A stretch of DNA of 64,000 bases. Origin: Haloquadratum walsbyi J07HQW2. Lineage in GTDB: Archaea > Halobacteriota > Halobacteria > Halobacteriales > Haloferacaceae. Both the position numbers and the translations under genes were made by a program. Numbering within the stretch: the first letter of the stretch is position 1; each line of letters starts with the position of its first letter. Positions 1-64,000 of this stretch are shown here, in pieces. The notes beneath the pieces are model-generated. The model ran no database searches, was not told the DNA's origin, and worked only from the letters and a program-made list of their open reading frames with translations. The stretch covers positions 1,609,487 through 1,673,486 of the forward strand of contig NZ_KE356561.1 in NCBI RefSeq assembly GCF_000415985.1. The letters run 5' to 3'.

Positions 1-187
1 ACTCAGTCATAACACCCACGAAACCGTGCTGAGTCCGGGTCGTGGACCACGATGAACAGTCATTGTCAGTATGTTTCAAAATGCGGGCAGTCAACCCTCG
101 GAGTCGACTCTAAGAGTTATTACCCTATGGTAGGGGGCTTTGAAAAATTGGAGAATTCGAGCTATCATACTCCGTCCGAAATTAGTA

Positions 188-262
188 TGGGTTGGGGCGG
201 ATTCGAACCGCCGACCTGCTCCGTGTGAAGGAGCCGTCATAACCGTGCTAGACCACCAACCC
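188..262 (-). tRNA. tRNA-Val (anticodon CAC)
   Basis: Read on the minus strand, this folds as a full cloverleaf. The seven-pair acceptor stem is GGGTTGG with CCAACCC and an A discriminator. The anticodon stem GCTCC/GGAGC encloses the loop TTCACAC, which gives anticodon CAC for Val GUG codons. The T arm contains GGTTCGAATCC. No intron is seen and CCA is not encoded. A second tRNA-Val with the same acceptor stem lies at 54767-54841. Confidence 0.95.
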
Positions 263-267
263 TGTGA

Positions 268-281
268 ATTAAGTACTTAAT
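268..281. promoter_or_regulatory. 14-bp perfect palindrome just upstream of tRNA-Val
   Basis: ATTAAGTACTTAAT is a perfect palindrome that begins 6 bp upstream of the mature tRNA 5' end. It may form part of the AT-rich promoter or initiation region of the tRNA gene, or bind a dimeric protein. The second tRNA-Val in the window lacks it. Its function is inferred only from position. Confidence 0.35.
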
Positions 282-418
282 CTTGAGACTTAAGCGTTCG
301 TTTTGACTGATGTGTGTTCAGTGAAGCTCTGTCGTATCGGTGGCTCAACAGAGACTGATGAGCACCAGACGATATTATCAATCATAATAATCATCGGTGA
401 CCGGAAATAGAGGAGATG

Positions 419-664
419 TCACTCGCTAGCGAGGGTTTGTTGAATATATGTTTCGATATTTGTGCTCTCACACATTATTATGCCTCGCGTTTCATCGACT
501 AATACAGGAACACCGCGTTGTCCGCTAACGCGACGAACCCCATCTCGCTTGGAGTGAAGTGCATCAACCCAAATAGTGTCGTACTCCACACCTGCGTCTG
601 TGAGTGCCTCATGTACAGTTTCACAGTATGGACACCCATCAAGTGCATAGATTTTAATACCCAT
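419..664 (-). CDS. Glutaredoxin-family thiol-disulfide protein
   Basis: This 81-residue protein has the compact thioredoxin fold of a glutaredoxin. The redox motif CPYC is at residues 11-14, after a short beta strand. A cis-proline segment with GVPVLVDE follows around residue 51, and a C-terminal helix continues from CESTNIETYI. It is expected to be cytosolic and to reduce disulfides or mixed disulfides, probably with gamma-glutamylcysteine, the usual haloarchaeal low-molecular-weight thiol. It stands alone between the tRNA and a divergent zinc protein, so its partner is unknown. The length is normal for the family. Confidence 0.85.
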   Translation of the reverse strand: MGIKIYALDGCPYCETVHEALTDAGVEYDTIWVDALHSKRDGVRRVSGQRGVPVLVDETRGIIMCESTNIETYIQQTLASE

Positions 665-795
665 ACTTTAGCTTGAGATTGTGTATTAAAGAAGATTGAT
701 ATTAATCTGAGGACATCGTAAGCTGTATGATGTTACTCGTAGAACCCTACTGCGTTTGCGTCGACAATGCTTAGTTGTAGAAAGGCGTCCCAGGG

Positions 796-803
796 AATAA
801 AAT
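796..803 (+). promoter_or_regulatory. TATA box for the small zinc protein
   Basis: ATAAAATA is centred about 26 bp upstream of the ATG at 826. This is the spacing expected for an archaeal TATA box driving a leaderless transcript. No Shine-Dalgarno sequence precedes the start. Confidence 0.45.
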
Positions 804-825
804 ACTCTCATACATACATTCAATC

Positions 826-1035
826 ATGAGCATCTCAGGGCTGTGCAAGGTCGGAGAAAAGAGAGAAGCAACATGCGTATGTCAGCGTTGTGGTGGTGCT
901 GTATGCGATAATCATTATGTTGAGGAGGTTGGAGTTTGTGTCAAGTGCGCGGACCAGCATGGGCAGGGAGATATCGGTGGGGGTGAGCCAGGCGACACCG
1001 ACAAAGATCGGGATGACGTTCCACGATTTCGATAG
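826..1035 (+). CDS. Small zinc-finger protein (69 aa)
   Basis: The product is 69 residues. Its Cys/His pattern (CVCQRCG, then VCDNH, then CVKCA, residues about 18-42) looks like a small treble-clef or B-box-like zinc site. A hydrophilic Asp/Gly-rich tail ending in RFR follows. Haloarchaea encode many such mini zinc proteins, and some act in regulation or stress. No specific function can be assigned. A TATA box at the right distance and an acidic tail support a real gene. Confidence 0.7.
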   Translation: MSISGLCKVGEKREATCVCQRCGGAVCDNHYVEEVGVCVKCADQHGQGDIGGGEPGDTDKDRDDVPRFR

Positions 1036-1193
1036 GTCATTTTCGTCAGCTTAACTAGTATCTCAATATACGTATCTCTGATATTTTCATGTTGAATCCT
1101 GTATTTGAGTATGTGTTACTGCTATATTTTAACAGAGATGGTAGGCGATGCATCAGGTGATTCAAAATGTATATTTGATCCTATGAGTATCTA

Positions 1194-2021
1194 TTACGAA
1201 ATGTCACGGAACTGATTTAGTTGTTTTTTTAGCCGTTTGGCAGCAACCCCAGCGGCTTCCGCAAACATTTGTCCATTGTCTTCTCCAGCGAATATAATCC
1301 CACGTGAAGAGTTTATAAGTCCAACATCATCAATGAGCCCGTGTGTTACGGCTACCTTTGGGTCTCCATCTTGGGCACCAATCCCAGGCACGAGGAACGG
1401 AAGCTCTGGAACATATTCACGAATTGATTCAAGTTCTTCAGGGGCAGTCGCTCCGACGACAAGTCCAACGTTTTCATGGGTATTCCACAGTTCTGCGAGT
1501 GCAGCAATTCGCTCATACACGGTCTCACCGGTGGCAAGTTCAAGATCCTGAATATCCGCACCACCTGGATTTGAGGTTCGGCAGAGTATGAAGACCCCTT
1601 TATTCTCGCGATCAAGAAATGGCTGAACCGAATCTCGACCCATATACGGATTTACTGTAATCGCATCGGCCTTGTCAAGTAGTTCTGCGTACTGACGCGT
1701 CGTATTCCCAATATCGGCTCGTTTCGCATCAAGTAGCACAGGCACATCCTTCCCATGTGCATATGCAATTGTCTCTTGAAGCGCACGCCATCCTGCAGGG
1801 TCTTCATAAAAGGCAACATTGGGTTTGTAACAAGCAGTATATTCGTGTGTAGTATCGATAATGCGGCGATTGAACGCCCATCGGGGGAGATCAGCTGTTT
1901 GAAGATGCGTGGGAATCCGATCAGGATTTGAGTCAAGCCCAACTGAAACAACGCTATCAATACGACTGATTCGTGTTGCCAGGCGCTCAAAAAATGGTTG
2001 CTGAGCGTTGGTTGATGTCAT
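1194..2021 (-). CDS. pyrF: Orotidine 5'-phosphate decarboxylase
   Basis: Catalyses decarboxylation of OMP to UMP, the last step of de novo UMP synthesis. The signature LLDAKRADIGNT (residues 96-107) holds the catalytic Lys-Asp network of the TIM-barrel decarboxylases. SVGLDSNPDRIP (26-37) and the phosphate-binding LVPGIGAQDGD near residue 210 also fit. At 275 residues it matches the longer type-2 PyrF found in actinobacteria and haloarchaea. It is monocistronic here; nadC follows on the same strand upstream, with a 159-bp gap. Confidence 0.95.
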   Translation of the reverse strand: MTSTNAQQPFFERLATRISRIDSVVSVGLDSNPDRIPTHLQTADLPRWAFNRRIIDTTHEYTACYKPNVAFYEDPAGWRALQETIAYAHGKDVPVLLDAKRADIGNTTRQYAELLDKADAITVNPYMGRDSVQPFLDRENKGVFILCRTSNPGGADIQDLELATGETVYERIAALAELWNTHENVGLVVGATAPEELESIREYVPELPFLVPGIGAQDGDPKVAVTHGLIDDVGLINSSRGIIFAGEDNGQMFAEAAGVAAKRLKKQLNQFRDIS

Positions 2022-2180
2022 ATATGCTCATGAGTCTCTTAATTGAATAGAAGGTTGTCATCGGCTGACACTCAGATGATGTATACATACAGATCCGAGT
2101 TGAACTTTGGATCAATTTCTTACCAATGCAATAGTTTCTGAGATCCTCCACAACGACATATCAGTATAATGGAGTCTTTC

Positions 2181-3005
2181 TTACTCGTCTGTTCGAAATG
2201 AGAGATCAAGACTTGATGCGCTATGTGTAAGCGACCCCATCGAAATAATATCAACGCCAGTCTCAGCATACGCATCGACCATTTCAACCGTTATTCCCCC
2301 GCTCGCCTCAGTTAGTATATCATCTGGGACACGCATCACGCCCTGTCGGACGGTTTCGGGATGGAGATTATCAAACAATACAATATCAGCACCAGCCTCA
2401 GCCGCTTGAACTGCCATCTCTGGGCTTTCGACCTCAACTTCCAGTTTTGTTGCAAATGATTTACGCTCACGAAACCGGTTAATTGCCTTAGTAAGCCCTA
2501 ATTCGGCAATATGATTATCTTTAATCATCACTAATCCAGAGAGCGTAAGTCGGTGAGTATCACCGCCACCAGCGACAACTGCACGTTTTTCTATCCCACG
2601 AAGTCCTGGTGTCGTCTTTCGGGTGCCAGCAATATGAGTTTCTCCGGTCGTATTTGCTGTCTTAGTCATTTCAACTGCTTGACGTGTCTGTGTTGCAACG
2701 CCTGATGCGTGACCGACAAGATTGACCACAAGACGCTCACCTCGAAGGACAGCCTGTGCGTCCCCAGATGCCTTGAGTACGGTCGTTCCGGGATCAACAC
2801 GATCTCCGGCACTGACAGTTGGCGTCACAGCAACATCGAGATATTCAAACACAGCACTGGCAGCATCAATCCCGGCAATGACGCCAGGCTCAGTCGAAAC
2901 AAGCTGACCTGTTGTCTCACCGGGAACATCGTTTGTCACATCACGGTGACCAATGTCTTCACGTAGCCACCGTTCGATTGCGTCAGTCGTCAGCAATGGT
3001 CTCAC
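2181..3005 (-). CDS. nadC: Nicotinate-nucleotide pyrophosphorylase (carboxylating)
   Basis: Converts quinolinate and PRPP to nicotinate mononucleotide, CO2 and PPi, the third step of de novo NAD synthesis. The quinolinate/PRPP-binding segment GTRKTTPGLR is at residues 127-136. GGGDTHR and the MIKDNHI motif follow, and the C-terminal barrel carries EVEVES and LFDNLHP. The 274-residue length is typical. Its start overlaps the end of nadB by 23 bp, so it is translationally coupled as the last gene of nadA-nadB-nadC. Confidence 0.96.
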   Translation of the reverse strand: MRPLLTTDAIERWLREDIGHRDVTNDVPGETTGQLVSTEPGVIAGIDAASAVFEYLDVAVTPTVSAGDRVDPGTTVLKASGDAQAVLRGERLVVNLVGHASGVATQTRQAVEMTKTANTTGETHIAGTRKTTPGLRGIEKRAVVAGGGDTHRLTLSGLVMIKDNHIAELGLTKAINRFRERKSFATKLEVEVESPEMAVQAAEAGADIVLFDNLHPETVRQGVMRVPDDILTEASGGITVEMVDAYAETGVDIISMGSLTHSASSLDLSFRTDE

Positions 3006-4524
3006 CTACTGTTGACTCTGTAGTCTCCGTATCGACGATCTGATGGCATCCGGCAGAGGGAGCGTCATTTGCAGCCCGTGTGATCAATAGTCCACAAATG
3101 GTCGCATTACGGAGTTCATATAGTGGCTGTGAGACGCGTGTTCGTGTATATGCATCAACCTCACCTTTCAGTCGTCGAAGTGTTGATCGAGCTTCCGATA
3201 AACCTGTGTTTGTTCGCTCAATACCTACAGCTGTTTCCATTGTGTTTCGAAGTCGGCGATATTTATCATCGACAAACGAGGCTGGCAATGCCGGGTCACG
3301 ATCAAGTGGTGATGTAGTTTCAATTGATGTGATATCATCTATACCGACTTGTGATGCTTTTCGACCCGCAGCACGTCCCCACACGAGTCCCTCAAGAAGA
3401 CTTGTTGAAGCGAGACGATTCGCACCATGGACGCCTGTCCGTGCACATTCACCGGCAGCATACAGTCTATCAAGCGTTGTTTTTCCATCAGTATTGACAG
3501 CAATACCACCACAAAGGTAATGCTCAGCAGGAGCAACTGGAATGCCCGCATCAAGATCAATATCGCGGTCGTTACATCGATCCGTGAGCCCAGGAAAAGC
3601 CCGATCGAAATTCGGGTCAACAGGTGCAACATCAAGTCGAACTTCACCCGTACGATTGCGCTCAGCAGCAACGCTCCGGGCGACAATATCTCGCGGGGCA
3701 AGTTCAGCATCTGGGTGAATATCCGGCATGAATCGATCACCGGTGGCGTTTCGAAGCACAGCTCCCTCACCACGAACAGCTTCACTGACAAGAAATGGCT
3801 CGTCACCAGGATATGCAGTCGGGTGGAATTGAACATACTGCATATCAGCAATCCGCGCGCCGGCGAGTGCAGCCATCGCAATTCCATCACCAGTCGCACC
3901 TTCAGGATTCGTGCTTGTTTCATAACAAGCACCAACCCCGCCCGTTGCAAGGATAGTTGCACCCGCAAAGATGGATGTAACAGAATCATCGCGTAGAACT
4001 GACGTCCCATGCACACGCCCTTCATGCGTCAGGAGTTCAAGCGCCATTGCATTATCAACGAATTCGACATCGTCATGCGATTGAAGATGAGCAAGGAATG
4101 GACGAAGAATATGCTCACCGGTGGTCGTATTGACATGAAGAATTCGTCGTTCTGAGTGTGCAGCTTCGCGACCACGGTCGTATGCATCGAGTGACGCTTT
4201 TGGCGCAGCACCATCAAACGGTATCTCAAGTGTCTCGATGAGCATATCATCAACGACACCGCGTGCGTTATCGACGAGAGCGTCAACAGCTTCTGGATGA
4301 GCTTCACCATCACTCGCCTCGATAATGTCTTCACGGAATGATTCCGGATTATTTCCGGTAACAGCAATCCCCCCTTGTGCCCAATCAGTTGAGGCATCAC
4401 TTGGCTCGGTTGCTTTTGTGACAATCATGACTGATGCATCATTTCGAGCGGCTGCGAGTGCTGCCGCACACCCCGCAATACCGGAACCAATTACCAGGAT
4501 ATCTGTTTGTTTTGAAAAACTCAT
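2983..4524 (-). CDS. nadB: L-aspartate oxidase
   Basis: FAD-dependent oxidation of L-aspartate to iminoaspartate, which NadA condenses with dihydroxyacetone phosphate. The N-terminal dinucleotide motif GSGIAG is at residues 13-18. The succinate dehydrogenase/fumarate reductase-type FAD-binding signature DWAQGGIAV is near residue 47. The substrate-site segments QFHPTAYP and HYLCGGI, and the conserved GANRLASTSLLEGLVWG, are all present. At 513 residues it is full length. nadA stops 13 bp upstream and nadC overlaps downstream. The C-terminal 20 codons are read in two frames because of the nadC overlap. Confidence 0.96.
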   Translation of the reverse strand: MSFSKQTDILVIGSGIAGCAAALAAARNDASVMIVTKATEPSDASTDWAQGGIAVTGNNPESFREDIIEASDGEAHPEAVDALVDNARGVVDDMLIETLEIPFDGAAPKASLDAYDRGREAAHSERRILHVNTTTGEHILRPFLAHLQSHDDVEFVDNAMALELLTHEGRVHGTSVLRDDSVTSIFAGATILATGGVGACYETSTNPEGATGDGIAMAALAGARIADMQYVQFHPTAYPGDEPFLVSEAVRGEGAVLRNATGDRFMPDIHPDAELAPRDIVARSVAAERNRTGEVRLDVAPVDPNFDRAFPGLTDRCNDRDIDLDAGIPVAPAEHYLCGGIAVNTDGKTTLDRLYAAGECARTGVHGANRLASTSLLEGLVWGRAAGRKASQVGIDDITSIETTSPLDRDPALPASFVDDKYRRLRNTMETAVGIERTNTGLSEARSTLRRLKGEVDAYTRTRVSQPLYELRNATICGLLITRAANDAPSAGCHQIVDTETTESTVGETIADD

Positions 4525-4537
4525 TTCTCAAAATATA

Positions 4538-5689
4538 TTATAATTCAAGCATTCGATCGAGTGCTGTTGCTGCTCGATCTCGTTCTTGTGGTGCTACTTC
4601 AACGGCATTGTGAACCTCACCATCCGCGAGCGACTCAAGTAACCATGTCAGATAGTTCGGGTCGATTTGCCGCATTGCATTGCAGTCCATGCATGCGTCT
4701 CCACAGAGTGGAAGCACTTCGACATCAGGATGCCATCGCTGGAGATGGTTTGCAAGATGAACCTCCGTACCGATTGCCCATGTTTCCCCAGGATCGGCGT
4801 TCGTAATCGTATCACATATTTGACTTGTTGAACCAACTACATCAGCAGCACGGACAACGTCACGGCGACATTCAGGATGAACAACAACGTTCGCGTCATG
4901 ACTCTCCCGAATTGAGTTGATGTGCTCAACACGGAAGCGCTCATGAACCTGACAATAGCCATCCCAAAGAATAATTTCAGCATCAGCAACATCACTCGCA
5001 TCCGGACCTGCAGGATCCCACGGATCCCACTCAGCAACAGCATCAGTCCCAGATGGTGAATCAACATCATATCCTAATTCTGCGGCTGTATTCCGTCCAA
5101 GGAATTTGTCTGGAAGGAATAACACAGCATCCCCACGTTCAAACGCCCAATTAAACGCATCACTTGCGTTTGAAGAGGTGCAGACAAGTCCACCCTGTTC
5201 GGCACAAAATGCCTTTAGATCAGCATATGAGTTCATATAGGTTACTGGGATGATGCTGCGATCATCAGTCGCGCCCTGGATTTGTTCCCATGCAGCATCA
5301 ACCTGTAGTGCCTCAGCCATCCCCGCCATCGGACAGGAAGCTTCCATTGACGGAAGCAGCACTGTCTGATCAGGGTCTGTAATGATATCAGCACTTTCAG
5401 CCATAAACGTGACACCCGCAAAAACGACATATGAAGCATCAGATTCGGCTGCTCGTTTTGATAGTTCATATGAGTCCCCGATAAAGTCCGCATGCTCAAC
5501 AATTTCCCGGCGTTGATAGTTGTGTCCAAGAATGATCACATCATCTCCGAGGTGTGAGAGCGCTGTTGTGATCCGGTCAGTGCGTTCTGACTCTGTGAGG
5601 CTACGATACGACTCTGGCAGCTGTTCAAGATTATCATATTTGAACAAGCTGAGGTCTGATTCGAATCCTGCGGTTTCTAATTCTGCCAT
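4538..5689 (-). CDS. nadA: Quinolinate synthase
   Basis: [4Fe-4S] enzyme that condenses iminoaspartate with dihydroxyacetone phosphate to give quinolinate. The family motif ILGHNYQ is near residue 54, and cluster cysteines can be placed in SCPMAGMA and in the C-terminal CGDACMDC. The start is set at the ATG beginning MAELETAG. The reading frame is open 21 codons further upstream, but those residues do not look like the family. With this start the protein is 383 residues, within the range of the longer NadA group. It is first gene of the nadABC operon. Confidence 0.93.
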   Translation of the reverse strand: MAELETAGFESDLSLFKYDNLEQLPESYRSLTESERTDRITTALSHLGDDVIILGHNYQRREIVEHADFIGDSYELSKRAAESDASYVVFAGVTFMAESADIITDPDQTVLLPSMEASCPMAGMAEALQVDAAWEQIQGATDDRSIIPVTYMNSYADLKAFCAEQGGLVCTSSNASDAFNWAFERGDAVLFLPDKFLGRNTAAELGYDVDSPSGTDAVAEWDPWDPAGPDASDVADAEIILWDGYCQVHERFRVEHINSIRESHDANVVVHPECRRDVVRAADVVGSTSQICDTITNADPGETWAIGTEVHLANHLQRWHPDVEVLPLCGDACMDCNAMRQIDPNYLTWLLESLADGEVHNAVEVAPQERDRAATALDRMLEL

Positions 5690-6071
5690 CGTATTATATT
5701 TTGAGACGTACTTGTGATTCACTGTGCCATAGTGAAAAAGATTTTTCTTCAAAATCGGTCTGTTAGATTTTGCTTCTATTTACACTCGTCATTCGAGAGA
5801 GTATATGTGTATATCCGTATTGGAAGTTACAATTAGGTTATTCGGAGTAGTAAGAATTCAGTATACAGTATACAGTATCATAATGAGTATTATAATTCGA
5901 GAATGAGGGCTACTAATCTGCATACATATGATGAGAAGAACTACGATTGATACACTTCAGTGCCGTTGAAGTGGTTTCAATAGGAGTATTTTCTAATCGT
6001 GTATTTTGTATTTATTGAAGAAAATTTGTCTAGCAACAACAGGTAATGTGATCTTAATTTCATCGATGCTA
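5690..6071. other. Intergenic region upstream of nadA
   Basis: This 382-bp AT-rich spacer lies between the nadA start and the decayed amidohydrolase. No credible ORF is visible on either strand. It holds a short tandem repeat at 5859-5879 and presumably the nadABC promoter. Confidence 0.6.
5859..5879. repeat. Three tandem CAGTATA-type heptamers
   Basis: The heptamer CAGTATA occurs three times head to tail, with the last base changed. It lies about 170 bp upstream of the nadA ATG. It may be chance AT-rich repetition or a regulator site; nothing in the sequence decides between these. Confidence 0.5.
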
Positions 6072-6972
6072 TCATTCGCCTATGGTGATGTTTCCAATTG
6101 CAACAAGATCTACGTGGGCACCTTGTCTAATCACTCTACGAACATCATCATCAAAGCCTCCATATGCCGCCACATTTGTGTATGCTCGCAATCCCGTAGT
6201 AACATCAACTTGCTGTGACCCAAATCTGTAAGTTGATAAATAGCTGTTTCGGATGCATGTTCAGCATGCTTAATCTGGTAGCACACCCGTGTGTTTGTTA
6301 GCCTCCGCTTGTGCTGCTTTTAGGAGCGCGTGGATATCATGCTGATCTGGCGCAACGGCATCAGGCACTACAGTAAGAGCATTTCCGACAATCACGCCTG
6401 TTGATGCTCCGTGCGAATCTGTGCGAACATCGCTGCAATGGAGTCCGCCATTAATTCGATACCACTGTTTATTCCAGTAACGTGTAATTTCTCACGAACT
6501 GCAACAACAGATTGTGTTTTTGAAACGTATCAACTGCTGTTTGTGTGGGATATGCATTAATTGAATTCTCATTCCACTCACTCTCATTATATTCAAACCC
6601 AAGCACCTATTCATCAAATGTAACTTCTGCTGTACGGTCCCGAGAATATTGAAGACACCCATCGGCACTCTGAGCGTTTGCGAGATCGGTGTGAGCAAGA
6701 CAACGGACGACAATCTCAAGATGAGTATGTCTATCGATGAGCCCTGGTAAGAGTACTTGCCTATCAAGATGGATGATCGTTGTATCAGTCCCAATAAGAA
6801 ATACAATATCATGTATTGAACTACATCAAACAATCTGCCTTTCTCAGATGGCGGTTGCCTCATAGCGCTCATCTGGTCGTCCGAGCGTGTGTGCGTCACC
6901 GTCGAGAAATACAGTATCTGCAGTACAATTATGCAACGATTGGCGGTATCCACATACATAGTCGTTATTCAT
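6072..6972 (-). pseudogene. Decayed YtcJ-like amidohydrolase (family 3)
   Basis: Pieces of one amidohydrolase are found in order on the minus strand but in different frames. The N-terminal piece (from the ATG at 6972) includes DTVFLDGDAHTLGRPDERYE and then stops. A middle piece reads VLLPGLIDRHTHLE, which keeps the HxH metal motif of the family. Further pieces read GASTGVIVGNALTVVPDA and GLRAYTNVAAYGGFDDDVRR, and the tail ends in a normal stop at 6072. The whole is about 900 bp, whereas family members are usually about 1.5 kb, so there are internal deletions as well as several frameshifts and stops. It cannot make an active enzyme. Confidence 0.82.
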
Positions 6973-7063
6973 GCAACGCTGTGAGAGCTAAGAAGACGGA
7001 AAGAACTGTATCATGGCTCTCGAAGTTGGTAGTATGTTCATGATTGGATATGCTTGCAAACGT

Positions 7064-7072
7064 TAATTTAAA
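7064..7072 (+). promoter_or_regulatory. Likely TATA element for hmgA
   Basis: TAATTTAAA lies about 24 bp upstream of the hmgA ATG at 7092. That fits a leaderless or nearly leaderless transcript. No strong ribosome-binding site is seen next to the start. Confidence 0.4.
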
Positions 7073-7091
7073 CAGGTGCAGAAAGTCGAGT

Positions 7092-8309
7092 ATGTCAGAC
7101 CCAAGAACACTCGCCAACGCGGTTCAAGCGGGCGAACAGCGATTACATGAACTAACAGATGCAGACGATGTCGATGCAGATACCGCAGCTGCTGCACGGC
7201 GTCTCGTCGTTGAAGAGCATGCAGATATAACTCTTGATGCAGTGTCTGAGTATGGATTCCCCGCTGCAGAAGCAACATCGAATATCGAGAATATGATCGG
7301 GACGATTGACATCCCTGTTGGTGTTGTCGGACCTGTCGTCATAAATGGTGGAGCGTTCAGCGGTAAGCAATATTTACCGCTTGCAACGACGGAAGGGGCA
7401 CTCCTCGCGAGTGTGAATCGTGGGTGTGCTGTCCTCTCGGCTGCCGGTGGGGCAGTTGTCCGCGTAATGAAATCTGGAATGTCTCGGGCTCCAGTTTTTA
7501 GAGTCGATAATGTCGTGACTGCAAAGGCACTGGTTGAATGGGTTCGCGATAACGTTGATACACTTCGAGATGCAGCGGAGGGAACGACGAGTCACGGTGA
7601 GCTTGAGTCCGTCACACCATATGCTGTTGGGCGGTCAGTGTATCTTCGATTCCGATATGATACGAAGGACGCTATGGGTATGAATATGGCAACTATCGCC
7701 ACTGAGGCAGCCTGTGAGGTTGTTGAGAGTGAGACCGACGCTGAACTTATTGCCCTCTCAGGGAATCTTTGCACTGATAAAAAACCCGCTGCAATCAATG
7801 CTGTTGAAGGACGAGGGAGAACAGTGACGGCTGATGTGACAATTCCGCGGGAAACGGTCATCAACCGGTTACATACAACCCCAAGTGCAGTTGCTGAATT
7901 GAATACTCGAAAGAATCTAATTGGGTCTGCAAAAGCAGGGAGTCTCGGGTTTAATGCACATGTCGCGAATGTCGTTGCTGCAATGTTTCTTGCGACTGGA
8001 CAAGATGAAGCACAAGTTGTCGAAGGGGCGAATGCGATCACGACCGCGGAGCTTAGAGATGATGATCTGTATGTCTCGGTTTCAATTGCTTCACTCGAGG
8101 TAGGAACAGTCGGCGGCGGAACTACCCTTCCAGCGCAAGCAGAGGCACTCGATATGCTTGGAATCCGAGGCGGGGGGACACCACCAGGATCAAACGCCGA
8201 TGGTCTTGCTGAGTGTATCGCTGCAGGGGCACTCGCGGGTGAACTCTCATTATTATCAGCACTTGCATCACGAAATCTCTCGACTGCACATGCAGACCTA
8301 GGTCGATAG
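7092..8309 (+). CDS. hmgA: HMG-CoA reductase (NADPH), class I
   Basis: Reduces HMG-CoA to mevalonate, the committed step to archaeal isoprenoid lipids. The start is the ATG of MSDPRTLANA; the frame is open 16 codons upstream but those residues are not family-like. Motifs in order are ENMIG...PVGVVGP (66-81), TTEG with the catalytic Glu at 102, the signature DAMGMNM (193-199) and the glycine-rich GTVGGGTTLP near residue 355. At 405 residues it is the soluble archaeal form without the membrane domain of eukaryotic enzymes. This gene is the target of mevinolin in haloarchaea. Confidence 0.97.
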   Translation: MSDPRTLANAVQAGEQRLHELTDADDVDADTAAAARRLVVEEHADITLDAVSEYGFPAAEATSNIENMIGTIDIPVGVVGPVVINGGAFSGKQYLPLATTEGALLASVNRGCAVLSAAGGAVVRVMKSGMSRAPVFRVDNVVTAKALVEWVRDNVDTLRDAAEGTTSHGELESVTPYAVGRSVYLRFRYDTKDAMGMNMATIATEAACEVVESETDAELIALSGNLCTDKKPAAINAVEGRGRTVTADVTIPRETVINRLHTTPSAVAELNTRKNLIGSAKAGSLGFNAHVANVVAAMFLATGQDEAQVVEGANAITTAELRDDDLYVSVSIASLEVGTVGGGTTLPAQAEALDMLGIRGGGTPPGSNADGLAECIAAGALAGELSLLSALASRNLSTAHADLGR

Positions 8310-8311
8310 TG

Positions 8312-8325
8312 ATTACCGCGGTAAT
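8312..8325. repeat. 14-bp perfect palindrome after the hmgA stop
   Basis: ATTACCGCGGTAAT is a perfect palindrome beginning 2 bp after the hmgA stop codon. It lies between two convergent genes. It could be a weak transcription barrier or a protein-binding site. There is no T-tract, so it is not a canonical archaeal terminator. Confidence 0.5.
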
Positions 8326-8352
8326 TGTCGGGAGCTATCTATATTAAATGAA

Positions 8353-8880
8353 TTATAATAAACGATAGACGCCATTAGATTTTGTCAGTTCGCCTTTCTG
8401 GGTCAACTTTTCAAGAAGTGCGTGAGTTGCGTCGGCTGGGACACCACGGTTCGTCGCATATGAAATAATAGTTTCATCGGTGGGAGTATCCTGTGAGGAA
8501 ATTGCAGAACGGACGATTTCAGGACGACTTTGTTGGGTCGTATCATCTGATTGAGCTGCACTCTCAACTGTATCTGGGTCGATACCGACGCCAGAAAGAT
8601 ACTCATCATCAGTTACCTGCTGGCTGTCATCAGCCAGTGTCTGCTCCATCTCTGCGACGTGTGCCGTATCTGCAAATGCTGCACTGTTGCCATCACGTTT
8701 GGCGAGTAATGCTGATCGCGCCTGTCGAGCAGCCTCCCGGTCAGACTCCTCAACAAAGTGACGAAGTTTCTTTGTCTGGTGAGTGCGTCTGCATCGTGGA
8801 CAGGTTGCTGATTCTGCTGTGTGTGCATCTTCTAATAACCACATCGCACTGCAATCAGTACAACCAACGACGGCATACAT
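8353..8880 (-). CDS. Zinc-ribbon plus winged-helix-like protein (DUF5817-like)
   Basis: This 175-residue protein starts MYAVVGCTDC and has a four-cysteine ribbon at C7, C10, C27 and C30. A polar, Asp/Gln-rich middle follows. The C-terminal 45 residues look like a small winged helix resembling the C-terminal domain of MCM helicases (ALLEKLTQKGELTKSNGVYRLL in pieces). I recall the N-terminal part as the haloarchaeal family DUF5817, but cannot check this. The combination suggests a nucleic-acid-binding protein; its role is unknown. It converges on hmgA. Confidence 0.75.
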   Translation of the reverse strand: MYAVVGCTDCSAMWLLEDAHTAESATCPRCRRTHQTKKLRHFVEESDREAARQARSALLAKRDGNSAAFADTAHVAEMEQTLADDSQQVTDDEYLSGVGIDPDTVESAAQSDDTTQQSRPEIVRSAISSQDTPTDETIISYATNRGVPADATHALLEKLTQKGELTKSNGVYRLL

Positions 8881-9047
8881 AGATTATATTTCTCTATATG
8901 ATAATTGAATTTTCCGCTATATACGATATGGCATTTGCATAGCTGAATATTAATAAACTATAAGTAATCTATGAATCTACACTCTGCGATGTGCTCATGT
9001 CGATGCAATTACCTAGCAATTGGACTTGATTATATGCTACGGAATAT

Positions 9048-10310
9048 TTAAGCCAGATTCTCGATCTTCTTCACAACCGCATCAGCAAACTCAGAGGTCG
9101 CAAGCTTCGTGCCATCCTCGATCTGGCGATGGAGGTCATATGTAACATCACCATCGACAATCGTTTTTTCAACAGCATCACGGATGAGTTCGCCAGCATC
9201 TTTCCATCCCATATACTCAAACATGATACGTCCGGAGAGAATGATAGCGGTCGGGTTGACCTTATCTTGACCTGCGTATTTTGGTGCCGAGCCGTGTACT
9301 GGTTCGGCAAGACAAAGCCCATCACCAAAGTTTCCGCCAGGGGCAATCCCGAGTCCACCGATTTGTGCGCCAGCAGCATCAGACATATAATCGCCATTGA
9401 GATTCATCGTTGCAATGACATCGTACTGATCGGTCCGAGTAAGTAACTGCTGAAGCATATTATCCGCAATCCGGTCTTTAACGAGAAGCATATCAGCGGG
9501 CTGCTCACCATCATATTCGTCCCATAGTTCATCTTCAGTGATAGTTACATCGTCATATTCGTTTTCAGCAACCTCATATCCCCAGTCACGGAATGCACCC
9601 TCTGTAAACTTCATAATATTACCTTTATGTACAAGGGTGACAGAATCACGGTCATTTTCAAGCGCGTAATCGATTGCCTGACGAACCAGTCGTTTCGTCC
9701 CAAATTCGGTAATAGGCTTAATGCCAATTCCGATTGGACCATCATGCATCACTTCATCATAGTCCATTTGATTTTCAAGGAAATCTCGTACCTCATCTGC
9801 GCCTGCAGTCTCAGCTTCCCATTCGATGCCGGCATACACATCCTCAGTATTTTCTCGGAATGTCACCATATCCATCGCGTCCGGATTCTTTACCGGTGAC
9901 GGGACCCCATCGAGATGGTATGTTGGGCGTACATTCGCATACAAATCAAGTTCCTGTCGAAGTGCGACGTTCAGTGAGCGAAATCCCGCTCCGACGGGGG
10001 TCGTGAGCGGTCCCTTGATTGCAATTCGGTGATTGCGGATCGCTGAGACAGTGTCCTCCGGGAGATTCTCACCGTATCGCTCGCGAGCGGACTCACCAGC
10101 GTATACTCGAAGCCACTCGATTGAGCGACCAGTTGCTTCTGCAGCGGCTTCAAGTACTTGCTGCGCTGCAGGTCCGACGTCTGTTCCGATTCCATCACCA
10201 TGGATAATTGGGATGATTGGATTATCCGGAATGTCCAATTTACCAGTTTCTGCATCACTAATAGTTATTCTCTCGCCCGCCTCAGGGGCTGTAATCTGCT
10301 CGTAGCTCAT
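9048..10310 (-). CDS. icd: Isocitrate dehydrogenase (NADP+)
   Basis: Oxidative decarboxylation of isocitrate to 2-oxoglutarate in the TCA cycle. The start of the enzyme fold (IPIIHGDGIGTDVG) is near residue 33. The isocitrate-binding segment RSLNVALRQELDLYANVRP contains the expected Ser and Arg residues. The Lys of GIGIKPITEFGTKR and the metal-binding NGDYMSDAAGAQIGG are also present. At 420 residues it is the usual length of the bacterial/haloarchaeal NADP-dependent homodimer. It is monocistronic, and FrnE-like is divergent from it. Confidence 0.96.
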   Translation of the reverse strand: MSYEQITAPEAGERITISDAETGKLDIPDNPIIPIIHGDGIGTDVGPAAQQVLEAAAEATGRSIEWLRVYAGESARERYGENLPEDTVSAIRNHRIAIKGPLTTPVGAGFRSLNVALRQELDLYANVRPTYHLDGVPSPVKNPDAMDMVTFRENTEDVYAGIEWEAETAGADEVRDFLENQMDYDEVMHDGPIGIGIKPITEFGTKRLVRQAIDYALENDRDSVTLVHKGNIMKFTEGAFRDWGYEVAENEYDDVTITEDELWDEYDGEQPADMLLVKDRIADNMLQQLLTRTDQYDVIATMNLNGDYMSDAAGAQIGGLGIAPGGNFGDGLCLAEPVHGSAPKYAGQDKVNPTAIILSGRIMFEYMGWKDAGELIRDAVEKTIVDGDVTYDLHRQIEDGTKLATSEFADAVVKKIENLA

Positions 10311-10477
10311 AGAACGTGCATCTTTTTTTCAAACCGAGCGTAAATCATTGCCGTTTCGTATCTCTGGTATATCCTAATTATCTGTATATTGAGCGCATGA
10401 ATGTGTTTACTCTTCTCTGAGTCCGATGCAAGTTATGTCAAAAAAGATTTCATGCAACAGTCAATTATTATTTATAT

Positions 10478-11116
10478 ATGTCTGAGTCGATCATCGTATA
10501 TTCCGATTATGTATGTCCGTTCTGTTACTTGGGTCGGCGCGCACTGAAATTATATCAAGCTGAGCGTGATGATCCGCTTCAAATTGAATGGCATCCGTTC
10601 GATCTTCGGGCACAACAGCGACGTGCGGATGGATCAATCGATAATGATGTTACAGACGGGAAAGGTGAGGAGTATTATGAACAGGCAAGACGGAACGTGA
10701 GACAACTTCAGGATCGATATGACGCCACCGAAATGTGTCAAGAATTAGCAACAGACGTCGACTCAATGCCTGCACAGCTTGTTTCTGCAAGCATTCAGGA
10801 CACGGATGCATATGACTATGAGTCATGGCTTGCCTTCGATACGGCAGTATTCACTGCATTGTGGGAAGATAGCCGTGATATTGAGTCTACAGCCGTACTC
10901 ACTGACATCGCCTCAGAGATAGATACTGAAATGGATACTGACTGGATCGAGACAGTGCTTGCTGATGAAGAGCGATATGATGCTCTCGAGGAACGGTTTC
11001 GTGCGGCACAGAAAGCAGGGATCACCGGCGTGCCCACATTTGTAGATGAAACCGAGGGCAACGCTGCACGAGGGGCTGTTCCCCCGGCACAACTGCGTCG
11101 TCTTATGAACGGCTGA
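10478..11116 (+). CDS. DsbA-family (FrnE-like) oxidoreductase
   Basis: Thioredoxin-fold protein of the DsbA/FrnE/2-hydroxychromene-2-carboxylate isomerase group. The CPFC redox motif is at residues 13-16, and the cis-Pro segment TGVPTFVDE is near residue 188 of 212. There is no signal peptide, so it acts in the cytosol. FrnE-type proteins are disulfide isomerases linked to oxidative stress in other organisms. The substrate here is unknown, and the isolated gene gives no operon clue. Confidence 0.85.
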   Translation: MSESIIVYSDYVCPFCYLGRRALKLYQAERDDPLQIEWHPFDLRAQQRRADGSIDNDVTDGKGEEYYEQARRNVRQLQDRYDATEMCQELATDVDSMPAQLVSASIQDTDAYDYESWLAFDTAVFTALWEDSRDIESTAVLTDIASEIDTEMDTDWIETVLADEERYDALEERFRAAQKAGITGVPTFVDETEGNAARGAVPPAQLRRLMNG

Positions 11117-11161
11117 GTCAGCGAATCATGTACTGAGATGATTGAGTCGATTCTTCATGGC

Positions 11162-11180
11162 TGAGGACAGTGGGTCCTCA
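11162..11180. repeat. Hairpin downstream of the FrnE-like gene
   Basis: TGAGGAC and GTCCTCA form a perfect seven-pair stem around a five-base loop, 45 bp after the stop codon. No T-tract follows. It may stabilise the mRNA 3' end or be a small-RNA element. Confidence 0.4.
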
Positions 11181-11378
11181 TACGATAGAACATGAGGATT
11201 TGATTAAGTGCATGATATCTCAGCGTCGACCGAGGGTTATGCTGGTTAAGTTCTGAGCAGGTCGGGAGTTAATCATTGAGTAAGCGTAGACCGTCGGGCA
11301 AATTTAGACTGGATGACTGTGGATACATGTATGATTGTTGTGACTTTGGTGATACAATCTAACCGATTGTAGTTTTGA

Positions 11379-11711
11379 TCATGAGCTGCGAGATTGTGAT
11401 TGAGTATTGCTCGCTGCTCGAGCCCCTCTTGAGACGGAATCAACAATGAGTTTGTATACGAGGGCAATCAGACCCGAAACAAGAGAGATAATTCCTGTAA
11501 TAGTTAGGATGGCACCGAGCACAGAGAGTAACGTAGTGTTTATTCCCCTAAGTGATAGACCGAGGTTGATACCGACAGAGTAACCAAGCGTACTCATAAG
11601 AACTCCAATTCCAGACGCAGCAGATATGCCGCTAATCGTTATGATGACAATTCCAAAAATCGTCATTCGAACGCCATAATTTAGCCCCTCGGTCAAATCA
11701 ATCCCCTGCAT
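11379..11711 (-). CDS. Small membrane protein, unknown function
   Basis: About 110 residues with two or three hydrophobic stretches: one after the N terminus (from MTIFGIVIITISG) and one longer stretch further on (LLSVLGAILTITGIISLVSG). A short polar Ser/Arg/Gln tail ends it. The frame also allows an ATG 7 codons earlier at 11732. A TATA-like TTAAATA at 11736-11742 lies only 4 bp from that ATG but about 27 bp from the one at 11711, which favours the shorter form. I do not recognise a family. Confidence 0.6.
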   Translation of the reverse strand: MQGIDLTEGLNYGVRMTIFGIVIITISGISAASGIGVLMSTLGYSVGINLGLSLRGINTTLLSVLGAILTITGIISLVSGLIALVYKLIVDSVSRGARAASNTQSQSRSS

Positions 11712-11910
11712 ACTGATAGATACGGCTACCATATGTTAAATACGCGTCAGACATATCATATGTATCATCTATTCACCATTGGGGGCAACTCACCATGTGC
11801 TGTATGACTAGTTCTAACCGTAGAGACTTGATCACCCAGCTATACAGAGTAATTACTCTTTGTCAGATCAGACAAATATGAGAATTAACACTGGTATCTT
11901 CAATTATGTA

Positions 11911-12606
11911 TTAGTCTGCAGCAGGAGGTGATCGGTCAGGGTGGACCCATTTGGATTCTTTTCGATGCTGTACTGTTCTCTCTGGTGTCACAGTATGGAA
12001 ACGATCACGTCGCCAATCGTATGCAGTAAGTTGATTTCCATATACGCATCCGGTGTCGAGTCCAATTGCGCATTCACGGTAAACAGGTTCTGCGAGTGGT
12101 GTATGACCGAAAAAGACGCGATTTGATCCAGTGTATTCTTCCCACCAGAATGGGCGTTCGTATCCGGACGAGAGCGATCGAAAAGTCTGTAATTCGTATG
12201 TGGTGTGTTCAGAAAGTGGCTTTCGCGGGTCAACGCCACCATGGATAATAAGCGTGTCCTGCCATGAAATCACGGTTGGGCGTGACTCAATCCATGAGAG
12301 GTCGTCTGATGATAATGCTGGAAGCGATTTTTCACCACGAAGGAGTTTTTCCTCGTTATTACCACGAATGGTAAACATATTTTCTGCATGTCGAACATGT
12401 TCAAGCACCCCCTTGTTATCTGGACCCTTTCGAACAAGATCACCGACGAAAGCAACAAGATCGTTATTAGTTATATCAAGCGTTGAGAGAAGTTGATTGA
12501 GTTCATCATGACAGCCATGAACATCACCAATAACGTACACATCATCCCATGCGGTCACATCAAGTCGTTTGTGTTCGACAGTGTCTGCAAACTGTGGCAC
12601 TGTCAT
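11911..12606 (-). CDS. Calcineurin-like metallophosphoesterase
   Basis: A 231-residue PPP-family phosphatase, similar to bacterial PrpA and ApaH-type enzymes. All metal-binding motifs are visible: GDVHGC (27-32), GDLVRKGP (55-62), RGNNE (81-85), the single-His IIHGGVDP and the late FFGHTPL. Substrates could be phosphoproteins or dinucleoside polyphosphates; the sequence does not decide. A likely promoter region is shared with the divergent map gene. Confidence 0.9.
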   Translation of the reverse strand: MTVPQFADTVEHKRLDVTAWDDVYVIGDVHGCHDELNQLLSTLDITNNDLVAFVGDLVRKGPDNKGVLEHVRHAENMFTIRGNNEEKLLRGEKSLPALSSDDLSWIESRPTVISWQDTLIIHGGVDPRKPLSEHTTYELQTFRSLSSGYERPFWWEEYTGSNRVFFGHTPLAEPVYRECAIGLDTGCVYGNQLTAYDWRRDRFHTVTPERTVQHRKESKWVHPDRSPPAAD

Positions 12607-12730
12607 CTTAATTGATACCTATTGATGCAGCAAGTAAATGATTACTAAGATACATACTGTGTGATATATAGACATGGATTTGGGGCAGTCTGTCCGGAAC
12701 CCCTTTGAAACACTCACTCGATGATACAGT

Positions 12731-13621
12731 ATGGATAGTGCCTTGCTCGCAGAGGAGACACTCTCGAAATATCGGAAGGCTGGACGGGTACTGAACCAGG
12801 TACTCGATGAAGCTGCGACAAAGGTTGAACCAGGTACCAAACATCTTGAAGTCGCTGAATTTGCCGAATCACGGATCAGAGAACTTGCAGACGGATGTGC
12901 ATTCCCGGCAAACATTAGCGTCGATGAGGAGGCATCGCATGCAACCCCGGGTGCTGATGATGAGGCTGTATTCGATGATGAGCTTGTGTGTCTCGACTGT
13001 GGCGTTCACGTTGATGGATATATTGCTGATGCTGCGGTGACAGTTGATCTTTCTGGGACACCAGCGCTTGTTGAGGCTGCTGAGGAGGCACTCGATGCTG
13101 CACTTGAAATAATTGGACCAGGTGTTGAAACAAGTACTGTTGGCACAGAAATTGAAGATGTTATTCGCGGGTATGGCTATACCCCCGTGTTGAATCTCTC
13201 AGGTCATGGAGTTGCACAGTGGGATGCACACACTGGACCAAATGTTCCAAACCGCGGCACTAAACGCGGAATTGAGTTCGAAGTTGGTGATGTTGTGGCG
13301 ATTGAGCCATTTGCAACAACTGGTCGAGGAAAAGTCTCAGAAGGAACCAATGCAGAGATCTACAGTCTTGAACATGATCGATCAGTCCGTAACCGAGCAG
13401 CAAGACAAGTTCTCCAGCAGGTGACAGACGAATACAAAACATTGCCGTTCGCCACACGATGGCTTGAATCTACCCGTGCAGAAATGGCTGTACAACGATT
13501 GGAGCAGCGTGGCGTGCTCCATGGATATCCAGTGCTAAAAGAAGATGATGGAGAACTCGTCAGTCAGGCAGAACATACCATCATTATTACCGAGGACGGG
13601 TGCGAGGTTATAACAGCATAA
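12731..13621 (+). CDS. map: Methionine aminopeptidase, type II (archaeal)
   Basis: Removes the initiator methionine from nascent proteins. The metal ligands can be traced: DCGVHVDGYIADAAVTVDL supplies the two Asp residues, HGVAQWDAHTGPNVPN the His, and the late Glu residues lie in the C-terminal part. The 296-residue length and the insertion between the conserved His and Glu fit the type II archaeal form. The HIT gene starts 3 bp after its stop, so the two are probably one transcript. Confidence 0.95.
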   Translation: MDSALLAEETLSKYRKAGRVLNQVLDEAATKVEPGTKHLEVAEFAESRIRELADGCAFPANISVDEEASHATPGADDEAVFDDELVCLDCGVHVDGYIADAAVTVDLSGTPALVEAAEEALDAALEIIGPGVETSTVGTEIEDVIRGYGYTPVLNLSGHGVAQWDAHTGPNVPNRGTKRGIEFEVGDVVAIEPFATTGRGKVSEGTNAEIYSLEHDRSVRNRAARQVLQQVTDEYKTLPFATRWLESTRAEMAVQRLEQRGVLHGYPVLKEDDGELVSQAEHTIIITEDGCEVITA

Positions 13622-13624
13622 TCA

Positions 13625-14272
13625 ATGGAGCAAGTGTTCGCGCCTTGGCGTATTGAATGGGTTGAGCGTGATGAAACCGAATCAATTGATGGATGCCCAT
13701 TCTGCGTCCTTCCAGCTCGTGACCCAACGCGTGATCGTGAGAGCCGGATTGTTGCCCGAAGCCGACACACGTTTGTGTTATTAAACAACTATCCATACAA
13801 TCCAGGTCATGTGATGGTGATTCCAAATCAGCATACCGGATCGTGGGATGGATTAACCGATACCGAATTATTGGATCACGCACGCACAAAGACGACAACC
13901 ATCAACGCGATTCAGACTGCATTTGACCCGGATGGTATCAATACTGGAGAAAATATTGGTGGTGATGCTGCAGGTGGTTCAATTGATGATCATCTACACA
14001 CACATCTTGTACCACGCTGGCGCGGCGATACAAATATGATGCCTGTCATTAATGATACAAAAGTGATTGTTGAAGCGCTAGATGATACGTATGATCGGCT
14101 TCATGATGCATTCAATTCACTGCAGTCATCTGCTGATGAATCTCAACGAATGACAGATAACATAGATAGATCAGCAGACGGTAGCATATCAGCACCCGAT
14201 GAAGATGCTGATGCAAATAGATCAAACCACGCAGTCACACTCCAGTTTGACTCACCTGAGGTATCCTCATGA
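13625..14272 (+). CDS. HIT-family nucleotide hydrolase/transferase
   Basis: Histidine-triad protein. CPFC-containing N-terminal segment (residues 21-24) and the catalytic triad HLHTHLV near residue 124 are present, together with NNYPYNPGHVMVIP, the conserved beta strands of the family. It probably acts on dinucleoside polyphosphates or nucleotidyl-linked substrates. A polar C-terminal tail rich in Ser and Asp, about 45 residues long, extends beyond the usual 140-170-residue core. It forms an operon with map. Confidence 0.9.
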   Translation: MEQVFAPWRIEWVERDETESIDGCPFCVLPARDPTRDRESRIVARSRHTFVLLNNYPYNPGHVMVIPNQHTGSWDGLTDTELLDHARTKTTTINAIQTAFDPDGINTGENIGGDAAGGSIDDHLHTHLVPRWRGDTNMMPVINDTKVIVEALDDTYDRLHDAFNSLQSSADESQRMTDNIDRSADGSISAPDEDADANRSNHAVTLQFDSPEVSS

Positions 14273-14481
14273 TTATTTATAACTTTGCTGTCTTCTGACT
14301 GCTAACTGCTCTTAGTCAAGTCGCTTCATGATCATGTCATGATAAACCAGTGATGTACATACGATTTCTATTACCCTAGCATTCATGATTTGTCCGTATT
14401 CAACGGGTGAGAACATCAAGGGAGGCGGTTCTACTTTCTTCGACCGAAGCATCTTAACACATCGCTGTAGTATTTATTTTA

Positions 14482-15423
14482 ATGAGCGACGACCGCCAGA
14501 CCGTCGTTCGACGGATCGGAGCAGTCATTCTCATTGCGAATCTAATCTTGATGGCTGCAAAAAGTGGAGTATGGCTAGTCTCTGGTAGTCTGGCAGTCGG
14601 CTCAGAGGCAGTTAATAGTCTCACCGACAGCGCATATAGTCTTGTTATTCTTACAGGATTGTATCTAACAACACAGCCACCCGATTTTAAACATCCACAT
14701 GGGCATGAGCGAATCGAGCCGTTCGTCTCGCTGGTTGTCGCTGCTGGTATTTTTACTGCCGGTGGAGCTGTATTATGGAATGCTGCTGAAACTATCCAAG
14801 CAGGGGCATATGATGCTGAGGCGAATATTATCGCTGTTGTAGTGCTTATTGGAACCGCTGGAGTGAAATATGTGCTTTATCGATATTGTCGTCACGTTGG
14901 GGATGAACAACACTCGCCTGCGGTCACTGCTGTTGCCCTTGACAATCGAAATGATATTCTCACTGCCGGGGCAGCCCTCATCGGTGTACTTGGATCATCA
15001 ATCGGGATTCCCGTTCTTGACCCGATTGCTGCTGTTGTTGTCTCAGTTGGAATTTTTTATACCGGGTATGAGATTGTTCGCGATAATATCAGCTATCTTG
15101 TCGGAGCCGCTCCTCCGGAGGCACTCAGACGTGAGATTCTTGAAGAGGCACTAAGACATCCGGACGTTCGTGGCGCACACGATGTTATTGCTCACTATGT
15201 CGGTCCTGAAGTAGATGTAAGTCTTCATATCGAAGTTGAGGGAAATCTAACGCTTACAGAGGCACATAATATTGAATCTGCGGTGGTTGAGTCCGTCGAA
15301 GATCTGCGATCAGTCGATGATGCATTCGTTCATGTTGACCCTCGTGAGCTTAATGAATGGAAAGATGACCCCGACGCCGACCGTTTGGTCAAAGAACGAC
15401 ATGTCAGTGATGATAGCGGGTGA
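14482..15423 (+). CDS. Cation diffusion facilitator metal transporter
   Basis: A 313-residue CDF protein with about six transmembrane segments in the first 210 residues and a cytosolic C-terminal ferredoxin-like domain. Typical landmarks are NSLTDSAYSL in TM2, the loop PHGHERIEPF, and ALDNRNDILTAGAAL in TM5. The last of these replaces the usual HxxxD site with D-N-R-N-D. It probably exports a divalent metal such as Zn, Fe or Mn using the proton gradient; specificity cannot be read. The gene is single. Confidence 0.92.
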   Translation: MSDDRQTVVRRIGAVILIANLILMAAKSGVWLVSGSLAVGSEAVNSLTDSAYSLVILTGLYLTTQPPDFKHPHGHERIEPFVSLVVAAGIFTAGGAVLWNAAETIQAGAYDAEANIIAVVVLIGTAGVKYVLYRYCRHVGDEQHSPAVTAVALDNRNDILTAGAALIGVLGSSIGIPVLDPIAAVVVSVGIFYTGYEIVRDNISYLVGAAPPEALRREILEEALRHPDVRGAHDVIAHYVGPEVDVSLHIEVEGNLTLTEAHNIESAVVESVEDLRSVDDAFVHVDPRELNEWKDDPDADRLVKERHVSDDSG

Positions 15424-15659
15424 AGTACTCAGACGACCTGAGGTTGTGGAATATTTCATCTAGACTCCTGTGGTACGTGGGTTAGTAATCGCCGAGTGCG
15501 TGCTATTGGTGACTATTTGCTCTACGTTTACCGAGGAAGGTCATTGATGACAGTTTCTGCAGACCGAATCGAGTTCGTCTCGCTCCAGTAAGTGTGGAAC
15601 TGACATGATGGAGACCTGCTCAGTAAAATGGACCAATATCAACATAAAATTAATGTAGT

Positions 15660-16310
15660 TTAATTCTCAGGTGCCTCATCAAGAATTTTCACACCTGCTG
15701 AGGCACCGATTCGCTCAGCACCGGCATCAAGCATCGATCTTGCTGTTTCATATGAACCAATTCCTCCGCTTGCCTTTACTGGAAGATAATCTGAAAGCAG
15801 TCCGACGTCCGTAGTTGTCGCACCACCATCAGTAAATCCAGTCGATGTTTTCAGAAAATCAGCATCGGCATCGACAGCGATCTGGCAGGCACGATGTTTC
15901 TCATCGGTGCTAAGAAGCGTTGTCTCGATGATTACTTTGACAGGAATCGGAACCGCCGCAACGACCTCCGCAATATCATGGGTTGAAGATTCGATTGCAC
16001 CAGATTTTATCCGACCAATATTAAGAACAATATCAACTTCATCAGCACCAGCCTGCCATGCAGCCACAGCCTCCTGTCGTTTCGCAATTGACGCGTGTTG
16101 CCCATGTGGAAATCCAATAACAGTCACCAGTGTCACATCAGAATCTCTAAGCAGATCATTGTCACTTGCAGCATCAACATAACATGGCGGAATGCAGGCG
16201 TTCATTCCATGCGTGGCTGCCTCTTCAAGTATATCAACAACGTCACTCATCGTGGTTGTTGGTCCGAGAATAGTGTGGTCAATCCGCGGCGCCAAGTCTG
16301 TAGCATTCAT
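15660..16310 (-). CDS. deoC: Deoxyribose-phosphate aldolase
   Basis: Cleaves 2-deoxy-D-ribose 5-phosphate to acetaldehyde and glyceraldehyde 3-phosphate during deoxynucleoside catabolism. The Schiff-base lysine lies in FLKTSTGF near residue 155 and the second active-site lysine in [18 protein letters not shown] and NIGRIKSG are also typical. At 216 residues it is full length. A uridine phosphorylase gene is in the same window at 20.6 kb but not in the same operon. Confidence 0.96.
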
Positions 16311-16984
16311 AACAATAACCTACACCCCAACAATCAAAAACCGCCCGGGAATCCATGTCAGGGTATATACTGAACTGAAGTGAGTCGTGAACGCGCACTA
16401 AACATCCCGCCAATAGCCAGGAATTCCGTGTCTCCCGCTGTGAAGCGCCGCGATATATCCGACTGAGGGCAGCCTTGACCCGATACACGCATTTAATTTG
16501 ATATAGACGCTGAGCCCCTACACCCTCAACGAGTACCACAGGTCGCGCCAGCGGACAAGAACACAACGCAATAGAGTAGGGATACAGCGCCGTCACGTCT
16601 ATCTTGGACCCTCTGTCGTCAATTTTATATCTCACGCAAACACTTACATCGTCGGGCGCCGGACGAGCGGCTAAGATGGGCGTTCCAATCTGTCAACTTC
16701 GACTCGCTCGTCGCCCCGGATGTAGTGGCTCACTCCATGCGAAGTTGATGGACACCGACAGGATTTAACCGCGACACAGAGCGTGCGCTGTCCTACGGAA
16801 CTTCCCCGTCGACCAACGAGACTAGGAGTGGGACACTCCGAATCAACGCCTGTGGAGACACCTGTCTCTGCAAAGCGCGTCGTCAAAGCAGGAAGCCCAG
16901 CCCCACCCCCAGCGAGCAGAGTGGGATAGTTCACAATACGAGGCTTCGATACCGTTTTGTCGTCGGATAGCCCAGTGCGATGAT
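16311..16984. other. GC-richer intergenic island holding transposase debris
   Basis: A 674-bp stretch between deoC and the DUF63 gene. From about 16380 onward it is visibly richer in G and C than the surrounding genes. It contains no intact gene. The right part holds the 3' end of a TnpB gene (separate entry). The left part could be more of the same element or another decayed insertion; no coding similarity is recognised there. Confidence 0.65.
16741..16929 (+). pseudogene. 3' remnant of an IS1341-type TnpB transposase gene
   Basis: In one plus-strand frame the last 60 or so codons read LGVGHSESTPVET, then PVSAKRVVKAGSPAPPP, and end at a TAG at 16927. This tail is familiar from haloarchaeal IS200/IS605-group TnpB (IS1341-type) proteins. 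Immediately upstream the frame is broken by a stop at about 16723, and neither the zinc finger nor the catalytic DED region is seen. It is a dead relic, about 55 bp upstream of the DUF63 gene start. The antisense frame is also open but is a shadow. Confidence 0.7.
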
Positions 16985-17794
16985 ATGGTCATTTTTCCTG
17001 ACGGGTTCGCATTGCCAGCGGTCCAATATATATTAATGATTATTTTCGCTGGCGGTGTTGTCATGTATGCTGCCATTCGTCAGCAGCCAGCCATCACATC
17101 ATCCCGAGTATTAGCGTTAGCCCCATGGATGGTGTTTGGTGCAGCACTACATGTTCAATACGTCCTTGAAGCACTCCCGGCTGCGATACGACCACTTGCT
17201 GGAACACCAGCTGTATACGTCATCGTTGCCATCGCCGCTATCGGGACATTAGTTACTCTTGATATGTTACTTGCGTCCACGTACGTCGCTCAGGCTTTGA
17301 GTGTCGTGGGTGTCGTTGCAGCAATTATTGCAGTCATGGGTGTCGTGTTTATTGAACCAGCGTCATTACGCGTGAGCGTATCATTCATTGGGATTGGTGC
17401 ATCGGTCATTCTTGCTAGTGGTGTCTGGGTTGGGCTCACACGAATCGTTCCAGAGACACAATTGACAGCACCAATGGGAGCATTTGCCGTGTTCGGACAC
17501 ACGCTTGATGGCGTTTCAACAGCTATCGGTGTTGATCTCCTTGGGTTTGGAGAGCGAACACCACTGTCAGCACTTATTATCGAGTTTGCTTCTGGGCTTC
17601 CGACCGAAGCAGCGATTGGATCTGGGTGGTTATTTATTCTGGTTAAATTGTTGATTGTGAGTTTTGCTGTGTGGATATTCACAGATATTGCCGACACCGC
17701 TCCAGCGCAGTCGAATATACTTTTGACGATTATCTCAGCTGTTGGATTTGGTCCAGGAGTGCACAATCTATTATTATTCTCTGTGGCTGGCTAG
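16985..17794 (+). CDS. DUF63-family membrane protein
   Basis: A 269-residue very hydrophobic protein with about seven to eight transmembrane segments. It has FPDGFALPAVQY at the N terminus, the HTLDGVSTAIGVD segment near residue 180, and a C-terminal GFGPGVHN. These features match the archaeal family DUF63. The function is unknown. It converges on the sulfatase-fold gene with a 5-bp gap. Its promoter region now abuts transposase debris. Confidence 0.85.
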   Translation: MVIFPDGFALPAVQYILMIIFAGGVVMYAAIRQQPAITSSRVLALAPWMVFGAALHVQYVLEALPAAIRPLAGTPAVYVIVAIAAIGTLVTLDMLLASTYVAQALSVVGVVAAIIAVMGVVFIEPASLRVSVSFIGIGASVILASGVWVGLTRIVPETQLTAPMGAFAVFGHTLDGVSTAIGVDLLGFGERTPLSALIIEFASGLPTEAAIGSGWLFILVKLLIVSFAVWIFTDIADTAPAQSNILLTIISAVGFGPGVHNLLLFSVAG

Positions 17795-17799
17795 CGATA

Positions 17800-19176
17800 C
17801 TATCGATATCCAAGAGCCTCAAGTTGGTCTTCAAGATCTTCAGCAAACTCATTTGAGTACTGTTCGGCAAACTCATCATACTCATCGACTGGACTGATCA
17901 AAATCTCAGTAGGTGCATCACCAGTCGGTGCAGCATCAGTAACACTCGAAATCTCAATGTGCCCTCTATCTTCTTGCTCGAAATGTCCTGTTATCAAGCT
18001 CTCATACGCATCTTCTCCCCATCGCGCTCGTTTCAAGATTGTTCCGTCGTCACGCTGGGAGTAAATAATGTCTGCACGTTTTGTGTACGGAGTCGCTGTG
18101 TCACAGATTCGATTTGCCTCGCGTTTCATACCATCAGGAATTGGCAGTTGAGTCGCCGTTGTTGTCCCATTTTCGGCACATACGGCATGTCGTGGATTCG
18201 TATCACCTGCGACAGTCGATCGGATCAGTCGCGGGATCCCAGCCAACTCGGCAAGGTCTGAAATCACAGTCTTACCGTTTGATTCGGTAGTTGTCGCCGT
18301 GCTGGTGGTTGTTCTTGGCATTCGGACAAATAACGGAACATGATACAGCAACTCGTGTGTTCCAATTCGATGACTAACAGCGGGCGGCTCGTTTGAGAGT
18401 GCTGTTTCTGCACCGAATGCCTCTCCGTGATCGCTTGTGATGATAACGAGTGTGTTATCGAGTGTTCCGCGCTCACGGAGCGTTTCAACGAGTTGTTTGA
18501 AAATTGCATCTACCTGTCGGATTGCGCCACAATAGATTGTCTCGAGAAGTTTAGCAAATCCTAATGAAACATTTCCACTGAGAAACTCCCAGTGCCATTT
18601 GAATCCCATTTTCGCTTGGATTTGGCGAATGCGCTCATCACTCCATACATCATATGCCGGCTGAGGTTCATATGGACGGTGTGTATCCATCAAATTGAGA
18701 CATGCAGCCCATGGAGTTGTTTGATCAGCACTCCAGGACAGTAATTGATCGGCATACCAGAAACCATTAGGCCAGTCGCCAAGAGAGCCGTTTGTCTCAT
18801 AGCTCATATCGAACGTGTCTGGGGAGCCAACAGCCGCTTGAAAGCAGTTATCAAGTCCAGTTTGATGATCAATCAGAAATGGATTATCGGTGAAAAGTGA
18901 GGTCTGGTACCCATCAGCGGCGAGTTCTTCAAAGATTGTCTGATGCGGTTCAAGTTGTGTATCGATATCGAATTGTGCAGCCACAGCAGGCGACCCAGTG
19001 AACAGACTTGCATGACTTGGTAGTGTCCAATTGCTATGACTTCGTGCTTGTGTATATGTCGTCACTTCAGCGGTAAAGTCTGAAAGAAACGGTGTTGTCT
19101 CACGCCGTGTCCCAAATGCTGAGACACTCTCCGCACGAAGACTATCAGCAATGACAACAAGCACGTTTGGCTTCAT
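17800..19176 (-). CDS. Sulfatase-fold (alkaline phosphatase superfamily) enzyme
   Basis: A 458-residue protein of the sulfatase/phosphodiesterase fold. The metal-site Asp is in IADSLRAES (residue 11), the nucleophile region is NWTLPSHASLFTG (49-61), and TSDHGEAFG supplies late ligands. The Cys-x-Pro-x-Arg signature of type I sulfatases is replaced by Thr51-Leu-Pro-Ser-His. The formylglycine precursor Cys is therefore absent, and a threonine-nucleophile phosphohydrolase or phosphotransferase is more likely. No signal peptide is seen, so it is probably cytosolic. The C-terminal 90 residues are acidic. Confidence 0.85.
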   Translation of the reverse strand: MKPNVLVVIADSLRAESVSAFGTRRETTPFLSDFTAEVTTYTQARSHSNWTLPSHASLFTGSPAVAAQFDIDTQLEPHQTIFEELAADGYQTSLFTDNPFLIDHQTGLDNCFQAAVGSPDTFDMSYETNGSLGDWPNGFWYADQLLSWSADQTTPWAACLNLMDTHRPYEPQPAYDVWSDERIRQIQAKMGFKWHWEFLSGNVSLGFAKLLETIYCGAIRQVDAIFKQLVETLRERGTLDNTLVIITSDHGEAFGAETALSNEPPAVSHRIGTHELLYHVPLFVRMPRTTTSTATTTESNGKTVISDLAELAGIPRLIRSTVAGDTNPRHAVCAENGTTTATQLPIPDGMKREANRICDTATPYTKRADIIYSQRDDGTILKRARWGEDAYESLITGHFEQEDRGHIEISSVTDAAPTGDAPTEILISPVDEYDEFAEQYSNEFAEDLEDQLEALGYR

Positions 19177-19296
19177 TGATATATGTTTGATACTACTGCC
19201 CGATATTTATTTGCCAGTAATACCGAACGGTGGAGTTAATATATGATTTGTGTTATATTTGCTCTACTTTATTTTACTCTAGTCATTGTCACAGCG

Positions 19297-20487
19297 TTAC
19301 ACAAATTCAGGGTATGATACCATGCGGTTGGTCGATTCATCACCATCAGCATACATCGCACGCATCACAGAGAGATCAACAATCCCTTCAGCACCGTTTG
19401 GACTAACCGGGGTGTCTGTGAGTAGACAATCAGCAAAGTACTCAAATACCGCTGTAACTTCATCGTGCAGCGTGAACTGTGTATGCTCGAACGTTCCTTC
19501 AATATCACCCGCAGCAACGGTAAGCGAACATTGACCACGGAATACGCCACGTAATTCAATACTCCCCTGAGTGCCGATGATTTTTATTCCACTTCCATGT
19601 TGACCGCGCTGTGTCGTATTTGCAATCAACTGCACGCCGTCTGGAAAGCTGAGAATAGCAGAAGCCCGATCATCAGGGACAGCCTCAAACCCTGGAGTAT
19701 CTGCGATTGTGACAGCACTCACAGTGATTGGATTTGCATTGAGAAGAAATCGAGCTGTATTGACTGTGTATACGCCAAGATCCATGATTGAGGTCCCATA
19801 TCCTGTCTGTGCGGGATCTAATCGCCATTGATTGGTATCAGGAGACATCTCAAGTAGTGGTTGGGTATGGTGTGATTGTACGAGTGTGACATCGCCAATG
19901 TCACCTTGATCGATCAGCTTCCGAGCATATCTGACAAGCGGATGCATCTGTACGCGATAGGCAGTCATCAACGGAACATTCGCTCGTTGACAGCATGTTC
20001 GTAGTTGATTTCCGCGCTCAACACTTGCCTCAATTGGTTTTTCGCATAATACTGCTTTCTCTTGAGCGGCTGCAATCTTAGCGTATGGTAAATGTGCAGC
20101 GTTCGGTGTGGCAATATACACAGCATCATATGCACTAGTATCAATTGTATTGTCATTGGCTTCACTATCCGAGTTAGTCTCTGGCGATGGCGGTGATGAT
20201 GAGTTCTCAAGAGTGTATTGTCCGCTTACATTAGTCTCGACAGCACGAAATCGCTCGCTTGTAGTAAGAATATCAACATCATACTGACGGGCTAACTTCT
20301 GAGTATCAGGATTAATACCATCCTCAGCAACAAGTGTCGTCACCGTTGCATTACTTGCTGCAGCGAGCGCTGGTAACGCCATCTCCGTTGCCCACCAACC
20401 AAGTCCGACAACTGCATATCGGATTGTCCCTGTAGCCTCACTCTGGTATGTGTGCGTCTCAATCGCTGACAACGTTTCACGGACCAT
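19297..20487 (-). CDS. Gfo/Idh/MocA-family sugar dehydrogenase
   Basis: A 396-residue NAD(P)-dependent oxidoreductase. The Rossmann motif VGLGWW is at residues 27-32, and the typical AVLCEKPIEAS lies near residue 155. The C-terminal half has the Gfo fold with LGVYTVNTARFLL. The GWWATEMALPAL segment resembles haloarchaeal D-xylose 1-dehydrogenase, as far as I can recall. The substrate remains open among sugars and inositols. An acidic insertion with Ser/Pro/Asn-rich sequence occurs around residues 95-120. It is transcribed alone. Confidence 0.82.
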   Translation of the reverse strand: MVRETLSAIETHTYQSEATGTIRYAVVGLGWWATEMALPALAAASNATVTTLVAEDGINPDTQKLARQYDVDILTTSERFRAVETNVSGQYTLENSSSPPSPETNSDSEANDNTIDTSAYDAVYIATPNAAHLPYAKIAAAQEKAVLCEKPIEASVERGNQLRTCCQRANVPLMTAYRVQMHPLVRYARKLIDQGDIGDVTLVQSHHTQPLLEMSPDTNQWRLDPAQTGYGTSIMDLGVYTVNTARFLLNANPITVSAVTIADTPGFEAVPDDRASAILSFPDGVQLIANTTQRGQHGSGIKIIGTQGSIELRGVFRGQCSLTVAAGDIEGTFEHTQFTLHDEVTAVFEYFADCLLTDTPVSPNGAEGIVDLSVMRAMYADGDESTNRMVSYPEFV

Positions 20488-20662
20488 TCTTCAAGTATTA
20501 ATACAGCGAAATTATATAATCACTGGTAGATGAGTGCGGTTACACGCGCTGAGATGATGGCATGAGTTGAGTCAATTCATACAATAGTGTATCTGACAGA
20601 AACAGCGGGAAACAATCGCTGTGACCGCGTAGTTTTTCACCACAACACGAGAGTCAGTGTGT

Positions 20663-21412
20663 ATGCCGAAACAACCACATCTTTTGATTGAATCTGGTGA
20701 TGTTCATAAGATTGCACTTATTCCTGGAGATCCCGGTCGGGTCAATCGGATTGCCAGACACTGCGAAAATGTCGAATCAGTCACTGATAATCGTGAATAT
20801 ACGATTGTCAATGCAACATACGATGGTGTCGCATTAACAATCTGCTCAACAGGAATTGGTGGACCATCAGCTGCAATTGCTGTCGAGGAGCTCGCTCGCG
20901 TTGGTGTTGAGACGGTCATCCGTGTTGGAACAATCGGAGCGCTACAGTCAGATATCGAAATTGGAGATATGATTGTCGCAACTGCTGCCGCCAAAGAGGA
21001 GGGAACCTCAAAAAGATATGAAGATCCGGTCCTTCCAGCAGTCCCTGACTTTGATACTGTGCGTGCGCTCACCGGTGCTGCAAACGATTATGATGATGCT
21101 ATTCCTGTTCATATTGGACCAATTGTCACTGATGATGCATTCTACAATGAGACGGATGAATATGTTTCGGCTTGGCAAGAAGCGAACCTTCTTGCCGTTG
21201 AAATGGAAGCGGCAACGGTCTTTACAGTAGCACGTCGACAGGGACTTTCAGCAGGAGCAATTTGTACTGTCGATGGGAACCTTGTTACTGGGACACAGAA
21301 AGGTGCTGATTCTGAGACAGAGCTTCCGATGAAGGCTCAGAATAACGTTGAGCGAGCGATTGAGATCACACTTGAAGCTGTTGTCAATATTGACAAGAGC
21401 TATCAGAAATAA
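20663..21412 (+). CDS. udp: Uridine phosphorylase family enzyme
   Basis: Phosphorolysis of uridine (or a related nucleoside) to the base and ribose 1-phosphate. Motifs are IPGDPGRVNRIA (phosphate binding, residues 21-32), STGIGGPSAAI, RVGTIGAL, and the late EMEAAT that binds the ribose. The start is the ATG of MPKQPHLL; the frame is open two codons earlier at a GTG. At 249 residues it is the family's usual length. The next gene starts 45 bp later on the same strand. Confidence 0.9.
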   Translation: MPKQPHLLIESGDVHKIALIPGDPGRVNRIARHCENVESVTDNREYTIVNATYDGVALTICSTGIGGPSAAIAVEELARVGVETVIRVGTIGALQSDIEIGDMIVATAAAKEEGTSKRYEDPVLPAVPDFDTVRALTGAANDYDDAIPVHIGPIVTDDAFYNETDEYVSAWQEANLLAVEMEAATVFTVARRQGLSAGAICTVDGNLVTGTQKGADSETELPMKAQNNVERAIEITLEAVVNIDKSYQK

Positions 21413-21457
21413 GCGCAGAAATAACATAAGCGTGAATCCCCGCTCAACTATCTCGCT

Positions 21458-23101
21458 ATGACCTCAATTGTTTACCTCGTTAAGAGTGCACGTAAGCAGC
21501 TGATAACAGTGTATACTCGCACTCAACGGTTTTGGCACCACGAGGTGAGCGCTCTTCGTCGATGGCTTCAGTATACTGATAATCTGTTACACATATCGAT
21601 CGTCCTGTTAATTCCAGTGCTTATTGGGTTTGTAACATATCTTTCGAATCAATTACCAATACTCTCGTTTCTGTTATTTCCACCACTCGCTGCAGGGACG
21701 TATACACTATTTTCAGACCCAGAAGGTCGGTATGCAAGTCCCATACGGTTTATCAGCAGCCTCAGTGTAGGTGCGCTTTGTGGACTGATTGCAACGGTTA
21801 TTACCCAAGTGTCCTATATCGGTGGTGATGGGGCAATCGTACAGCCAGGAAGTGCTGCACTGGCTATTTTCCTAACTGGCGTGGTTACATGGTTTGCACG
21901 GATTGAAGCACCCTCAGCGTTTTCAACAGCATTGTTGACACTCATTACAGGTGACGTCGAACCAGTCACGTATGTACTGAGTATCATGCTTGCATCGGTA
22001 GTTATTGCAGTAGTCTTCGTGATTTGGCGGGATGAATTCTATGAACAACGTGCGCAGTATCTGTATGAAACTGTCCAAGCCGATGATCATGTACTCATTC
22101 CGATGCGGGGAGATCATAATGACCAGACTGCACTCTTTGGGGCACAAATTGCCGCTGCACATGAGACTGGGAAAGTAGTCCTCCTAGACACTGTCTCAGG
22201 AGAGGATCCAGATTCCGAACAAAAAGGGCTTGATAACGCTGAAATACAACATCAAAGCCGACAGCAGAATAATCATCAACGAGGTCAAACGCCTGATGAG
22301 GACATCGAATCATCATCCAACACTGTTCAATCAAACACAGCAGGTGAAGATGGTGTCAAATCGGGTATCATGGCTAAACGAAATCCTCAAGCATCTATTG
22401 GGAAGAATATCAACGCTAATGAAAATAATACGGATACCAATACCCAAGCCGAACAGAAAGAGACAATAAATACAGTCGAAGCGGTTGATCGTCTGGAGCA
22501 ATATGTGACGACAATTGAAACACAAGTCGGTATTCCCTGTGATACAGTCGTTGCAACTGGTGACCCAGTATCAGCAACATCACAGACCGCTGAAACTGCT
22601 AACTGTGACCTCGTTGTAATGCCATATGAGGAGGAAAATGGCAATTTGTCGCCATATGTCCAGGGTGTATTTAAACGACCAATCGATGCGATAGCGTTCC
22701 GATCAGAGACTACAGTGAACAGTTGGCAACGGATACTGGTGTTTGTTGTTCGGGACGGCGATACCGCACATGGAATGATTGACTTTGCAACACGACTTGC
22801 TGGTCGTGAGGGAATGGTATCGGTGACAACATGTATTTCGCGTGAATCTGAGCGCCGCGATGCTGAGACACGACTTGATCAGTTGGTCGAGACTGTGGAC
22901 GTTGATGTGGATATTGAGACACGCGTTGCACGATCCTCAATAGAGCAGTTTATGTCTGCAAATGCTGATAGCTATAATCTCGTTATGCTTGGATCAAGTG
23001 GCGACCGCTCAGTCGCATCCCGATTTATTTCGCCACCAACGTTTGAGCAGATTCATACGATTGACATTGATGTCGCGGTGTTTGACCCCGGTCGGGAATG
23101 A
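21458..23101 (+). CDS. HPP-domain membrane protein fused to UspA-like domains
   Basis: A 547-residue protein. About residues 45-190 contain four to five transmembrane helices with FPPLAAGTYTLFSDPEGRYASP, the signature of the HPP family, which includes a plant chloroplast nitrite transporter. After it come two universal-stress-protein-like domains: one starts near residue 205 and is split by a long acidic/Gln linker (about 245-345); the other begins near 425 and ends VMLGSSGDRSVASRF. Nucleotide or stress sensing by UspA could gate the membrane part; this is inferred. It may share a transcript with udp, 45 bp upstream. Confidence 0.85.
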   Translation: MTSIVYLVKSARKQLITVYTRTQRFWHHEVSALRRWLQYTDNLLHISIVLLIPVLIGFVTYLSNQLPILSFLLFPPLAAGTYTLFSDPEGRYASPIRFISSLSVGALCGLIATVITQVSYIGGDGAIVQPGSAALAIFLTGVVTWFARIEAPSAFSTALLTLITGDVEPVTYVLSIMLASVVIAVVFVIWRDEFYEQRAQYLYETVQADDHVLIPMRGDHNDQTALFGAQIAAAHETGKVVLLDTVSGEDPDSEQKGLDNAEIQHQSRQQNNHQRGQTPDEDIESSSNTVQSNTAGEDGVKSGIMAKRNPQASIGKNINANENNTDTNTQAEQKETINTVEAVDRLEQYVTTIETQVGIPCDTVVATGDPVSATSQTAETANCDLVVMPYEEENGNLSPYVQGVFKRPIDAIAFRSETTVNSWQRILVFVVRDGDTAHGMIDFATRLAGREGMVSVTTCISRESERRDAETRLDQLVETVDVDVDIETRVARSSIEQFMSANADSYNLVMLGSSGDRSVASRFISPPTFEQIHTIDIDVAVFDPGRE

Positions 23102-23328
23102 ATGCACCCACTGTGGTATAGTGTCATTCCAATCTCAATGCATCCACCCGTTTTAGTCATTAAAATATCGTAGATTTTGATCTAATCAGGATTAGTAGGA
23201 GATACAGAAATACAACAATCCTTGATGAGTCAATTTGTACTGTTGATTGTATCCTGAAAAAAAGTGCTAACATAGCGTGAAATGACCAATAAGTCGTAAA
23301 CACTTCGGAAATAAAATTATGATATCAC

Positions 23329-23673
23329 ATGCCTACAGCAGAATCGAACAAAGAGTCGGACGAGTCCAGCACCACCCAAGATGATACCAATATGAGCACC
23401 ATTTCAATCACGTGGCGGTTATTTGCTGACCTCGCCGAGATTGCGGGCACACGTGAGGCGTCTATTGAGATAGCTGCAAGTGCTACAGTTGGGGACGCAC
23501 TTGATAGACTGCTTGAAAATAAACCTACACTAGCTGATCGCGTTCTTGCTGATACAGAGACTGGACTTGCAACCGAAATAAATCTGTTTCAGAACGGATC
23601 TGATGCGAAACGTGATAATCAGCTGATAGATGGTGATGAGCTTGCATTATTCCCGCCGGTGACCGGTGGCTAA
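23329..23673 (+). CDS. samp1: SAMP1-like ubiquitin-fold modifier (MoaD family)
   Basis: Beta-grasp protein ending in the GG needed for adenylation by the E1-like UbaA. WRLFADLAEIAGTRE and DELALFPPVTGG agree closely with Haloferax SAMP1 as I recall it. Such proteins are conjugated to lysines of target proteins and also serve in molybdopterin sulfur transfer. The 114-residue frame includes a 21-residue acidic, Ser/Thr-rich leader. An internal ATG at 23392 would give the usual 90-93 residues, and may be the true start. It is single. Confidence 0.88.
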   Translation: MPTAESNKESDESSTTQDDTNMSTISITWRLFADLAEIAGTREASIEIAASATVGDALDRLLENKPTLADRVLADTETGLATEINLFQNGSDAKRDNQLIDGDELALFPPVTGG

Positions 23674-23804
23674 GGGCGAAAATATACTATATATCGGAGC
23701 GATTGGCTTTAGAAATCAGAATATCAAAACGTCAATAAAGTAATTATAAACGACGGTCAACAATATGAGCGTGGTCAATAAACTTCATCAACGATGATAT
23801 CGGT

Positions 23805-24650
23805 CTATTCTTGTGGTCGAGGTCGTGCGACAAACAGTGTTTGAACAATGCTGAATGGGTCATAGACAGACTGATGACACTGACAGTAAACATCGTCTTC
23901 AGCACCGAATTTCGCTGACCCTTCGTTTTTATACTGTGGAACACAGCAGAAGTGTGTACATTTGTTGAGCCAAGCAACGAATCCCTCCTCAGTTGACGCC
24001 TCAAGCCATGGGTCTTGATCAGTGGCTTGTTGTATCTCTTCAGATTTGATTACCTGAATCGGAATGACGTTATCAGCATCCTCAGAGCGCCATCGACCAG
24101 TTGCCGGTTTTCCGAGTCCAGCACTACCAATGCCATTAGACCATGTCTGATGGTCAGAGAAATCATCAACATGAAGTTTATCACCCTCAGAGTAATCTTC
24201 ATTTAACCAATCGTACCCGGGATTTGAACCAACACGAAAGTAATTATCAGAGTCATACTGTGGGTTGATACCAGCATACGACTCGACACCACAATATTGG
24301 AACCACTCTGTTGAGTACGTCACACCAGATCCCTTGAAGTCCTTAGTCTCAGCAATTTGGATGTTGATACCTCCTTGCTTTTCGGTTTTGACTTCGGGCC
24401 ACACACCTTTTAAAAATCCCTCAGAATCGACTTCGACTGGAATTTGAGGCATTCCACGAGGTGCTGGACCACCGGTATTTTCGATTGCGTATGCCTGCGT
24501 TGTGCCTCCCCCGGCACCCGGTGATGTTGTTGCAGAATTAACTGCAGCAGCACCTGTCGCGCCAACGCCAGCGAGCGCCGCTCCACCGACAACGCCCTTG
24601 ACAAATCGGCGACGACCAGAATCTGCCGGATATTTATCACGCTCACTCAT
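23805..24650 (-). CDS. Rieske iron-sulfur protein, Tat-exported
   Basis: A 281-residue Rieske protein. The N terminus has a twin-arginine signal (GRRRFVKG, about residues 11-18) and a hydrophobic stretch serving as signal anchor. The [2Fe-2S] ligands are in CTHFCC and CQCHQS near the C terminus. The insertion between the Tat segment and the cluster domain is long and acidic. It would sit on the outer face of the membrane, as in quinol-oxidising complexes, but no cytochrome b gene is adjacent. The start at 24650 is chosen because the extra 20 upstream codons do not belong to a Tat signal. Confidence 0.88.
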   Translation of the reverse strand: MSERDKYPADSGRRRFVKGVVGGAALAGVGATGAAAVNSATTSPGAGGGTTQAYAIENTGGPAPRGMPQIPVEVDSEGFLKGVWPEVKTEKQGGINIQIAETKDFKGSGVTYSTEWFQYCGVESYAGINPQYDSDNYFRVGSNPGYDWLNEDYSEGDKLHVDDFSDHQTWSNGIGSAGLGKPATGRWRSEDADNVIPIQVIKSEEIQQATDQDPWLEASTEEGFVAWLNKCTHFCCVPQYKNEGSAKFGAEDDVYCQCHQSVYDPFSIVQTLFVARPRPQE

Positions 24651-24788
24651 AATTTGAACTTCGCTCCACTGGTAAAAAGCGTAACGAAACGACCGATTGC
24701 TAGGTTTCAATATAATAATCGTGATCGTTTCTAAAAACGAATAAAGGAGATACTGGGATTTTTACTCGGTCCACAATATATCAGTGGT

Positions 24789-27482
24789 ATGGAGTTACAC
24801 AACAGGGGGGTCAAACAAGATATTCAGGAGTTGGGTGCGCTTCTTGGTGATGTCTTAGCTGATCAAACCTCTGATGCAGCTTTCGAAACTGTTGAAGATA
24901 TTCGCACGGCAGCAATCGATTATCGAAGTGATAAATTAGCAACTCGGAATCGACTTGATGAATTATTGGATGGACTTGATCCTGAACGAGAGAGCACTGT
25001 TGCAAGAGCATTCACTACATATTTTGAGCTCGTAAATCTCGCCGAGGAGCGCGAGCGGGCTCGCGTTGTTCGCGAAGGTGCACAAACAAAAAATCTCGAT
25101 GATGGGCTCATTGCAACTGTCGAATCGCTGGTAGATGCTGATGCTGACGCCGAGACTGTCCAGCGCATTCTTGATGAAGTGCTCATTGAGCCAACGTTTA
25201 CCGCACATCCAACGGAAGCCCGACGAAAAACGGTCAAGGCAAAACTTCGCTCAATTGCGAATAAACTCGAAGAACTTGATGAACAACAGGTTACTGACCG
25301 GGAACATAATCAGATCTGGCGGAAGGTTGATGCTGAGATCACAAGCCTTTGGCAGACATCGCAGGTTCGCGGACGGCGTCCGGAGCCACAGGATGAGGCG
25401 CGAAATGTACAGTGGTATCTTGAATCTATTTTATTTGATGTCGTTGGTGAGGTGTACGCTGAACTCGAAGATATCATTGGATCAGAATATCCTAGCGTTA
25501 GCGTCCCAAAATTATTTGAATTTCGCTCATGGGCTGGATCTGACCGTGACGGAAATCCATTTGTTACACCGGAGGTCACAACAGATACGCTTGAGCGTCA
25601 GCGGAGTGTTGTCTTAGAGAAATATAGTCAGGCACTTAAGGAACTATCCGGTGTCCTAAGCCAGGATGCTGACCGCGTAGATGTCAGTGCACAACTCAAA
25701 CGATCATTAAAAAATGACTCTGAACAGATCCCAGGCGTCACAGCAGAAACTGAAGAGCGATATCCTGGTGAGCCATATCGACAGAAATTGAAACTGATGC
25801 GTGAGCAACTTCGGCGGATTGATGATGTCCGTCCGAACGGATATACCGACCCAGAAGAGTTTCTCACAGATCTTGAGGTTATTGATTACAGTCTTCGGGC
25901 GAATGGAGGCGAGGTCGTAGCGGACGAGTACGTCGAGCCACTGATGAGACAGGTAGACACATTCGGATTTACGCTTGCAAGTCTTGACCTTCGCGATCAT
26001 CAAAAAAATCATACTGAAGCCGTCGACGAAGTGCTCACGGCGTCTGGAGTCGATTATGATAGCTGTGATGAAACAGAGCGGATTCAAGTATTAACAGAAG
26101 CAATTCTCCAAACAGAACCAGTCGTTGATCTTGAGAACCCTGGAGACGTTTCTGATACCGCCGAACGTGTACTTAGACGGTTCTCAATGCTTGGTGAGTG
26201 GCAGCGAGAATTCGGTGTTGGTGCAATCGATACATATTGTATCTCAATGACTGAACATCCGAGTCATGTTCTTGAGGTTCTTTTCTTAGCTGATCAGGCT
26301 GGTGTTGTGTCACTCCCAGATCACTGTGGGCTTGACATTGTTCCACTGTTAGAGACAGAGTCTGCACTGAATGGTGCCCGCGAGATTATGGGAACACTCT
26401 TTGAGAACGAGGCGTATGCGGCTGCATTAAGCGCACGCGATCAGGTTCAAGAGATCATGCTTGGGTACTCTGATTCAAACAAGGAGAATGGGTTCCTTGC
26501 CGCAAACTGGGATTTGTATAAAAATCAACGTCGACTCGCACAGATTTGTGAGGACTTTGATGTGACAATGCGGCTGTTCCATGGTCGAGGTGGGTCAATT
26601 TCACGTGGTGGTGGACCAATGAATGAAGCAATGCTAGCGCTGCCCAATGAGACAGTTACAGGCCAGATCAAATTCACAGAGCAAGGAGAAGCTATTGCGG
26701 AGAAATATGCAAATCCACGTATTGCTGAACGTAATCTTGAACAAATGTTGAATGCACAGGTACGTGCTCGTCATAACGCTATTCGTGAGCCGACAGAGAA
26801 TGTTCCAAGTGCGTGGATTGATGCAATGGAAGAGATGGCTTCGGCTGCTCGAAAGCAGTATTATGATCTCTTGAACACTGATGGATTTATTACATATTTC
26901 GGACAGGCAACGCCAATCAGTGTTATTGAGAATTTGAATCTTGGGTCACGACCAGCTTCGCGGTCAGGTGAACGAACCGTTGAGGATCTACGTGCAATCC
27001 CATGGGTATTCTCTTGGACGCAGTCTCGGTGTATCATCACTGGGTGGTATGCACTTGGTGGCGGGATTCAATCATATCTCGACAACGGTGGGGATATTAC
27101 AACGCTCAAATCGATGTATAATGAGTGGCCATTCTTCAGAACAACGCTTGATAACGCTACGCTTGCGCTTGCACGGACTGATTTGGACATAGCAGAACAT
27201 TACGCATCACTGGCGGATCCTGAACTTCGAGAAGAGTTCTTCCCACATCTCCGCGCGGAGTGTGAGCAATCACGTGAACTTGTACGTGAAGTCGCTGATC
27301 GAGACTCATTACTTGAGCGTGAGTGGCTTGATCAGAGTCTCCAGCGACGGAACCCATATGTTGATCCATTGAATCTGCTTCAGACACATCTACTGGAGCA
27401 GACACATCGAACTGATGAAGAGGAGAGAACGCTTCGACTTACGGTGAAAGGAATTGCAGCGGGGATGAAAAACACTGGATAA
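24789..27482 (+). CDS. ppc: Phosphoenolpyruvate carboxylase
   Basis: Carboxylates PEP to oxaloacetate to refill the TCA cycle. The catalytic His is in FTAHPTEARRKT (His140). RSWAGSDRDGNPFVT, GYSDSNKENGFL, and FHGRGGSISRGGGP, the hallmark glycine-rich loop, follow in order. It ends MKNTG as in bacterial PEPCs. At 897 residues it is the full-length bacterial type. No activator gene is nearby. It is monocistronic and divergent from the Rieske gene. Confidence 0.97.
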   Translation: MELHNRGVKQDIQELGALLGDVLADQTSDAAFETVEDIRTAAIDYRSDKLATRNRLDELLDGLDPERESTVARAFTTYFELVNLAEERERARVVREGAQTKNLDDGLIATVESLVDADADAETVQRILDEVLIEPTFTAHPTEARRKTVKAKLRSIANKLEELDEQQVTDREHNQIWRKVDAEITSLWQTSQVRGRRPEPQDEARNVQWYLESILFDVVGEVYAELEDIIGSEYPSVSVPKLFEFRSWAGSDRDGNPFVTPEVTTDTLERQRSVVLEKYSQALKELSGVLSQDADRVDVSAQLKRSLKNDSEQIPGVTAETEERYPGEPYRQKLKLMREQLRRIDDVRPNGYTDPEEFLTDLEVIDYSLRANGGEVVADEYVEPLMRQVDTFGFTLASLDLRDHQKNHTEAVDEVLTASGVDYDSCDETERIQVLTEAILQTEPVVDLENPGDVSDTAERVLRRFSMLGEWQREFGVGAIDTYCISMTEHPSHVLEVLFLADQAGVVSLPDHCGLDIVPLLETESALNGAREIMGTLFENEAYAAALSARDQVQEIMLGYSDSNKENGFLAANWDLYKNQRRLAQICEDFDVTMRLFHGRGGSISRGGGPMNEAMLALPNETVTGQIKFTEQGEAIAEKYANPRIAERNLEQMLNAQVRARHNAIREPTENVPSAWIDAMEEMASAARKQYYDLLNTDGFITYFGQATPISVIENLNLGSRPASRSGERTVEDLRAIPWVFSWTQSRCIITGWYALGGGIQSYLDNGGDITTLKSMYNEWPFFRTTLDNATLALARTDLDIAEHYASLADPELREEFFPHLRAECEQSRELVREVADRDSLLEREWLDQSLQRRNPYVDPLNLLQTHLLEQTHRTDEEERTLRLTVKGIAAGMKNTG

Positions 27483-27495
27483 TCTCAGCAGCTGA

Positions 27496-27690
27496 TCAGC
27501 AGCTAAACCCGAGTCGAGAAAGAATCGATTCTGCAGGGCAGATATTTGTGAAACTACTTTGTAGTAGATTAATACCGGCAAAGACAGTTAATAGATAGAT
27601 CCAGTTGCTAATAAACCATCCACCAACGAGTCCTGTGAGAACAACGATACCAGCCATTCGACGAACGTTTGATTCACACTTTGTAGCCAT
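27496..27690 (-). CDS. DUF2892/YgaP-like small membrane protein
   Basis: A 64-residue protein with one long or two short transmembrane segments (GIVVLTGLVGG, then WIYLLTVFAGINLL). The C-terminal CPAESILSRLGFSC gives the two conserved cysteines of the DUF2892 family, often linked to rhodanese/sulfur proteins. The start MATKCESN is chosen over the far longer open frame upstream, which has no family-like content. Its function is unknown. Confidence 0.75.
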   Translation of the reverse strand: MATKCESNVRRMAGIVVLTGLVGGWFISNWIYLLTVFAGINLLQSSFTNICPAESILSRLGFSC

Positions 27691-27929
27691 AGTAGTGTTT
27701 CTTATGTACAATACTACTCTGATGAATAAAAATCTATCGACGACATGACAATCGGCATGTATGGTCGCCCTCAAATGCAAAATAAGCGTATCAATATGAG
27801 ACTTTTTTAATTGGTTATGTAAATTATCTCGAATATTCCTGTTCTTGTTAAATAACATATATGTGTAGTCATTTACCATAGAGTTGATTGCTCCGAAACG
27901 GTTTTGAACTACCCTCGCACACACACACT

Positions 27930-29597
27930 ATGCCGAAGGAACCCGAGACCGAGTACGACCCCTCACTGGGTCGAAAATTTATTTTTGTGACTGGCGGAGT
28001 AATGTCCGGATTGGGCAAAGGAATCACAGCCGCGAGCACTGGACGATTGCTTTCAAATGCCGGATTTGACGTTACTGCGGTGAAGATTGACCCGTATCTC
28101 AATGTTGATGCGGGGACAATGAACCCATATCAACATGGTGAGGTGTATGTGCTGAAAGACGGTGGCGAAGTCGATCTCGATTTGGGAAATTACGAGCGAT
28201 TCCTCGGTGAGGACATGACCTCCGATCACAATGTCACGACCGGAAAATCCTATCAGCATGTCATTGAGAAGGAACGATCAGGTGATTATCTCGGGGAGAC
28301 GGTTCAGATTATCCCACACATCACAGATGATATTAAACGACGGATTCGAGAAGCAGCAGCGGGGACCGATGTGTGTATTGTTGAGGTTGGCGGAACTGTC
28401 GGTGATATTGAGGGAATGCCGTATCTTGAGGCGCTTCGCCAATTCGCACATGAGGAAGCAAGTGATGATATTCTGTTCACTCATGTTACGCTCGTCCCAT
28501 ACTCAAAGAATGGAGAACAAAAGACAAAGCCAACACAACACTCGGTAAAAGAACTCCGCTCAATCGGTCTCCAACCTGACGTGCTGGTTGGACGTTGTTC
28601 AGATGAACTTGAACTAGCAACAAAAGAGAAAATTGCATTATTCTGCGATGTTCCAACGACGGCGGTATTTTCGAACCCTGATGTTGATGACATTTATCAT
28701 GTGCCGCTCGTGGTTCAAGAAGAAGGGCTTGACCAGCACGTGATGGAGCAGCTTGATCTCGATGAAGAAGCAATAAAACCCACAGAACGAAATAACACGT
28801 GGCGCGAGCTTGTTACACGTGAACGAACGAGCAGTGCTGATATTGCACTCGTCGGGAAATATGATCTTGAAGACGCATACATGTCCGTCCATGAGGCATT
28901 GAAGCACGCCGGTATCGAAACACAGACCGAAGTAACCGTTCAGTGGGTTGATTCGGATGAGATGCTTGATCATCACGAGGACCGTCTTCGCGAGGCAGAT
29001 GGTGTTGTTGTTCCTGGCGGCTTTGGATCTCGTGGGATTGCGGGCAAACTCAAAGCAATTGAGTACTGTCGAGAGCATAATGTGCCGTTCTTGGGACTTT
29101 GCTTAGGATTTCAGATGGCAGTCGTTGAGCATGCAAAGAATGTGCTTGGATTTACTGAAGCACACTCCGCAGAGTTACAGCCTGAAACACCACATCCAGT
29201 GATTGATATTCTTCCTGAACAATACGATGTTGAGACAATGGGCGGGACGATGCGATTAGGTGCACATGAGACGAATATCGCTCCGAATACACTTGCAGCA
29301 ACAGTTTACGATGGCACTGTTTGCACAGAGCGACATCGACATCGGTATGAGGTCAATCCTGAGTACATTGATGAGTTAGAAGCAGGTGCACTTTCATTCT
29401 CAGGGCAAGCAAATAACCGAATGGAAATTCTTGAGCGATGTGATCATCCATTTTTCCTTGGAACACAGTTCCATCCTGAATTCCGATCACGACCTGACCG
29501 TGCTAGTCCACCATTTGTGAGTTTCTTAAAGTCACTTGATTCGACACTCGATGCTCGTTCACTTACCGTATCCACGAGTGAGGAGGTGCAAATCTGA
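27930..29597 (+). CDS. pyrG: CTP synthase
   Basis: Amidates UTP to CTP using glutamine. The synthetase domain starts with [15 protein letters not shown] (P-loop) and carries [17 protein letters not shown]. The C-terminal class I glutamine amidotransferase has [12 protein letters not shown], the nucleophile in FLGLCLGFQ, and the FHPE dyad. The start is the ATG of MPKEPETE; the earlier in-frame start would add an atypical leader. At 555 residues it is standard. Its last base is shared with the guaAb ATG. Confidence 0.97.
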
Positions 29598-30514
29598 TGG
29601 TCGAGGTATCTCAATTTATTGATGAGGCTGTTGCAGAAATTGATGCGACTGTTGGTGAGGATAATGCTGTCATTGCGCTTTCTGGCGGTGTTGATTCATC
29701 AGTATCAGCCGCACTCGCATACAGGGCGATTGGCGACCAGCTCACGCCCGTCTACGTTGATACAGGGCTAATGCGGAAAGGGGAAACAGAGCAGGTGAAA
29801 GACACCTTCGCGTACATGGACTCACTTCGTGTTGTTGATGCACAAGATCGGTTTTTTGAATCACTCACTGGAGTTACCGACCCAGAAGAGAAACGACATG
29901 TTATCGGTGAACAATTTATTCGCGAGTTTGAACGAGAAGCGCATGATGCGGATGCTGATTATCTTGTTCAAGGGACGATTTACCCTGATCGTATCGAGTC
30001 AGAAGGGAATATCAAATCACATCATAACGTCGGTGGATTGCCAGACGTCGTTGATTTCGAAGGGATTGTCGAACCAGTCCGTGAACTCTATAAAGACGAA
30101 GTCCGCGAAGTCGCTCGTGAATTAGATCTTGATGAACTTGTTTCTGAACGAATGCCATTCCCTGGACCAGGGCTTGCAATTCGTGTCATCGGCGAAGTAA
30201 CTCCTGAAAAGGTCACCGTCGCACGTGAGGCATGCCATATCGTTGAATCAGAAACTGCTGAGTTCGATCCGTGGCAAGCATTCGCTGCGGTTGTCGGAAA
30301 AGCAACCGGAGTAAAAGGTGATAATCGCGTCCACGGGTGGATTGTTTCAGTGCGCGCTGTGGAGTCTCGTGATGGGATGACCGCCCGAGCACAGGAACTT
30401 CCATGGGAAGTTCTCCAACGGATTCAATCACGGATCACTGGCGAAAATGATGACGTTGCCCGAGTCGTCTATGATGTAACACACAAGCCCCCAGCGACAA
30501 TTGAATATGAATAA
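29597..30514 (+). CDS. guaAb: GMP synthase subunit B (ATP-pyrophosphatase)
   Basis: Activates XMP with ATP for amination to GMP. The PP-loop [12 protein letters not shown] is at about residues 29-40. [19 protein letters not shown] and the C-terminal dimerisation domain ending KPPATIEYE are also visible. In archaea the glutaminase is a separate subunit; it is not in this window. At 305 residues it is the archaeal length. It overlaps pyrG by one base (TGATG), so UTP-to-CTP and XMP-to-GMP steps share a transcript. Confidence 0.95.
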
Positions 30515-30846
30515 GCGTCATACTATGAGCGTATAGTAACAGAGTTATTATAGAGCTGATTAGATAGTTCCATATCACAGACTAACTGATAAGAATCCGG
30601 TTGAGAATATGTGTACATAATCCTGTCGTATCGACACCAATCAAGAAATAAAACTGGATAATACATATTGATTGAGTCAATAGTGTTTACATGCACGTAA
30701 CTGAGTCTGTACATTTCATATACAACAATCGTACAATCAATACCCAGAGTTGAGTGCGAGCACGATTATAATCAGATGTCGCATACGCGGAAAGAATTGC
30801 TGTTGTGACCACGCTGGATATAAGATAATATAATTAGACAATTGAC
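30515..30846. other. Intergenic region after guaAb
   Basis: These 332 bp are AT-rich and hold no credible ORF on either strand. No hairpin or repeat stands out. The TATAAGATAATATAATTAG stretch shortly before 30847 may be promoter sequence for the next gene. Confidence 0.55.
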
Positions 30847-31188
30847 ATGGATCACGATGAATCACAGATGTTTCTGGTAGCTGGACCGGACGAAAATAAC
30901 CTTGCAGCGGAGCTAACGGATTGTGGAGTTGAAATTACTGAAATTGATGAAATGGTAACGCATGATTCTCTTGAGGCAGCGGGACTTGCGACTGCTGACA
31001 CACTGGTTCTTACAACGATGGATGATGCATCGGCTATCCCGGTCGCAAAGGAGCAAAATCCTGCAGTACGAGTCGTCACGTATACTTCCGATTCGTTACC
31101 TGAATTTGCTCGCGGACAGACGGACCTAGCGATTGACCCAACATTACTCAATGCAACTGTCGTAGCCGAGGAGTTGACCGGATCATAG
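30847..31188 (+). CDS. TrkA-N/Rossmann-like small protein
   Basis: A 113-residue acidic protein that reads like half of an RCK/TrkA-N nucleotide-binding domain: FLVAGPDENNLAAELTDCGVE, then ADTLVLTTMDDASAIPVAKEQNP, then a C-terminal helix pair. The classic GxGxxG is modified to GPDENN. It may bind a nucleotide or be a regulatory subunit. I recall this small protein next to pyrG-guaAb in other haloarchaea, which would suggest a shared role, but cannot verify it. Confidence 0.7.
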   Translation: MDHDESQMFLVAGPDENNLAAELTDCGVEITEIDEMVTHDSLEAAGLATADTLVLTTMDDASAIPVAKEQNPAVRVVTYTSDSLPEFARGQTDLAIDPTLLNATVVAEELTGS

Positions 31189-31310
31189 CTACAATATCGA
31201 GTGACCCGCTTCAGGCTACTCGTCTTGATTTCTGGTACAAACAATACATACCGTATCATACATACGTCGGCGATCTTATACTCTATCAGTATCTATATCT
31301 CGTAGTCATA

Positions 31311-31639
31311 ATGTCAATAGGTGATTTATACACTGAAGCAGTTGCATCGCTTGATCCAGCCGTCGGTGATGTTGAGACCGTAGAACTGAGTGTCTCTGAT
31401 GATATCCTACTCAAAGCATTTGCACTCGGACAGACGCAACCGTGGAGCCACATGAGCATGAAAAGAGTACAAATGTGTTTCATATTCTCGAAGGGACAGT
31501 GGTTGTTACACAGGATACGAAAGAGATTGTTGTTGATGCACCTGGAGTTGTTTACAATGATCGTGGTGTTGTCCATGGTGCTCGCAATGAAACAGATACA
31601 GTAGCGATACTTACCGCGAGTCTCTGCCCATTGCCATAG
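31311..31639 (+). pseudogene. Cupin-domain protein, frameshifted
   Basis: Two overlapping frames make one cupin. Codons from 31311 give the N-terminal part up to ALGQT. The continuation starts at about 31435 in another frame and reads VEPHEHEKSTNVFHILEG and GVVHGARNETD, which hold the cupin metal ligands. One base is missing between about 31428 and 31441. Repaired, the product would be about 110 residues, a typical single-domain cupin. As read it is broken; a sequencing error is the alternative. Confidence 0.8.
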
Positions 31640-32126
31640 GGAATCGTGATTATCTGTATCTGTGGTATCAGTATCCGCGATTAGTAACTCACAATCTGTG
31701 GATAATTATGTTGTATGTTGGTGCGGTAATCGGAAAGAATAGCCTCACTGCAGGCAGATGTTCAAATCCAAAATATGCAACCTATCTTGATTATGAATAC
31801 TGATCAATGTCGGTGTTGAGATATGATAGTTGACCTGACATGGAAAATATAGCGGAGCAAAGCCAGGTCACTCTGTGGTATCAATATAATCCATCAATCC
31901 CGAGGATACCTAATCTCCATGTCCACTCCGTGTGATGTTTTTACTATTTATAGAAGAACTCGATGTTCATGATTGAATTCGCCTGGCTTGTTTCAGCAGA
32001 GTCTCAGTAAGAACAACGATTGAGTTTTATGATCAGTGCAAAACGACATACATCTATTAGTCATTATCGTCGTATATCGCCGATGACGAAAGCAACAATC
32101 ACCTCGATGCAGTATATTACCATAGA
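31640..32126. other. Intergenic region before beta-RFAP synthase
   Basis: These 487 bp contain no convincing ORF in any frame and no clear repeat. Short AT-rich patches are present near 32060-32110, just upstream of the next start. Confidence 0.55.
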
Positions 32127-33131
32127 ATGAATTCTGGTCGCGTCCGCGTCACTACTGGCGGTCGCATCCATTTTGGATTCTTAAATCTTAGCCTTGCACA
32201 AGATCGTCTCTATGGCGGGATCGGTCTTAGCGTGCGGGAGCCCACAACAACTGTAGTTGCAGAGCCGATTGATGATAGCGGCGACGCACCGACAATTGTT
32301 TGTTCACATTCGACTGCCCATGAGCATGCAACACGCGCAGTTGATATATTAAATCTTGACAGTGTCTCGGTCAACGTTGAGTCAGCACTTCCCCGACACG
32401 CCGGACTTGGAAGTGGGACACAACTTGCACTTACAACGCTTACTGCAGTCGCAAATGCGTATGATCAACCACCACAACCACGAGAGAACGCTCCGACACT
32501 TGGTCGCGGTGGACGCTCTGGGATTGGAGTTGGGACATTTGAGACGGGCGGCTTCATTATTGACGGTGGACATTCAACAGCGCGATTCACGATCGACCGA
32601 CCGAGTGATGGGAGTTGGGCGGTCCCTCCGGTCATCACTCGTCAACGAATTCCAGACAGCTGGCGGTTTCTATTGTTAATCCCTGATGTTGACCCGGGAC
32701 GTAGTGGAACAGAAGAAGAAGCGAGTATGCGTAGTGTTATCAAACAAGCATCCCCTGATATTGCAGACCGTATTGCTGGAACGGTGATGCGGAAACTTCT
32801 TCCAGCCATCGCTACTGAAAATGCTGAACAGTTCGGGACTGCAGTCAAAACTATTGGACGATTAAATGGGAGATGGTATACTGATGAACAAGGTGGTGTA
32901 TATCGACCACCAGCTGGTGAGCTTGTTGCCTCTCTTAATGAGTCATCATCATGTTACGGAGCTGGACAGTCCTCGTGGGGACCAACAGTTTATGGAATTA
33001 CTGATGTCGAGCATGCCGAAGCTGCTCGAGACGCCGGTCAACATGCACTCGATGCTGCTGGCGTTGACGGAAATGTACGTGTTGTTCGAGGGCAGAATGA
33101 TGGAGTAACCGTCAAACAATTGGAAAGTTGA
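32127..33131 (+). CDS. Beta-ribofuranosylaminobenzene 5'-phosphate synthase family
   Basis: A GHMP-kinase-fold protein of 334 residues. It starts VRVTTGGRIHFGFLNL, and has the phosphate-binding PRHAGLGSGTQLAL near residue 90 and GRSGIGVGTFETGGF near 130. These are the marks of beta-RFAP synthase, which joins p-aminobenzoate (or 4-hydroxybenzoate) and PRPP in methanopterin-type cofactor synthesis. Haloarchaea use folate-type C1 carriers, so the actual product here is uncertain. It is transcribed alone. Confidence 0.87.
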   Translation: MNSGRVRVTTGGRIHFGFLNLSLAQDRLYGGIGLSVREPTTTVVAEPIDDSGDAPTIVCSHSTAHEHATRAVDILNLDSVSVNVESALPRHAGLGSGTQLALTTLTAVANAYDQPPQPRENAPTLGRGGRSGIGVGTFETGGFIIDGGHSTARFTIDRPSDGSWAVPPVITRQRIPDSWRFLLLIPDVDPGRSGTEEEASMRSVIKQASPDIADRIAGTVMRKLLPAIATENAEQFGTAVKTIGRLNGRWYTDEQGGVYRPPAGELVASLNESSSCYGAGQSSWGPTVYGITDVEHAEAARDAGQHALDAAGVDGNVRVVRGQNDGVTVKQLES

Positions 33132-33309
33132 TCTTTATAGAATAGTGTACTTACCCAGTGGCATGACAATATGACTACGATTCATCAGTCGGTATTTTTC
33201 AGATTGTCAACCATCGCTCGAACGTCGGGTAATAATTAAACATAGCTACAGCAGTGTAAAGTAAATTATCTAATCATCGTCAGTAGCTGTCAGAAATCAG
33301 AAAATCGTG

Positions 33310-33630
33310 CTAATTGTAATCTCGCCACCGGTATCCACACTCAGTACATTTGAAAAATCGAGTTGGTGGTTCATCAGCAGATCCTGTTTGCTTAATCGTG
33401 TACCATGCAACAGTATGTCCGCACTCGTCGCAGATTACATTATTATCAGTAGGTTTCCCTTCAAATTCGGCTCCCTCCTCTGTTTCGATTAGATCCTCAT
33501 CTTTCTGTTCTTGGGTACTCACGAACTCTCCGATGTCACCATCCTGTTCGGCATGATATCCACAGCTTGTACAGACCATTTTGTCATCTTGCTTTTTCAT
33601 CATTGAACTACATTCATCACAAAATTGCAT
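33310..33630 (-). CDS. tfs: Transcription elongation factor S (TFS)
   Basis: Archaeal TFIIS-like factor of 106 residues that stimulates RNA cleavage by backtracked RNA polymerase. The N-terminal ribbon is CDECSSMM...CTSCGYH (residues 4-25), and the C-terminal one is CDECG...CTECGYRW. The invariant acidic tip lies in SADEPPTRFF, where Asp-Glu enters the polymerase funnel. The length is standard for TFS. It is monocistronic. Confidence 0.95.
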   Translation of the reverse strand: MQFCDECSSMMKKQDDKMVCTSCGYHAEQDGDIGEFVSTQEQKDEDLIETEEGAEFEGKPTDNNVICDECGHTVAWYTIKQTGSADEPPTRFFKCTECGYRWRDYN

Positions 33631-33876
33631 TTAAATCACTCTTACTCAAATAACGAGGATGCTTTATTTATGCCAATTGCCATATCGAAGTACTGCTAGC
33701 TAATCTTATCTATCTATGTCAACAGAAACTCAATTGCCGTATCATGCTCGCTGAATGGAACCGAATGGATTGATGAAATTGAATTTGAGCATACGCTTCA
33801 ATTCAGATCTTGATGGGTCTCAATCGATTGTAAACTAAACCGCACGTTCATTGGTGCGTGTATCATCACATTAACC

Positions 33877-35032
33877 ATGACAGATATCGATACAACGACG
33901 ATTCCGATGACAGTTATCAGTGGTCCACTTGGCGCAGGAAAGACGACGCTTGTTAATCGGCTGTTAAATCATCCCGGTGATAACCAAATTGCTGTCATTG
34001 TGAATGATATGGGCGAGGTCAATATTGATGCGGAGTTGCTCGAGGAAGAGACGGACGATGGTATCGTTGATCTCTCAAATGGATGTATCTGTTGTCGACT
34101 ACAGGATGATCTCGTCACAGAAGCAAAGCGATTAGCAGATGAGCGGTCATTTGATTATCTAGTCATTGAGGCATCAGGGATTAGTGAGCCAATTCCAATC
34201 GCGAAGACACTGACTACAGGGGCTGAGAGCGGGAGCCTTGGTGACCGATTTTACGTTGACACGACCGTTTCAGTGATTGATGCCTATGGATTTTGGAAGG
34301 CGTTTGATGTAGAGGAATCGATTCCTGATGCTGCGCCAGATCCAGAGCGACCATTATCGGAGGTGCTTATTGATCAAATTGAATTCTGTGATGTCTTATT
34401 ATTAAATAAGTGCGATATGGTGCCTGATGTAGAACTCGAGATGATTATGGACTCTATTCAGGAACTACAGCCAAGAGCAGCAATACATCGCACAACATAC
34501 TCTGAAGTCAATCCTCAGACAGTACTTGACACCGGGCGGTTCGATTTTGAGGAAGCGCGTCGACAGCAAGGATGGAAGCAAGCGTTGTCTACAGAGGCTG
34601 CGGAATCAGGAGATAATGAAAGTCAGGACAGAAGCGTAGAGAAGACACATAATCATGACCATGACACATGGAGAGTCAGCAGCCGCTGCACACAACGTTG
34701 AGTCGTTTGTCTATCGTCAGCAGAATCCATTTAATCCGGAGCAATTTGACACTTGGCTGAGTGAGTGGAATGGAGATATTATCCGGATGAAGGGGTTCGC
34801 ATGGGTGAGCACCCGTCCTGAGACAGTGCTTGGTGTTAGTCAAGCTGGGTCAGCGGTCCAAGCTGGACCAATCGGCGAGTGGGGACAAGACGATCCAGCA
34901 ACACGACTTGTAGTCATTGGACAACAACTTGATATGAATCAGATCACTGCTGAACTAGACGACTGTGTCATTGACAATCTAGATGAACGCGCACAGAAGT
35001 CACAGGATGACCCGTTCCCGCGGGAGTCATGA
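33877..35032 (+). pseudogene. CobW/COG0523 metallochaperone GTPase, frameshifted
   Basis: The N-terminal frame (33877-34701) has the P-loop GPLGAGKTTLVNRL (residues 15-28), the metal-binding CICCRL and NKCD. It ends after HNHDHD in a His-rich linker. A single extra base at about 34666 shifts the frame. The C-terminal CobW domain resumes as HGESAAAAHNVESFVYRQQNPF and runs to 35032. Repaired length is about 385 residues. As read, the C-terminal domain is lost. Family members insert or deliver metals such as Zn or Co. Confidence 0.85.
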
Positions 35033-35086
35033 GAACTGTGAAATTTGTGTAGATATCGATAGAATCAGATAACTAGATTGTGCTGT

Positions 35087-35245
35087 TTACACACCATAAC
35101 CGACATCCTCGCGAAGTTCGTCCCAAGAGTCGTGAAACCCATACGTCGATTCTGATTCTGCTTCCATCGCCATCTGATATGTCTCATCGTATGAAAGAAG
35201 CTGTGTCCATCCATCGTGATACCGATAGCTACAGTACTGACACAT
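35087..35245 (-). CDS. Small CxxC protein (52 aa)
   Basis: A short frame reads MCQYCSYRYHDGWTQLLSYD, then continues with acidic residues and ends ELREDVGYGV. It has one CxxC (C2, C5) right after the start and a His, so a dimer could bind zinc. The acidic composition, the strong ATG and its place convergent with the CobW gene suggest a true haloarchaeal microprotein. I do not recognise a family. Confidence 0.55.
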   Translation of the reverse strand: MCQYCSYRYHDGWTQLLSYDETYQMAMEAESESTYGFHDSWDELREDVGYGV

Positions 35246-35559
35246 ATGCTATAGTAGTGTCTGTAAGAATTATAAGTTGTTACACTATGCAAGCGAATAA
35301 TTAATTAACTCGTACTGACAGTATCGTTATCGCGTTATCATATAACTGACTCAGAGGGATTTAGTGTGCATTAATTACGTCTCATCCGGGTTCACAATAT
35401 CGTAATGAGCGTTAGTGGAAGACATTCGCGTGTCATCAGGTGTTGACACTCTGAGTTTTCATATGTATACCAGAGTACAAAAACGAGCGTTTCGGAAATG
35501 ATTTACATATTGTTTAAATATAGGTGCAATTCATATCGTCAACACTTATTAAGAGCGGA
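35246..35559. other. Intergenic region before the alcohol dehydrogenase 3' end
   Basis: These 314 bp contain no ORF with halophilic composition. No notable repeat was found. Confidence 0.5.
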
Positions 35560-36723
35560 TTATGGCTCAAGTAGAACCTTTGTCACGCCTTCTTCACGGT
35601 CATCAAATCGCTGATACATTTCAGGAGCTTTTTCAAGATCAACTCGATGAGAAACAACCCAACTAGGATCAGCACGTCCCTCAATGATTAGATCACGAAG
35701 TTCACGATTATACTCTTTAACATTACACTGACCTGTTCCCAGTGCTTGACCTTTCTCAAAGAGAAGACCAAAGTCGATTCCAAGTCGTCCTTGTGCAGCC
35801 ATATCACTCGGGGCACCGGGATCCTCGGGGACGTATAGTCCTGGGATACCAAGTTTACCGGTTGGCTTGACAGTTCTGATGAGGTTATTGATAACAACGG
35901 CTGGGTTCTCACGAGCAGGGTCATATGCAGAATCCCCCTCTTTATTAGGGTCAACTGCCTGATACCCTACCGCGTCAACGCCCTTGTCAACACCTTTACC
36001 ATGGACGTCTTTTATTTGCTCAACCGGGTCACCGTCTTCAAAGTTAATTGCAGTCGCATCGCAGTGCTCTTCAGCGAGTTCAAGACGGCTTGGGACACGA
36101 TCGACAGTATAGATTTCTGCAGCACCCTTGATTTTAGCGCTGTATGCTGCCATCAACCCGACTGGTCCAGCCCCATAGATAGCAATGGAGTCACCAGGTT
36201 GAATGTCTGCAAGTTCGGTACCGTGCCATCCAGTCGGAAAGATGTCTGCAAGTAGTGAGAAAGCATCCTCATGTACATCACCATCAGGTAACTGCAATGC
36301 GTTGAAGTCAGCATATGGAATTCGGAGCTTCTCAGCTTGTCCTCCCATATATGGTCCCATTGCAACATACCCATACGCACCACCTGCAAATCCAGGATTG
36401 ACGTTTGTACAGAATCCAGTGTATCCCTCTTCGCAGTTCTCACAGAAACCGCAGGCGACGTTGAATGGAGCAACAACACGATCTCCCATTTCAAGTCCTG
36501 AGACGGCTTCACCAACTTCACTGACAATTCCCATGTTCTCATGCCCGAAGACAATACCTGGGTCTGCTGCTGTTCGCCCCTCATACATGTGAAGGTCCGA
36601 ACCACAGATGCACGACGTCGTTATATCAATAATAACGTCGTTCGGGTGCTCTATTTCCGGTTCATCGACTGATTCAACTGCAACATCTTTTTCTCCCTGA
36701 TATACGACTGCTTCCATCGACAT
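35560..36723 (-). CDS. Zinc alcohol dehydrogenase, formaldehyde dehydrogenase-like
   Basis: A medium-chain dehydrogenase of 387 residues. Catalytic zinc ligands are in SCICGSDLH and GHENMG. The structural zinc cysteines are in CGFCENCEEGYTGFC (about 92-106). The Rossmann motif is IYGAGPVGLMAA, and VDAVGYQAVDP follows. The long form with these segments fits glutathione-independent formaldehyde dehydrogenase and related enzymes; other alcohols are possible. The start is the ATG at 36723, preceded by a good Shine-Dalgarno GGAGG about 9 bp upstream. This is unusual here, where most starts look leaderless. Confidence 0.9.
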   Translation of the reverse strand: MSMEAVVYQGEKDVAVESVDEPEIEHPNDVIIDITTSCICGSDLHMYEGRTAADPGIVFGHENMGIVSEVGEAVSGLEMGDRVVAPFNVACGFCENCEEGYTGFCTNVNPGFAGGAYGYVAMGPYMGGQAEKLRIPYADFNALQLPDGDVHEDAFSLLADIFPTGWHGTELADIQPGDSIAIYGAGPVGLMAAYSAKIKGAAEIYTVDRVPSRLELAEEHCDATAINFEDGDPVEQIKDVHGKGVDKGVDAVGYQAVDPNKEGDSAYDPARENPAVVINNLIRTVKPTGKLGIPGLYVPEDPGAPSDMAAQGRLGIDFGLLFEKGQALGTGQCNVKEYNRELRDLIIEGRADPSWVVSHRVDLEKAPEMYQRFDDREEGVTKVLLEP

Positions 36724-37137
36724 AATCAAATTCCTCCTTTGGCGTTTTCGTGCGTACGATTGGCTATACTATGCGTCGTTGGGTCAGTTTCATGCGGCAT
36801 ATCTACCTAACGACAGAAGTTAAACAGTAATAACCATTATGATTATTCATATTATATTCATATCTAACATTATAATTAATCATCATGAAGTGTTTTATTT
36901 TCGATGCAAAGATCTCTTATTTTGGGTATCAGGTAATGACACAGGGTCAGTGTATTCAAAACGATGTTCTACTCATCACTTTGAGACGACACGAGTCAAA
37001 GACACGCATTTCGTTGCAATCGGTCCAAGCGGATCCATCGAAGCTATATATTGTAGATTATTGAGGTGAAAACCGCTAGCTGTTTTGTTTAATTTAATAT
37101 TTACTCTCATCAGTGAAACTGAGAGGAAAGTGTATGC
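36724..37137. other. Intergenic region between the dehydrogenase and livF
   Basis: A 414-bp AT-rich spacer. It holds the dehydrogenase promoter on the left and the 3' end of the liv operon transcript on the right. No credible ORF or repeat is visible. Confidence 0.55.
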
Positions 37138-37899
37138 TTATCCGCCGAGATATAATCGCCCAATATCGTTATTATTGAGCAGCTCTGTGCCTGTGCCGGT
37201 GAATTTGATCTCTCCAGATGCGAGCACAAAGCCACGGTCAGCAACTGATAATCCCTTCTGTGCGTTCTGTTCGACGAGCAGTATGGTCGTTCCGAGATCA
37301 TTGAGCTGTTTAATTCGATCAAACACGTCTTCGATAAAACGTGGTTCAAGTCCAATAGATGGCTCATCAAGCATCATTATCTCTGGGTCAACCATCAGTG
37401 CTCGAGCGAGTTCAAGCAGGCGTCGTTGTCCTCCAGAAAGAGTTCCTGCATTTTGATTGCGAATATCGCCAAGAATACGAAACTCATCATAAAGCTCCTC
37501 AGCACGACGGGCGGCGCGGTCATCATCATTGAACACATATCCACCCATCAACATATTCTCATGAACAGTCATGCCCGGAAACACACTTGCATCCTGAAGC
37601 ACATAGCTCATGCCAGCCGTTAGATTCTCTTGAGGTGAACGACCTGTGATGTTCTTATCATTGAGAGTGATTGTGCCTGCTTTCACATCAGCAAATCCAT
37701 AGATACTCTTCATGAGTGTTGATTTACCTGACCCATTTGGTCCAATCAGACAGGCAATTTGTCCATCTTCAACGCCGATATTTATATCATGTAAGACAGT
37801 CGTATTACCGTATCCGGCAACGACATCACGCATTTCCAAGAGGGGTGTGTCGTTCGATTGAGGATCAGATCGAGCACTCAGATTTGACTCTGTCGACAT
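37138..37899 (-). CDS. livF: Branched-chain amino acid ABC transporter, ATPase LivF
   Basis: Last gene of the liv operon. Walker A is GPNGSGKST (about residues 50-58), the ABC signature is LSGGQRRLLELARAL, and Walker B is IMMLDEPSIGLEP. LIGPNGSGKSTLMKSIYGFA and VLQDASVFPGMTV are typical of LivF. The ATG at 37899 lies 2 bp after the livG stop. A GTG at 37905, overlapping the stop as GTGA, is also possible. About 253 residues. Confidence 0.93.
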   Translation of the reverse strand: MSTESNLSARSDPQSNDTPLLEMRDVVAGYGNTTVLHDINIGVEDGQIACLIGPNGSGKSTLMKSIYGFADVKAGTITLNDKNITGRSPQENLTAGMSYVLQDASVFPGMTVHENMLMGGYVFNDDDRAARRAEELYDEFRILGDIRNQNAGTLSGGQRRLLELARALMVDPEIMMLDEPSIGLEPRFIEDVFDRIKQLNDLGTTILLVEQNAQKGLSVADRGFVLASGEIKFTGTGTELLNNNDIGRLYLGG

Positions 37900-37901
37900 G
37901 A

Positions 37902-38696
37902 TCACTCTCTCCCAAGATACGCATCAAGCACGCGTTGGTTGTTTTGTATTTCATCAGGTGTCCCCTCAGCGATACGTTCGCCATGAGCAAGAACATAGAT
38001 ACGATCAGCGACTTCCATGACAAAATCCATATTATGCTCAATAAGAAAGATTGTTGCCTCTTCATCCTCGTTAGCTGTGCGAATATACTCAATGAGATTT
38101 TCAAGCATTGAAGGATTAATGCCACCAGCCGGCTCATCCATCAATAGAAGATTTGGCTCAGCCATCAGCTCCATTATAAACTCAGTGAGCTTTTGTTGAC
38201 CGAAGCTCAACTGACCGGCAGGAGTCTCAGCAAGTCCACCAAGGTCAACATACTCAAGTAGTTCTTCGGAACGCGAGATGAGTGATTCATCAGGACGTCG
38301 AAGAAGTCGCCCAATATTTGCATCGCCCTCCTGTGCTGCTAATAATAGATTTTTACGAACACTCATTGCACCGAAGATGCGCGTCTCCTGAAACATCCGC
38401 CCAATCCCAGCCCTGGCAATCTTATATTCAGGCCAATTAGTGACATCTTCATCCTGGAGATAAACACGACCATCATCAGCATCAAGCGCCCCAGTGATAC
38501 AATTGAATAGGGTTGACTTTCCAGCTCCATTTGGTCCAATTAGACCGACAATCTCGCCTTTGTTTACCTCAATGTTGACAGCATCGACAGCGGTGAGTCC
38601 ACCAAATTTTTTTGTAACATCATCAGTCCGAAGCACGGTTTGGTCACCACTTTGAGTTACTGATGAGCGAACACTGTTTTTCATCGTATCACTCAT
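37902..38696 (-). CDS. livG: Branched-chain amino acid ABC transporter, ATPase LivG
   Basis: ATPase of 264 residues. The P-loop GPNGAGKST is near residue 54, and the LivG-typical RMFQETRIFGAMSV follows. The signature LSFGQQKLTEF replaces the usual LSGGQ, as is common in LivG. Walker B is LLLMDEPAGGINP. It dimerises with LivF to drive import. Its start overlaps the livM stop by 8 bp. Confidence 0.94.
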   Translation of the reverse strand: MSDTMKNSVRSSVTQSGDQTVLRTDDVTKKFGGLTAVDAVNIEVNKGEIVGLIGPNGAGKSTLFNCITGALDADDGRVYLQDEDVTNWPEYKIARAGIGRMFQETRIFGAMSVRKNLLLAAQEGDANIGRLLRRPDESLISRSEELLEYVDLGGLAETPAGQLSFGQQKLTEFIMELMAEPNLLLMDEPAGGINPSMLENLIEYIRTANEDEEATIFLIEHNMDFVMEVADRIYVLAHGERIAEGTPDEIQNNQRVLDAYLGRE

Positions 38697-39753
38697 CAGC
38701 TGTCACCTCTGTGCTATCAGTCCCTTCAGTGGCAGACATACCACCGTGTTCGTAATATTTCATTTCACTTGCATACTCTTTGAGTGTTCCAGTGACCCCA
38801 TCGGGAAATCCAATGACAGTTCCGATAACGACGAGTCCGAGTAAGACGAGCTGCCAGCCGACGAAAGCAGTTTCAACATACTCGATGATGACGTGGAGTC
38901 CGAACGCACCGACAATCGGTCCAGCCACAGTTCCAGATCCTCCAATCAGTGCCATCGCAATCAGTTCCACATTCCACGCAGCGTTATATGCTGTCTGTGG
39001 ATTGATGAATGTATTAAACAGGCTGTATCCTCCCCCGGCAAGCCCGGTAAAAAGCGCCGATAATACCCAAGCAGCTGTTTTGTAATACGTCGTATTGAAC
39101 CCCATTGCGGTTGCTTTCTTTTCATCATCGCGAATGGCATTGAGGACAAATCCAAACCGGGTATTCGAGAGATAATAAAGAACAGCCGCTTCAATGACTA
39201 ATACAGCAAAGAAGAAATAATAGAATACAGTCCCAGATGGTGTTTGTAGCAGAATCTTTCCACTCGCACCACCGGTGATGTCAAGGATTCGTGATACTTG
39301 CTGTGTAGTTAAAAGCACACCCAGTGTCGCAATGGCAAAATAATGCCCTCGAAGCCGAAGGACAGCAGCACCAATAATTACAGCAGACCCAACAGCAACT
39401 CCCGCAGCAGCAATCATCGCAACAGGGAGCATAACGCCGAAATCCTTCGTGAGAATAGCTGTTGTATACGCCCCGATTCCGAAGAACGCCATGTTGCCGA
39501 AACTTGGGTAACCTGTCTGTCCGCCAATAATGTCCCACGATAACGCCAGGATGGCAAATAAAAACATCTCAGAAATGACGGTCATATAATAGCCTTGTTT
39601 GAGTCCCAGAATCGGTGGTAGCGCCCCGACAGCGGTGCCAATCAATATGAGCGTCCACGCATGGTCATCACAAAAGCTGAAAAGTCGATCGACAAGACCA
39701 GGTGAAATAAGCGAACGGAACAGTCCACTCTCATCAGATTCACTCGCGGTCAT
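38689..39753 (-). CDS. livM: Branched-chain amino acid ABC transporter, permease LivM
   Basis: A 354-residue permease with about nine to ten transmembrane helices. Family segments include LSWDIIGGQTGYPSFGNMAFFGIGAYT and the coupling-helix region ALIGGSGTVAGPIVGA. An acidic tail of about 30 residues rich in Glu, Thr and Ser extends into the cytosol. It overlaps livH by 4 bp (ATGA) and livG by 8 bp. Confidence 0.94.
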   Translation of the reverse strand: MTASESDESGLFRSLISPGLVDRLFSFCDDHAWTLILIGTAVGALPPILGLKQGYYMTVISEMFLFAILALSWDIIGGQTGYPSFGNMAFFGIGAYTTAILTKDFGVMLPVAMIAAAGVAVGSAVIIGAAVLRLRGHYFAIATLGVLLTTQQVSRILDITGGASGKILLQTPSGTVFYYFFFAVLVIEAAVLYYLSNTRFGFVLNAIRDDEKKATAMGFNTTYYKTAAWVLSALFTGLAGGGYSLFNTFINPQTAYNAAWNVELIAMALIGGSGTVAGPIVGAFGLHVIIEYVETAFVGWQLVLLGLVVIGTVIGFPDGVTGTLKEYASEMKYYEHGGMSATEGTDSTEVTADE

Positions 39754-40637
39754 TGTCTTGTTTCCTCACCGAATAGTCCAGTTGGTTTCACAATAAGTAG
39801 CATAATAAGTAGACTGAAACTCACAGCAAGTGTCCATTGAGAGGAAACAAGCCCGGCAGTGAGTTCCTCAACCGTCCCAAGCATCAGACCACCAACGAAT
39901 ACGCCGGGAATCGAACCAACGCCACCAAACACAACGATAACGAAGCTCTTCAGTGTGTATATAAGCCCCATTTGTGGCTGAATGTTCAATATTGTCGCAA
40001 TAAATGCACCAGCACCACTAGCAATAGCTGAAGAGATTCCGAAGGTTACCGCACGCGTGTGTTCAACATCAATACCGACAAGGGCTGCTGCCTCAGGGTT
40101 TTGTGATACAGCACGAATTGCACGACCGGTTCGTGTCCGCTGAAGAAGCACATATAATGATACGGTTAGTGCAATCGCACCAATAAATGATATTAGTTTC
40201 ATTTTTGGAATGACAATTCCGGCGGCAGTCAATGATGGGTCGGTGAACAGTATCCGAATCGCTCGAGGGTTTGCCGACCACGCTTGGATGGCGAGTTGTT
40301 GAATCGCGATACTAATCCCGAATGTAACCAACAGCGTGAGGAAGATATCTGTTCCAATAACACGTGACACAAGAATACGTTGGAGCGCATAGCCAATGAC
40401 AAAAACAACTGCAATGACAAGGGGAATGGTTGCGAGAAATAGCGTTACTGATCCCTCAGCATCACCAGTTAAGGAACTCAAAATCCAGTATGAACTATAA
40501 CCACCGAGCATTACCATCTCGCCATGTGCAAGATTAATAATATCGACGACTCCCCAAATAAGTGCGAATCCAACAGCAACGGCGGTGAATAACGCACCGA
40601 CGAGAAGTCCATTGACAATAAACTGCGTTATTGGCAT
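39750..40637 (-). CDS. livH: Branched-chain amino acid ABC transporter, permease LivH
   Basis: A 295-residue permease with about eight transmembrane helices. VGFALIWGVVDIINLAHGEMVMLGGY near the start and VFGGVGSIPGVFVGGLMLG near the end are typical of LivH. The start is the ATG of MPITQF, 4 bp after the livJ stop. The frame is open 41 codons further into livJ but that part is a shadow. Confidence 0.94.
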   Translation of the reverse strand: MPITQFIVNGLLVGALFTAVAVGFALIWGVVDIINLAHGEMVMLGGYSSYWILSSLTGDAEGSVTLFLATIPLVIAVVFVIGYALQRILVSRVIGTDIFLTLLVTFGISIAIQQLAIQAWSANPRAIRILFTDPSLTAAGIVIPKMKLISFIGAIALTVSLYVLLQRTRTGRAIRAVSQNPEAAALVGIDVEHTRAVTFGISSAIASGAGAFIATILNIQPQMGLIYTLKSFVIVVFGGVGSIPGVFVGGLMLGTVEELTAGLVSSQWTLAVSFSLLIMLLIVKPTGLFGEETRQ

Positions 40638-40641
40638 CAGT

Positions 40642-41961
40642 TTAGCGCTCGTCCCAATCAGGCATTGGATAGGCAGGTGCTGACTGGGCAACATTTTCAG
40701 GATATGTGATCTGTAGACCTGATTCTGGTTGCCACTGATAAATAAGCATATTCTTATCAATTACACCAGTGTCATCGAATGAAACAGTACCATACACCGT
40801 TGAGAATTCCGCCTGACGGATATAATCTCTAACGGGAGTAGGTTTTATTTCATCGACATTTTGGAATGCATTCACAAAGGTAACAATCACAGCCTCACCA
40901 GCCGCACTGTGGTAGTCAGGAGCGTACTCATAGTTGTTTTCGATAGCAGAGACGAAGTCCCCTGTTGCACCGTAAATTGGATCATCAAAGTCGGCATTTA
41001 TTGCCCACGATGAGGGACCGTACATGTAATTCCCGTTTGTGTCGACTTCATTCTTAAATGAGTCATTAAGACTACCGACGGTTCCCATTGCAGCATCAAC
41101 GTTCAGCCCTTGAGTCTCCATCTGGTTGGCAAGAATAATATTATGTTTTTGATGTGCACAGAGAAGTAAGATGTCGGCGTCGTTACTTTTTACTCGACTT
41201 AGATTTGTCGAGAGGTCGGATGTGCCCGTTGGGAACGTCTGATCGACGACCAACTCCAGATCAGTGTTTGCGATTTTATTTCGTGCGCCCTCTGCTGTGG
41301 ACTGGCTGAATGTGTCGTCCTCGGCAAGGATCGCAATTGATTCTGGTGTTGAGTCCTGTGCAAGACACATATCCATATAGCTTTTTGCGTACTTATTTGC
41401 TGTCGGCAGAAGACCAAAGATCCACTCGTTCCCTTGTGCAAAAATCTCTGGACTTGCACCGCCGCCCTCAACCATCGGCTTGTTATTTTGTGCGGCAACA
41501 GCACTTGCTGGAAGTGTCACCGTGCTTGAATACGGACCTAATAGATAATCAACATTCTCGCGATCAATGAGTTCTTGATAGATACCTTTTGAAGTTGATG
41601 CGTCAGTTCCATCATCTCGAAGGATCATCTCCAGTTCATACGTATTCCCATCACCAGCCTCAATACCACCGTTGTCGTTGATTCGCTGAATTGTTAGTTC
41701 ATACGCGTCCTTGTATAGCTTCCCGAGATCTGCGTTCTCGCCGGTTAGACTCATCGAACCACCAAGCGTAATTGTCTCCATCCCACCGGAATCTCCGGTT
41801 GTCCCGCCGTTGGCGGTCGTATCTCCACCATTGCCGGTTTCAGTGCTCGTGTTACCGTCATCGTCATTACCGCCAGCGCACCCAGCAAGCCCGGTAAGTC
41901 CGACTGCACCTGTACTTCCTGCTATCCTGAGAAACGTCCGTCGACTAGTATTTTCTGTCAT
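40642..41961 (-). CDS. livJ: Branched-chain amino acid-binding lipoprotein LivJ-like
   Basis: Substrate-binding protein of 439 residues. The N terminus has both a twin-arginine motif (SRRTFLRIAG) and a lipobox (LTGLAGC), followed by a Thr/Gly-rich tether. This is the usual layout of haloarchaeal Tat lipoproteins. The body is a periplasmic-binding fold type I: LGGSMSLTGENADLGKLYKD, then YLLGPYSSTVTLPASAVA. Ligand could be leucine/isoleucine/valine or another amide compound. It is first gene of the operon, with an AT-rich promoter region upstream. Confidence 0.92.
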   Translation of the reverse strand: MTENTSRRTFLRIAGSTGAVGLTGLAGCAGGNDDDGNTSTETGNGGDTTANGGTTGDSGGMETITLGGSMSLTGENADLGKLYKDAYELTIQRINDNGGIEAGDGNTYELEMILRDDGTDASTSKGIYQELIDRENVDYLLGPYSSTVTLPASAVAAQNNKPMVEGGGASPEIFAQGNEWIFGLLPTANKYAKSYMDMCLAQDSTPESIAILAEDDTFSQSTAEGARNKIANTDLELVVDQTFPTGTSDLSTNLSRVKSNDADILLLCAHQKHNIILANQMETQGLNVDAAMGTVGSLNDSFKNEVDTNGNYMYGPSSWAINADFDDPIYGATGDFVSAIENNYEYAPDYHSAAGEAVIVTFVNAFQNVDEIKPTPVRDYIRQAEFSTVYGTVSFDDTGVIDKNMLIYQWQPESGLQITYPENVAQSAPAYPMPDWDER

Positions 41962-42227
41962 AAACTATCAGCGGTCTGTCTAATCAATGCAAGACCTGTT
42001 ATGGATAGAGTTTATCACAGTTATAAATGTTAATAATTAATAAAAATACAGTCCGGTGAGCCGATTTGAGTAAGTGAATCTGCTATTGTCAATTAATACA
42101 TATTACTATAGAACTAGTTTTACTATGATATATTACAGCGAACATCATGTCGTTGAATCAAAACGCATCCTCAGTTGATAACCGCAGGAGGTAGAATTAT
42201 GATGGATTATCTCTTTGTTTATATTAC

Positions 42228-42461
42228 ATGGACGAAAGCGAGTACGAACATCTCACCACATCATTAACACCACATGAATCCGCCGGTGGGGTGACAACGT
42301 ATCGGAATACTGTCAGTATATCCTGTCCAGCATGCGATGATCCATTTGATGATTTAGTGATCTGTGAAGATGACTACAATAGTCTTGAACTTACTATGTT
42401 ACTTGATCTGTGCATCACAACACATGGAAATGAGATACTATTATTTACACATAAACACTAA
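42228..42461 (+). CDS. Small CPxC-containing protein, unknown
   Basis: A 77-residue acidic protein. It has one CPAC motif near residue 34 (SISCPACDDPFDDLVI) and ends EILLFTHKH. The layout recalls small haloarchaeal proteins once labelled flagella cluster proteins, but that label carries no proven function and my match is from memory. It stands alone between livJ and the RNase gene. Confidence 0.6.
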   Translation: MDESEYEHLTTSLTPHESAGGVTTYRNTVSISCPACDDPFDDLVICEDDYNSLELTMLLDLCITTHGNEILLFTHKH

Positions 42462-42626
42462 TAAATGGATATCTATACCATCGATGAACTTTACGACAGT
42501 ATAGTTGATCAGATATATTCGAAATATTAAATATAAATAGTGTTTATCAATTTTTGATATCAATCATGTTTATTGATATCTGATCATGTTCTGAGTAATT
42601 AGTGTAAATATAGATACGAACACGAC

Positions 42627-43952
42627 TCAGTTTGGCGGAAGTCCCTCATCATTGACAACGTCCCCAGCATCGTTGATCGTGACTACGCCACGATTATTAA
42701 TGGCGTATGGGTCGACACCTTCCTCTTCAAGGAACTGTTTATATAATCGCTCAGCCGTTTCGGCGTCTTTTTGTCTTTCTGAAGCACGGTCAGAAAGTGA
42801 TATGAGATCTTCTGGAACAGCATTTGCATGTACGATCGAGTGATTGATTAGGTCTGAAAGTCGTCGAATCGGTGATGTAAAATGTCCGTAAATGTCGAAA
42901 TTCAACGCATAATGACCACCAAATGGATCATTCATATATTTGGCCCGTGGCATGACCTTAAGCACCGCCCGCTGAATCTTATCAAGTGCACGGGGTTTTG
43001 AATTTTCAAGCGCACTGTTGACGGCTTTACGTGGTTCGTCCCATGCAGTTGATGAAATTTCAACGCCATCAAGTTCTGTGATCTCACGAAGTGCTTCATC
43101 CCATTGTGTCGGGGTTGGCTGCGGGTGGACACGATACATGGCCTCGACACCCCGATTCCACATCAGCTCATGCGTAACAGCCTTATTGGCTTTCAACATA
43201 CATTCTTCGATTATTGTGTGTGCGCGATCACGACTTGGATTCAACACCAATGACCCGTCTTCTTTGCGTTGTTGATGTAGTCGGTCAGCAAGCTCATACG
43301 CGAGTTTATTTTCATCATGCAAATCAGCATCAGGATCCTCAAGATGGTTCTCACACTCAGTGTATGTCAATCGAGCATCAGAATGTATCACTGACTTGTA
43401 AATGTCAAGTTCTTCAAATGAAAGTGTTTCTTTTGAGATTTCCATCTCGACGGTATGTGCAAGTCGATCTTGTCTTGGGACGAGTGAACACACCGTCTCT
43501 GCCAGCACCGGTGGGAGCATATGGATCGTATACGCTGGTAGATATACCGTATTTCCTCGTTCGACAGCCTCGGTCCACATCTCGGAGTCTGGGTGGACAT
43601 AGTGGCTGACATCAGCGATATGTACCCATAGTGTGTAGGTTTCGGCATTCTCTCGAATGCTGATAGCATCATCGAAGTCCTGCGCATCAACAGGATCTGT
43701 CGTCCACGTGGTCAGGTCACGAAGGTCCGCTCGCGACTCAAGTTCATCCTGTATTTCCTCATCAACGTTTTCAGTCCGTGCTTTTGCTTCCTGGCGAACA
43801 GCACTTGGAAATGCATCACGAATGCCAAACTCCTCGAAAAGCTCCTCTCGTTTCTCTTGCAGTCGATGGGCAAGACCAGCAGAAATCTCGACTGGACCCT
43901 GCCCAGCGGCTGTCCCTGCCTCTGACTGCGATTGTTGTGCATTATTGGACAT
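42627..43952 (-). CDS. rnr: RNase R/II-family 3'-5' exoribonuclease
   Basis: A 441-residue protein made almost wholly of the RNB catalytic domain. The metal-binding Asp cluster is in DPVDAQDFDDAIS near residue 88, and the later conserved region GHYALNFDIYGHFTSPIRRLSDL is present. The cold-shock and S1 domains of bacterial RNase R are missing, as I recall for haloarchaeal RNase R. The start is the ATG at 43952; 20 upstream codons are open but unlike the family. Confidence 0.92.
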   Translation of the reverse strand: MSNNAQQSQSEAGTAAGQGPVEISAGLAHRLQEKREELFEEFGIRDAFPSAVRQEAKARTENVDEEIQDELESRADLRDLTTWTTDPVDAQDFDDAISIRENAETYTLWVHIADVSHYVHPDSEMWTEAVERGNTVYLPAYTIHMLPPVLAETVCSLVPRQDRLAHTVEMEISKETLSFEELDIYKSVIHSDARLTYTECENHLEDPDADLHDENKLAYELADRLHQQRKEDGSLVLNPSRDRAHTIIEECMLKANKAVTHELMWNRGVEAMYRVHPQPTPTQWDEALREITELDGVEISSTAWDEPRKAVNSALENSKPRALDKIQRAVLKVMPRAKYMNDPFGGHYALNFDIYGHFTSPIRRLSDLINHSIVHANAVPEDLISLSDRASERQKDAETAERLYKQFLEEEGVDPYAINNRGVVTINDAGDVVNDEGLPPN

Positions 43953-44245
43953 AGCAATATTATTCGGGACGTACAGATAGTCGTGTCGCACACACAGATC
44001 TATACCGTTCACTCAACCTCGAAGGTATCTCACCACTATCTGAATTGACAATTAAATCACTCAACAGCTGTCCTGGTACATGTACACACTTTTGACGAAC
44101 TACTAAAGATTGTCTAGAAAAGAGGACGCTATCTAATACTTAATCGTCGCTATGATATTAAACGGGTCTGAAATTAGACATGTGATACGCTCAGTTCACA
44201 TACTACAGAATATGCAATATGCAACACTCAACCCAGGCAGTATTA

Positions 44246-44593
44246 TCATTCAGACTGTGAATTTGAATCAGGGGTAGACTCGCCATCGTACTGTTCCTCA
44301 GCGGTTTCAATATATTGTGTGAGGAACTCAGATTGAGATTCAGGTTTTGATGATGACTGTGACTGTAATTTCATATTTTCTTCAATATTTATTAGCATCG
44401 ACTCAAGTCCATCTCGAGGTTGGTGACACAAATCTTGATAACAGCCCTTACATAGATGTTCAAATTCTTTTCCATGCCGCTCCCATCGATCTCCTTGCTT
44501 ATCATATTCACGCGCGTTCTTGCGCTCAACAGATGTCCCACAGGCAACACAAGTAACCGTCTTCTGATCCCCGTTGTCCCGGGCGCCCCACAT
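44246..44593 (-). CDS. Zinc-binding protein, unknown function
   Basis: About 115 residues. CVACG (near residue 13) and CKGCYQDLC (near 46) give a plausible zinc site, with the charged stretch AREYDKQGDRWERHGKEFEH between. A Ser/Gln/Glu-rich tail follows. An alternative ATG at 44605 adds four residues. An AT-rich element around 44615-44625 fits a leaderless start at either. It resembles an uncharacterised haloarchaeal family; no function is known to me. It is divergent from the PUA gene. Confidence 0.65.
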   Translation of the reverse strand: MWGARDNGDQKTVTCVACGTSVERKNAREYDKQGDRWERHGKEFEHLCKGCYQDLCHQPRDGLESMLINIEENMKLQSQSSSKPESQSEFLTQYIETAEEQYDGESTPDSNSQSE

Positions 44594-44714
44594 ATCTGAC
44601 AGCATGAACCGCCCATACTTATTTTTTAGTTTCACATCTCGTTTTACCGATGAACGATATCCCCGTGCGCTAGTGTCGGGTCACTTATTTGTTGGGATAC
44701 CTTTCCGCACGACA

Positions 44715-45194
44715 ATGGAAGTTAAGTCTAGACATCACCTTCGAGCAGACGAGATTGACACGCTCACAACGACAATTGAGCAGACCACTGGTGTTGCACT
44801 TGATGCAGATACATACGAGCTTGTTGAACTCGACGGAGTATCATATGATGTCATATTAACCGATGATAATCTTGATGTTGTCAGATTTGGTGAGGAGCCA
44901 TTTCTAACCGTACAGGGTGCGAATCGATACGATCCAACACAATCGGTTGTCACGGTCGATGCTGGGGCAATCTCGTTTGTTAGCAACGGGGCTGATGTGA
45001 TGCGACCGGGAATCGTTGACGCTCATACGTCAATTAATGCTGATGATCTTATATTGATCGTAGAAGAAACGCATAATAAGGTCCTTGCTGTTGGTCGGGC
45101 ACTTGTTGATGGAGATGAGATGATTGGTGATAATGGCAAGGTCGTTGAGTCAATCCACCACGTCGGTGATGACCTCTACTCGTTTACTGTATAA
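44715..45194 (+). CDS. PUA-domain RNA-binding protein
   Basis: A 159-residue protein. The second half is a PUA domain with VVTVDAGAISFVSNGADVMRPGI, the typical glycine-rich turn, and ADDLILIVEETHNKVLAVGRAL. The N-terminal half is a short alpha/beta pre-PUA region. PUA proteins bind structured RNA such as tRNA or rRNA. The start is the ATG of MEVKSRHH; the frame is open 47 codons upstream, overlapping the divergent gene's promoter, and is not used. Confidence 0.87.
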   Translation: MEVKSRHHLRADEIDTLTTTIEQTTGVALDADTYELVELDGVSYDVILTDDNLDVVRFGEEPFLTVQGANRYDPTQSVVTVDAGAISFVSNGADVMRPGIVDAHTSINADDLILIVEETHNKVLAVGRALVDGDEMIGDNGKVVESIHHVGDDLYSFTV

Positions 45195-45310
45195 TTGAGC
45201 AGTACCGTCTCATTAATCTGATACTTGTGATCAAATTTGTCTCAGTCAAGTTGAGTCCTAACAGCAGAAAGCGTGAAACCGCAGAATAAGTAGTGTCTAT
45301 TCAGTGATTG

Positions 45311-47539
45311 TTATTGGAATCCAATCCGACCATCCTGTCGTCCACCGGGAAGGCGACTCTGTGTTCCGCCTTTGAATTCCTCTTGCATGTCCTCATAGTA
45401 ATTCATGAGATCATCGGTGATTGTTGGTCGCACAGACTCCATCGCTTTACGAAAGTGACGCATTTCAATTTCCTGTGCATCACCATCTTCTCGAAGCGCC
45501 TCAATCGCTGCCTCACGTGCAACTGATTCGAGATCAGATCCAACGTAGCCATCAGTTATCTCTGCAATCTCTCTGAGACTTACATCCGGTGCAAGCGGTG
45601 ATTCACGGGTATGTATCTTGAGAATCTGTTCACGACCTTCCTCATCGGGCTGTCCGATGAGCACCAATCGGTCAAATCGACCTGAGCGGATGAGTGCTGG
45701 GTCAATCATATCTGGTCTGTTAGTTGCAGCAATGACCATCACATTTCCATTTTCTTCAAGCCCATCAAGCTCTGTCAGTAGCTGATTGACGACTCGCTCA
45801 GAGACGTTATTTCCTGTTCCGCCGCCTCGACTTGGAGCAAGACTATCGAGTTCATCAAAGAAAATGACTGTTGGACTGACCTGTCGTGCTTTCCGGAAGG
45901 TCTGTCGAATTGCCTTCTCTGACTCACCAACCCATTTTGAGAGTAACTGTGGACCTCGCACTGAGATGAAGTTTGCATTGGTCTCATTGGCAACAGCCTT
46001 TGCAATGAGTGTCTTGCCTGTCCCTGGCGGTCCATATAATAAGACACCCTTGGGTGCTTCGATACCCATCCGTTCAAACCGACCACGGGATGTAATGGGC
46101 CACTCAACGCTTTCTTTTACCTTCTGAGTTGGACTCTCAAGTCCGCCAACATCATCCCAAGACACCTTCGGTAACTCAACAAGGACTTCACGCATCGCAG
46201 AGGGCTCAACATCAGAGAGTGCGTCATTGAAATCGGCGCGTTTGACGATCATCCGGTCAATGAGGCTTGGAGGAACGTCTTCCTCATCAAGGTCAATCTC
46301 TGGTAGGTAGCGTCGTAGCGCTTTCATCGCTGCCTCTTTTGTCAAGGATTCAATATCTGCGCCAACAAAGCCATGGGTCTCATCTGCAAGATAATCCAAT
46401 GAGACGTCATCAGAGAGTGGCATTCCGCGAGTGTGAATCTGAAGGATTTCTTTCCGACCAACTTCATCAGGGACTCCAATTTCGATTTCACGGTCAAATC
46501 GGCCTGGGCGACGGAGTGCAGGATCGACACTGTCAACACGGTTGGTCGCGCCAATCACAATAACTTGCCCACGAGTCTCGAGCCCATCCATCATCGTCAG
46601 TAATTGTGCGACGACTCGGCGCTCAACCTCGCCGGTAACATCTTCGCGTTTTGGTGCGATTGAGTCGAGTTCATCAATGAAGATAATCGATGGTGATTCC
46701 TCAGTCGCATCCTCAAATATTTCACGGAGCTGTTGTTCGGACTCGCCGTAGTATTTTGAGATAATCTCTGGACCTGCAATTGAGAAGAAGCTTGCAGATG
46801 TCTCATTAGCGACAGCCTTTGCCAGGAGTGTCTTACCCGTTCCTGGCGGTCCATGAAGTAATACACCCTGTGGTGGTTCAATTCCTAGTTTCTTGAAGAT
46901 CTGTGGGTGTTTCATCGGTAGTTCAACCATTTCACGGACGCGTTGAATCTCGTTTTGGAGTCCACCGATGTCTTCGTAGGTTATTCCACCACCAGTTTTT
47001 TCAAATCCTGAGATCGGTTCCTCACGGAGCTCAACCTCTGTATCTTCAGTCACCAGACAAACACCATCCGGTTCTGTATTCACTGCAATAAGTGGGATCG
47101 CTTGACCGGGTGAACGCATGAAGGGGTGATTCGTCGATGACATTACAGGAACGATATCGCGTTCAACAACCGGGCGCTTGAGAATTTGTCGTTTAACCAT
47201 CCCAGCAGCATCCGAGCCAAACTGGACGCTTGCCTCCTCAGGTGGTGCTAATACTAGTTTTTCAGCTTTCGTTGTCTCAGCCTTCCGTATGGTAACACGT
47301 TCGCCGATACTAACATCGGCATTTTGTCTCGTAAAGCCGTCAACGCGGACAGTATCAGTATTCCAGTCTTGCCTATCAGCGCGCCACACCTTTGCTGCGG
47401 TAGTATCAGCGCCTTCGATCTCGATAATATCGCCTGGTGAGAGTTTCAGATGGAGTAGCGTGTCCGGGTCAAGACGGGCGATACCACGTCCTGAGTCGTT
47501 TGGGTACGCCTTCGCCACTTCAAGTTGGACTTCGTTCAT
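45311..47539 (-). CDS. cdc48: Cdc48/VCP-type AAA+ ATPase
   Basis: A 742-residue protein with the Cdc48 N domain (residues 1-180: double-psi barrel and 4-fold barrel) and two AAA+ modules. D1 has Walker A GPPGTGKT at 230-237 and Walker B FIDELD near 288. D2 has a second GPPGTGKT about 270 residues later, the pore segment and [10 protein letters not shown]. It unfolds proteins for the proteasome. The C-terminal tail is short and Gly/Arg-rich. Its neighbour larC is divergent. Confidence 0.97.
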
Positions 47540-47830
47540 AATTGAAAATCGCGGGGGTGCCTCCCGCTACATTTCAGGTCCTGAGTAAGTCTGTTTTCCG
47601 ATTCGGCCGATGACTCACTCAGACTGTGGCACTATACCACATATTAACTTCGGCGGATACAAATCCCTGACGCCTGCGGCAGTGAGTATCCAAACAGTTG
47701 TACACAATCGGTTATTCACTGAATCACTCCACACTCCATGGTCACGCCCGGGATATTCGGCTTGGGTTAGATAGGTTATGAATTATTCATAAATGCGCGA
47801 GCATATGTGGTTACAGACAGAGAAAGAATC

Positions 47831-49309
47831 ATGTCGCTACTCGTGTTCGATGGTCAGATGGGTGCAAGTGGGGATATGATCCTTGCAGCGCTTATTTCAG
47901 CAGGCGCTTCACCAGATGTACTTAGCCCTATCGAAGATGCTCTTGGAATACGATATGTCATTGATACTGAGACAAAAGGTGGTATCGCTGCGACACGGGT
48001 TCGCATTGTAGTTGACTCTGAGACTACACATACTCACTCTGAGAATCAATCAATTGGACACAAAAGAGACCAGGGGCAAGCACACACGCACGATGAGTCA
48101 TGGACTAATGAGCAACATACACACAACACAACAGAAAGTGACGATCATACACATAGTTATGATGGAGATGATACTAAGAGTCATAACCATGGTCACGATC
48201 ATGACGAGTCAGACGAAATAGAGGGTCATGGTCCAACGCGTTCTTACAAAGAAGTAATTGAGATTGTTGAGGGGATGGGACTTGATGCAGATGTTGAATC
48301 AACAGCAAGGAAAATTTTTAATCAGCTTGGTACCGCTGAAGCAGCAGTGCATGGAACATCGCTCTCATCGACACAGTTTCACGAAGTTGGCGCAGACGAT
48401 GCGATTGCTGATATCGTGGGAGCAGTACTTTTGCTCACAGACCTGGATATTGATCAGGTGTATGTGACACCGGTATCAACTGGTAGTGGAGAGATAACGA
48501 TGTCACACGGCTCATTTTCGGTTCCACCACCCGCAGTCGTCGAGATTGCTGGAGAAGCAACATGGTCGCTTCGTGGTGGTCCAGTTGAAGCTGAACTCCT
48601 CACGCCAACAGGCGCTGCGATATTAGCACACATTGCTGAGGGTGTGCGAACACTTCCAGCGCTTGATGTAACAACGACTAGCTATGGTGCTGGTGGATAC
48701 GACTTTGAGGAGTACCCAAATGTTCTTCGCGCTATTGTTGGAAGATCACCAACATCGACAGTGAGTGATGTCAGCATAGATGCGAGTAGTGTAGATGAAT
48801 CACAATCTGTCTCAGAGACAGATGAGTTTACATTTGATCGTGAATCGATTGTTGTATTAGAGACAAATCTTGACGATGCTACCCCTGAGGTACTTGGTAG
48901 TCTTCAGAAGACATTGACAGATGTTGGTGCACTCGATGTAACAATTGTTCCAACAGCAATGAAGAAATCACGACCTGGACATCTGATCAAAGTTATTGTG
49001 AAGCCAGATGATGCGTCGGGTGTTGCTCAGCGACTTGCAGCTGAGACTGGTACATTAGGTATTCGCGAGCATCCTGCCCGGCATCGCTGGCGCGCTGATC
49101 GGAAACTTCAGACCATTACGCTGACAGTTGATGACAATGAGTACGAAATTACGGTCAAAATCGCAAGTGATGGTGACGGGATAGTGTATGATTACAGTGC
49201 AGAGTATGATGATGCACTCGCAGTCGCAACAACGACCGGTCGTCCTGTGCGTGAGATACGTCGTCAGGCAGAGGCAGCCGCCAGATCAATAGTGAGTTCA
49301 GATTCATGA
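47831..49309 (+). CDS. larC: LarC-like nickel-insertion protein with His-rich loop
   Basis: A 492-residue member of the LarC/DUF111 family, which adds nickel to the pincer cofactor of lactate racemase. FDGQMGASGDM is at residues 6-16; the C-terminal part has TNLDDATPEVLGSL. Between residues 67 and 133 lies a loop with 14 histidines among Asp, Glu and Thr, a likely metal store. The start is the ATG of MSLLVFDG. LarB, LarE and LarA are not adjacent. Larger spacing (290 bp) separates it from divergent cdc48. Confidence 0.93.
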   Translation: MSLLVFDGQMGASGDMILAALISAGASPDVLSPIEDALGIRYVIDTETKGGIAATRVRIVVDSETTHTHSENQSIGHKRDQGQAHTHDESWTNEQHTHNTTESDDHTHSYDGDDTKSHNHGHDHDESDEIEGHGPTRSYKEVIEIVEGMGLDADVESTARKIFNQLGTAEAAVHGTSLSSTQFHEVGADDAIADIVGAVLLLTDLDIDQVYVTPVSTGSGEITMSHGSFSVPPPAVVEIAGEATWSLRGGPVEAELLTPTGAAILAHIAEGVRTLPALDVTTTSYGAGGYDFEEYPNVLRAIVGRSPTSTVSDVSIDASSVDESQSVSETDEFTFDRESIVVLETNLDDATPEVLGSLQKTLTDVGALDVTIVPTAMKKSRPGHLIKVIVKPDDASGVAQRLAAETGTLGIREHPARHRWRADRKLQTITLTVDDNEYEITVKIASDGDGIVYDYSAEYDDALAVATTTGRPVREIRRQAEAAARSIVSSDS

Positions 49310-49352
49310 ATTCTCTCACTACACTTGACCGGTAGTGATAATTTGTTTCTAT

Positions 49353-50096
49353 TTACTCGTCGCCACGATGAACTGAAAGCGCTTCTCCAAGTGTGAGCTC
49401 TCCAACGGCAACACGACGGGCGAGCTCAGCATCAATAGTTCGATTCTCAGGAGCCATCTGACGTGAACGGTCTTTTATACGCTGGATTTCACCGGCTGTT
49501 GGTTCAAGTGTTCGCGTTTCCGTAATTTCACCGCTTCGCCGGGCAATATTGATTGCTGCAAGTACATCGCCCATTCCACGTGCGCCTGCCCCAAGATACG
49601 GTGTCGTTCCTGCTTCATCAACAATCTCAACGACAACATCTTCGAGGTCATTGACCAATTGCGCACCTTGGAGCCGGGCGCCGTCACCAATCCGGACAAT
49701 TGGGTCAGGATCATCGATGTCTGTCAGTTCAGATTTGATCGTTTCAACAGCCTCTGATAGCGGGACTTGGAATGCACTAATCACTTCATCACCGACGAGA
49801 ATAGCAATGCCAGGATTCGAGCCAGGGTCAACACCTACAATCGTTCGCCCATCATCACCACCGCGAAGTATTGAGACTGCTGATTCAACTGCACGACGTG
49901 CTTCTGACCCAGCGACAACAACACTTTCAGCGTCAGGAGGAAGCGAGACTGTATCGGCTGGTGTCCGAATAATGACTTGTGTGCCCGGAGGAGGGTCTGT
50001 CCCTGATTCAATTGTGGTGAATCGCACATCTCTGTCCCGCAGCTCGCCGACGACATCGTGATACAACTCAAAGTCGTCGGTGGCGACGACAATCAC
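49353..50096 (-). CDS. YqgF/RuvC-like RNase H-fold protein
   Basis: A 247-residue protein. The N-terminal 80 residues form a small alpha/beta region. From residue 87 there is a RuvC/YqgF-type fold: VGVDPGSNPG with Asp90, the strand-4 motif EIVDEAGTT with Glu161, and GMGDVLAAINIARRSG with Asp177. The acidic residues line up with the catalytic set of RNase H-like nucleases. A charged C-terminal helical tail follows. It may process recombination or RNA structures. It is divergent from radB, 264 bp away. Family name is not certain. Confidence 0.75.
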   Translation of the reverse strand: MIVVATDDFELYHDVVGELRDRDVRFTTIESGTDPPPGTQVIIRTPADTVSLPPDAESVVVAGSEARRAVESAVSILRGGDDGRTIVGVDPGSNPGIAILVGDEVISAFQVPLSEAVETIKSELTDIDDPDPIVRIGDGARLQGAQLVNDLEDVVVEIVDEAGTTPYLGAGARGMGDVLAAINIARRSGEITETRTLEPTAGEIQRIKDRSRQMAPENRTIDAELARRVAVGELTLGEALSVHRGDE

Positions 50097-50360
50097 GTCT
50101 TATACTCAGTACCCACTACAGTTATTAGTTGTCAGTATTGTTGGTGCAGTTTATAAACCGTCAGACATCTTCCAGAGAATTTCAGTAAATAGAGTTCTTG
50201 TGTTTTAGATAAGACATTTTCACAATCACACTGAGATGCTGTTTCAAGTATGCTTCCGTATATCATCTCGTTATTTTATTCAATATATGTAGCAGCGGTG
50301 AGAATTTTCAAGAGTGCTCAAATCGAGGGGTTTTTCGCTTGAGGTCTCTCACTCACCGGC

Positions 50361-51140
50361 GTGTCACGACCACTCTCGACAGGGTGTCAATCGCTTGATT
50401 CCCTTCTCGGTGGAGGATTTGAGCGCGGAACTGTCACGCAAGTTTATGGACCTCCTGCCGCAGGGAAAACAAACATTATGCTTTCAGCGGCTCTTCATAC
50501 TGCAGCAGCTGATAGCATGGCTATTTATGTTGATACTGAGGGAATCTCATCGGATCGTTTTCGACAGATTGCAAACGGCGTTACTGATGAGCTATCCTCA
50601 GCGGATCGTGAATCCCTCACCTCACAGGTTATGATATCTGACGCCCATGATTTCGAGGCACAAGCAGTCGCAGTTCGTGACACTGCAGAATTCGCTCACC
50701 GCGCTGATATCATTATTCTTGATAGTGCAACCGGGTTTTATCGACTTCAACGAACGCTCGGAGGGACTCTTGAGAATAATGTCGAGTCGAGGCAATCCTC
50801 GGCGGGAAGTACAGAGAACACAGAACGCACTGAGAATGCAGATGATGGTGATACACTTCGCCGACTTACGACCCAGATCACACATCTTCTCTCACTTGCT
50901 CGAAAGCATGACCTTGCTGTCGTCATTACGAATCAGGTCTTTACCGATCCTGATACTGACCGGGTTCGACCACTCGGCGGGTATACCTTAGAACATTGGA
51001 CAGGGACGGTCCTTAGACTTGAACGGTTTCGCGGTGGTAAACGACGGGCGACTCTCGAGAAACACCGATCGAAGCCAACCGGTGAATCTGAAACGTTCGT
51101 CATCACTGACAGTGGTGTTGCAGATAACAAGATTGAATAA
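50361..51140 (+). CDS. radB: RadB recombinase paralogue
   Basis: RecA-fold protein of 259 residues. Walker A is GPPAAGKT (about residues 30-37), Walker B is IIILDSATGF, and VVITNQVF and LGGYTLEHW follow. It lacks the N-terminal helix-hairpin-helix domain of RadA. RadB assists RadA loading during homologous recombination. The start is a GTG, as no ATG precedes the first motif. A variable acidic stretch lies near residues 140-165. It faces the YqgF/RuvC-like gene. Confidence 0.95.
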   Translation: MSRPLSTGCQSLDSLLGGGFERGTVTQVYGPPAAGKTNIMLSAALHTAAADSMAIYVDTEGISSDRFRQIANGVTDELSSADRESLTSQVMISDAHDFEAQAVAVRDTAEFAHRADIIILDSATGFYRLQRTLGGTLENNVESRQSSAGSTENTERTENADDGDTLRRLTTQITHLLSLARKHDLAVVITNQVFTDPDTDRVRPLGGYTLEHWTGTVLRLERFRGGKRRATLEKHRSKPTGESETFVITDSGVADNKIE

Positions 51141-51585
51141 TACCAACAGTAGGCTTAATGCCGTCTGCTTGGCCTGATAGTGCGTCCAATAACCAAATAT
51201 AGAGGAACACTCCAAAATAATTCAGATTGTCACATCTATAGGAATTAATATTAGTATAGTCAGGTGACAATCAGGTCTGTACTGTGATTTGATTTCCATC
51301 TTTATGTGTTCGTATGTTTCTAACTGCGAACACTATCGGTAAAATGGAGATTAATTCTTGCTGTCGAATAGCTTAGTTTATGTAAGATATAAATATATGT
51401 TGACACTGAATTTTAATTTAATTACTATAGTGGAGCGTATTCGAGAATTAGTCTAACCTACCCTAGTCGTGATTATTACTGGTCGGTTTCTGGTATGAAA
51501 ATTGAGTCGGCAAGAAATCAGACATATATTTCGTGAAAGTATAAAACCGACCTCACAGAGACTCAGACTCAGACTTAGACTTAGA
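51141..51585. other. Intergenic region between radB and the CBS-HPF gene
   Basis: These 445 bp are AT-rich with no credible ORF. The two flanking genes converge here. The right edge contains the hexamer repeat listed below. Confidence 0.55.
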
Positions 51586-51589
51586 TTAC
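51560..51589. repeat. Tandem hexamer GACTCA/GACTTA
   Basis: Two copies of GACTCA and two of GACTTA are head to tail, with a degenerate fifth copy. The array abuts, and the fifth unit overlaps, the stop codon of the CBS-HPF gene. It is a short microsatellite. Because the unit is six bases, slippage would not shift a frame, and it lies mostly in the 3' untranslated part. Confidence 0.6.
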
Positions 51590-52734
51590 AGTTCACCCAA
51601 CTTCCGAATCAATTGCCCGCGATATCGTTCATCAGCATTGACACCTTTCATTTCGAGCACATTCCGTTCAAGCTTATCAAGTGCAACATGAAATGCATTT
51701 TCAGCACCATATCCTTCGCCACTTCCCGCGACTTGTCCGAGACTCGTTCGAAGTCGAATCTGACACTGCATGAGCGGTGTCCCCCGAAGTTTCTCTTTAT
51801 GTTCATGAAGTCGGACATGCGCATGAAGGACCTGCATCTGCTGATATTTGTCCACAACATCAGTAATCGATTCAACGATCTCTGTTCGAGTGAGCGTTTC
51901 AAGAAGTCCGATATTTGTAATTTGAACATCCATCGACTCCTCTTCGGTAAATGTGAGTGCTCTGAGCACGTCTGTCTTCGTGAGAACTCCCTTGACTGTT
52001 GTATCACCGGTAGCAGGCGTCACCACCAGTCCCGAGATATCATTATCAAACATGCGCTCAACAGCATCACTTACTGGTTCACCGGGTTGGGCAGTAATAA
52101 CTGGTGCAGACATTAGATCATAAACAGGGAGATCAAGCATACGGTCAATGTCACCGCTGCGGTCCCCACGACCTTGTCGGTCATCGTCGCGAACGACAAA
52201 GTCGATAATGTCGTGTGTGGTAAGAATGCCGGTAAGTGAGCTTAATTCGTCCTGTTCGACCACTGGAACACGGGAAATGCTATGTTCACGGAGTTTATTT
52301 ATTGCTTCTCCGAGAGGTGATTGCTCAGCGACATCTACAACATCATCAGTGAAGATATCTTCAACAGAAATTGCATCAAGATTTTCAAGAACAGCTTCCA
52401 AGATATTCTCGCCTGTGACAATACCATAGAGTTGCTGACCCTCAAATACAGGGGCGACATTGACATCGCCCTCAACCAACATCCGAGCGGCTTCGCGGAC
52501 ATCCTCATCCCGGTCTAGTTTTGGTGCTGATTTCGTAACAACAGCCACTTTTGTGTCATTATCCATCCGCGATCGGACTAATTGTTTTTCACCGACAACA
52601 CCGGTGTACTCTCCCTGTTCAGTGATGATTATTCCATTTGGTCGTTCACGGTCAAAGATAGACCGAATTTTGCCTAACCGCTTGTCAGCATGAGCCTCAA
52701 CGTAATCAGGAGTGGCAATAGTAGTGATATCCAT
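51586..52734 (-). CDS. CBS-domain protein with C-terminal HPF-like domain
   Basis: A 382-residue protein. Residues 1-268 hold four CBS motifs, the first of which is degenerate; the last ends VKGVLTKTDVLRAL. Residues 270-370 look like a ribosome hibernation factor (HPF/RaiA) fold: MDVQITNIGLLETLTRTEI, then VLHAHVRLHEHKEKL, then GAENAFHVALDKLERNV. CBS domains usually bind adenine nucleotides, so this may tie ribosome inactivation to energy state. This is an inference from layout. It converges on radB. Confidence 0.8.
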   Translation of the reverse strand: MDITTIATPDYVEAHADKRLGKIRSIFDRERPNGIIITEQGEYTGVVGEKQLVRSRMDNDTKVAVVTKSAPKLDRDEDVREAARMLVEGDVNVAPVFEGQQLYGIVTGENILEAVLENLDAISVEDIFTDDVVDVAEQSPLGEAINKLREHSISRVPVVEQDELSSLTGILTTHDIIDFVVRDDDRQGRGDRSGDIDRMLDLPVYDLMSAPVITAQPGEPVSDAVERMFDNDISGLVVTPATGDTTVKGVLTKTDVLRALTFTEEESMDVQITNIGLLETLTRTEIVESITDVVDKYQQMQVLHAHVRLHEHKEKLRGTPLMQCQIRLRTSLGQVAGSGEGYGAENAFHVALDKLERNVLEMKGVNADERYRGQLIRKLGEL

Positions 52735-52824
52735 AGCGGTTTACTCTTCCAATCAATCCATTAACCAGCCGTCATATTGAAACTTCGCTCTATTTTCTGC
52801 GTATCGAGAGCAATGAGAACATTT

Positions 52825-53556
52825 TTATGATAAATCATTACTATGAGTATTACCAAACTGCTCAGCAGGAAGACGTAGTTCTTTCAACCCAGGGAGCTGT
52901 TCGATGTTAAATACAACCTGTAGATCATTACTCACGGGTTGACCGATACAAGATAGTCGGATACCTCGATTAACCATCCCATCGGTGAGGATGGTGCTGA
53001 CACTCATCTCAACAACTCCATCAATGACAGCAATCGCACAATTCGCACATGCACCGCCTCGACAGGCATATGGCCATGAGAATCCATAGCGCTCAGCGGC
53101 TTCAAGTAATGATTCACGAGGTTCAACAACAAAGATTCCGTGAGTATCGATATCAAGATCAACTGCATCGGCTTTTGCAAAGAGGTCCGGATCCGTGAGT
53201 TTCCATCCATAGTCAGCGAGAATTTCATAATCAAGATACTCAACGGTTGGTCCGAGTGTATCGGTCTCATCCGCCTCATCAACGGAACTGGAACTCGATG
53301 CTGACGTTGATGTCGGCTCTGTATCACCACTCTGTGTAGTTGTGGTATAGTCTGCTTCGGTAGCTATATTAAACTCACTCGCGGGAGCCCCAGAGTCAAT
53401 ATGCTCATAAGCGCGACGGACGCGTTTGAATTCTGTAAGCGATCCTCCGTGGTCAGGATGTACCTCTTTTATGCGCGTGCGATATGCCTGAAGAATCGTC
53501 TCTTCATCAGCGCTTGGGGATATGCCAAGTATATCGTAGACCGACGACACAACCAT
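52825..53556 (-). CDS. J-domain fused to halophilic [2Fe-2S] ferredoxin
   Basis: A 243-residue protein. An N-terminal J-domain (residues 4-60) carries the HPD motif at 33-35. A Ser/Thr/Asp linker follows. The C-terminal part is a plant-type ferredoxin with the haloarchaeal insertion (YLDYEILADYGWKLTDPDLF), cluster cysteines in CRGGACANC and a fourth in RLSCIG. The start is the ATG of MVVSSVYDILG. It may deliver electrons or recruit DnaK to iron-sulfur work; this is inferred. Confidence 0.85.
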   Translation of the reverse strand: MVVSSVYDILGISPSADEETILQAYRTRIKEVHPDHGGSLTEFKRVRRAYEHIDSGAPASEFNIATEADYTTTTQSGDTEPTSTSASSSSSVDEADETDTLGPTVEYLDYEILADYGWKLTDPDLFAKADAVDLDIDTHGIFVVEPRESLLEAAERYGFSWPYACRGGACANCAIAVIDGVVEMSVSTILTDGMVNRGIRLSCIGQPVSNDLQVVFNIEQLPGLKELRLPAEQFGNTHSNDLS

Positions 53557-54169
53557 TGCTCTGTGGTCAGGCTGATTAGTCTCTTCCTTCTGATTGCGCT
53601 TTCCCTCATAGACTAACGCTTTTGTCAAGAAATCAGCCTGTTTGATGGGTATAGTGAGATCGCTTATTCAGGCGATTGGTGAGTGTCCGCACGACCGTGA
53701 GACCAATACCAACTTGCAATTAAGCGAAATCGACATTCAATGGTATATACTATATATACAGAAGTACGCTCAGCTCCTTGGATGGATAGAATTAGCATTC
53801 GTAAAAATTGTCTAAATTTGACATTTTCTCTATCCCGAAGGGTGGGGTAGTTCACCCTTGCAATTCCAATAACCACATGATGACTCGTTTGTTATGACTA
53901 GGAGTAATGATTATACGCTATCTGAGAGTATTGTATTCTCTCTAAGTTACCCAGATAAACTGAAAGTTACCCGACAGGTGTCACTGTCAAACCTAAAGAT
54001 GGATTTATTACTAACAAGGGGGTACAGACGCTTTTGAACCGCTTGCTAAGACAGTTGATCGTCTTTACCATATCACGGTTAGAGCGTAATAATATATGTA
54101 TTAAAAACTATTGTCGGTAATATAGAGTACATATAAGAATTTAATCTGATGGTCAGTCTCTGTATGATT
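53557..54169. other. Long intergenic region before the LMW phosphatase
   Basis: A 613-bp stretch without a credible ORF. It contains a near-palindromic GTATATACTATATATAC around 53742-53760, a 7-bp hairpin at 53838-53859, and an AT-rich promoter area at 54115-54140. No RNA gene was recognised. Confidence 0.55.
53838..53859. repeat. Hairpin AAGGGTG/CACCCTT
   Basis: A perfect seven-pair stem with an eight-base loop lies in the middle of the long spacer. No T-tract follows on either strand. It may belong to an untranslated RNA or be a binding site. Confidence 0.45.
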
Positions 54170-54604
54170 ATGTCAGAGGGTTCGCCAACAAAGCTTGGGT
54201 TTATTTGTGTTCAAAACGCTGGGCGTAATCAGATGTCAGCGGCATTCGCTGAGCGCGAGCGGGACCGTCGAGGAGTTAATGATGGTATTGATATCATCAC
54301 GGGAGGAACCGACCCAGCCGATGATGTACATGAAGAGGTTGTGAAAGTAATGAATGAGATTAACATCGATATCTCCGGTCAAACGCCACGAAAGGTCTCA
54401 ACAGAAGAACTTGAATCGTGTGATATTGTTGCAACAATGGGTTGTTCGACACTGAAGATTGATGCTGAGGAGATTGATATCCGTGATTGGGCACTTGACG
54501 ACCCGGATAATAAAGATCTTGAGCAAGTGCGCGTAATCCGAGATGAGATTGAAGGGCGAGTCGTAGCCCTCTTTGACCACGTGGGCACTCAGACAACAGT
54601 ATAG
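54170..54604 (+). CDS. Low-molecular-weight phosphatase/arsenate reductase family
   Basis: A 144-residue protein of the LMW tyrosine phosphatase fold. The active-site P-loop CVQNAGR is at residues 13-19, and the general-acid Asp region WALDDPDNKD is near 105. Two more Cys (in SCDIVATMGC) could give the disulfide relay of arsenate reductases, but their spacing is one residue longer than in the classic enzyme. The start MSEGSPTK is preferred to one seven codons earlier. The gene is single. Confidence 0.83.
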   Translation: MSEGSPTKLGFICVQNAGRNQMSAAFAERERDRRGVNDGIDIITGGTDPADDVHEEVVKVMNEINIDISGQTPRKVSTEELESCDIVATMGCSTLKIDAEEIDIRDWALDDPDNKDLEQVRVIRDEIEGRVVALFDHVGTQTTV

Positions 54605-54766
54605 AAGGTATATCGTCAGTTCAATACAGTAATAAACTGGCTGATTTCTCTCCATGAATATGAGCGTATGTTTGCCATCCATGGAGTAAATACCATGAGC
54701 TACTCAGATGATAATTACTGTCGGTAGTAAGTGTAATTTACTTGAGACAAGAATAATCGATTGCAG

Positions 54767-54841
54767 TGGGTTGGGGCAGATTTGAACTGCCGACCTCCTC
54801 CATGTCAAGGAGGTGTCATAACCAGACTAGACCACCAACCC
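54767..54841 (-). tRNA. tRNA-Val (anticodon GAC)
   Basis: Full cloverleaf on the minus strand. Acceptor stem GGGTTGG/CCAACCC with an A discriminator, anticodon stem CCTCC/GGAGG with loop TTGACAT, giving anticodon GAC for Val GUC/GUU codons. T arm contains GGTTCAAATC rather than the GGTTCGAATC of the other tRNA-Val. No intron, no encoded CCA. Confidence 0.95.
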
Positions 54842-54939
54842 GCTAGACACGGTTTTACTACATTCCACAGTATCTGCACAACGTAATTGAAGGTTTCGTT
54901 TCGATAGTCACGGACCGCGTCGCTAGGCAACTTCCGGTA

Positions 54940-54989
54940 TGCTTATACTAATGAACTGATTTGTACATTCTAACCCGAAGACGTACATT
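54940..54989 (+). promoter_or_regulatory. trp operon promoter with a repeated GTACATT
   Basis: A TATA-like CTTATACTA is at about 54943-54951, 50 bp before the trpD ATG. Two copies of GTACATT follow at 54963-54969 and 54983-54989, spaced 20 bp, which is two turns of DNA. The first copy falls near the expected transcription start. A dimeric regulator could bind here; the regulator is not in the window. Confidence 0.4.
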
Positions 54990-54999
54990 GGTGACCACG

Positions 55000-56025
55000 A
55001 TGACACTACAAGATTATATTGAGCGGGCAGCTGAGGGAATTGACTTATCATATGATGATTCCCGAGACGCAGCGAAGCTCCTCTTCGAAGATGCAACTGA
55101 AGCACAGATTGGTGCTTTACTAGCGGCGCTTCGAGCGAAAGGTGAGACTGAGACTGAAATCGCTGGTTTTGCGCGTGGAATGCGTGATGCAGCCCGGACC
55201 ATCACTCCTGACCGCACACCGCTCGTTGATACTTGTGGTACTGGAGGTGATGATTATGACACGATCAATGTATCAACGACGAGTGCTATCGTTGCCGCTG
55301 GTGCCGGGGCAGCGGTCGCAAAGCATGGGAACTACTCTGTATCATCGCAATCTGGGAGTGCAGATGTACTAGCGGTCGCTGGCGCAGACGTCGAGGCAGA
55401 ACCTCCTGCTGTCGAAACAGCAATCGAGCGTGATGGAATTGGGTTCATGCTTGCTCCTGTATTCCATCCAGCTATGAAAGCTGTTATTGGACCGCGAAAG
55501 GAGCTAGGAATGCGAACAGTATTCAATATTCTTGGTCCGCTTACAAACCCTGCTGGAGCAGATGCACAGGTTATCGGTGTTTATGATCCCGAACTTGTTC
55601 CTGTGCTTGGGCAAGCTCTCACACAATTGCCTGTTGAACGTGCACTTGTAGTTCATGGCAGTGGGATGGATGAAATTGCACTCCATGATACGACGACTGT
55701 TGCAGAGGTTACTGGTGACACTGTTGATGAGTATACGCTTTCACCGGCATCTATTGGGCTTGACTCTGCGCCAGTTGAAGCCGTATCTGGAGGAACACCA
55801 GAGGAGAATGCGACCGACCTTCGTGGAATTGTCACTGGAGAAATCAGCGGAGCTAAGCGGGATATTATTCTTGCGAACGCAGGAGCAGCTATCTATATTG
55901 CCGGACTCACAGATGATATTGAGAGTGGAGTTGAATATGCTGCAACAACAATTGATACTGGCGACGCTGAAGCCACCTTTGAGACGTTGTGTGCACCAAC
56001 TTCGTCGTCAACGGAGCAAAACTAA
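55000..56025 (+). CDS. trpD: Anthranilate phosphoribosyltransferase
   Basis: Joins anthranilate and PRPP to phosphoribosylanthranilate. The PRPP-binding loop DTCGTGGDDYDTINVST is near residue 77, KHGNYSVSSQSGSADVL follows, and NILGPLTNPAGADAQVIGVY is the second conserved block. Start is the ATG of MTLQDYIERA; 13 open codons upstream are not family-like. At 341 residues it is full length. The stop overlaps the trpF ATG by one base. First gene of trpDFEG. Confidence 0.96.
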   Translation: MTLQDYIERAAEGIDLSYDDSRDAAKLLFEDATEAQIGALLAALRAKGETETEIAGFARGMRDAARTITPDRTPLVDTCGTGGDDYDTINVSTTSAIVAAGAGAAVAKHGNYSVSSQSGSADVLAVAGADVEAEPPAVETAIERDGIGFMLAPVFHPAMKAVIGPRKELGMRTVFNILGPLTNPAGADAQVIGVYDPELVPVLGQALTQLPVERALVVHGSGMDEIALHDTTTVAEVTGDTVDEYTLSPASIGLDSAPVEAVSGGTPEENATDLRGIVTGEISGAKRDIILANAGAAIYIAGLTDDIESGVEYAATTIDTGDAEATFETLCAPTSSSTEQN

Positions 56026-56768
56026 TGGCTCGAACTCGTGTGAAAATCTGTGGTGTCACGACTGAGGATGACCTTGCGGCGGTTGTCGCTGCTGGCGCAG
56101 ATGCAGTTGGGATTATCGCCGATGTCTCCGTTGAAACGCCACGGTCGGTCAGTGTCAAACGCGCAACACAACTCGTTGCCGCTACCCCACCATTTGTCGA
56201 TACAGTTCTTGTGACAATGCCTGACTCTGTTGTTGATGCAATCGCTCTCGCAGAGCATGTGCAATCGGACGTAATCCAGATTCATGGTGAGTACGATGCC
56301 ACCGATTTTAGACGTATTAATGAATCAGTCACAGCAGATGTCATTGCTGTTGTTGACGCTGAGATGCCATCACGTGCTCGCTCAGTTGCATCGACAGTTG
56401 ATGCTGTATTGATAGATTCTGTGGATACTGACGGAGCAGGCGGAACAGGACATACGCATGATTGGACCACAACCGCTGAGATCGCCACTCAATTAGATTC
56501 GCCCGTGATTCTTGCTGGTGGGCTTACGCCATCAAATGTCAAATCAGCCGTTCAGACGGTTACTCCGTTTGGTATTGATGTTGCGAGCGGTGTCGAGGAT
56601 AGTGGTGGCAACAAAGATCACAATGCTGTGACAGCGTTCATTAATCGGGCGACCAACGTTGATATCGCTAGCAATACTGAGACTGGCGTATCAATAGAGG
56701 ACGCAAACACAGACGGTACATCAGTAGGTGAACCTATGAGCACAACTACATCGGAGGACAATAGATGA
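56025..56768 (+). CDS. trpF: Phosphoribosylanthranilate isomerase
   Basis: TIM-barrel isomerase. The signature VKICGVTTEDDLAAVVAAGADA opens the protein with the catalytic Cys in KICG, and the Asp is in LIDSVDTDGAGGTGH. The phosphate-binding ILAGGLTPSNV and GIDVASGVED follow. After the core (about 210 residues) comes a Thr/Asp-rich tail of roughly 35 residues that is not needed by the fold. It overlaps trpE by 4 bp (ATGA). Confidence 0.95.
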   Translation: MARTRVKICGVTTEDDLAAVVAAGADAVGIIADVSVETPRSVSVKRATQLVAATPPFVDTVLVTMPDSVVDAIALAEHVQSDVIQIHGEYDATDFRRINESVTADVIAVVDAEMPSRARSVASTVDAVLIDSVDTDGAGGTGHTHDWTTTAEIATQLDSPVILAGGLTPSNVKSAVQTVTPFGIDVASGVEDSGGNKDHNAVTAFINRATNVDIASNTETGVSIEDANTDGTSVGEPMSTTTSEDNR

Positions 56769-58558
56769 GTGATTCGACACCACTCTCAAAGTCTCGGTCA
56801 GCATTTATTGCTGAAATAACGAATAAATTGGAGTCGACCTCAGAGCCACTGATCGCACATGTGGCTGCATCGCTTCCAACAGTAACGCCGCTTACTGCAT
56901 ATGCGGCTCTTGTAGCCCGTAGTGATTATGGATTTTTACTTGAGAGTGCTGAAAAGACACCATCAAGTGATCCTGATGGAGCATTCGCACCGGATCATGT
57001 AACTGCGGATCGTCATGCACGGTTTTCGTTTGTTGGCTATGACCCTGATGCAGTTATTACTATTTCTCCCGATGAATTTGAGTGTACGACGCTTGGGGGT
57101 CGTGCGGCTAAGTATGTCACAACTTCCGACACTAATTTAGATAATAGCGATAATAATACCAGCGGTGATGATGTGCTTGATAATCTCCGTACGGCGATGC
57201 CAACATTTCCTCGGGTCGGATTTCCGGATGATGACCGACACCGGCTTCGTGGTGGACTTGTTGGATTTCTTGCCTATGAGGCAGTGTATGATATATGGCT
57301 GAATGAGGTTGGGGTTGACCGCCCCGACACACAGACCCCTGATGCAGAATTTGTTCTTACAACCAAAACACTCTCTATTGATCATGCTGACAGGTCGGTA
57401 TCATTAGTTCTTACCCCGATCATCGCACCTGATGATGATCTTGACGTCATTTATGATGAGCTTGTTGCGGAAGCAATAGATATTCAGGAAACGCTCGAAT
57501 CAGCCGCTCCACCTGACCCTGATGGGTTCCTCCAGACGAATAGCGCTGCTGGCTCACAGACTGATTATGAGACAGCAGTTCATACTGCAAAGCAACGTGT
57601 TCTTGATGGTGATATATATCAAGGTGTCATTTCTCGTGTTCGAGAACAATACGGCGATATTGACCCACTGGGTCTGTATGCATCGCTTCGTGAGGTAAAT
57701 CCATCGCCATATATGTATTTGCTCAGACATGATGACAGATATATTGTTGGCGCCAGTCCTGAGACACTCGTGTCCGTTCAGGATGATCGGATTGTCTCAA
57801 ATCCGATTGCCGGTACCTGTTCTCGTGGGAACAGTCCTGTCGAAGATCGACGACTCGCAGGTGAGATGCTTGCAGATGGAAAAGAACGAGCTGAGCATAC
57901 AATGTTGGTTGATCTCGCTCGGAACGATGTCAGACGTGTTTCTGATCCAGGGAGTGTTCGCGTTGAAGAGTTTATGAACGTCTTAAAGTATAGCCATGTT
58001 CAACATATCGAGTCAACCGTCACAGGAACGCTTGCGTCCGATGCTGATGCATTCGATGCAACACGGGCAACGTTCCCAGCAGGGACACTCACAGGAGCCC
58101 CAAAGATTCGTGCGATGGAGATTGTTGACAAGCTTGAAACAACACCGCGTGGAGTCTATGGCGGAGGAGTTGGCTATTACTCGTGGTCTGGAGACGCGGA
58201 CTTTGCAATCGTCATTCGAACTGCAACAATCGAAGATAACGAAACAGCAATCTCAAATGCACACCAAACAGAAATTATCGCTGAAACGGCGCCTGCAACT
58301 GTCCGTGTCCAGGCTGGCGCCGGTATTGTCGCTGATAGCGATCCTGCATCTGAATATCGCGAAACTGAGCAGAAGATGGATGGTGTTCTTTCAGCGCTTG
58401 AGATGATAACGACGGAGGCAGCAGAAATGGCACAGACACAAACGCAGACTCAGACCACCCAAGCAAACGGAAATCTCAGTGGAGATAGAGACACAGATAA
58501 CAAAATGGGTGATGATATGAAATCAGAATCATCACACACGGAGGAAGCATCTCGATGA
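56765..58558 (+). CDS. trpE: Anthranilate synthase component I
   Basis: Converts chorismate to anthranilate with ammonia from TrpG. Chorismate-fold blocks: RVREQYGDIDPLGLY, SPETLVSVQDDRIVSNPIAGT, VLKYSHVQHIESTVTG and FPAGTLTGAPKIRAMEIVDKLE. At 597 residues it is longer than usual, mainly through acidic insertions and a C-terminal tail of about 50 residues that includes a QTQTQTQTT run. The tail is a likely species-specific extension. It overlaps trpG by 4 bp. Confidence 0.96.
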   Translation: MSDSTPLSKSRSAFIAEITNKLESTSEPLIAHVAASLPTVTPLTAYAALVARSDYGFLLESAEKTPSSDPDGAFAPDHVTADRHARFSFVGYDPDAVITISPDEFECTTLGGRAAKYVTTSDTNLDNSDNNTSGDDVLDNLRTAMPTFPRVGFPDDDRHRLRGGLVGFLAYEAVYDIWLNEVGVDRPDTQTPDAEFVLTTKTLSIDHADRSVSLVLTPIIAPDDDLDVIYDELVAEAIDIQETLESAAPPDPDGFLQTNSAAGSQTDYETAVHTAKQRVLDGDIYQGVISRVREQYGDIDPLGLYASLREVNPSPYMYLLRHDDRYIVGASPETLVSVQDDRIVSNPIAGTCSRGNSPVEDRRLAGEMLADGKERAEHTMLVDLARNDVRRVSDPGSVRVEEFMNVLKYSHVQHIESTVTGTLASDADAFDATRATFPAGTLTGAPKIRAMEIVDKLETTPRGVYGGGVGYYSWSGDADFAIVIRTATIEDNETAISNAHQTEIIAETAPATVRVQAGAGIVADSDPASEYRETEQKMDGVLSALEMITTEAAEMAQTQTQTQTTQANGNLSGDRDTDNKMGDDMKSESSHTEEASR

Positions 58559-59298
58559 CACTTTCGGTACTTGTCATAGATAATTTTGACTCATTCACGT
58601 ACAATCTTGTCGAATATCTGTCTGAACAACGGATTAATAACGAACCACTCAATGTCGATGTTCTGAAGAACACCGCGTCGCTTGAAGATATTGAGACAAT
58701 CAATCCTGATGCCATCGTCATTAGCCCCGGTCCGGGACATCCAAAGAATGCTCGTGATGTTGGAGTCACAAATGAAGTTCTGACAACGATATCACAGACC
58801 GTGCCAACCCTTGGAGTATGCCTTGGACTTGAAGCAGCAGTGTATGTATATGGGGGTAGTGTTGGTCGTGCACCCGCACCAGTTCATGGGAAGTCATCAA
58901 CAATCGCTCATGACGGAGCTGGTATTTTCGAGGGGTTTGATCAGACGTTTGAAGCTGGTCGATATCACTCACTAATCGCTACGAATGTGCCTGAGTGCTT
59001 TGAAATATCAGCAGCAACGAGAATTGACGATAGTGCAAACCCAACAGGTGATTCGCCGCATGACATCATAACACGAAGAGACTCAGACACAGATTCGGAT
59101 ACTGATGACCTCATCATGGGGATTAGACATCGTGAGTATCCAATTGAGGCAGTGCAATTTCACCCTGAGTCAGTATTGACTGGTATTGGACATGACCTTA
59201 TCAAAAACTTTCTTAGAAGATGCACATATATTGGCACTGATGATTCTGACAATGACAGTAATACTCAGAGCAAACCCGCCAGTACGACATCTAACTGA
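58555..59298 (+). CDS. trpG: Anthranilate synthase glutaminase component
   Basis: Class I glutamine amidotransferase. VIDNFDSFTYNL starts it, the oxyanion segment is SPGPGHPKNARDVG, the nucleophile Cys89 is in LGVCLGLEA, and the His-Glu pair is in FHPES. At 247 residues it has an Asp/Ser-rich insertion near residue 175 and a polar tail. Last gene of the trpDFEG operon; all three junctions overlap, which implies coupled translation. Confidence 0.95.
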   Translation: MTLSVLVIDNFDSFTYNLVEYLSEQRINNEPLNVDVLKNTASLEDIETINPDAIVISPGPGHPKNARDVGVTNEVLTTISQTVPTLGVCLGLEAAVYVYGGSVGRAPAPVHGKSSTIAHDGAGIFEGFDQTFEAGRYHSLIATNVPECFEISAATRIDDSANPTGDSPHDIITRRDSDTDSDTDDLIMGIRHREYPIEAVQFHPESVLTGIGHDLIKNFLRRCTYIGTDDSDNDSNTQSKPASTTSN

Positions 59299-59594
59299 GA
59301 TACCCCTTCCTAAATTAAGACTCTGAGAGATCCGTTTTAGATTTTTATCTGTGTCGTATACCACATACGCGAAGTTTATTGATGAACGATCTGATCTGAT
59401 CTCTATCATAGTAGAAAATAGAAATACGGCTTCAATCTGCTTGGATGACAATCTCTTGAATTTGGGTATGAAGATAGTATATTAGAATTCAGCATCTGAA
59501 GATCAATATATGAGGGAGATAGAAATACTATCAGGATTATTATGTATTCAGGTCTACCCATTACAATCAAGCATACTGGACTCGTTGATACAAT

Positions 59595-60704
59595 ATGTCT
59601 CAGTCTTCTCGAGGTAATGGTGAGTTAACGGAGACAACGTCGAATGAGGTGGAATCATCCTTTCAAGTTGGAATTGTTGGGGCAGGTCCGGCAGGTGCTG
59701 GGGCTGCGTATGCACTTCGTGACAGTGATGCGGATGTGACGATTTTAGAAAAAAGCGGTGGTGTCTGTGGTCGCGCTGCAACACGGCGAAAAGACGGATG
59801 TCGATATGATCACGGTGCAAATTATATTAAGGATGCTGACCCCCGAACAGCCGAGTTGATTCCAACGTTAGGAACTGAGGAACTGGTTAATATTGATGAA
59901 CCAGTCTGGACATTCAACGAAACGGGCGAGATTACTGAGGGTAATAGCCGAGACGAACATAAATGGACATGGACTAAAGGAATCACTCAGTTAGCTAAGC
60001 GGCTTCTCGCAGAAACAGATGTGGATGTCACTCATCGAACGCGGGTGGCGGATATTTCACGCGTGGAGAAAGCATGGGTTCTCACTGATACTGATAATAC
60101 AGACCATGGACCGTTTGACGCATTATTAATCACACCACCTGCTCCACAGACAGTGACACTCCTTGAGGCAACAGCATGGCAGGATAACCGATTGGAAACA
60201 CTCATTGCAGCCGCTGGAGATGTCGAGTATCGCACCATACGAACAGTGGTGCTTCATTATCCATTTATGAAATCATATCCTTGGTACGGACTTGTCAATG
60301 TTGATAAAGAGCACCCAGTCGGGTGGCTTTCACGCGAAGAATGCAAGGATGGACATGTCCCTGATGGAGAAAGTTTATTTATTGCACAGATGAGCCCCGA
60401 GTGGTCAACAAATCGATACGACGATCCTGTTGATGTTGCTGGGTCAGACACTGCATCTCATATTGCAGCCTTACTTGATGATGAGCGATATGAGAATCCA
60501 GATTGGATCGATGATCAAGGATGGCGGTATGCACTTCCGGAAAATGGAATTGATAACCGAGCTGCCCGAGTTGCAGAGAGCGCTGGCTTGTATGTCGCCG
60601 GTGACTGGATTGTTGGTGAGGGAAGAGTCAATAAAGCACTGTGGAACGGATATGACACTGGAACGCGGATCGCGAATGCCCTTTCAATCTCACAACAAGT
60701 ATAA
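59595..60704 (+). CDS. Renalase-like FAD-dependent oxidoreductase
   Basis: A 369-residue flavoprotein. The FAD motif GAGPAGAGAAYAL starts at residue 29, GVCGRAATRR follows at 56-65, and a second FAD-binding block, LYVAGDWIVGEGRVNKALWNG, is close to the C terminus. This pattern fits renalase-type amine oxidase relatives, which oxidise isomeric NAD(P)H forms or amines. The exact substrate is not readable. It is transcribed alone; the next gene starts 58 bp later. Confidence 0.87.
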   Translation: MSQSSRGNGELTETTSNEVESSFQVGIVGAGPAGAGAAYALRDSDADVTILEKSGGVCGRAATRRKDGCRYDHGANYIKDADPRTAELIPTLGTEELVNIDEPVWTFNETGEITEGNSRDEHKWTWTKGITQLAKRLLAETDVDVTHRTRVADISRVEKAWVLTDTDNTDHGPFDALLITPPAPQTVTLLEATAWQDNRLETLIAAAGDVEYRTIRTVVLHYPFMKSYPWYGLVNVDKEHPVGWLSREECKDGHVPDGESLFIAQMSPEWSTNRYDDPVDVAGSDTASHIAALLDDERYENPDWIDDQGWRYALPENGIDNRAARVAESAGLYVAGDWIVGEGRVNKALWNGYDTGTRIANALSISQQV

Positions 60705-60762
60705 TCACTGTGTTAACGTCTCGCAAAGCACTTTTTAGCTCTTCGGCGTTCTATGGTCGCTT

Positions 60763-61542
60763 GTGACGCTTACGGTTACTATTGATCCACATGTCCACTC
60801 GGTAGCCTCATATGATGCCGATGATCCGGCTGAGTTGTTACTGGAGCAGGCAGCTGAAATTGGATTAGATGCGATTGTGGTAACTGATCATGACATTCTC
60901 GATGAGTCACTCCGAGCAGCTGATCTTGCCCCGCGATATGGACTTATTGGAATCCCTGGTGTCGAGGTGTCGACAGCCGATGGACATTTACTCGCGCTAG
61001 GCGTCAACTCGCTTCCACCGCGTCAAGTCCCAATGACCGAAACCGTGAGCTGGATCCGCAATCGCGGCGGTGTTGCGATTGTTCCACATCCATTTCAGCG
61101 TAGTCGGCACGGGATTCGGAAACGTCGTCTTCGGCAGGTTAACCCGGACGCAATTGAAGTGTACAATTCTTGGGTATTTACCGGGCGCAAAAACCGTCGA
61201 GCACGGCAATATGCGGAGGTTAATGAATATCCGGGTGTTGCCGGAAGTGATGCACACAAAGTTGGCTATGTCGGGCGTGCATACACAGAAATCGAAATAA
61301 CGGATTTCACACGATCAATGTTGACTGCGGATATAATTCTGGATGCAATTCGAAAAGGAGCAACTCGAGTTGAGGGGCGTCGAACACCGATGACGACATC
61401 AGCGCGACATTATCTTAATGCAGGAATATCGAAAAGCGGCTTTTATGCGAAACGTGGGGCACTTCGGAGCGGAGCACTCGCAAAAACTGGTATGATTGGA
61501 GCAGGACGGTTACTATATCAAGTATCACCGTTCTCTCGGTAA
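60763..61542 (+). CDS. PHP-domain metal-dependent phosphoesterase
   Basis: A 259-residue protein with the full PHP metal set: DPHVHSVASYDADDP, VTDHDILDESL, GVEVSTADGHLLALG, PHPFQRSRHG and GSDAHKVGYVG. It could hydrolyse a nucleotide or sugar phosphate such as 3',5'-bisphosphonucleotide. The start is a GTG; no in-frame ATG precedes the first motif. It follows the renalase-like gene by 58 bp and may be cotranscribed. Confidence 0.9.
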   Translation: MTLTVTIDPHVHSVASYDADDPAELLLEQAAEIGLDAIVVTDHDILDESLRAADLAPRYGLIGIPGVEVSTADGHLLALGVNSLPPRQVPMTETVSWIRNRGGVAIVPHPFQRSRHGIRKRRLRQVNPDAIEVYNSWVFTGRKNRRARQYAEVNEYPGVAGSDAHKVGYVGRAYTEIEITDFTRSMLTADIILDAIRKGATRVEGRRTPMTTSARHYLNAGISKSGFYAKRGALRSGALAKTGMIGAGRLLYQVSPFSR

Positions 61543-61621
61543 CAGTTCCATGAATCTGGGTTCATCTTTCGATCAATCTCTAATATACACGTTTCTGCCG
61601 TGTAGTTCAGTATATGTCTGA

Positions 61622-62692
61622 TTACTTTTCTGCAGCACTCACAAGTTCATCATACCGAGCACCAGTCTGTTTCAGTGTTTCTGTCGAATAGAGGCGTTCA
61701 TGTTCGAAAGGAAGATGTTCGGCTGCTAACTCATCAATCTTTGAATCAACAGCGTTGCTTTCACGTCCATGAATCATCGTAAAGAGATTATATGACCACC
61801 CTTGCTCAGGACGTCGTGGTCGGTGATAGCAGAGTGTTACATATGGGAGTTCGCCGACCGCTTCGCCATATGTGTCAAGTTTAGTATCTGGCACATTCCA
61901 GACAACCATACAGTTCGCATCAAATCCAGTTACAATATGATTCACAACGCAGCCCACACGTTTGATGCATCCACTAGTGCGGAGTCGATCAACAGCGGTA
62001 ACAACGGCTGCTGTGTCAGCTTCTGATTCAATTGCAGTTGCAATATCGTTATATGGGGTTATCGAAAGCGGGAATCCATCTTGGATCTCAACAAGTAGCT
62101 CAGATTCAAGTTTTGAGAGCCCGCCAGTTGCTTCTTCAGAAATTCGTGTTGCGGATACATCAGTCTCTGAGACGCTCTCTCTAGCAAACGTATCTGTATT
62201 GACAACAGGAAATTCGAGGTCAATATAATAGTCAGTTAGCATTGGTAGAGCCAAAATCTCACAATCTGTTTTTGTCTCAATTGAATCAAGTATGCTATCG
62301 CGTTTCTCACGAGCACCCGCGGTGACGACAAACCACATGTTCCACTCGTGATTGCGACGATAATTATGATTCACCTGCTGATATTCATTGATAGTGGTAG
62401 CAACATCGTCAAAACAACCTGCAGGTGCTGAAACGGCTGCTAGTGTCGAACTTCCAATAACAGGTGGATTCAGAACAGCACCGAATCGTCGGAAAATACC
62501 TATTTCACGAAGCTGACGAACTCGAGTGAGTGCATCCGTCTCAGAGATATCAAGCTCTCGACCAACAACTCGAAACGGTCGTTGAGTGATCGGGAATCCA
62601 CTTTGATATTCATCGATGAGCGCGGCATCGATAACGTCAAGTTCAATATCAAGATCGTGTCCCCAAGTTGTCTCTAAGGCGGTCTCACTCAT
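61622..62692 (-). CDS. ahbAB: Siroheme decarboxylase, fused AhbA-AhbB type
   Basis: A 356-residue protein with two tandem halves of the AhbA/AhbB (Lrp/AsnC-like) kind. Each half has a winged helix and a ferredoxin-like domain: FPITQRPFRVVGRELDIS, FGAVLN and NHNYRRNHEWNMWFVV in the first, then FPLSITPYNDIA, VGCVVNH and CYHRPRRPEQGWSYNLF in the second. It decarboxylates siroheme to didecarboxysiroheme in the alternative heme pathway. Both halves keep the active-site His/Arg segments. Confidence 0.9.
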   Translation of the reverse strand: MSETALETTWGHDLDIELDVIDAALIDEYQSGFPITQRPFRVVGRELDISETDALTRVRQLREIGIFRRFGAVLNPPVIGSSTLAAVSAPAGCFDDVATTINEYQQVNHNYRRNHEWNMWFVVTAGAREKRDSILDSIETKTDCEILALPMLTDYYIDLEFPVVNTDTFARESVSETDVSATRISEEATGGLSKLESELLVEIQDGFPLSITPYNDIATAIESEADTAAVVTAVDRLRTSGCIKRVGCVVNHIVTGFDANCMVVWNVPDTKLDTYGEAVGELPYVTLCYHRPRRPEQGWSYNLFTMIHGRESNAVDSKIDELAAEHLPFEHERLYSTETLKQTGARYDELVSAAEK

Positions 62693-62898
62693 TGTGATTC
62701 ATACACACCCAGATAACCTAGATATTTCGGAGTGACTCGACATACGAAGCATATGTGTGATTTTAGAATTGGTTATAAACACTAAATAATATCTGTATGT
62801 CGCTTCCCGATGTCAATATACGATATCATGACCGGTTTGCTCATGAGTCGCAGTGGTAGTTCTTCACGCTGTCAAAATATCGTTTAACAAAGCCAAAC

Positions 62899-62916
62899 GG
62901 ACAATTTTTGTTGTCC
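62899..62916. repeat. Inverted repeat at the TrpD-like gene start
   Basis: GGACAA and TTGTCC flank TTTTTG, and end 9 bp before the ATG at 62926. In a leaderless or short-leader gene this overlaps the transcription start, so it could be an operator or a start-proximal hairpin. Confidence 0.4.
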
Positions 62917-62925
62917 ACGCACATT

Positions 62926-64000
62926 ATGCTTGATATGGCACAAGCGCCCGAAGCCGCCGAGTCTGAATTTGGTGAGTGGCCACTCAAGCGTCTCATGACA
63001 GAAGTCGTTGGGTCAGGAGTCAAATCTGCGGGAGATATGTCTCGTGAGCAGGCTACAGACGCAATTCGGCGTATCCTTGCCCGTGAACCTGATCAGACAA
63101 CGCTTGGAGCCTTTTGGCTTGCCAATCGTTGGAAACATAATGTGGCGCCAGAGCTTGCTGCATACGCTGATGTCGTTGCTGAGGATGTAACCACTGCAGT
63201 GCCAGATGCTGACCCAGTTGATTGTGGCGCGAACTACGACGGCAAAGGCGACACTGCAATTCTTGGCGCAGCTGCTGGCATCGTCGCTGCTGGCGCAGGA
63301 ACACCTGTTGTTGTCCACTCAGGCGATCGTGTCCCAACACAGAAACAGGATGCATACAAGCACGTGCTTGATGAACTTGGGATCCAGACCGAAATTGAAC
63401 CAACAGAGAGTGCAGCAATGGTCGATGAGACTGGATTTGGATTTTATTATCAGCCTGCGTTTGCACCTCATATCAATGCACTCAATGATCGTCGCGATAT
63501 GATGGGCGTTCGGACGTTTTTCAATACAATTGAGACAATCATGAATCCTGCAGAGGCTGATGTCCATCTTGGATCATTCTATCATCTTGCATTTGCAAAG
63601 AAGATGGTTGATACGTTCAAACAGATGGAGACGCAGCACCCACATCGAGTCGTTATGTTTCAGGGAATGGAGGGATACGATGACATTCGTCCTGGATATA
63701 CGAAGGTCGGTGAATGGACTGATGGCGAATTTACTGACTATGAGATTGAGACGCCTGAGTACGGCATGGACTTTGAATACGAAGATCTTGAGGTTAACCC
63801 TGACAATGTTGCCGGGGACTCCGCAGAATTAACCCGTGAGATTATTTCTGGTGATCGAACAGATTACTTCGTTGATGCCGTTACACTCAATGCTGCCTTC
63901 CGAATTTACGCTCGGGATGATGCAGAAACAATTGAATCAGGACTTGAGATGGCACATGAGAGTATCGAGTCCGGTGCGGCAGCAGCAGTGCTTCAGGACC
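62926..64000 (+). CDS. TrpD-like phosphoribosyltransferase family protein (partial)
   Basis: The open frame runs from the ATG at 62926 off the right edge of the window, so 358 residues are seen and the end is not. It starts MLDMAQAPEAAE; an ATG at 62935 is an alternative. KRLMTEVVGSG, ARGxx-like DQTTLGAFWLANRWK, and CGANYDGKGDTAILGAAAGIVAA match the anthranilate phosphoribosyltransferase fold, and YQPAFAPHINALNDRRDMMGVRTFFNTIETIMNP the second block. The PRPP loop differs from true TrpD, so it is a TrpD paralogue with an unknown substrate, while trpD itself is in the window. Confidence 0.85.
   Translation, partial: MLDMAQAPEAAESEFGEWPLKRLMTEVVGSGVKSAGDMSREQATDAIRRILAREPDQTTLGAFWLANRWKHNVAPELAAYADVVAEDVTTAVPDADPVDCGANYDGKGDTAILGAAAGIVAAGAGTPVVVHSGDRVPTQKQDAYKHVLDELGIQTEIEPTESAAMVDETGFGFYYQPAFAPHINALNDRRDMMGVRTFFNTIETIMNPAEADVHLGSFYHLAFAKKMVDTFKQMETQHPHRVVMFQGMEGYDDIRPGYTKVGEWTDGEFTDYEIETPEYGMDFEYEDLEVNPDNVAGDSAELTREIISGDRTDYFVDAVTLNAAFRIYARDDAETIESGLEMAHESIESGAAAAVLQD

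Follow-up and report, generated by a model that had tools for sequence, protein, structure and literature searches.

In IS110-type recombinases the second acid of the site lies in strand 4 and two acids are carried on the last helix, and in Tex and Spt6 the YqgF domain is one of several, HhH and S1 domains among them. For RuvC the published description puts the second acid in strand 4 and a pair of acids on the last helix; in YqgF the strand-4 Glu is missing, a Glu closes strand 5 and the last helix bears a single acid (PMC9601230). The second carboxylate of RuvX and Tex is reported as relocated from strand 4 to strand 5, Tex as being without the third carboxylate, and DUF460 as retaining the acids of strands 1 and 4 and of the helix (PMC3985635). 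Deinococcus radiodurans YqgF is reported as a Mn2+-dependent RNase, which is impaired by D22A and blocked by E106A and D122A (PMC9601230). Fold and active site of this kind are already known; neither a stand-alone archaeal architecture with radB/fen1 linkage, nor the family analysed here as a YqgF-type protein, was found described in the accessible parts of the open literature searched.

The window is a stretch of 64,000 nucleotides from Haloquadratum walsbyi J07HQW2, whose genome (3.59 Mb, about 46% GC) is a single contig. At 49353–50096, on the minus strand, it contains a gene for a protein of 247 amino acids, a predicted RNase H-like protein of the YqgF/Tex type, with a GTG start that matches the orthologue starts and is preceded, at about 27 bases, by a TATA-like stretch. 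The product consists of an N-terminal alpha/beta domain (residues 1–80; 49857–50096, minus strand), the RNase H-like domain (residues 84–194; 49515–49847, minus strand) and conserved C-terminal helices (residues 201–244; 49365–49496, minus strand). The initial annotation had the gene facing radB, and the divergent neighbour at 50361–51140 (plus strand) is indeed this recombination mediator (NCBIfam RadB equivalog, 409 bits); 265 bases separate the gene from the radB start on the opposite strand, and in the intergenic region (50097–50360) TATA-like stretches lie about 27 bases ahead of both start codons. On the other flank, larC (nickel-pincer cofactor) is the convergent neighbour at 47807–49309 (plus strand), followed outwards by a Cdc48-type AAA ATPase at 45311–47539 (minus strand), recognized by sequence and by match to homologous loci; larC is a member, and the ATPase the outer member, of a conserved block.

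The AlphaFold2 model of the protein, for which 60 haloarchaeal sequences were used (that of the window and 59 of those from 80 related loci), had a mean pLDDT of 85.4 and a pTM of 0.57, so that the domains are reliable and their placement relative to each other is not. The secondary structure of residues 84–194 runs E-E-E-H-E-H-E-H in this model. When the whole model was first compared by Foldseek, unrelated or Argonaute chains took the top places; the order changed on rescoring the 1000 best Foldseek chains by VIA, in which model residues 79–200 were matched. The rescored matches were an IS110-type recombinase (Z 12.2, 2.9 Å, 107 residues), Tex (Z 11.7, 3.9 Å, 108 residues, 21% identity), Spt6 (Z 10.6, 3.3 Å, 103 residues, 21–23% identity), Thermus thermophilus RuvC (Z 10.5, 3.8 Å, 107 residues), RuvX (7ess; Z 10.4, 3.0 Å, 107 residues), MOC1 (Z 9.6) and Escherichia coli YqgF (Z 9.0, 3.0 Å, 96 residues); among the top structural matches, identity was highest for Tex and Spt6. 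A five-stranded core and similarity to the RuvC group, at Z 9–12 over about 100–110 residues, place the domain in the RNase H-like superfamily, the fold that the initial annotation had expected.

Independently of the model, the homologue profile was compared by hhalign with 8 Tex, 6 RuvX, 19 DUF460 and 1 RuvC targets. The scores were 41.7 over 122 columns for the Tex domains (maximum of 40 column shuffles, 20.0), 26.8 for RuvX (maximum of 40 column shuffles, 16.9), 41.0 over only 39 columns for DUF460 (shuffle maximum, 24.1) and 25.6 over 10 columns for RuvC. No Pfam or NCBIfam family reached its cut-off, and at E up to 1 neither the window protein nor any of 32 homologues had a RuvX hit in these libraries; for the window protein itself the only Pfam match was DUF460, sub-threshold at 15.1 bits over residues 81–100, and NCBIfam gave none. 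A sequence-profile search of the PDB returned only chance matches to ankyrin repeats and sub-threshold MOC1 hits. An RNase H-like fold of the YqgF/RuvC group is supported for the protein by the modelling.

In the model, Asp90 (codon 49827–49829, minus strand) closes strand 1, Glu161 (49614–49616, minus strand) stands directly past strand 5 (residues 155–159) in a VDE-x-x-TT motif, and Asp177 (49566–49568, minus strand) falls within the opening turns of the last core helix (residues 175–185) in a D-x-x-AA-x-NIA motif. Strand 4 is without a conserved acid, residue 138 being D, H, N, S or R. An Asp in strand 1, an acid after strand 5, none in strand 4 and one on the helix together form the rearranged site of the YqgF type, which assigns the protein to the YqgF/RuvX/Tex subtype and not to RuvC or DUF460. 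None of the three acids varies among 30 haloarchaeal orthologues or across the 32 rows of an alignment (19 of them homologues at 33–41% identity), and 137 of 138 distinct pieces in the alignment keep them all; the lone exception, a 50-residue N-terminal fragment (L063), ends short of these columns, so that the count is 137 of 137 for pieces spanning them. The initial annotation had put these residues at the positions expected of an RNase H-fold nuclease: their invariance stands, with no sign of poor conservation among orthologues, but Glu161 occupies the strand 5 position of YqgF and Tex instead of the strand 4 position of RuvC and RNase H. The triad has its counterparts in D22, E106 and D122 of D. 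radiodurans YqgF. Glu161 and Asp177 are 16 residues apart, as are E106 and D122 there, a match that is suggestive only, because the corresponding spacing in E. coli YqgF is 26.

RuvX/YqgF (PF03652, COG0816) resembles the protein in its RNase H-like domain with a rearranged site (Z 9.0–10.4 against the model), with an Asp in strand 1, a Glu past strand 5 in DE-x-x-TT and a helix Asp before -x-x-AA; the family motifs V-D-E-x-x-T-T and D-x-x-A-A resemble D-E-R-x-[ST]-[ST] and D-x-x-[AS]-A of RuvX. Unlike RuvX, the protein is archaeal, begins with an added domain of 80 residues, has a tail of helices at its C-terminus and ends strand 4 in R-[IV]-G-x-G-x-R as against V-G-x-P; the RuvX family model (PF03652) did not match it, and the RuvX profile score was weaker. 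The YqgF domain of Tex (PF16921) and Spt6 is the best full-domain profile match: Glu161 aligns with the Glu of SEAG, and I-G-D-G in strand 4 resembles I-G-N-G of Tex. In contrast to the large multidomain Tex, the protein is stand-alone at 247 residues and has no HhH or S1 Pfam domains; Tex_YqgF had no match in the genome of the window. The RuvX-like acid motifs and the Tex-like I-G-D-G amount to a RuvX triad joined to a Tex-like strand 4.

DUF460 (COG2433, PF04312) is likewise an archaeal, Tex-related RNase H-like family, whose strands 1–3 align with the present family at 46% identity over 39 columns, and weak sub-threshold hmmscan matches to it were obtained for 31 of 32 homologues. Its second acid, however, stays in strand 4 (invariant Asp289, numbered as in the first row of the DUF460 alignment), and its open frames, mostly of 400–700 residues, stand as a gene of their own in 115 of 120 genomes, that of the window included; with 15.1 bits against a curated cut-off of 28 and the second acid elsewhere, membership in DUF460 was rejected. 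RuvC and the DEDD domains of IS110/IS621 belong to the common fold group (Z 10.5 and 12.2) but differ from the present family in its single helix acid; membership in RuvC was rejected on a profile match of just 10 columns, the lack of a strand-4 acid and Asp177 being the only invariant acid on the helix.

The extra N-terminal alpha/beta region named in the initial annotation was recovered as a small alpha/beta sheet domain when residues 1–80 were modelled alone (pLDDT 94.2, pTM 0.85). Its best Foldseek E-value was 0.14; by VIA it resembled PurE (Z 8.6, rmsd 2.4, 80 aligned) and a receiver domain (Z 8.2), a likeness too generic to give a function, and Csa3_N was matched in 5 of 32 homologues (best E 0.0042). 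Thr6 and Phe9 of its first loop are invariant and Asp8 is nearly so (131 D and 6 N among 137), so that the domain probably binds something. Glu203 and Arg212 are invariant in the C-terminal helices.

Of 146 genomes of the order, 120 have a homologue, mostly at full length and with E below 1e-60, so the observation is not due to chance. A phylum sample of 294 genomes gave 73 matches at E up to 0.001: 39 within the order, 23 strong ones outside it and 11 weak ones inside frames of DUF460 length. The 23 strong matches beyond the order fall into six families (f18, f23, f25, f28, f31 and f40), and loci were analysed for 20 of them; 19 distant homologues share 33–41% identity with the window protein at unchanged length. 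Carriage by viruses was considered and rejected, as 117 pattern matches in viral contigs included no relative. In Natronorubrum bangense, 10,726 bases containing the gene and radB are identical on the chromosome and on an 828 kb plasmid (L124/L126), by recent duplication or by assembly artefact; the 80 haloarchaeal loci thus include one repeated sequence. The public annotation of the plasmid-borne orthologue is 'hypothetical protein'. In Haloferax volcanii the presumed orthologue is HVO_2382, numbered between HVO_2381, a member of the LarC family (PMC8305020), and HVO_2383, which is RadB (PMC7776575). In the available text of PMC10470531, HVO_2382 appears only as an uncharacterized protein entered in a neighbourhood analysis, and that of the H. 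volcanii radB paper PMC5480776 does not mention it.

The protein is probably an active metal-dependent nuclease, judging from the intact YqgF-type triad, whose persistence over such divergence makes this the best reading. As in RuvX/YqgF, Asp90, Glu161 and Asp177 would coordinate a divalent metal, Mn2+ or Mg2+, for the hydrolysis of a phosphodiester bond, and the N-terminal alpha/beta domain and the C-terminal helices would choose the substrate or partner. More tentatively, as the explanation that we would put first, it may be a three-carboxylate, metal-dependent nuclease of the YqgF type acting on RNA-containing or branched intermediates in replication or recombination. Its targets would be R-loops, RNA:DNA and flapped or forked structures, rather than those of a main Holliday-junction resolvase, and the gene would be kept beside radB, with divergent promoters, because its product serves the same replication or recombination setting. 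Metal-dependent cleavage, the substrate, the DNA-repair setting and any contact with RadB are what we infer.

Upstream of both genes in the named haloarchaeal loci (61 and 70 usable upstream sequences), an A/T-rich box was found about 25–29 bases before the start codon. A box at this distance from the start codon is the pattern of leaderless transcripts. One box ahead of each gene indicates separate core promoters facing apart, across an intergenic gap with a median of 135 bases (71 haloarchaeal loci). Haloarchaeal radB promoters also have in common, some 30 bases ahead of the start codon, a strong G-rich element with TTTTTC after it; in the window (50300–50360) it reads GAGGGGTTTTTC.

The gene order that the initial annotation had pointed to is conserved across haloarchaea: radB is divergent upstream in 75 of 80 named loci, and of the 78 that have enough flank, 69 have it no more than 1.5 kb away. 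Outside Halobacteria it is the divergent neighbour in 14 of 20 loci (f18, 5/5; f23, 1/1; f25, 4/4; f31, 4/4), where independent linkage events are few because these loci come from four families and counts inside one family are not independent. The four f28 loci have no radB; fen1 (XPG domains) lies immediately upstream in tandem in all four. Neither was found at the two f40 loci, the neighbours there being a winged-helix protein, a nucleoside phosphorylase and a DUF373 protein. The radB linkage is real and old. It is also in part block synteny, since larC is near the gene in 12 and cdc48 in 10 of the 20 loci outside Halobacteria, so that the whole block is conserved. Nine radB loci were examined in genomes that lack the 247-residue protein: all have an intact radB, and none retains a detectable remnant of the gene; the flanks hold open frames that are unrelated, cold-shock-like or epimerase-like by eye, and the idea of a replacement gene beside radB was dropped. 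RadB itself is present in 195 of 196 phylum genomes (188 above the family cut-off), far wider than the protein. RadB therefore does not need the 247-residue protein, which rules out an obligate partner of RadB, and because radB persists without the gene and cdc48 and larC share the block, neighbourhood alone is no proof of partnership. Co-function with LarC was not supported either: the protein is present but LarC missing in at least 10 genomes, and the reverse holds in at least 13.

These observations bear on the strongest rival, an RNA-processing nuclease, like the YqgF of E. coli and D. radiodurans, without any role in recombination, whose place beside radB would reflect inherited order or a shared divergent promoter region. 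D. radiodurans YqgF is reported to be an RNase without junction-resolving activity (PMC9601230), larC and cdc48 in the block have no evident role in recombination, radB is kept where the gene is missing, and each gene has its own TATA-like element. Yet radB is held more tightly in haloarchaea than the other flank, where larC lies within 1.5 kb in 40 of 75 loci; the neighbour in the f28 loci without radB is a replication and repair nuclease; and presence is patchy, in the order as in the sample of 294 genomes, against what a core rRNA step would lead one to expect. This explanation is accordingly the less likely one: with radB and fen1 as neighbours, a setting in replication or recombination, which is quite possible, is favoured over general RNA turnover, which is rather doubtful.

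To our knowledge, no nuclease activity is known for Tex and Spt6, the closest full-domain relatives. A nuclease-dead nucleic-acid-binding or scaffold protein of their kind would fit the best full-domain profile match, to the YqgF domain of Tex, and Majorek et al. state that nuclease activity was then corroborated for neither Tex nor YqgF, and describe the migrated acid of YqgF as bent away (PMC3985635). Tex, however, is without the helix carboxylate (PMC3985635), and Asp177 is kept in all homologues that reach it; purely structural roles would, moreover, seldom preserve a full triad over such divergence, which makes a dead enzyme improbable. An extra Holliday-junction resolvase downstream of RadB/RadA is the least probable reading of all: the RuvC-group fold, the divergent radB and the reported junction resolution by the YqgF of Mycobacterium tuberculosis and Helicobacter pylori (PMC9601230) speak for it, but gene conversion is reported as nearly abolished by deletion of hjc (PMC11276520), and a general or main resolvase role is disfavoured because hef of H. 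volcanii is described as not deletable without hjc (PMC7776575).

A bolder form of the favoured reading, a replication or recombination nuclease, seems unlikely: the family might be a third YqgF branch beside RuvX and Tex/Spt6, surviving in archaea as an active nuclease reserved for the stage of recombination controlled by RadB, where it would remove RNA or trim branched ends for RadA loading, its N-terminal domain docking or sensing. We know of no nuclease that is a partner of RadB. Archaeal RadB is reported to promote the loading of the recombinase RadA (PMC7776575). With its label of hypothetical, its intact triad and its old radB/fen1 linkage, the family offers a genetically tractable nuclease candidate in HVO_2382 of H. 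volcanii. It also bears on the distribution and evolution of the YqgF lineage (RuvX, Tex, Spt6), because a RuvX-like triad and a Tex-like strand 4 are combined in archaea.

Other genes of the window were noted in passing. Near the first third of larC lies an insertion rich in His and acidic residues, with many HTH/HDH repeats, which is possibly a metal-holding stretch. The gene adjoining radB downstream, on the opposite strand (51586–52734), encodes a protein with four CBS domains whose C-terminal part weakly matches ribosome-associated S30AE proteins, and at 52825–53628 a single protein combines a DnaJ domain with a 2Fe-2S ferredoxin domain.

Follow-up and report, generated by a model that had tools for sequence, protein, structure and literature searches.

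The window analyzed here, a 64,000-nucleotide stretch of the Haloquadratum walsbyi J07HQW2 genome, carries at 51586..52734 a single intact open reading frame on the minus strand (ATG at 52734, TAA at 51586-51588, stop codon counted) that encodes a protein of 382 residues. A preliminary description had placed an open reading frame at this position, and we confirm its extent while adding the strand, which had been left unstated. The frame is not due to chance, because an intact full-length homologue is present in 116 of 116 haloarchaeal genomes. From its N-terminus, the product of this gene, which we call hibA, consists of a module of four CBS domains (residues 1–261; 51952..52734, minus strand), with a loop between CBS3 and CBS4 (the PTC loop, residues 184–201; 52132..52185, minus strand), followed by a C-terminal HPF/RaiA-type domain (51589..51951, minus strand). 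Converging on hibA from the plus strand is radB (50361..51140), which encodes the recombinase paralogue RadB (NF006861, E=5.7e-123).

Several other genes surround this pair. A minus-strand gene at 52825-53628, 90 bp upstream of hibA, encodes a fusion of a DnaJ domain with a haloarchaeal 2Fe-2S ferredoxin, and this gene is found near hibA in Haloquadratum and Halobellus loci only. A low-molecular-weight phosphatase or arsenate-reductase-like protein (54149-54604, plus strand) is likewise close to hibA in Haloquadratum. Adjoining radB, the minus-strand gene at 49353-50096 encodes a 247-residue protein that opens with an RNase H/RuvC-like motif, VGVDPGSNPGIAIL, and is kept beside radB in most haloarchaeal loci; it has no Pfam or NCBIfam match above threshold (a weak match to DUF460 has E=0.019) and is possibly a nuclease linked to recombination. 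On the plus strand, 47807-49309 encodes a LarC-type nickel insertion protein containing a His-rich insert; in other haloarchaea this gene often lies two genes away from radB. RadB itself, here and in its nearest relative, contains about 25 extra residues around NVESRQSSAGSTENTERTENADDGD that split the family match in two and are missing in nearly all other haloarchaea sampled.

Pfam PF00571 matches the window protein in four stretches (E=5e-34), bearing out the four CBS motifs described previously, and the full-length structural model resembles four-CBS proteins including SriA/SriB of M. acetivorans (from the Methanosarcina ribosome), Dri, MJ1225 and AMPK gamma. The T/SxxD sequence of CBS domains is a ribose-binding motif whose acidic residue is typical of adenylate-binding CBS pairs. 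We observed this acidic residue only in the T/SxxD-type motifs of CBS3 and CBS4, as Asp175 (GILTTHD; 52210..52212, minus strand) and Asp255 (GVLTKTD; 51970..51972, minus strand), both of which are kept across all clades compared. At the same position CBS1 and CBS2 read GVVGEKQ and GIVTGEN, and the acidic motif residue is absent.

The C-terminal domain had been proposed to resemble hibernation promoting factor, and by sequence the likeness is weak: PF02482 (Ribosomal_S30AE) aligns with residues 287–363 at E=8e-4 and 20.5 bits, under the curated cut-off of 23.7, and matches at E<=0.01 in 15 of 24 relatives, with a best value of 1e-4. A profile built from 24 such domains, drawn from haloarchaea, P. 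abyssi, and genomes that we label Archaeoglobaceae-like and Methanocella-like (both guessed group names), was searched against all PDB sequences. Two HibA-type proteins came out on top (E<1e-35), and 12 of the 13 matches that followed were bacterial HPF/RaiA proteins, starting at E=0.002; the one unrelated match had an E value of 0.44. The AlphaFold model of residues 262–382 (pLDDT 79) gave a consistent picture when compared with the PDB by Foldseek, the first 22 matches being without exception HPF/YfiA/pY proteins (E 3.9e-5 to 8.6e-4), many of them ribosome-bound. The profile and the fold together back the proposed HPF-like domain and rule out an artefact or chance similarity. In the profile alignment, residues at RGTPL and EGYG are missing from S. 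aureus HPF, although the correspondence of these positions to the two archaeal-specific insertions described for HibA is uncertain. A scan of the same genome with PF02482 revealed no further HPF-domain protein above threshold, the hibA product itself also falling below it.

A phmmer search of the PDB identified two proteins related over the full length, namely 9L96_a (E=7e-69) and 9SR9_H (E=1.8e-41), the latter aligned over residues 5–379 of 382. The 9SR9 protein is HibA of Pyrococcus abyssi (Pab0961), published in April 2026 in Nature Communications, in a report that presents HibA as a ribosome hibernation factor family found widely among Archaea (PMC13324472). According to that report, P. 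abyssi HibA combines four CBS domains with a C-terminal HPF/RaiA domain and adopts three conformations on the 70S ribosome; work in Thermococcales by cryo-EM, gene deletion and in vitro translation showed that HibA occupies the mRNA and tRNA sites, inhibits translation and preserves the 70S particle, and hibA deletion in Thermococcus barophilus lowered stationary-phase 70S by ~60% and delayed regrowth (PMC13324472). The other relative comes from a series of structures (9L96, 9L98, 9L9C and 9L9V) that contain a 'CBS domain-containing protein' and also carry haloarchaeal uL2, indicating that this CBS homologue belongs to haloarchaeal ribosome complexes. The uL2 of the genome studied here is matched marginally better by the uL2 of the series than by the uL2 entries of Haloarcula marismortui, and our literature search found no publication describing the series. 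Full-length homology to HibA and the presence of a haloarchaeal relative in ribosome structures thus support the ribosome hibernation role suggested in the preliminary description.

Residues 184–201 of the window protein align without gaps to residues 190–207 of P. abyssi HibA, giving loops of equal length, and the P. abyssi loop is reported to sit in the peptidyl-transferase centre (PMC13324472). The second half of the loop is strongly conserved around a GDRxGDxDRxLDxP core: R192, G194, R198, L200 and D201, together with P203 just beyond the loop, are invariant in 55 non-redundant haloarchaeal core-set sequences. Residues 183–189 are variable, R186 least so.

Among named records the closest come from Haloquadratum walsbyi J07HQW1 (94% identity) and from Halobellus species. 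Identity to the window protein ranges from 59 to 100% among the homologues in the 116 haloarchaeal genomes, with one at 49%, and a wider sample of the phylum contains a homologue at E<=1e-20 in 101 of 246 genomes, namely the haloarchaea and two more families. The viral contigs that we searched held no hibA relative. Extra matches beyond the universal copy occur in 37 of the 116 haloarchaea, and a tree of 111 proteins, built by a quick method with SH-aLRT support only, separates a universal haloarchaeal clade that includes the window protein from a patchy second clade; we term these HibA1 and HibA2. The 9L96 protein is placed within HibA2, in a subclade with paralogues (SH-aLRT 100), while a few long-branch rows (L057, L070) are uncertainly placed and the deep connections to P. 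abyssi are unreliable. HibA1 proteins keep roughly the P. abyssi loop length; the HibA2 loop has ~14–25 additional Gly/Ser-rich residues, and most HibA2 proteins end in a distinct tail (...KRFGWxLEE or ...YGWWLxG). Loci L053-L072 illustrate this type, with the Gly/Ser-rich extension and a Trp-containing tail (e.g. L062:4371-5576), and in L062 the HibA2 copy stands in tandem with the universal one. A search of the Haloquadratum genome for a HibA2 paralogue found none, its two other matches spanning CBS domains only. In the Methanocella-like genomes the gene after hibA encodes a small protein resembling Mrr-type restriction endonucleases (L093:5956-6573 and L094:4629-5072; Mrr_cat E=1.7e-4 and 0.017), and ruvC-ruvA-ruvB lies upstream of hibA in L093 but is absent there in L094.

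The CBS module of P. abyssi HibA binds AMP, ADP and ATP with affinities of 12 uM, 65 uM and 113 uM, respectively, and holds a single nucleotide at the CBS3/CBS4 interface (PMC13324472), a site with which the confinement of D175 and D255 to CBS3 and CBS4 agrees. The same report describes native complexes in which no nucleotide was seen, and states that at saturating AMP or ATP the conformations stay largely the same and ribosome binding is not clearly altered; adenine-nucleotide control is therefore an idea rather than a supported conclusion. The preliminary description had proposed that adenine nucleotides control ribosome inactivation directly. For P. abyssi HibA nucleotide binding holds, in the order AMP>ADP>ATP, but its binding to the ribosome was not changed by nucleotide, and direct control is thus supported in part only. 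Nor is the idea new, as HVO_2384 was described in 2025 as combining CBS domains with a hibernation-factor domain, and any nucleotide role of the window protein would be presumptive.

We interpret the window protein as a Haloquadratum homologue of HibA, a ribosome-capping hibernation factor with probable adenylate tuning at CBS3/CBS4, and assign this whole reading a probability of about 0.92. Homology gives its role in hibernation good support. Others have demonstrated ribosome binding, translation inhibition, 70S preservation and AMP/ADP/ATP binding for the relatives, from which we infer that the protein has the same function in Haloquadratum. In the proposed mechanism, the four-CBS module would swing across the tRNA sites of the 50S subunit and the PTC loop could enter the peptidyl-transferase centre. 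HibA would thereby hold the subunits together as an idle 70S, deny the ribosome to mRNA and tRNA, and may protect its active sites from degradation until regrowth. An adenylate, AMP best, would probably be bound at the CBS3/CBS4 interface and might tune the availability or release of HibA, as opposed to acting as an on-off switch for binding. Several observations count against the hibernation reading: the HPF domain scores below the PF02482 cut-off, the ribosome-bound haloarchaeal structures contain HibA2 whereas the window protein is HibA1, AMP and ATP had no clear influence on HibA binding in the published account (PMC13324472), and earlier studies tie HibA homologues to RadB, RadA and GINS, not to ribosomes (PMC3820547). 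On the main point the preliminary description was right, and the window protein joins a protein family already published.

The nucleotide step of this mechanism has a competitor that leaves the hibernation role intact, namely a CBS module that acts as a passive, tRNA-shaped filler on the 50S subunit and senses no nucleotide in the cell. The nucleotide-free native complexes and the lack of a clear AMP or ATP effect in P. abyssi favor such a filler (PMC13324472), but the P. abyssi module binds AMP at 12 uM and D175 and D255 are conserved in all clades compared, and we regard the filler as a realistic possibility that falls short of an even chance. A more radical departure would make the protein a CBS regulator of a non-ribosomal target, such as a partner of Pat2 or an HhpR-like transcription regulator, and reduce the HPF-like domain to a structural relic. 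HVO_2384 did co-purify with an inactive Pat2 variant (PMC12607858), and HhpR, another CBS protein whose loop occupies the equivalent position, regulates transcription (PMC13324472). However, few parts of the protein are as conserved as the HPF domain (mean column entropy 0.67 bits, versus 1.03 for the CBS module) and homologues have been observed on ribosomes, and we consider this reading as a whole highly improbable.

The hibernation reading may also be incomplete, in that HibA1 could both cap ribosomes and bind RadB/RadA (GINS in Thermococcales), coupling recombination or replication to energy and growth, with adenylate on the CBS module picking the partner. By setting hibA positions against radB positions in 116 haloarchaeal genomes, we found the two genes tail-to-tail within 10 kb in 84, and within 500 bp in 59 of these 84 (median 203 bp). 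Among 40 longer loci, radB is present in 33, while the ferredoxin-DnaJ gene that flanks hibA opposite radB appears in only 7. This linkage is notable because HibA homologues have been reported to bind RadB, RadA and GINS: Pab0961 co-purified with RadB and GINS/GAN, and Hvo_2384 with RadA and RadB (PMC3820547, which gives the Hvo_2384 result as a personal communication). A sequestering partner is raised in the HibA report by its own authors (PMC13324472), and the available text of that report contained no mention of the gene pair. Against a dual role, tail-to-tail genes lack co-transcription, and the pull-downs may contain ribosomes or other contaminants. The pair is also broken in one haloarchaeal family (f3), where the tail-to-tail arrangement within 10 kb occurs in 0 of 23 genomes; this family accounts for 13 of another 14 genomes in which hibA and radB are near each other in other orientation. 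Outside Halobacteria, radB was far from hibA in all 14 genomes checked. On balance we consider a dual role unlikely. The radB gene is a conserved neighbour and no part of the hibernation factor itself, and the pair may be an old gene order merely retained; that it marks a second function seems to us about as doubtful as the dual role. The chance is slimmer for a specific version in which HibA1 and RadB let one CBS protein tie homologous recombination to ribosome dormancy through adenylate state, with HibA2, where present, taking part of the pure ribosome role.

These results bring the haloarchaea, which are genetically tractable, into the HibA field, with HibA1 in every sampled genome and, in about a third of those sampled, a second, loop-extended type too; the deposited haloarchaeal ribosome structures with such a protein show HibA2. 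The persistent radB neighbour makes it worthwhile to test the reported, and puzzling, contacts of HibA homologues with the recombination and replication machinery. In the literature, as far as its text was available, we found no account of hibA in all 116 haloarchaea, of 9L96 as a member of a patchy second clade with a longer loop, or of the radB linkage. What deserves specialist attention is the division into HibA1 and HibA2 together with the radB pair.

Among known systems, bacterial HPF/RaiA/YfiA proteins (PF02482) share fold and profile likeness with the C-terminal domain, although the window protein falls below the Pfam cut-off, has additional residues around RGTPL and EGYG and, unlike the matched bacterial proteins, carries a fused CBS module. 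The Dri/Sri proteins (9E6Q, 9ZNF, 9ZNI) place four-CBS modules on archaeal ribosomes and match the full-length model but lack an HPF domain; a Dri-type or stand-alone CBS-module factor (two fused CBS modules, or one without HPF) is excluded here by the combination of one CBS module with an HPF domain. HVO_2384 of Haloferax volcanii, a tandem-CBS protein with a C-terminal hibernation-factor domain (mBio 2025, PMC12607858) that was named as a Pab0961 homologue in 2013 (PMC3820547), is of the same kind by description and comes from another species. The 9L96 protein has the layout and domain order of the window protein at E=7e-69, yet belongs to the second haloarchaeal clade with its Gly/Ser-rich loop extension and different C-terminal tail. 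P. abyssi HibA shares the same layout and an equal PTC loop at the same place but is distant in sequence: its CBS module contains 36 K+R against 45 D+E, compared with 27 against 51 in the more acidic module of the window protein, whose C-terminal domain is two residues shorter near residue 301.
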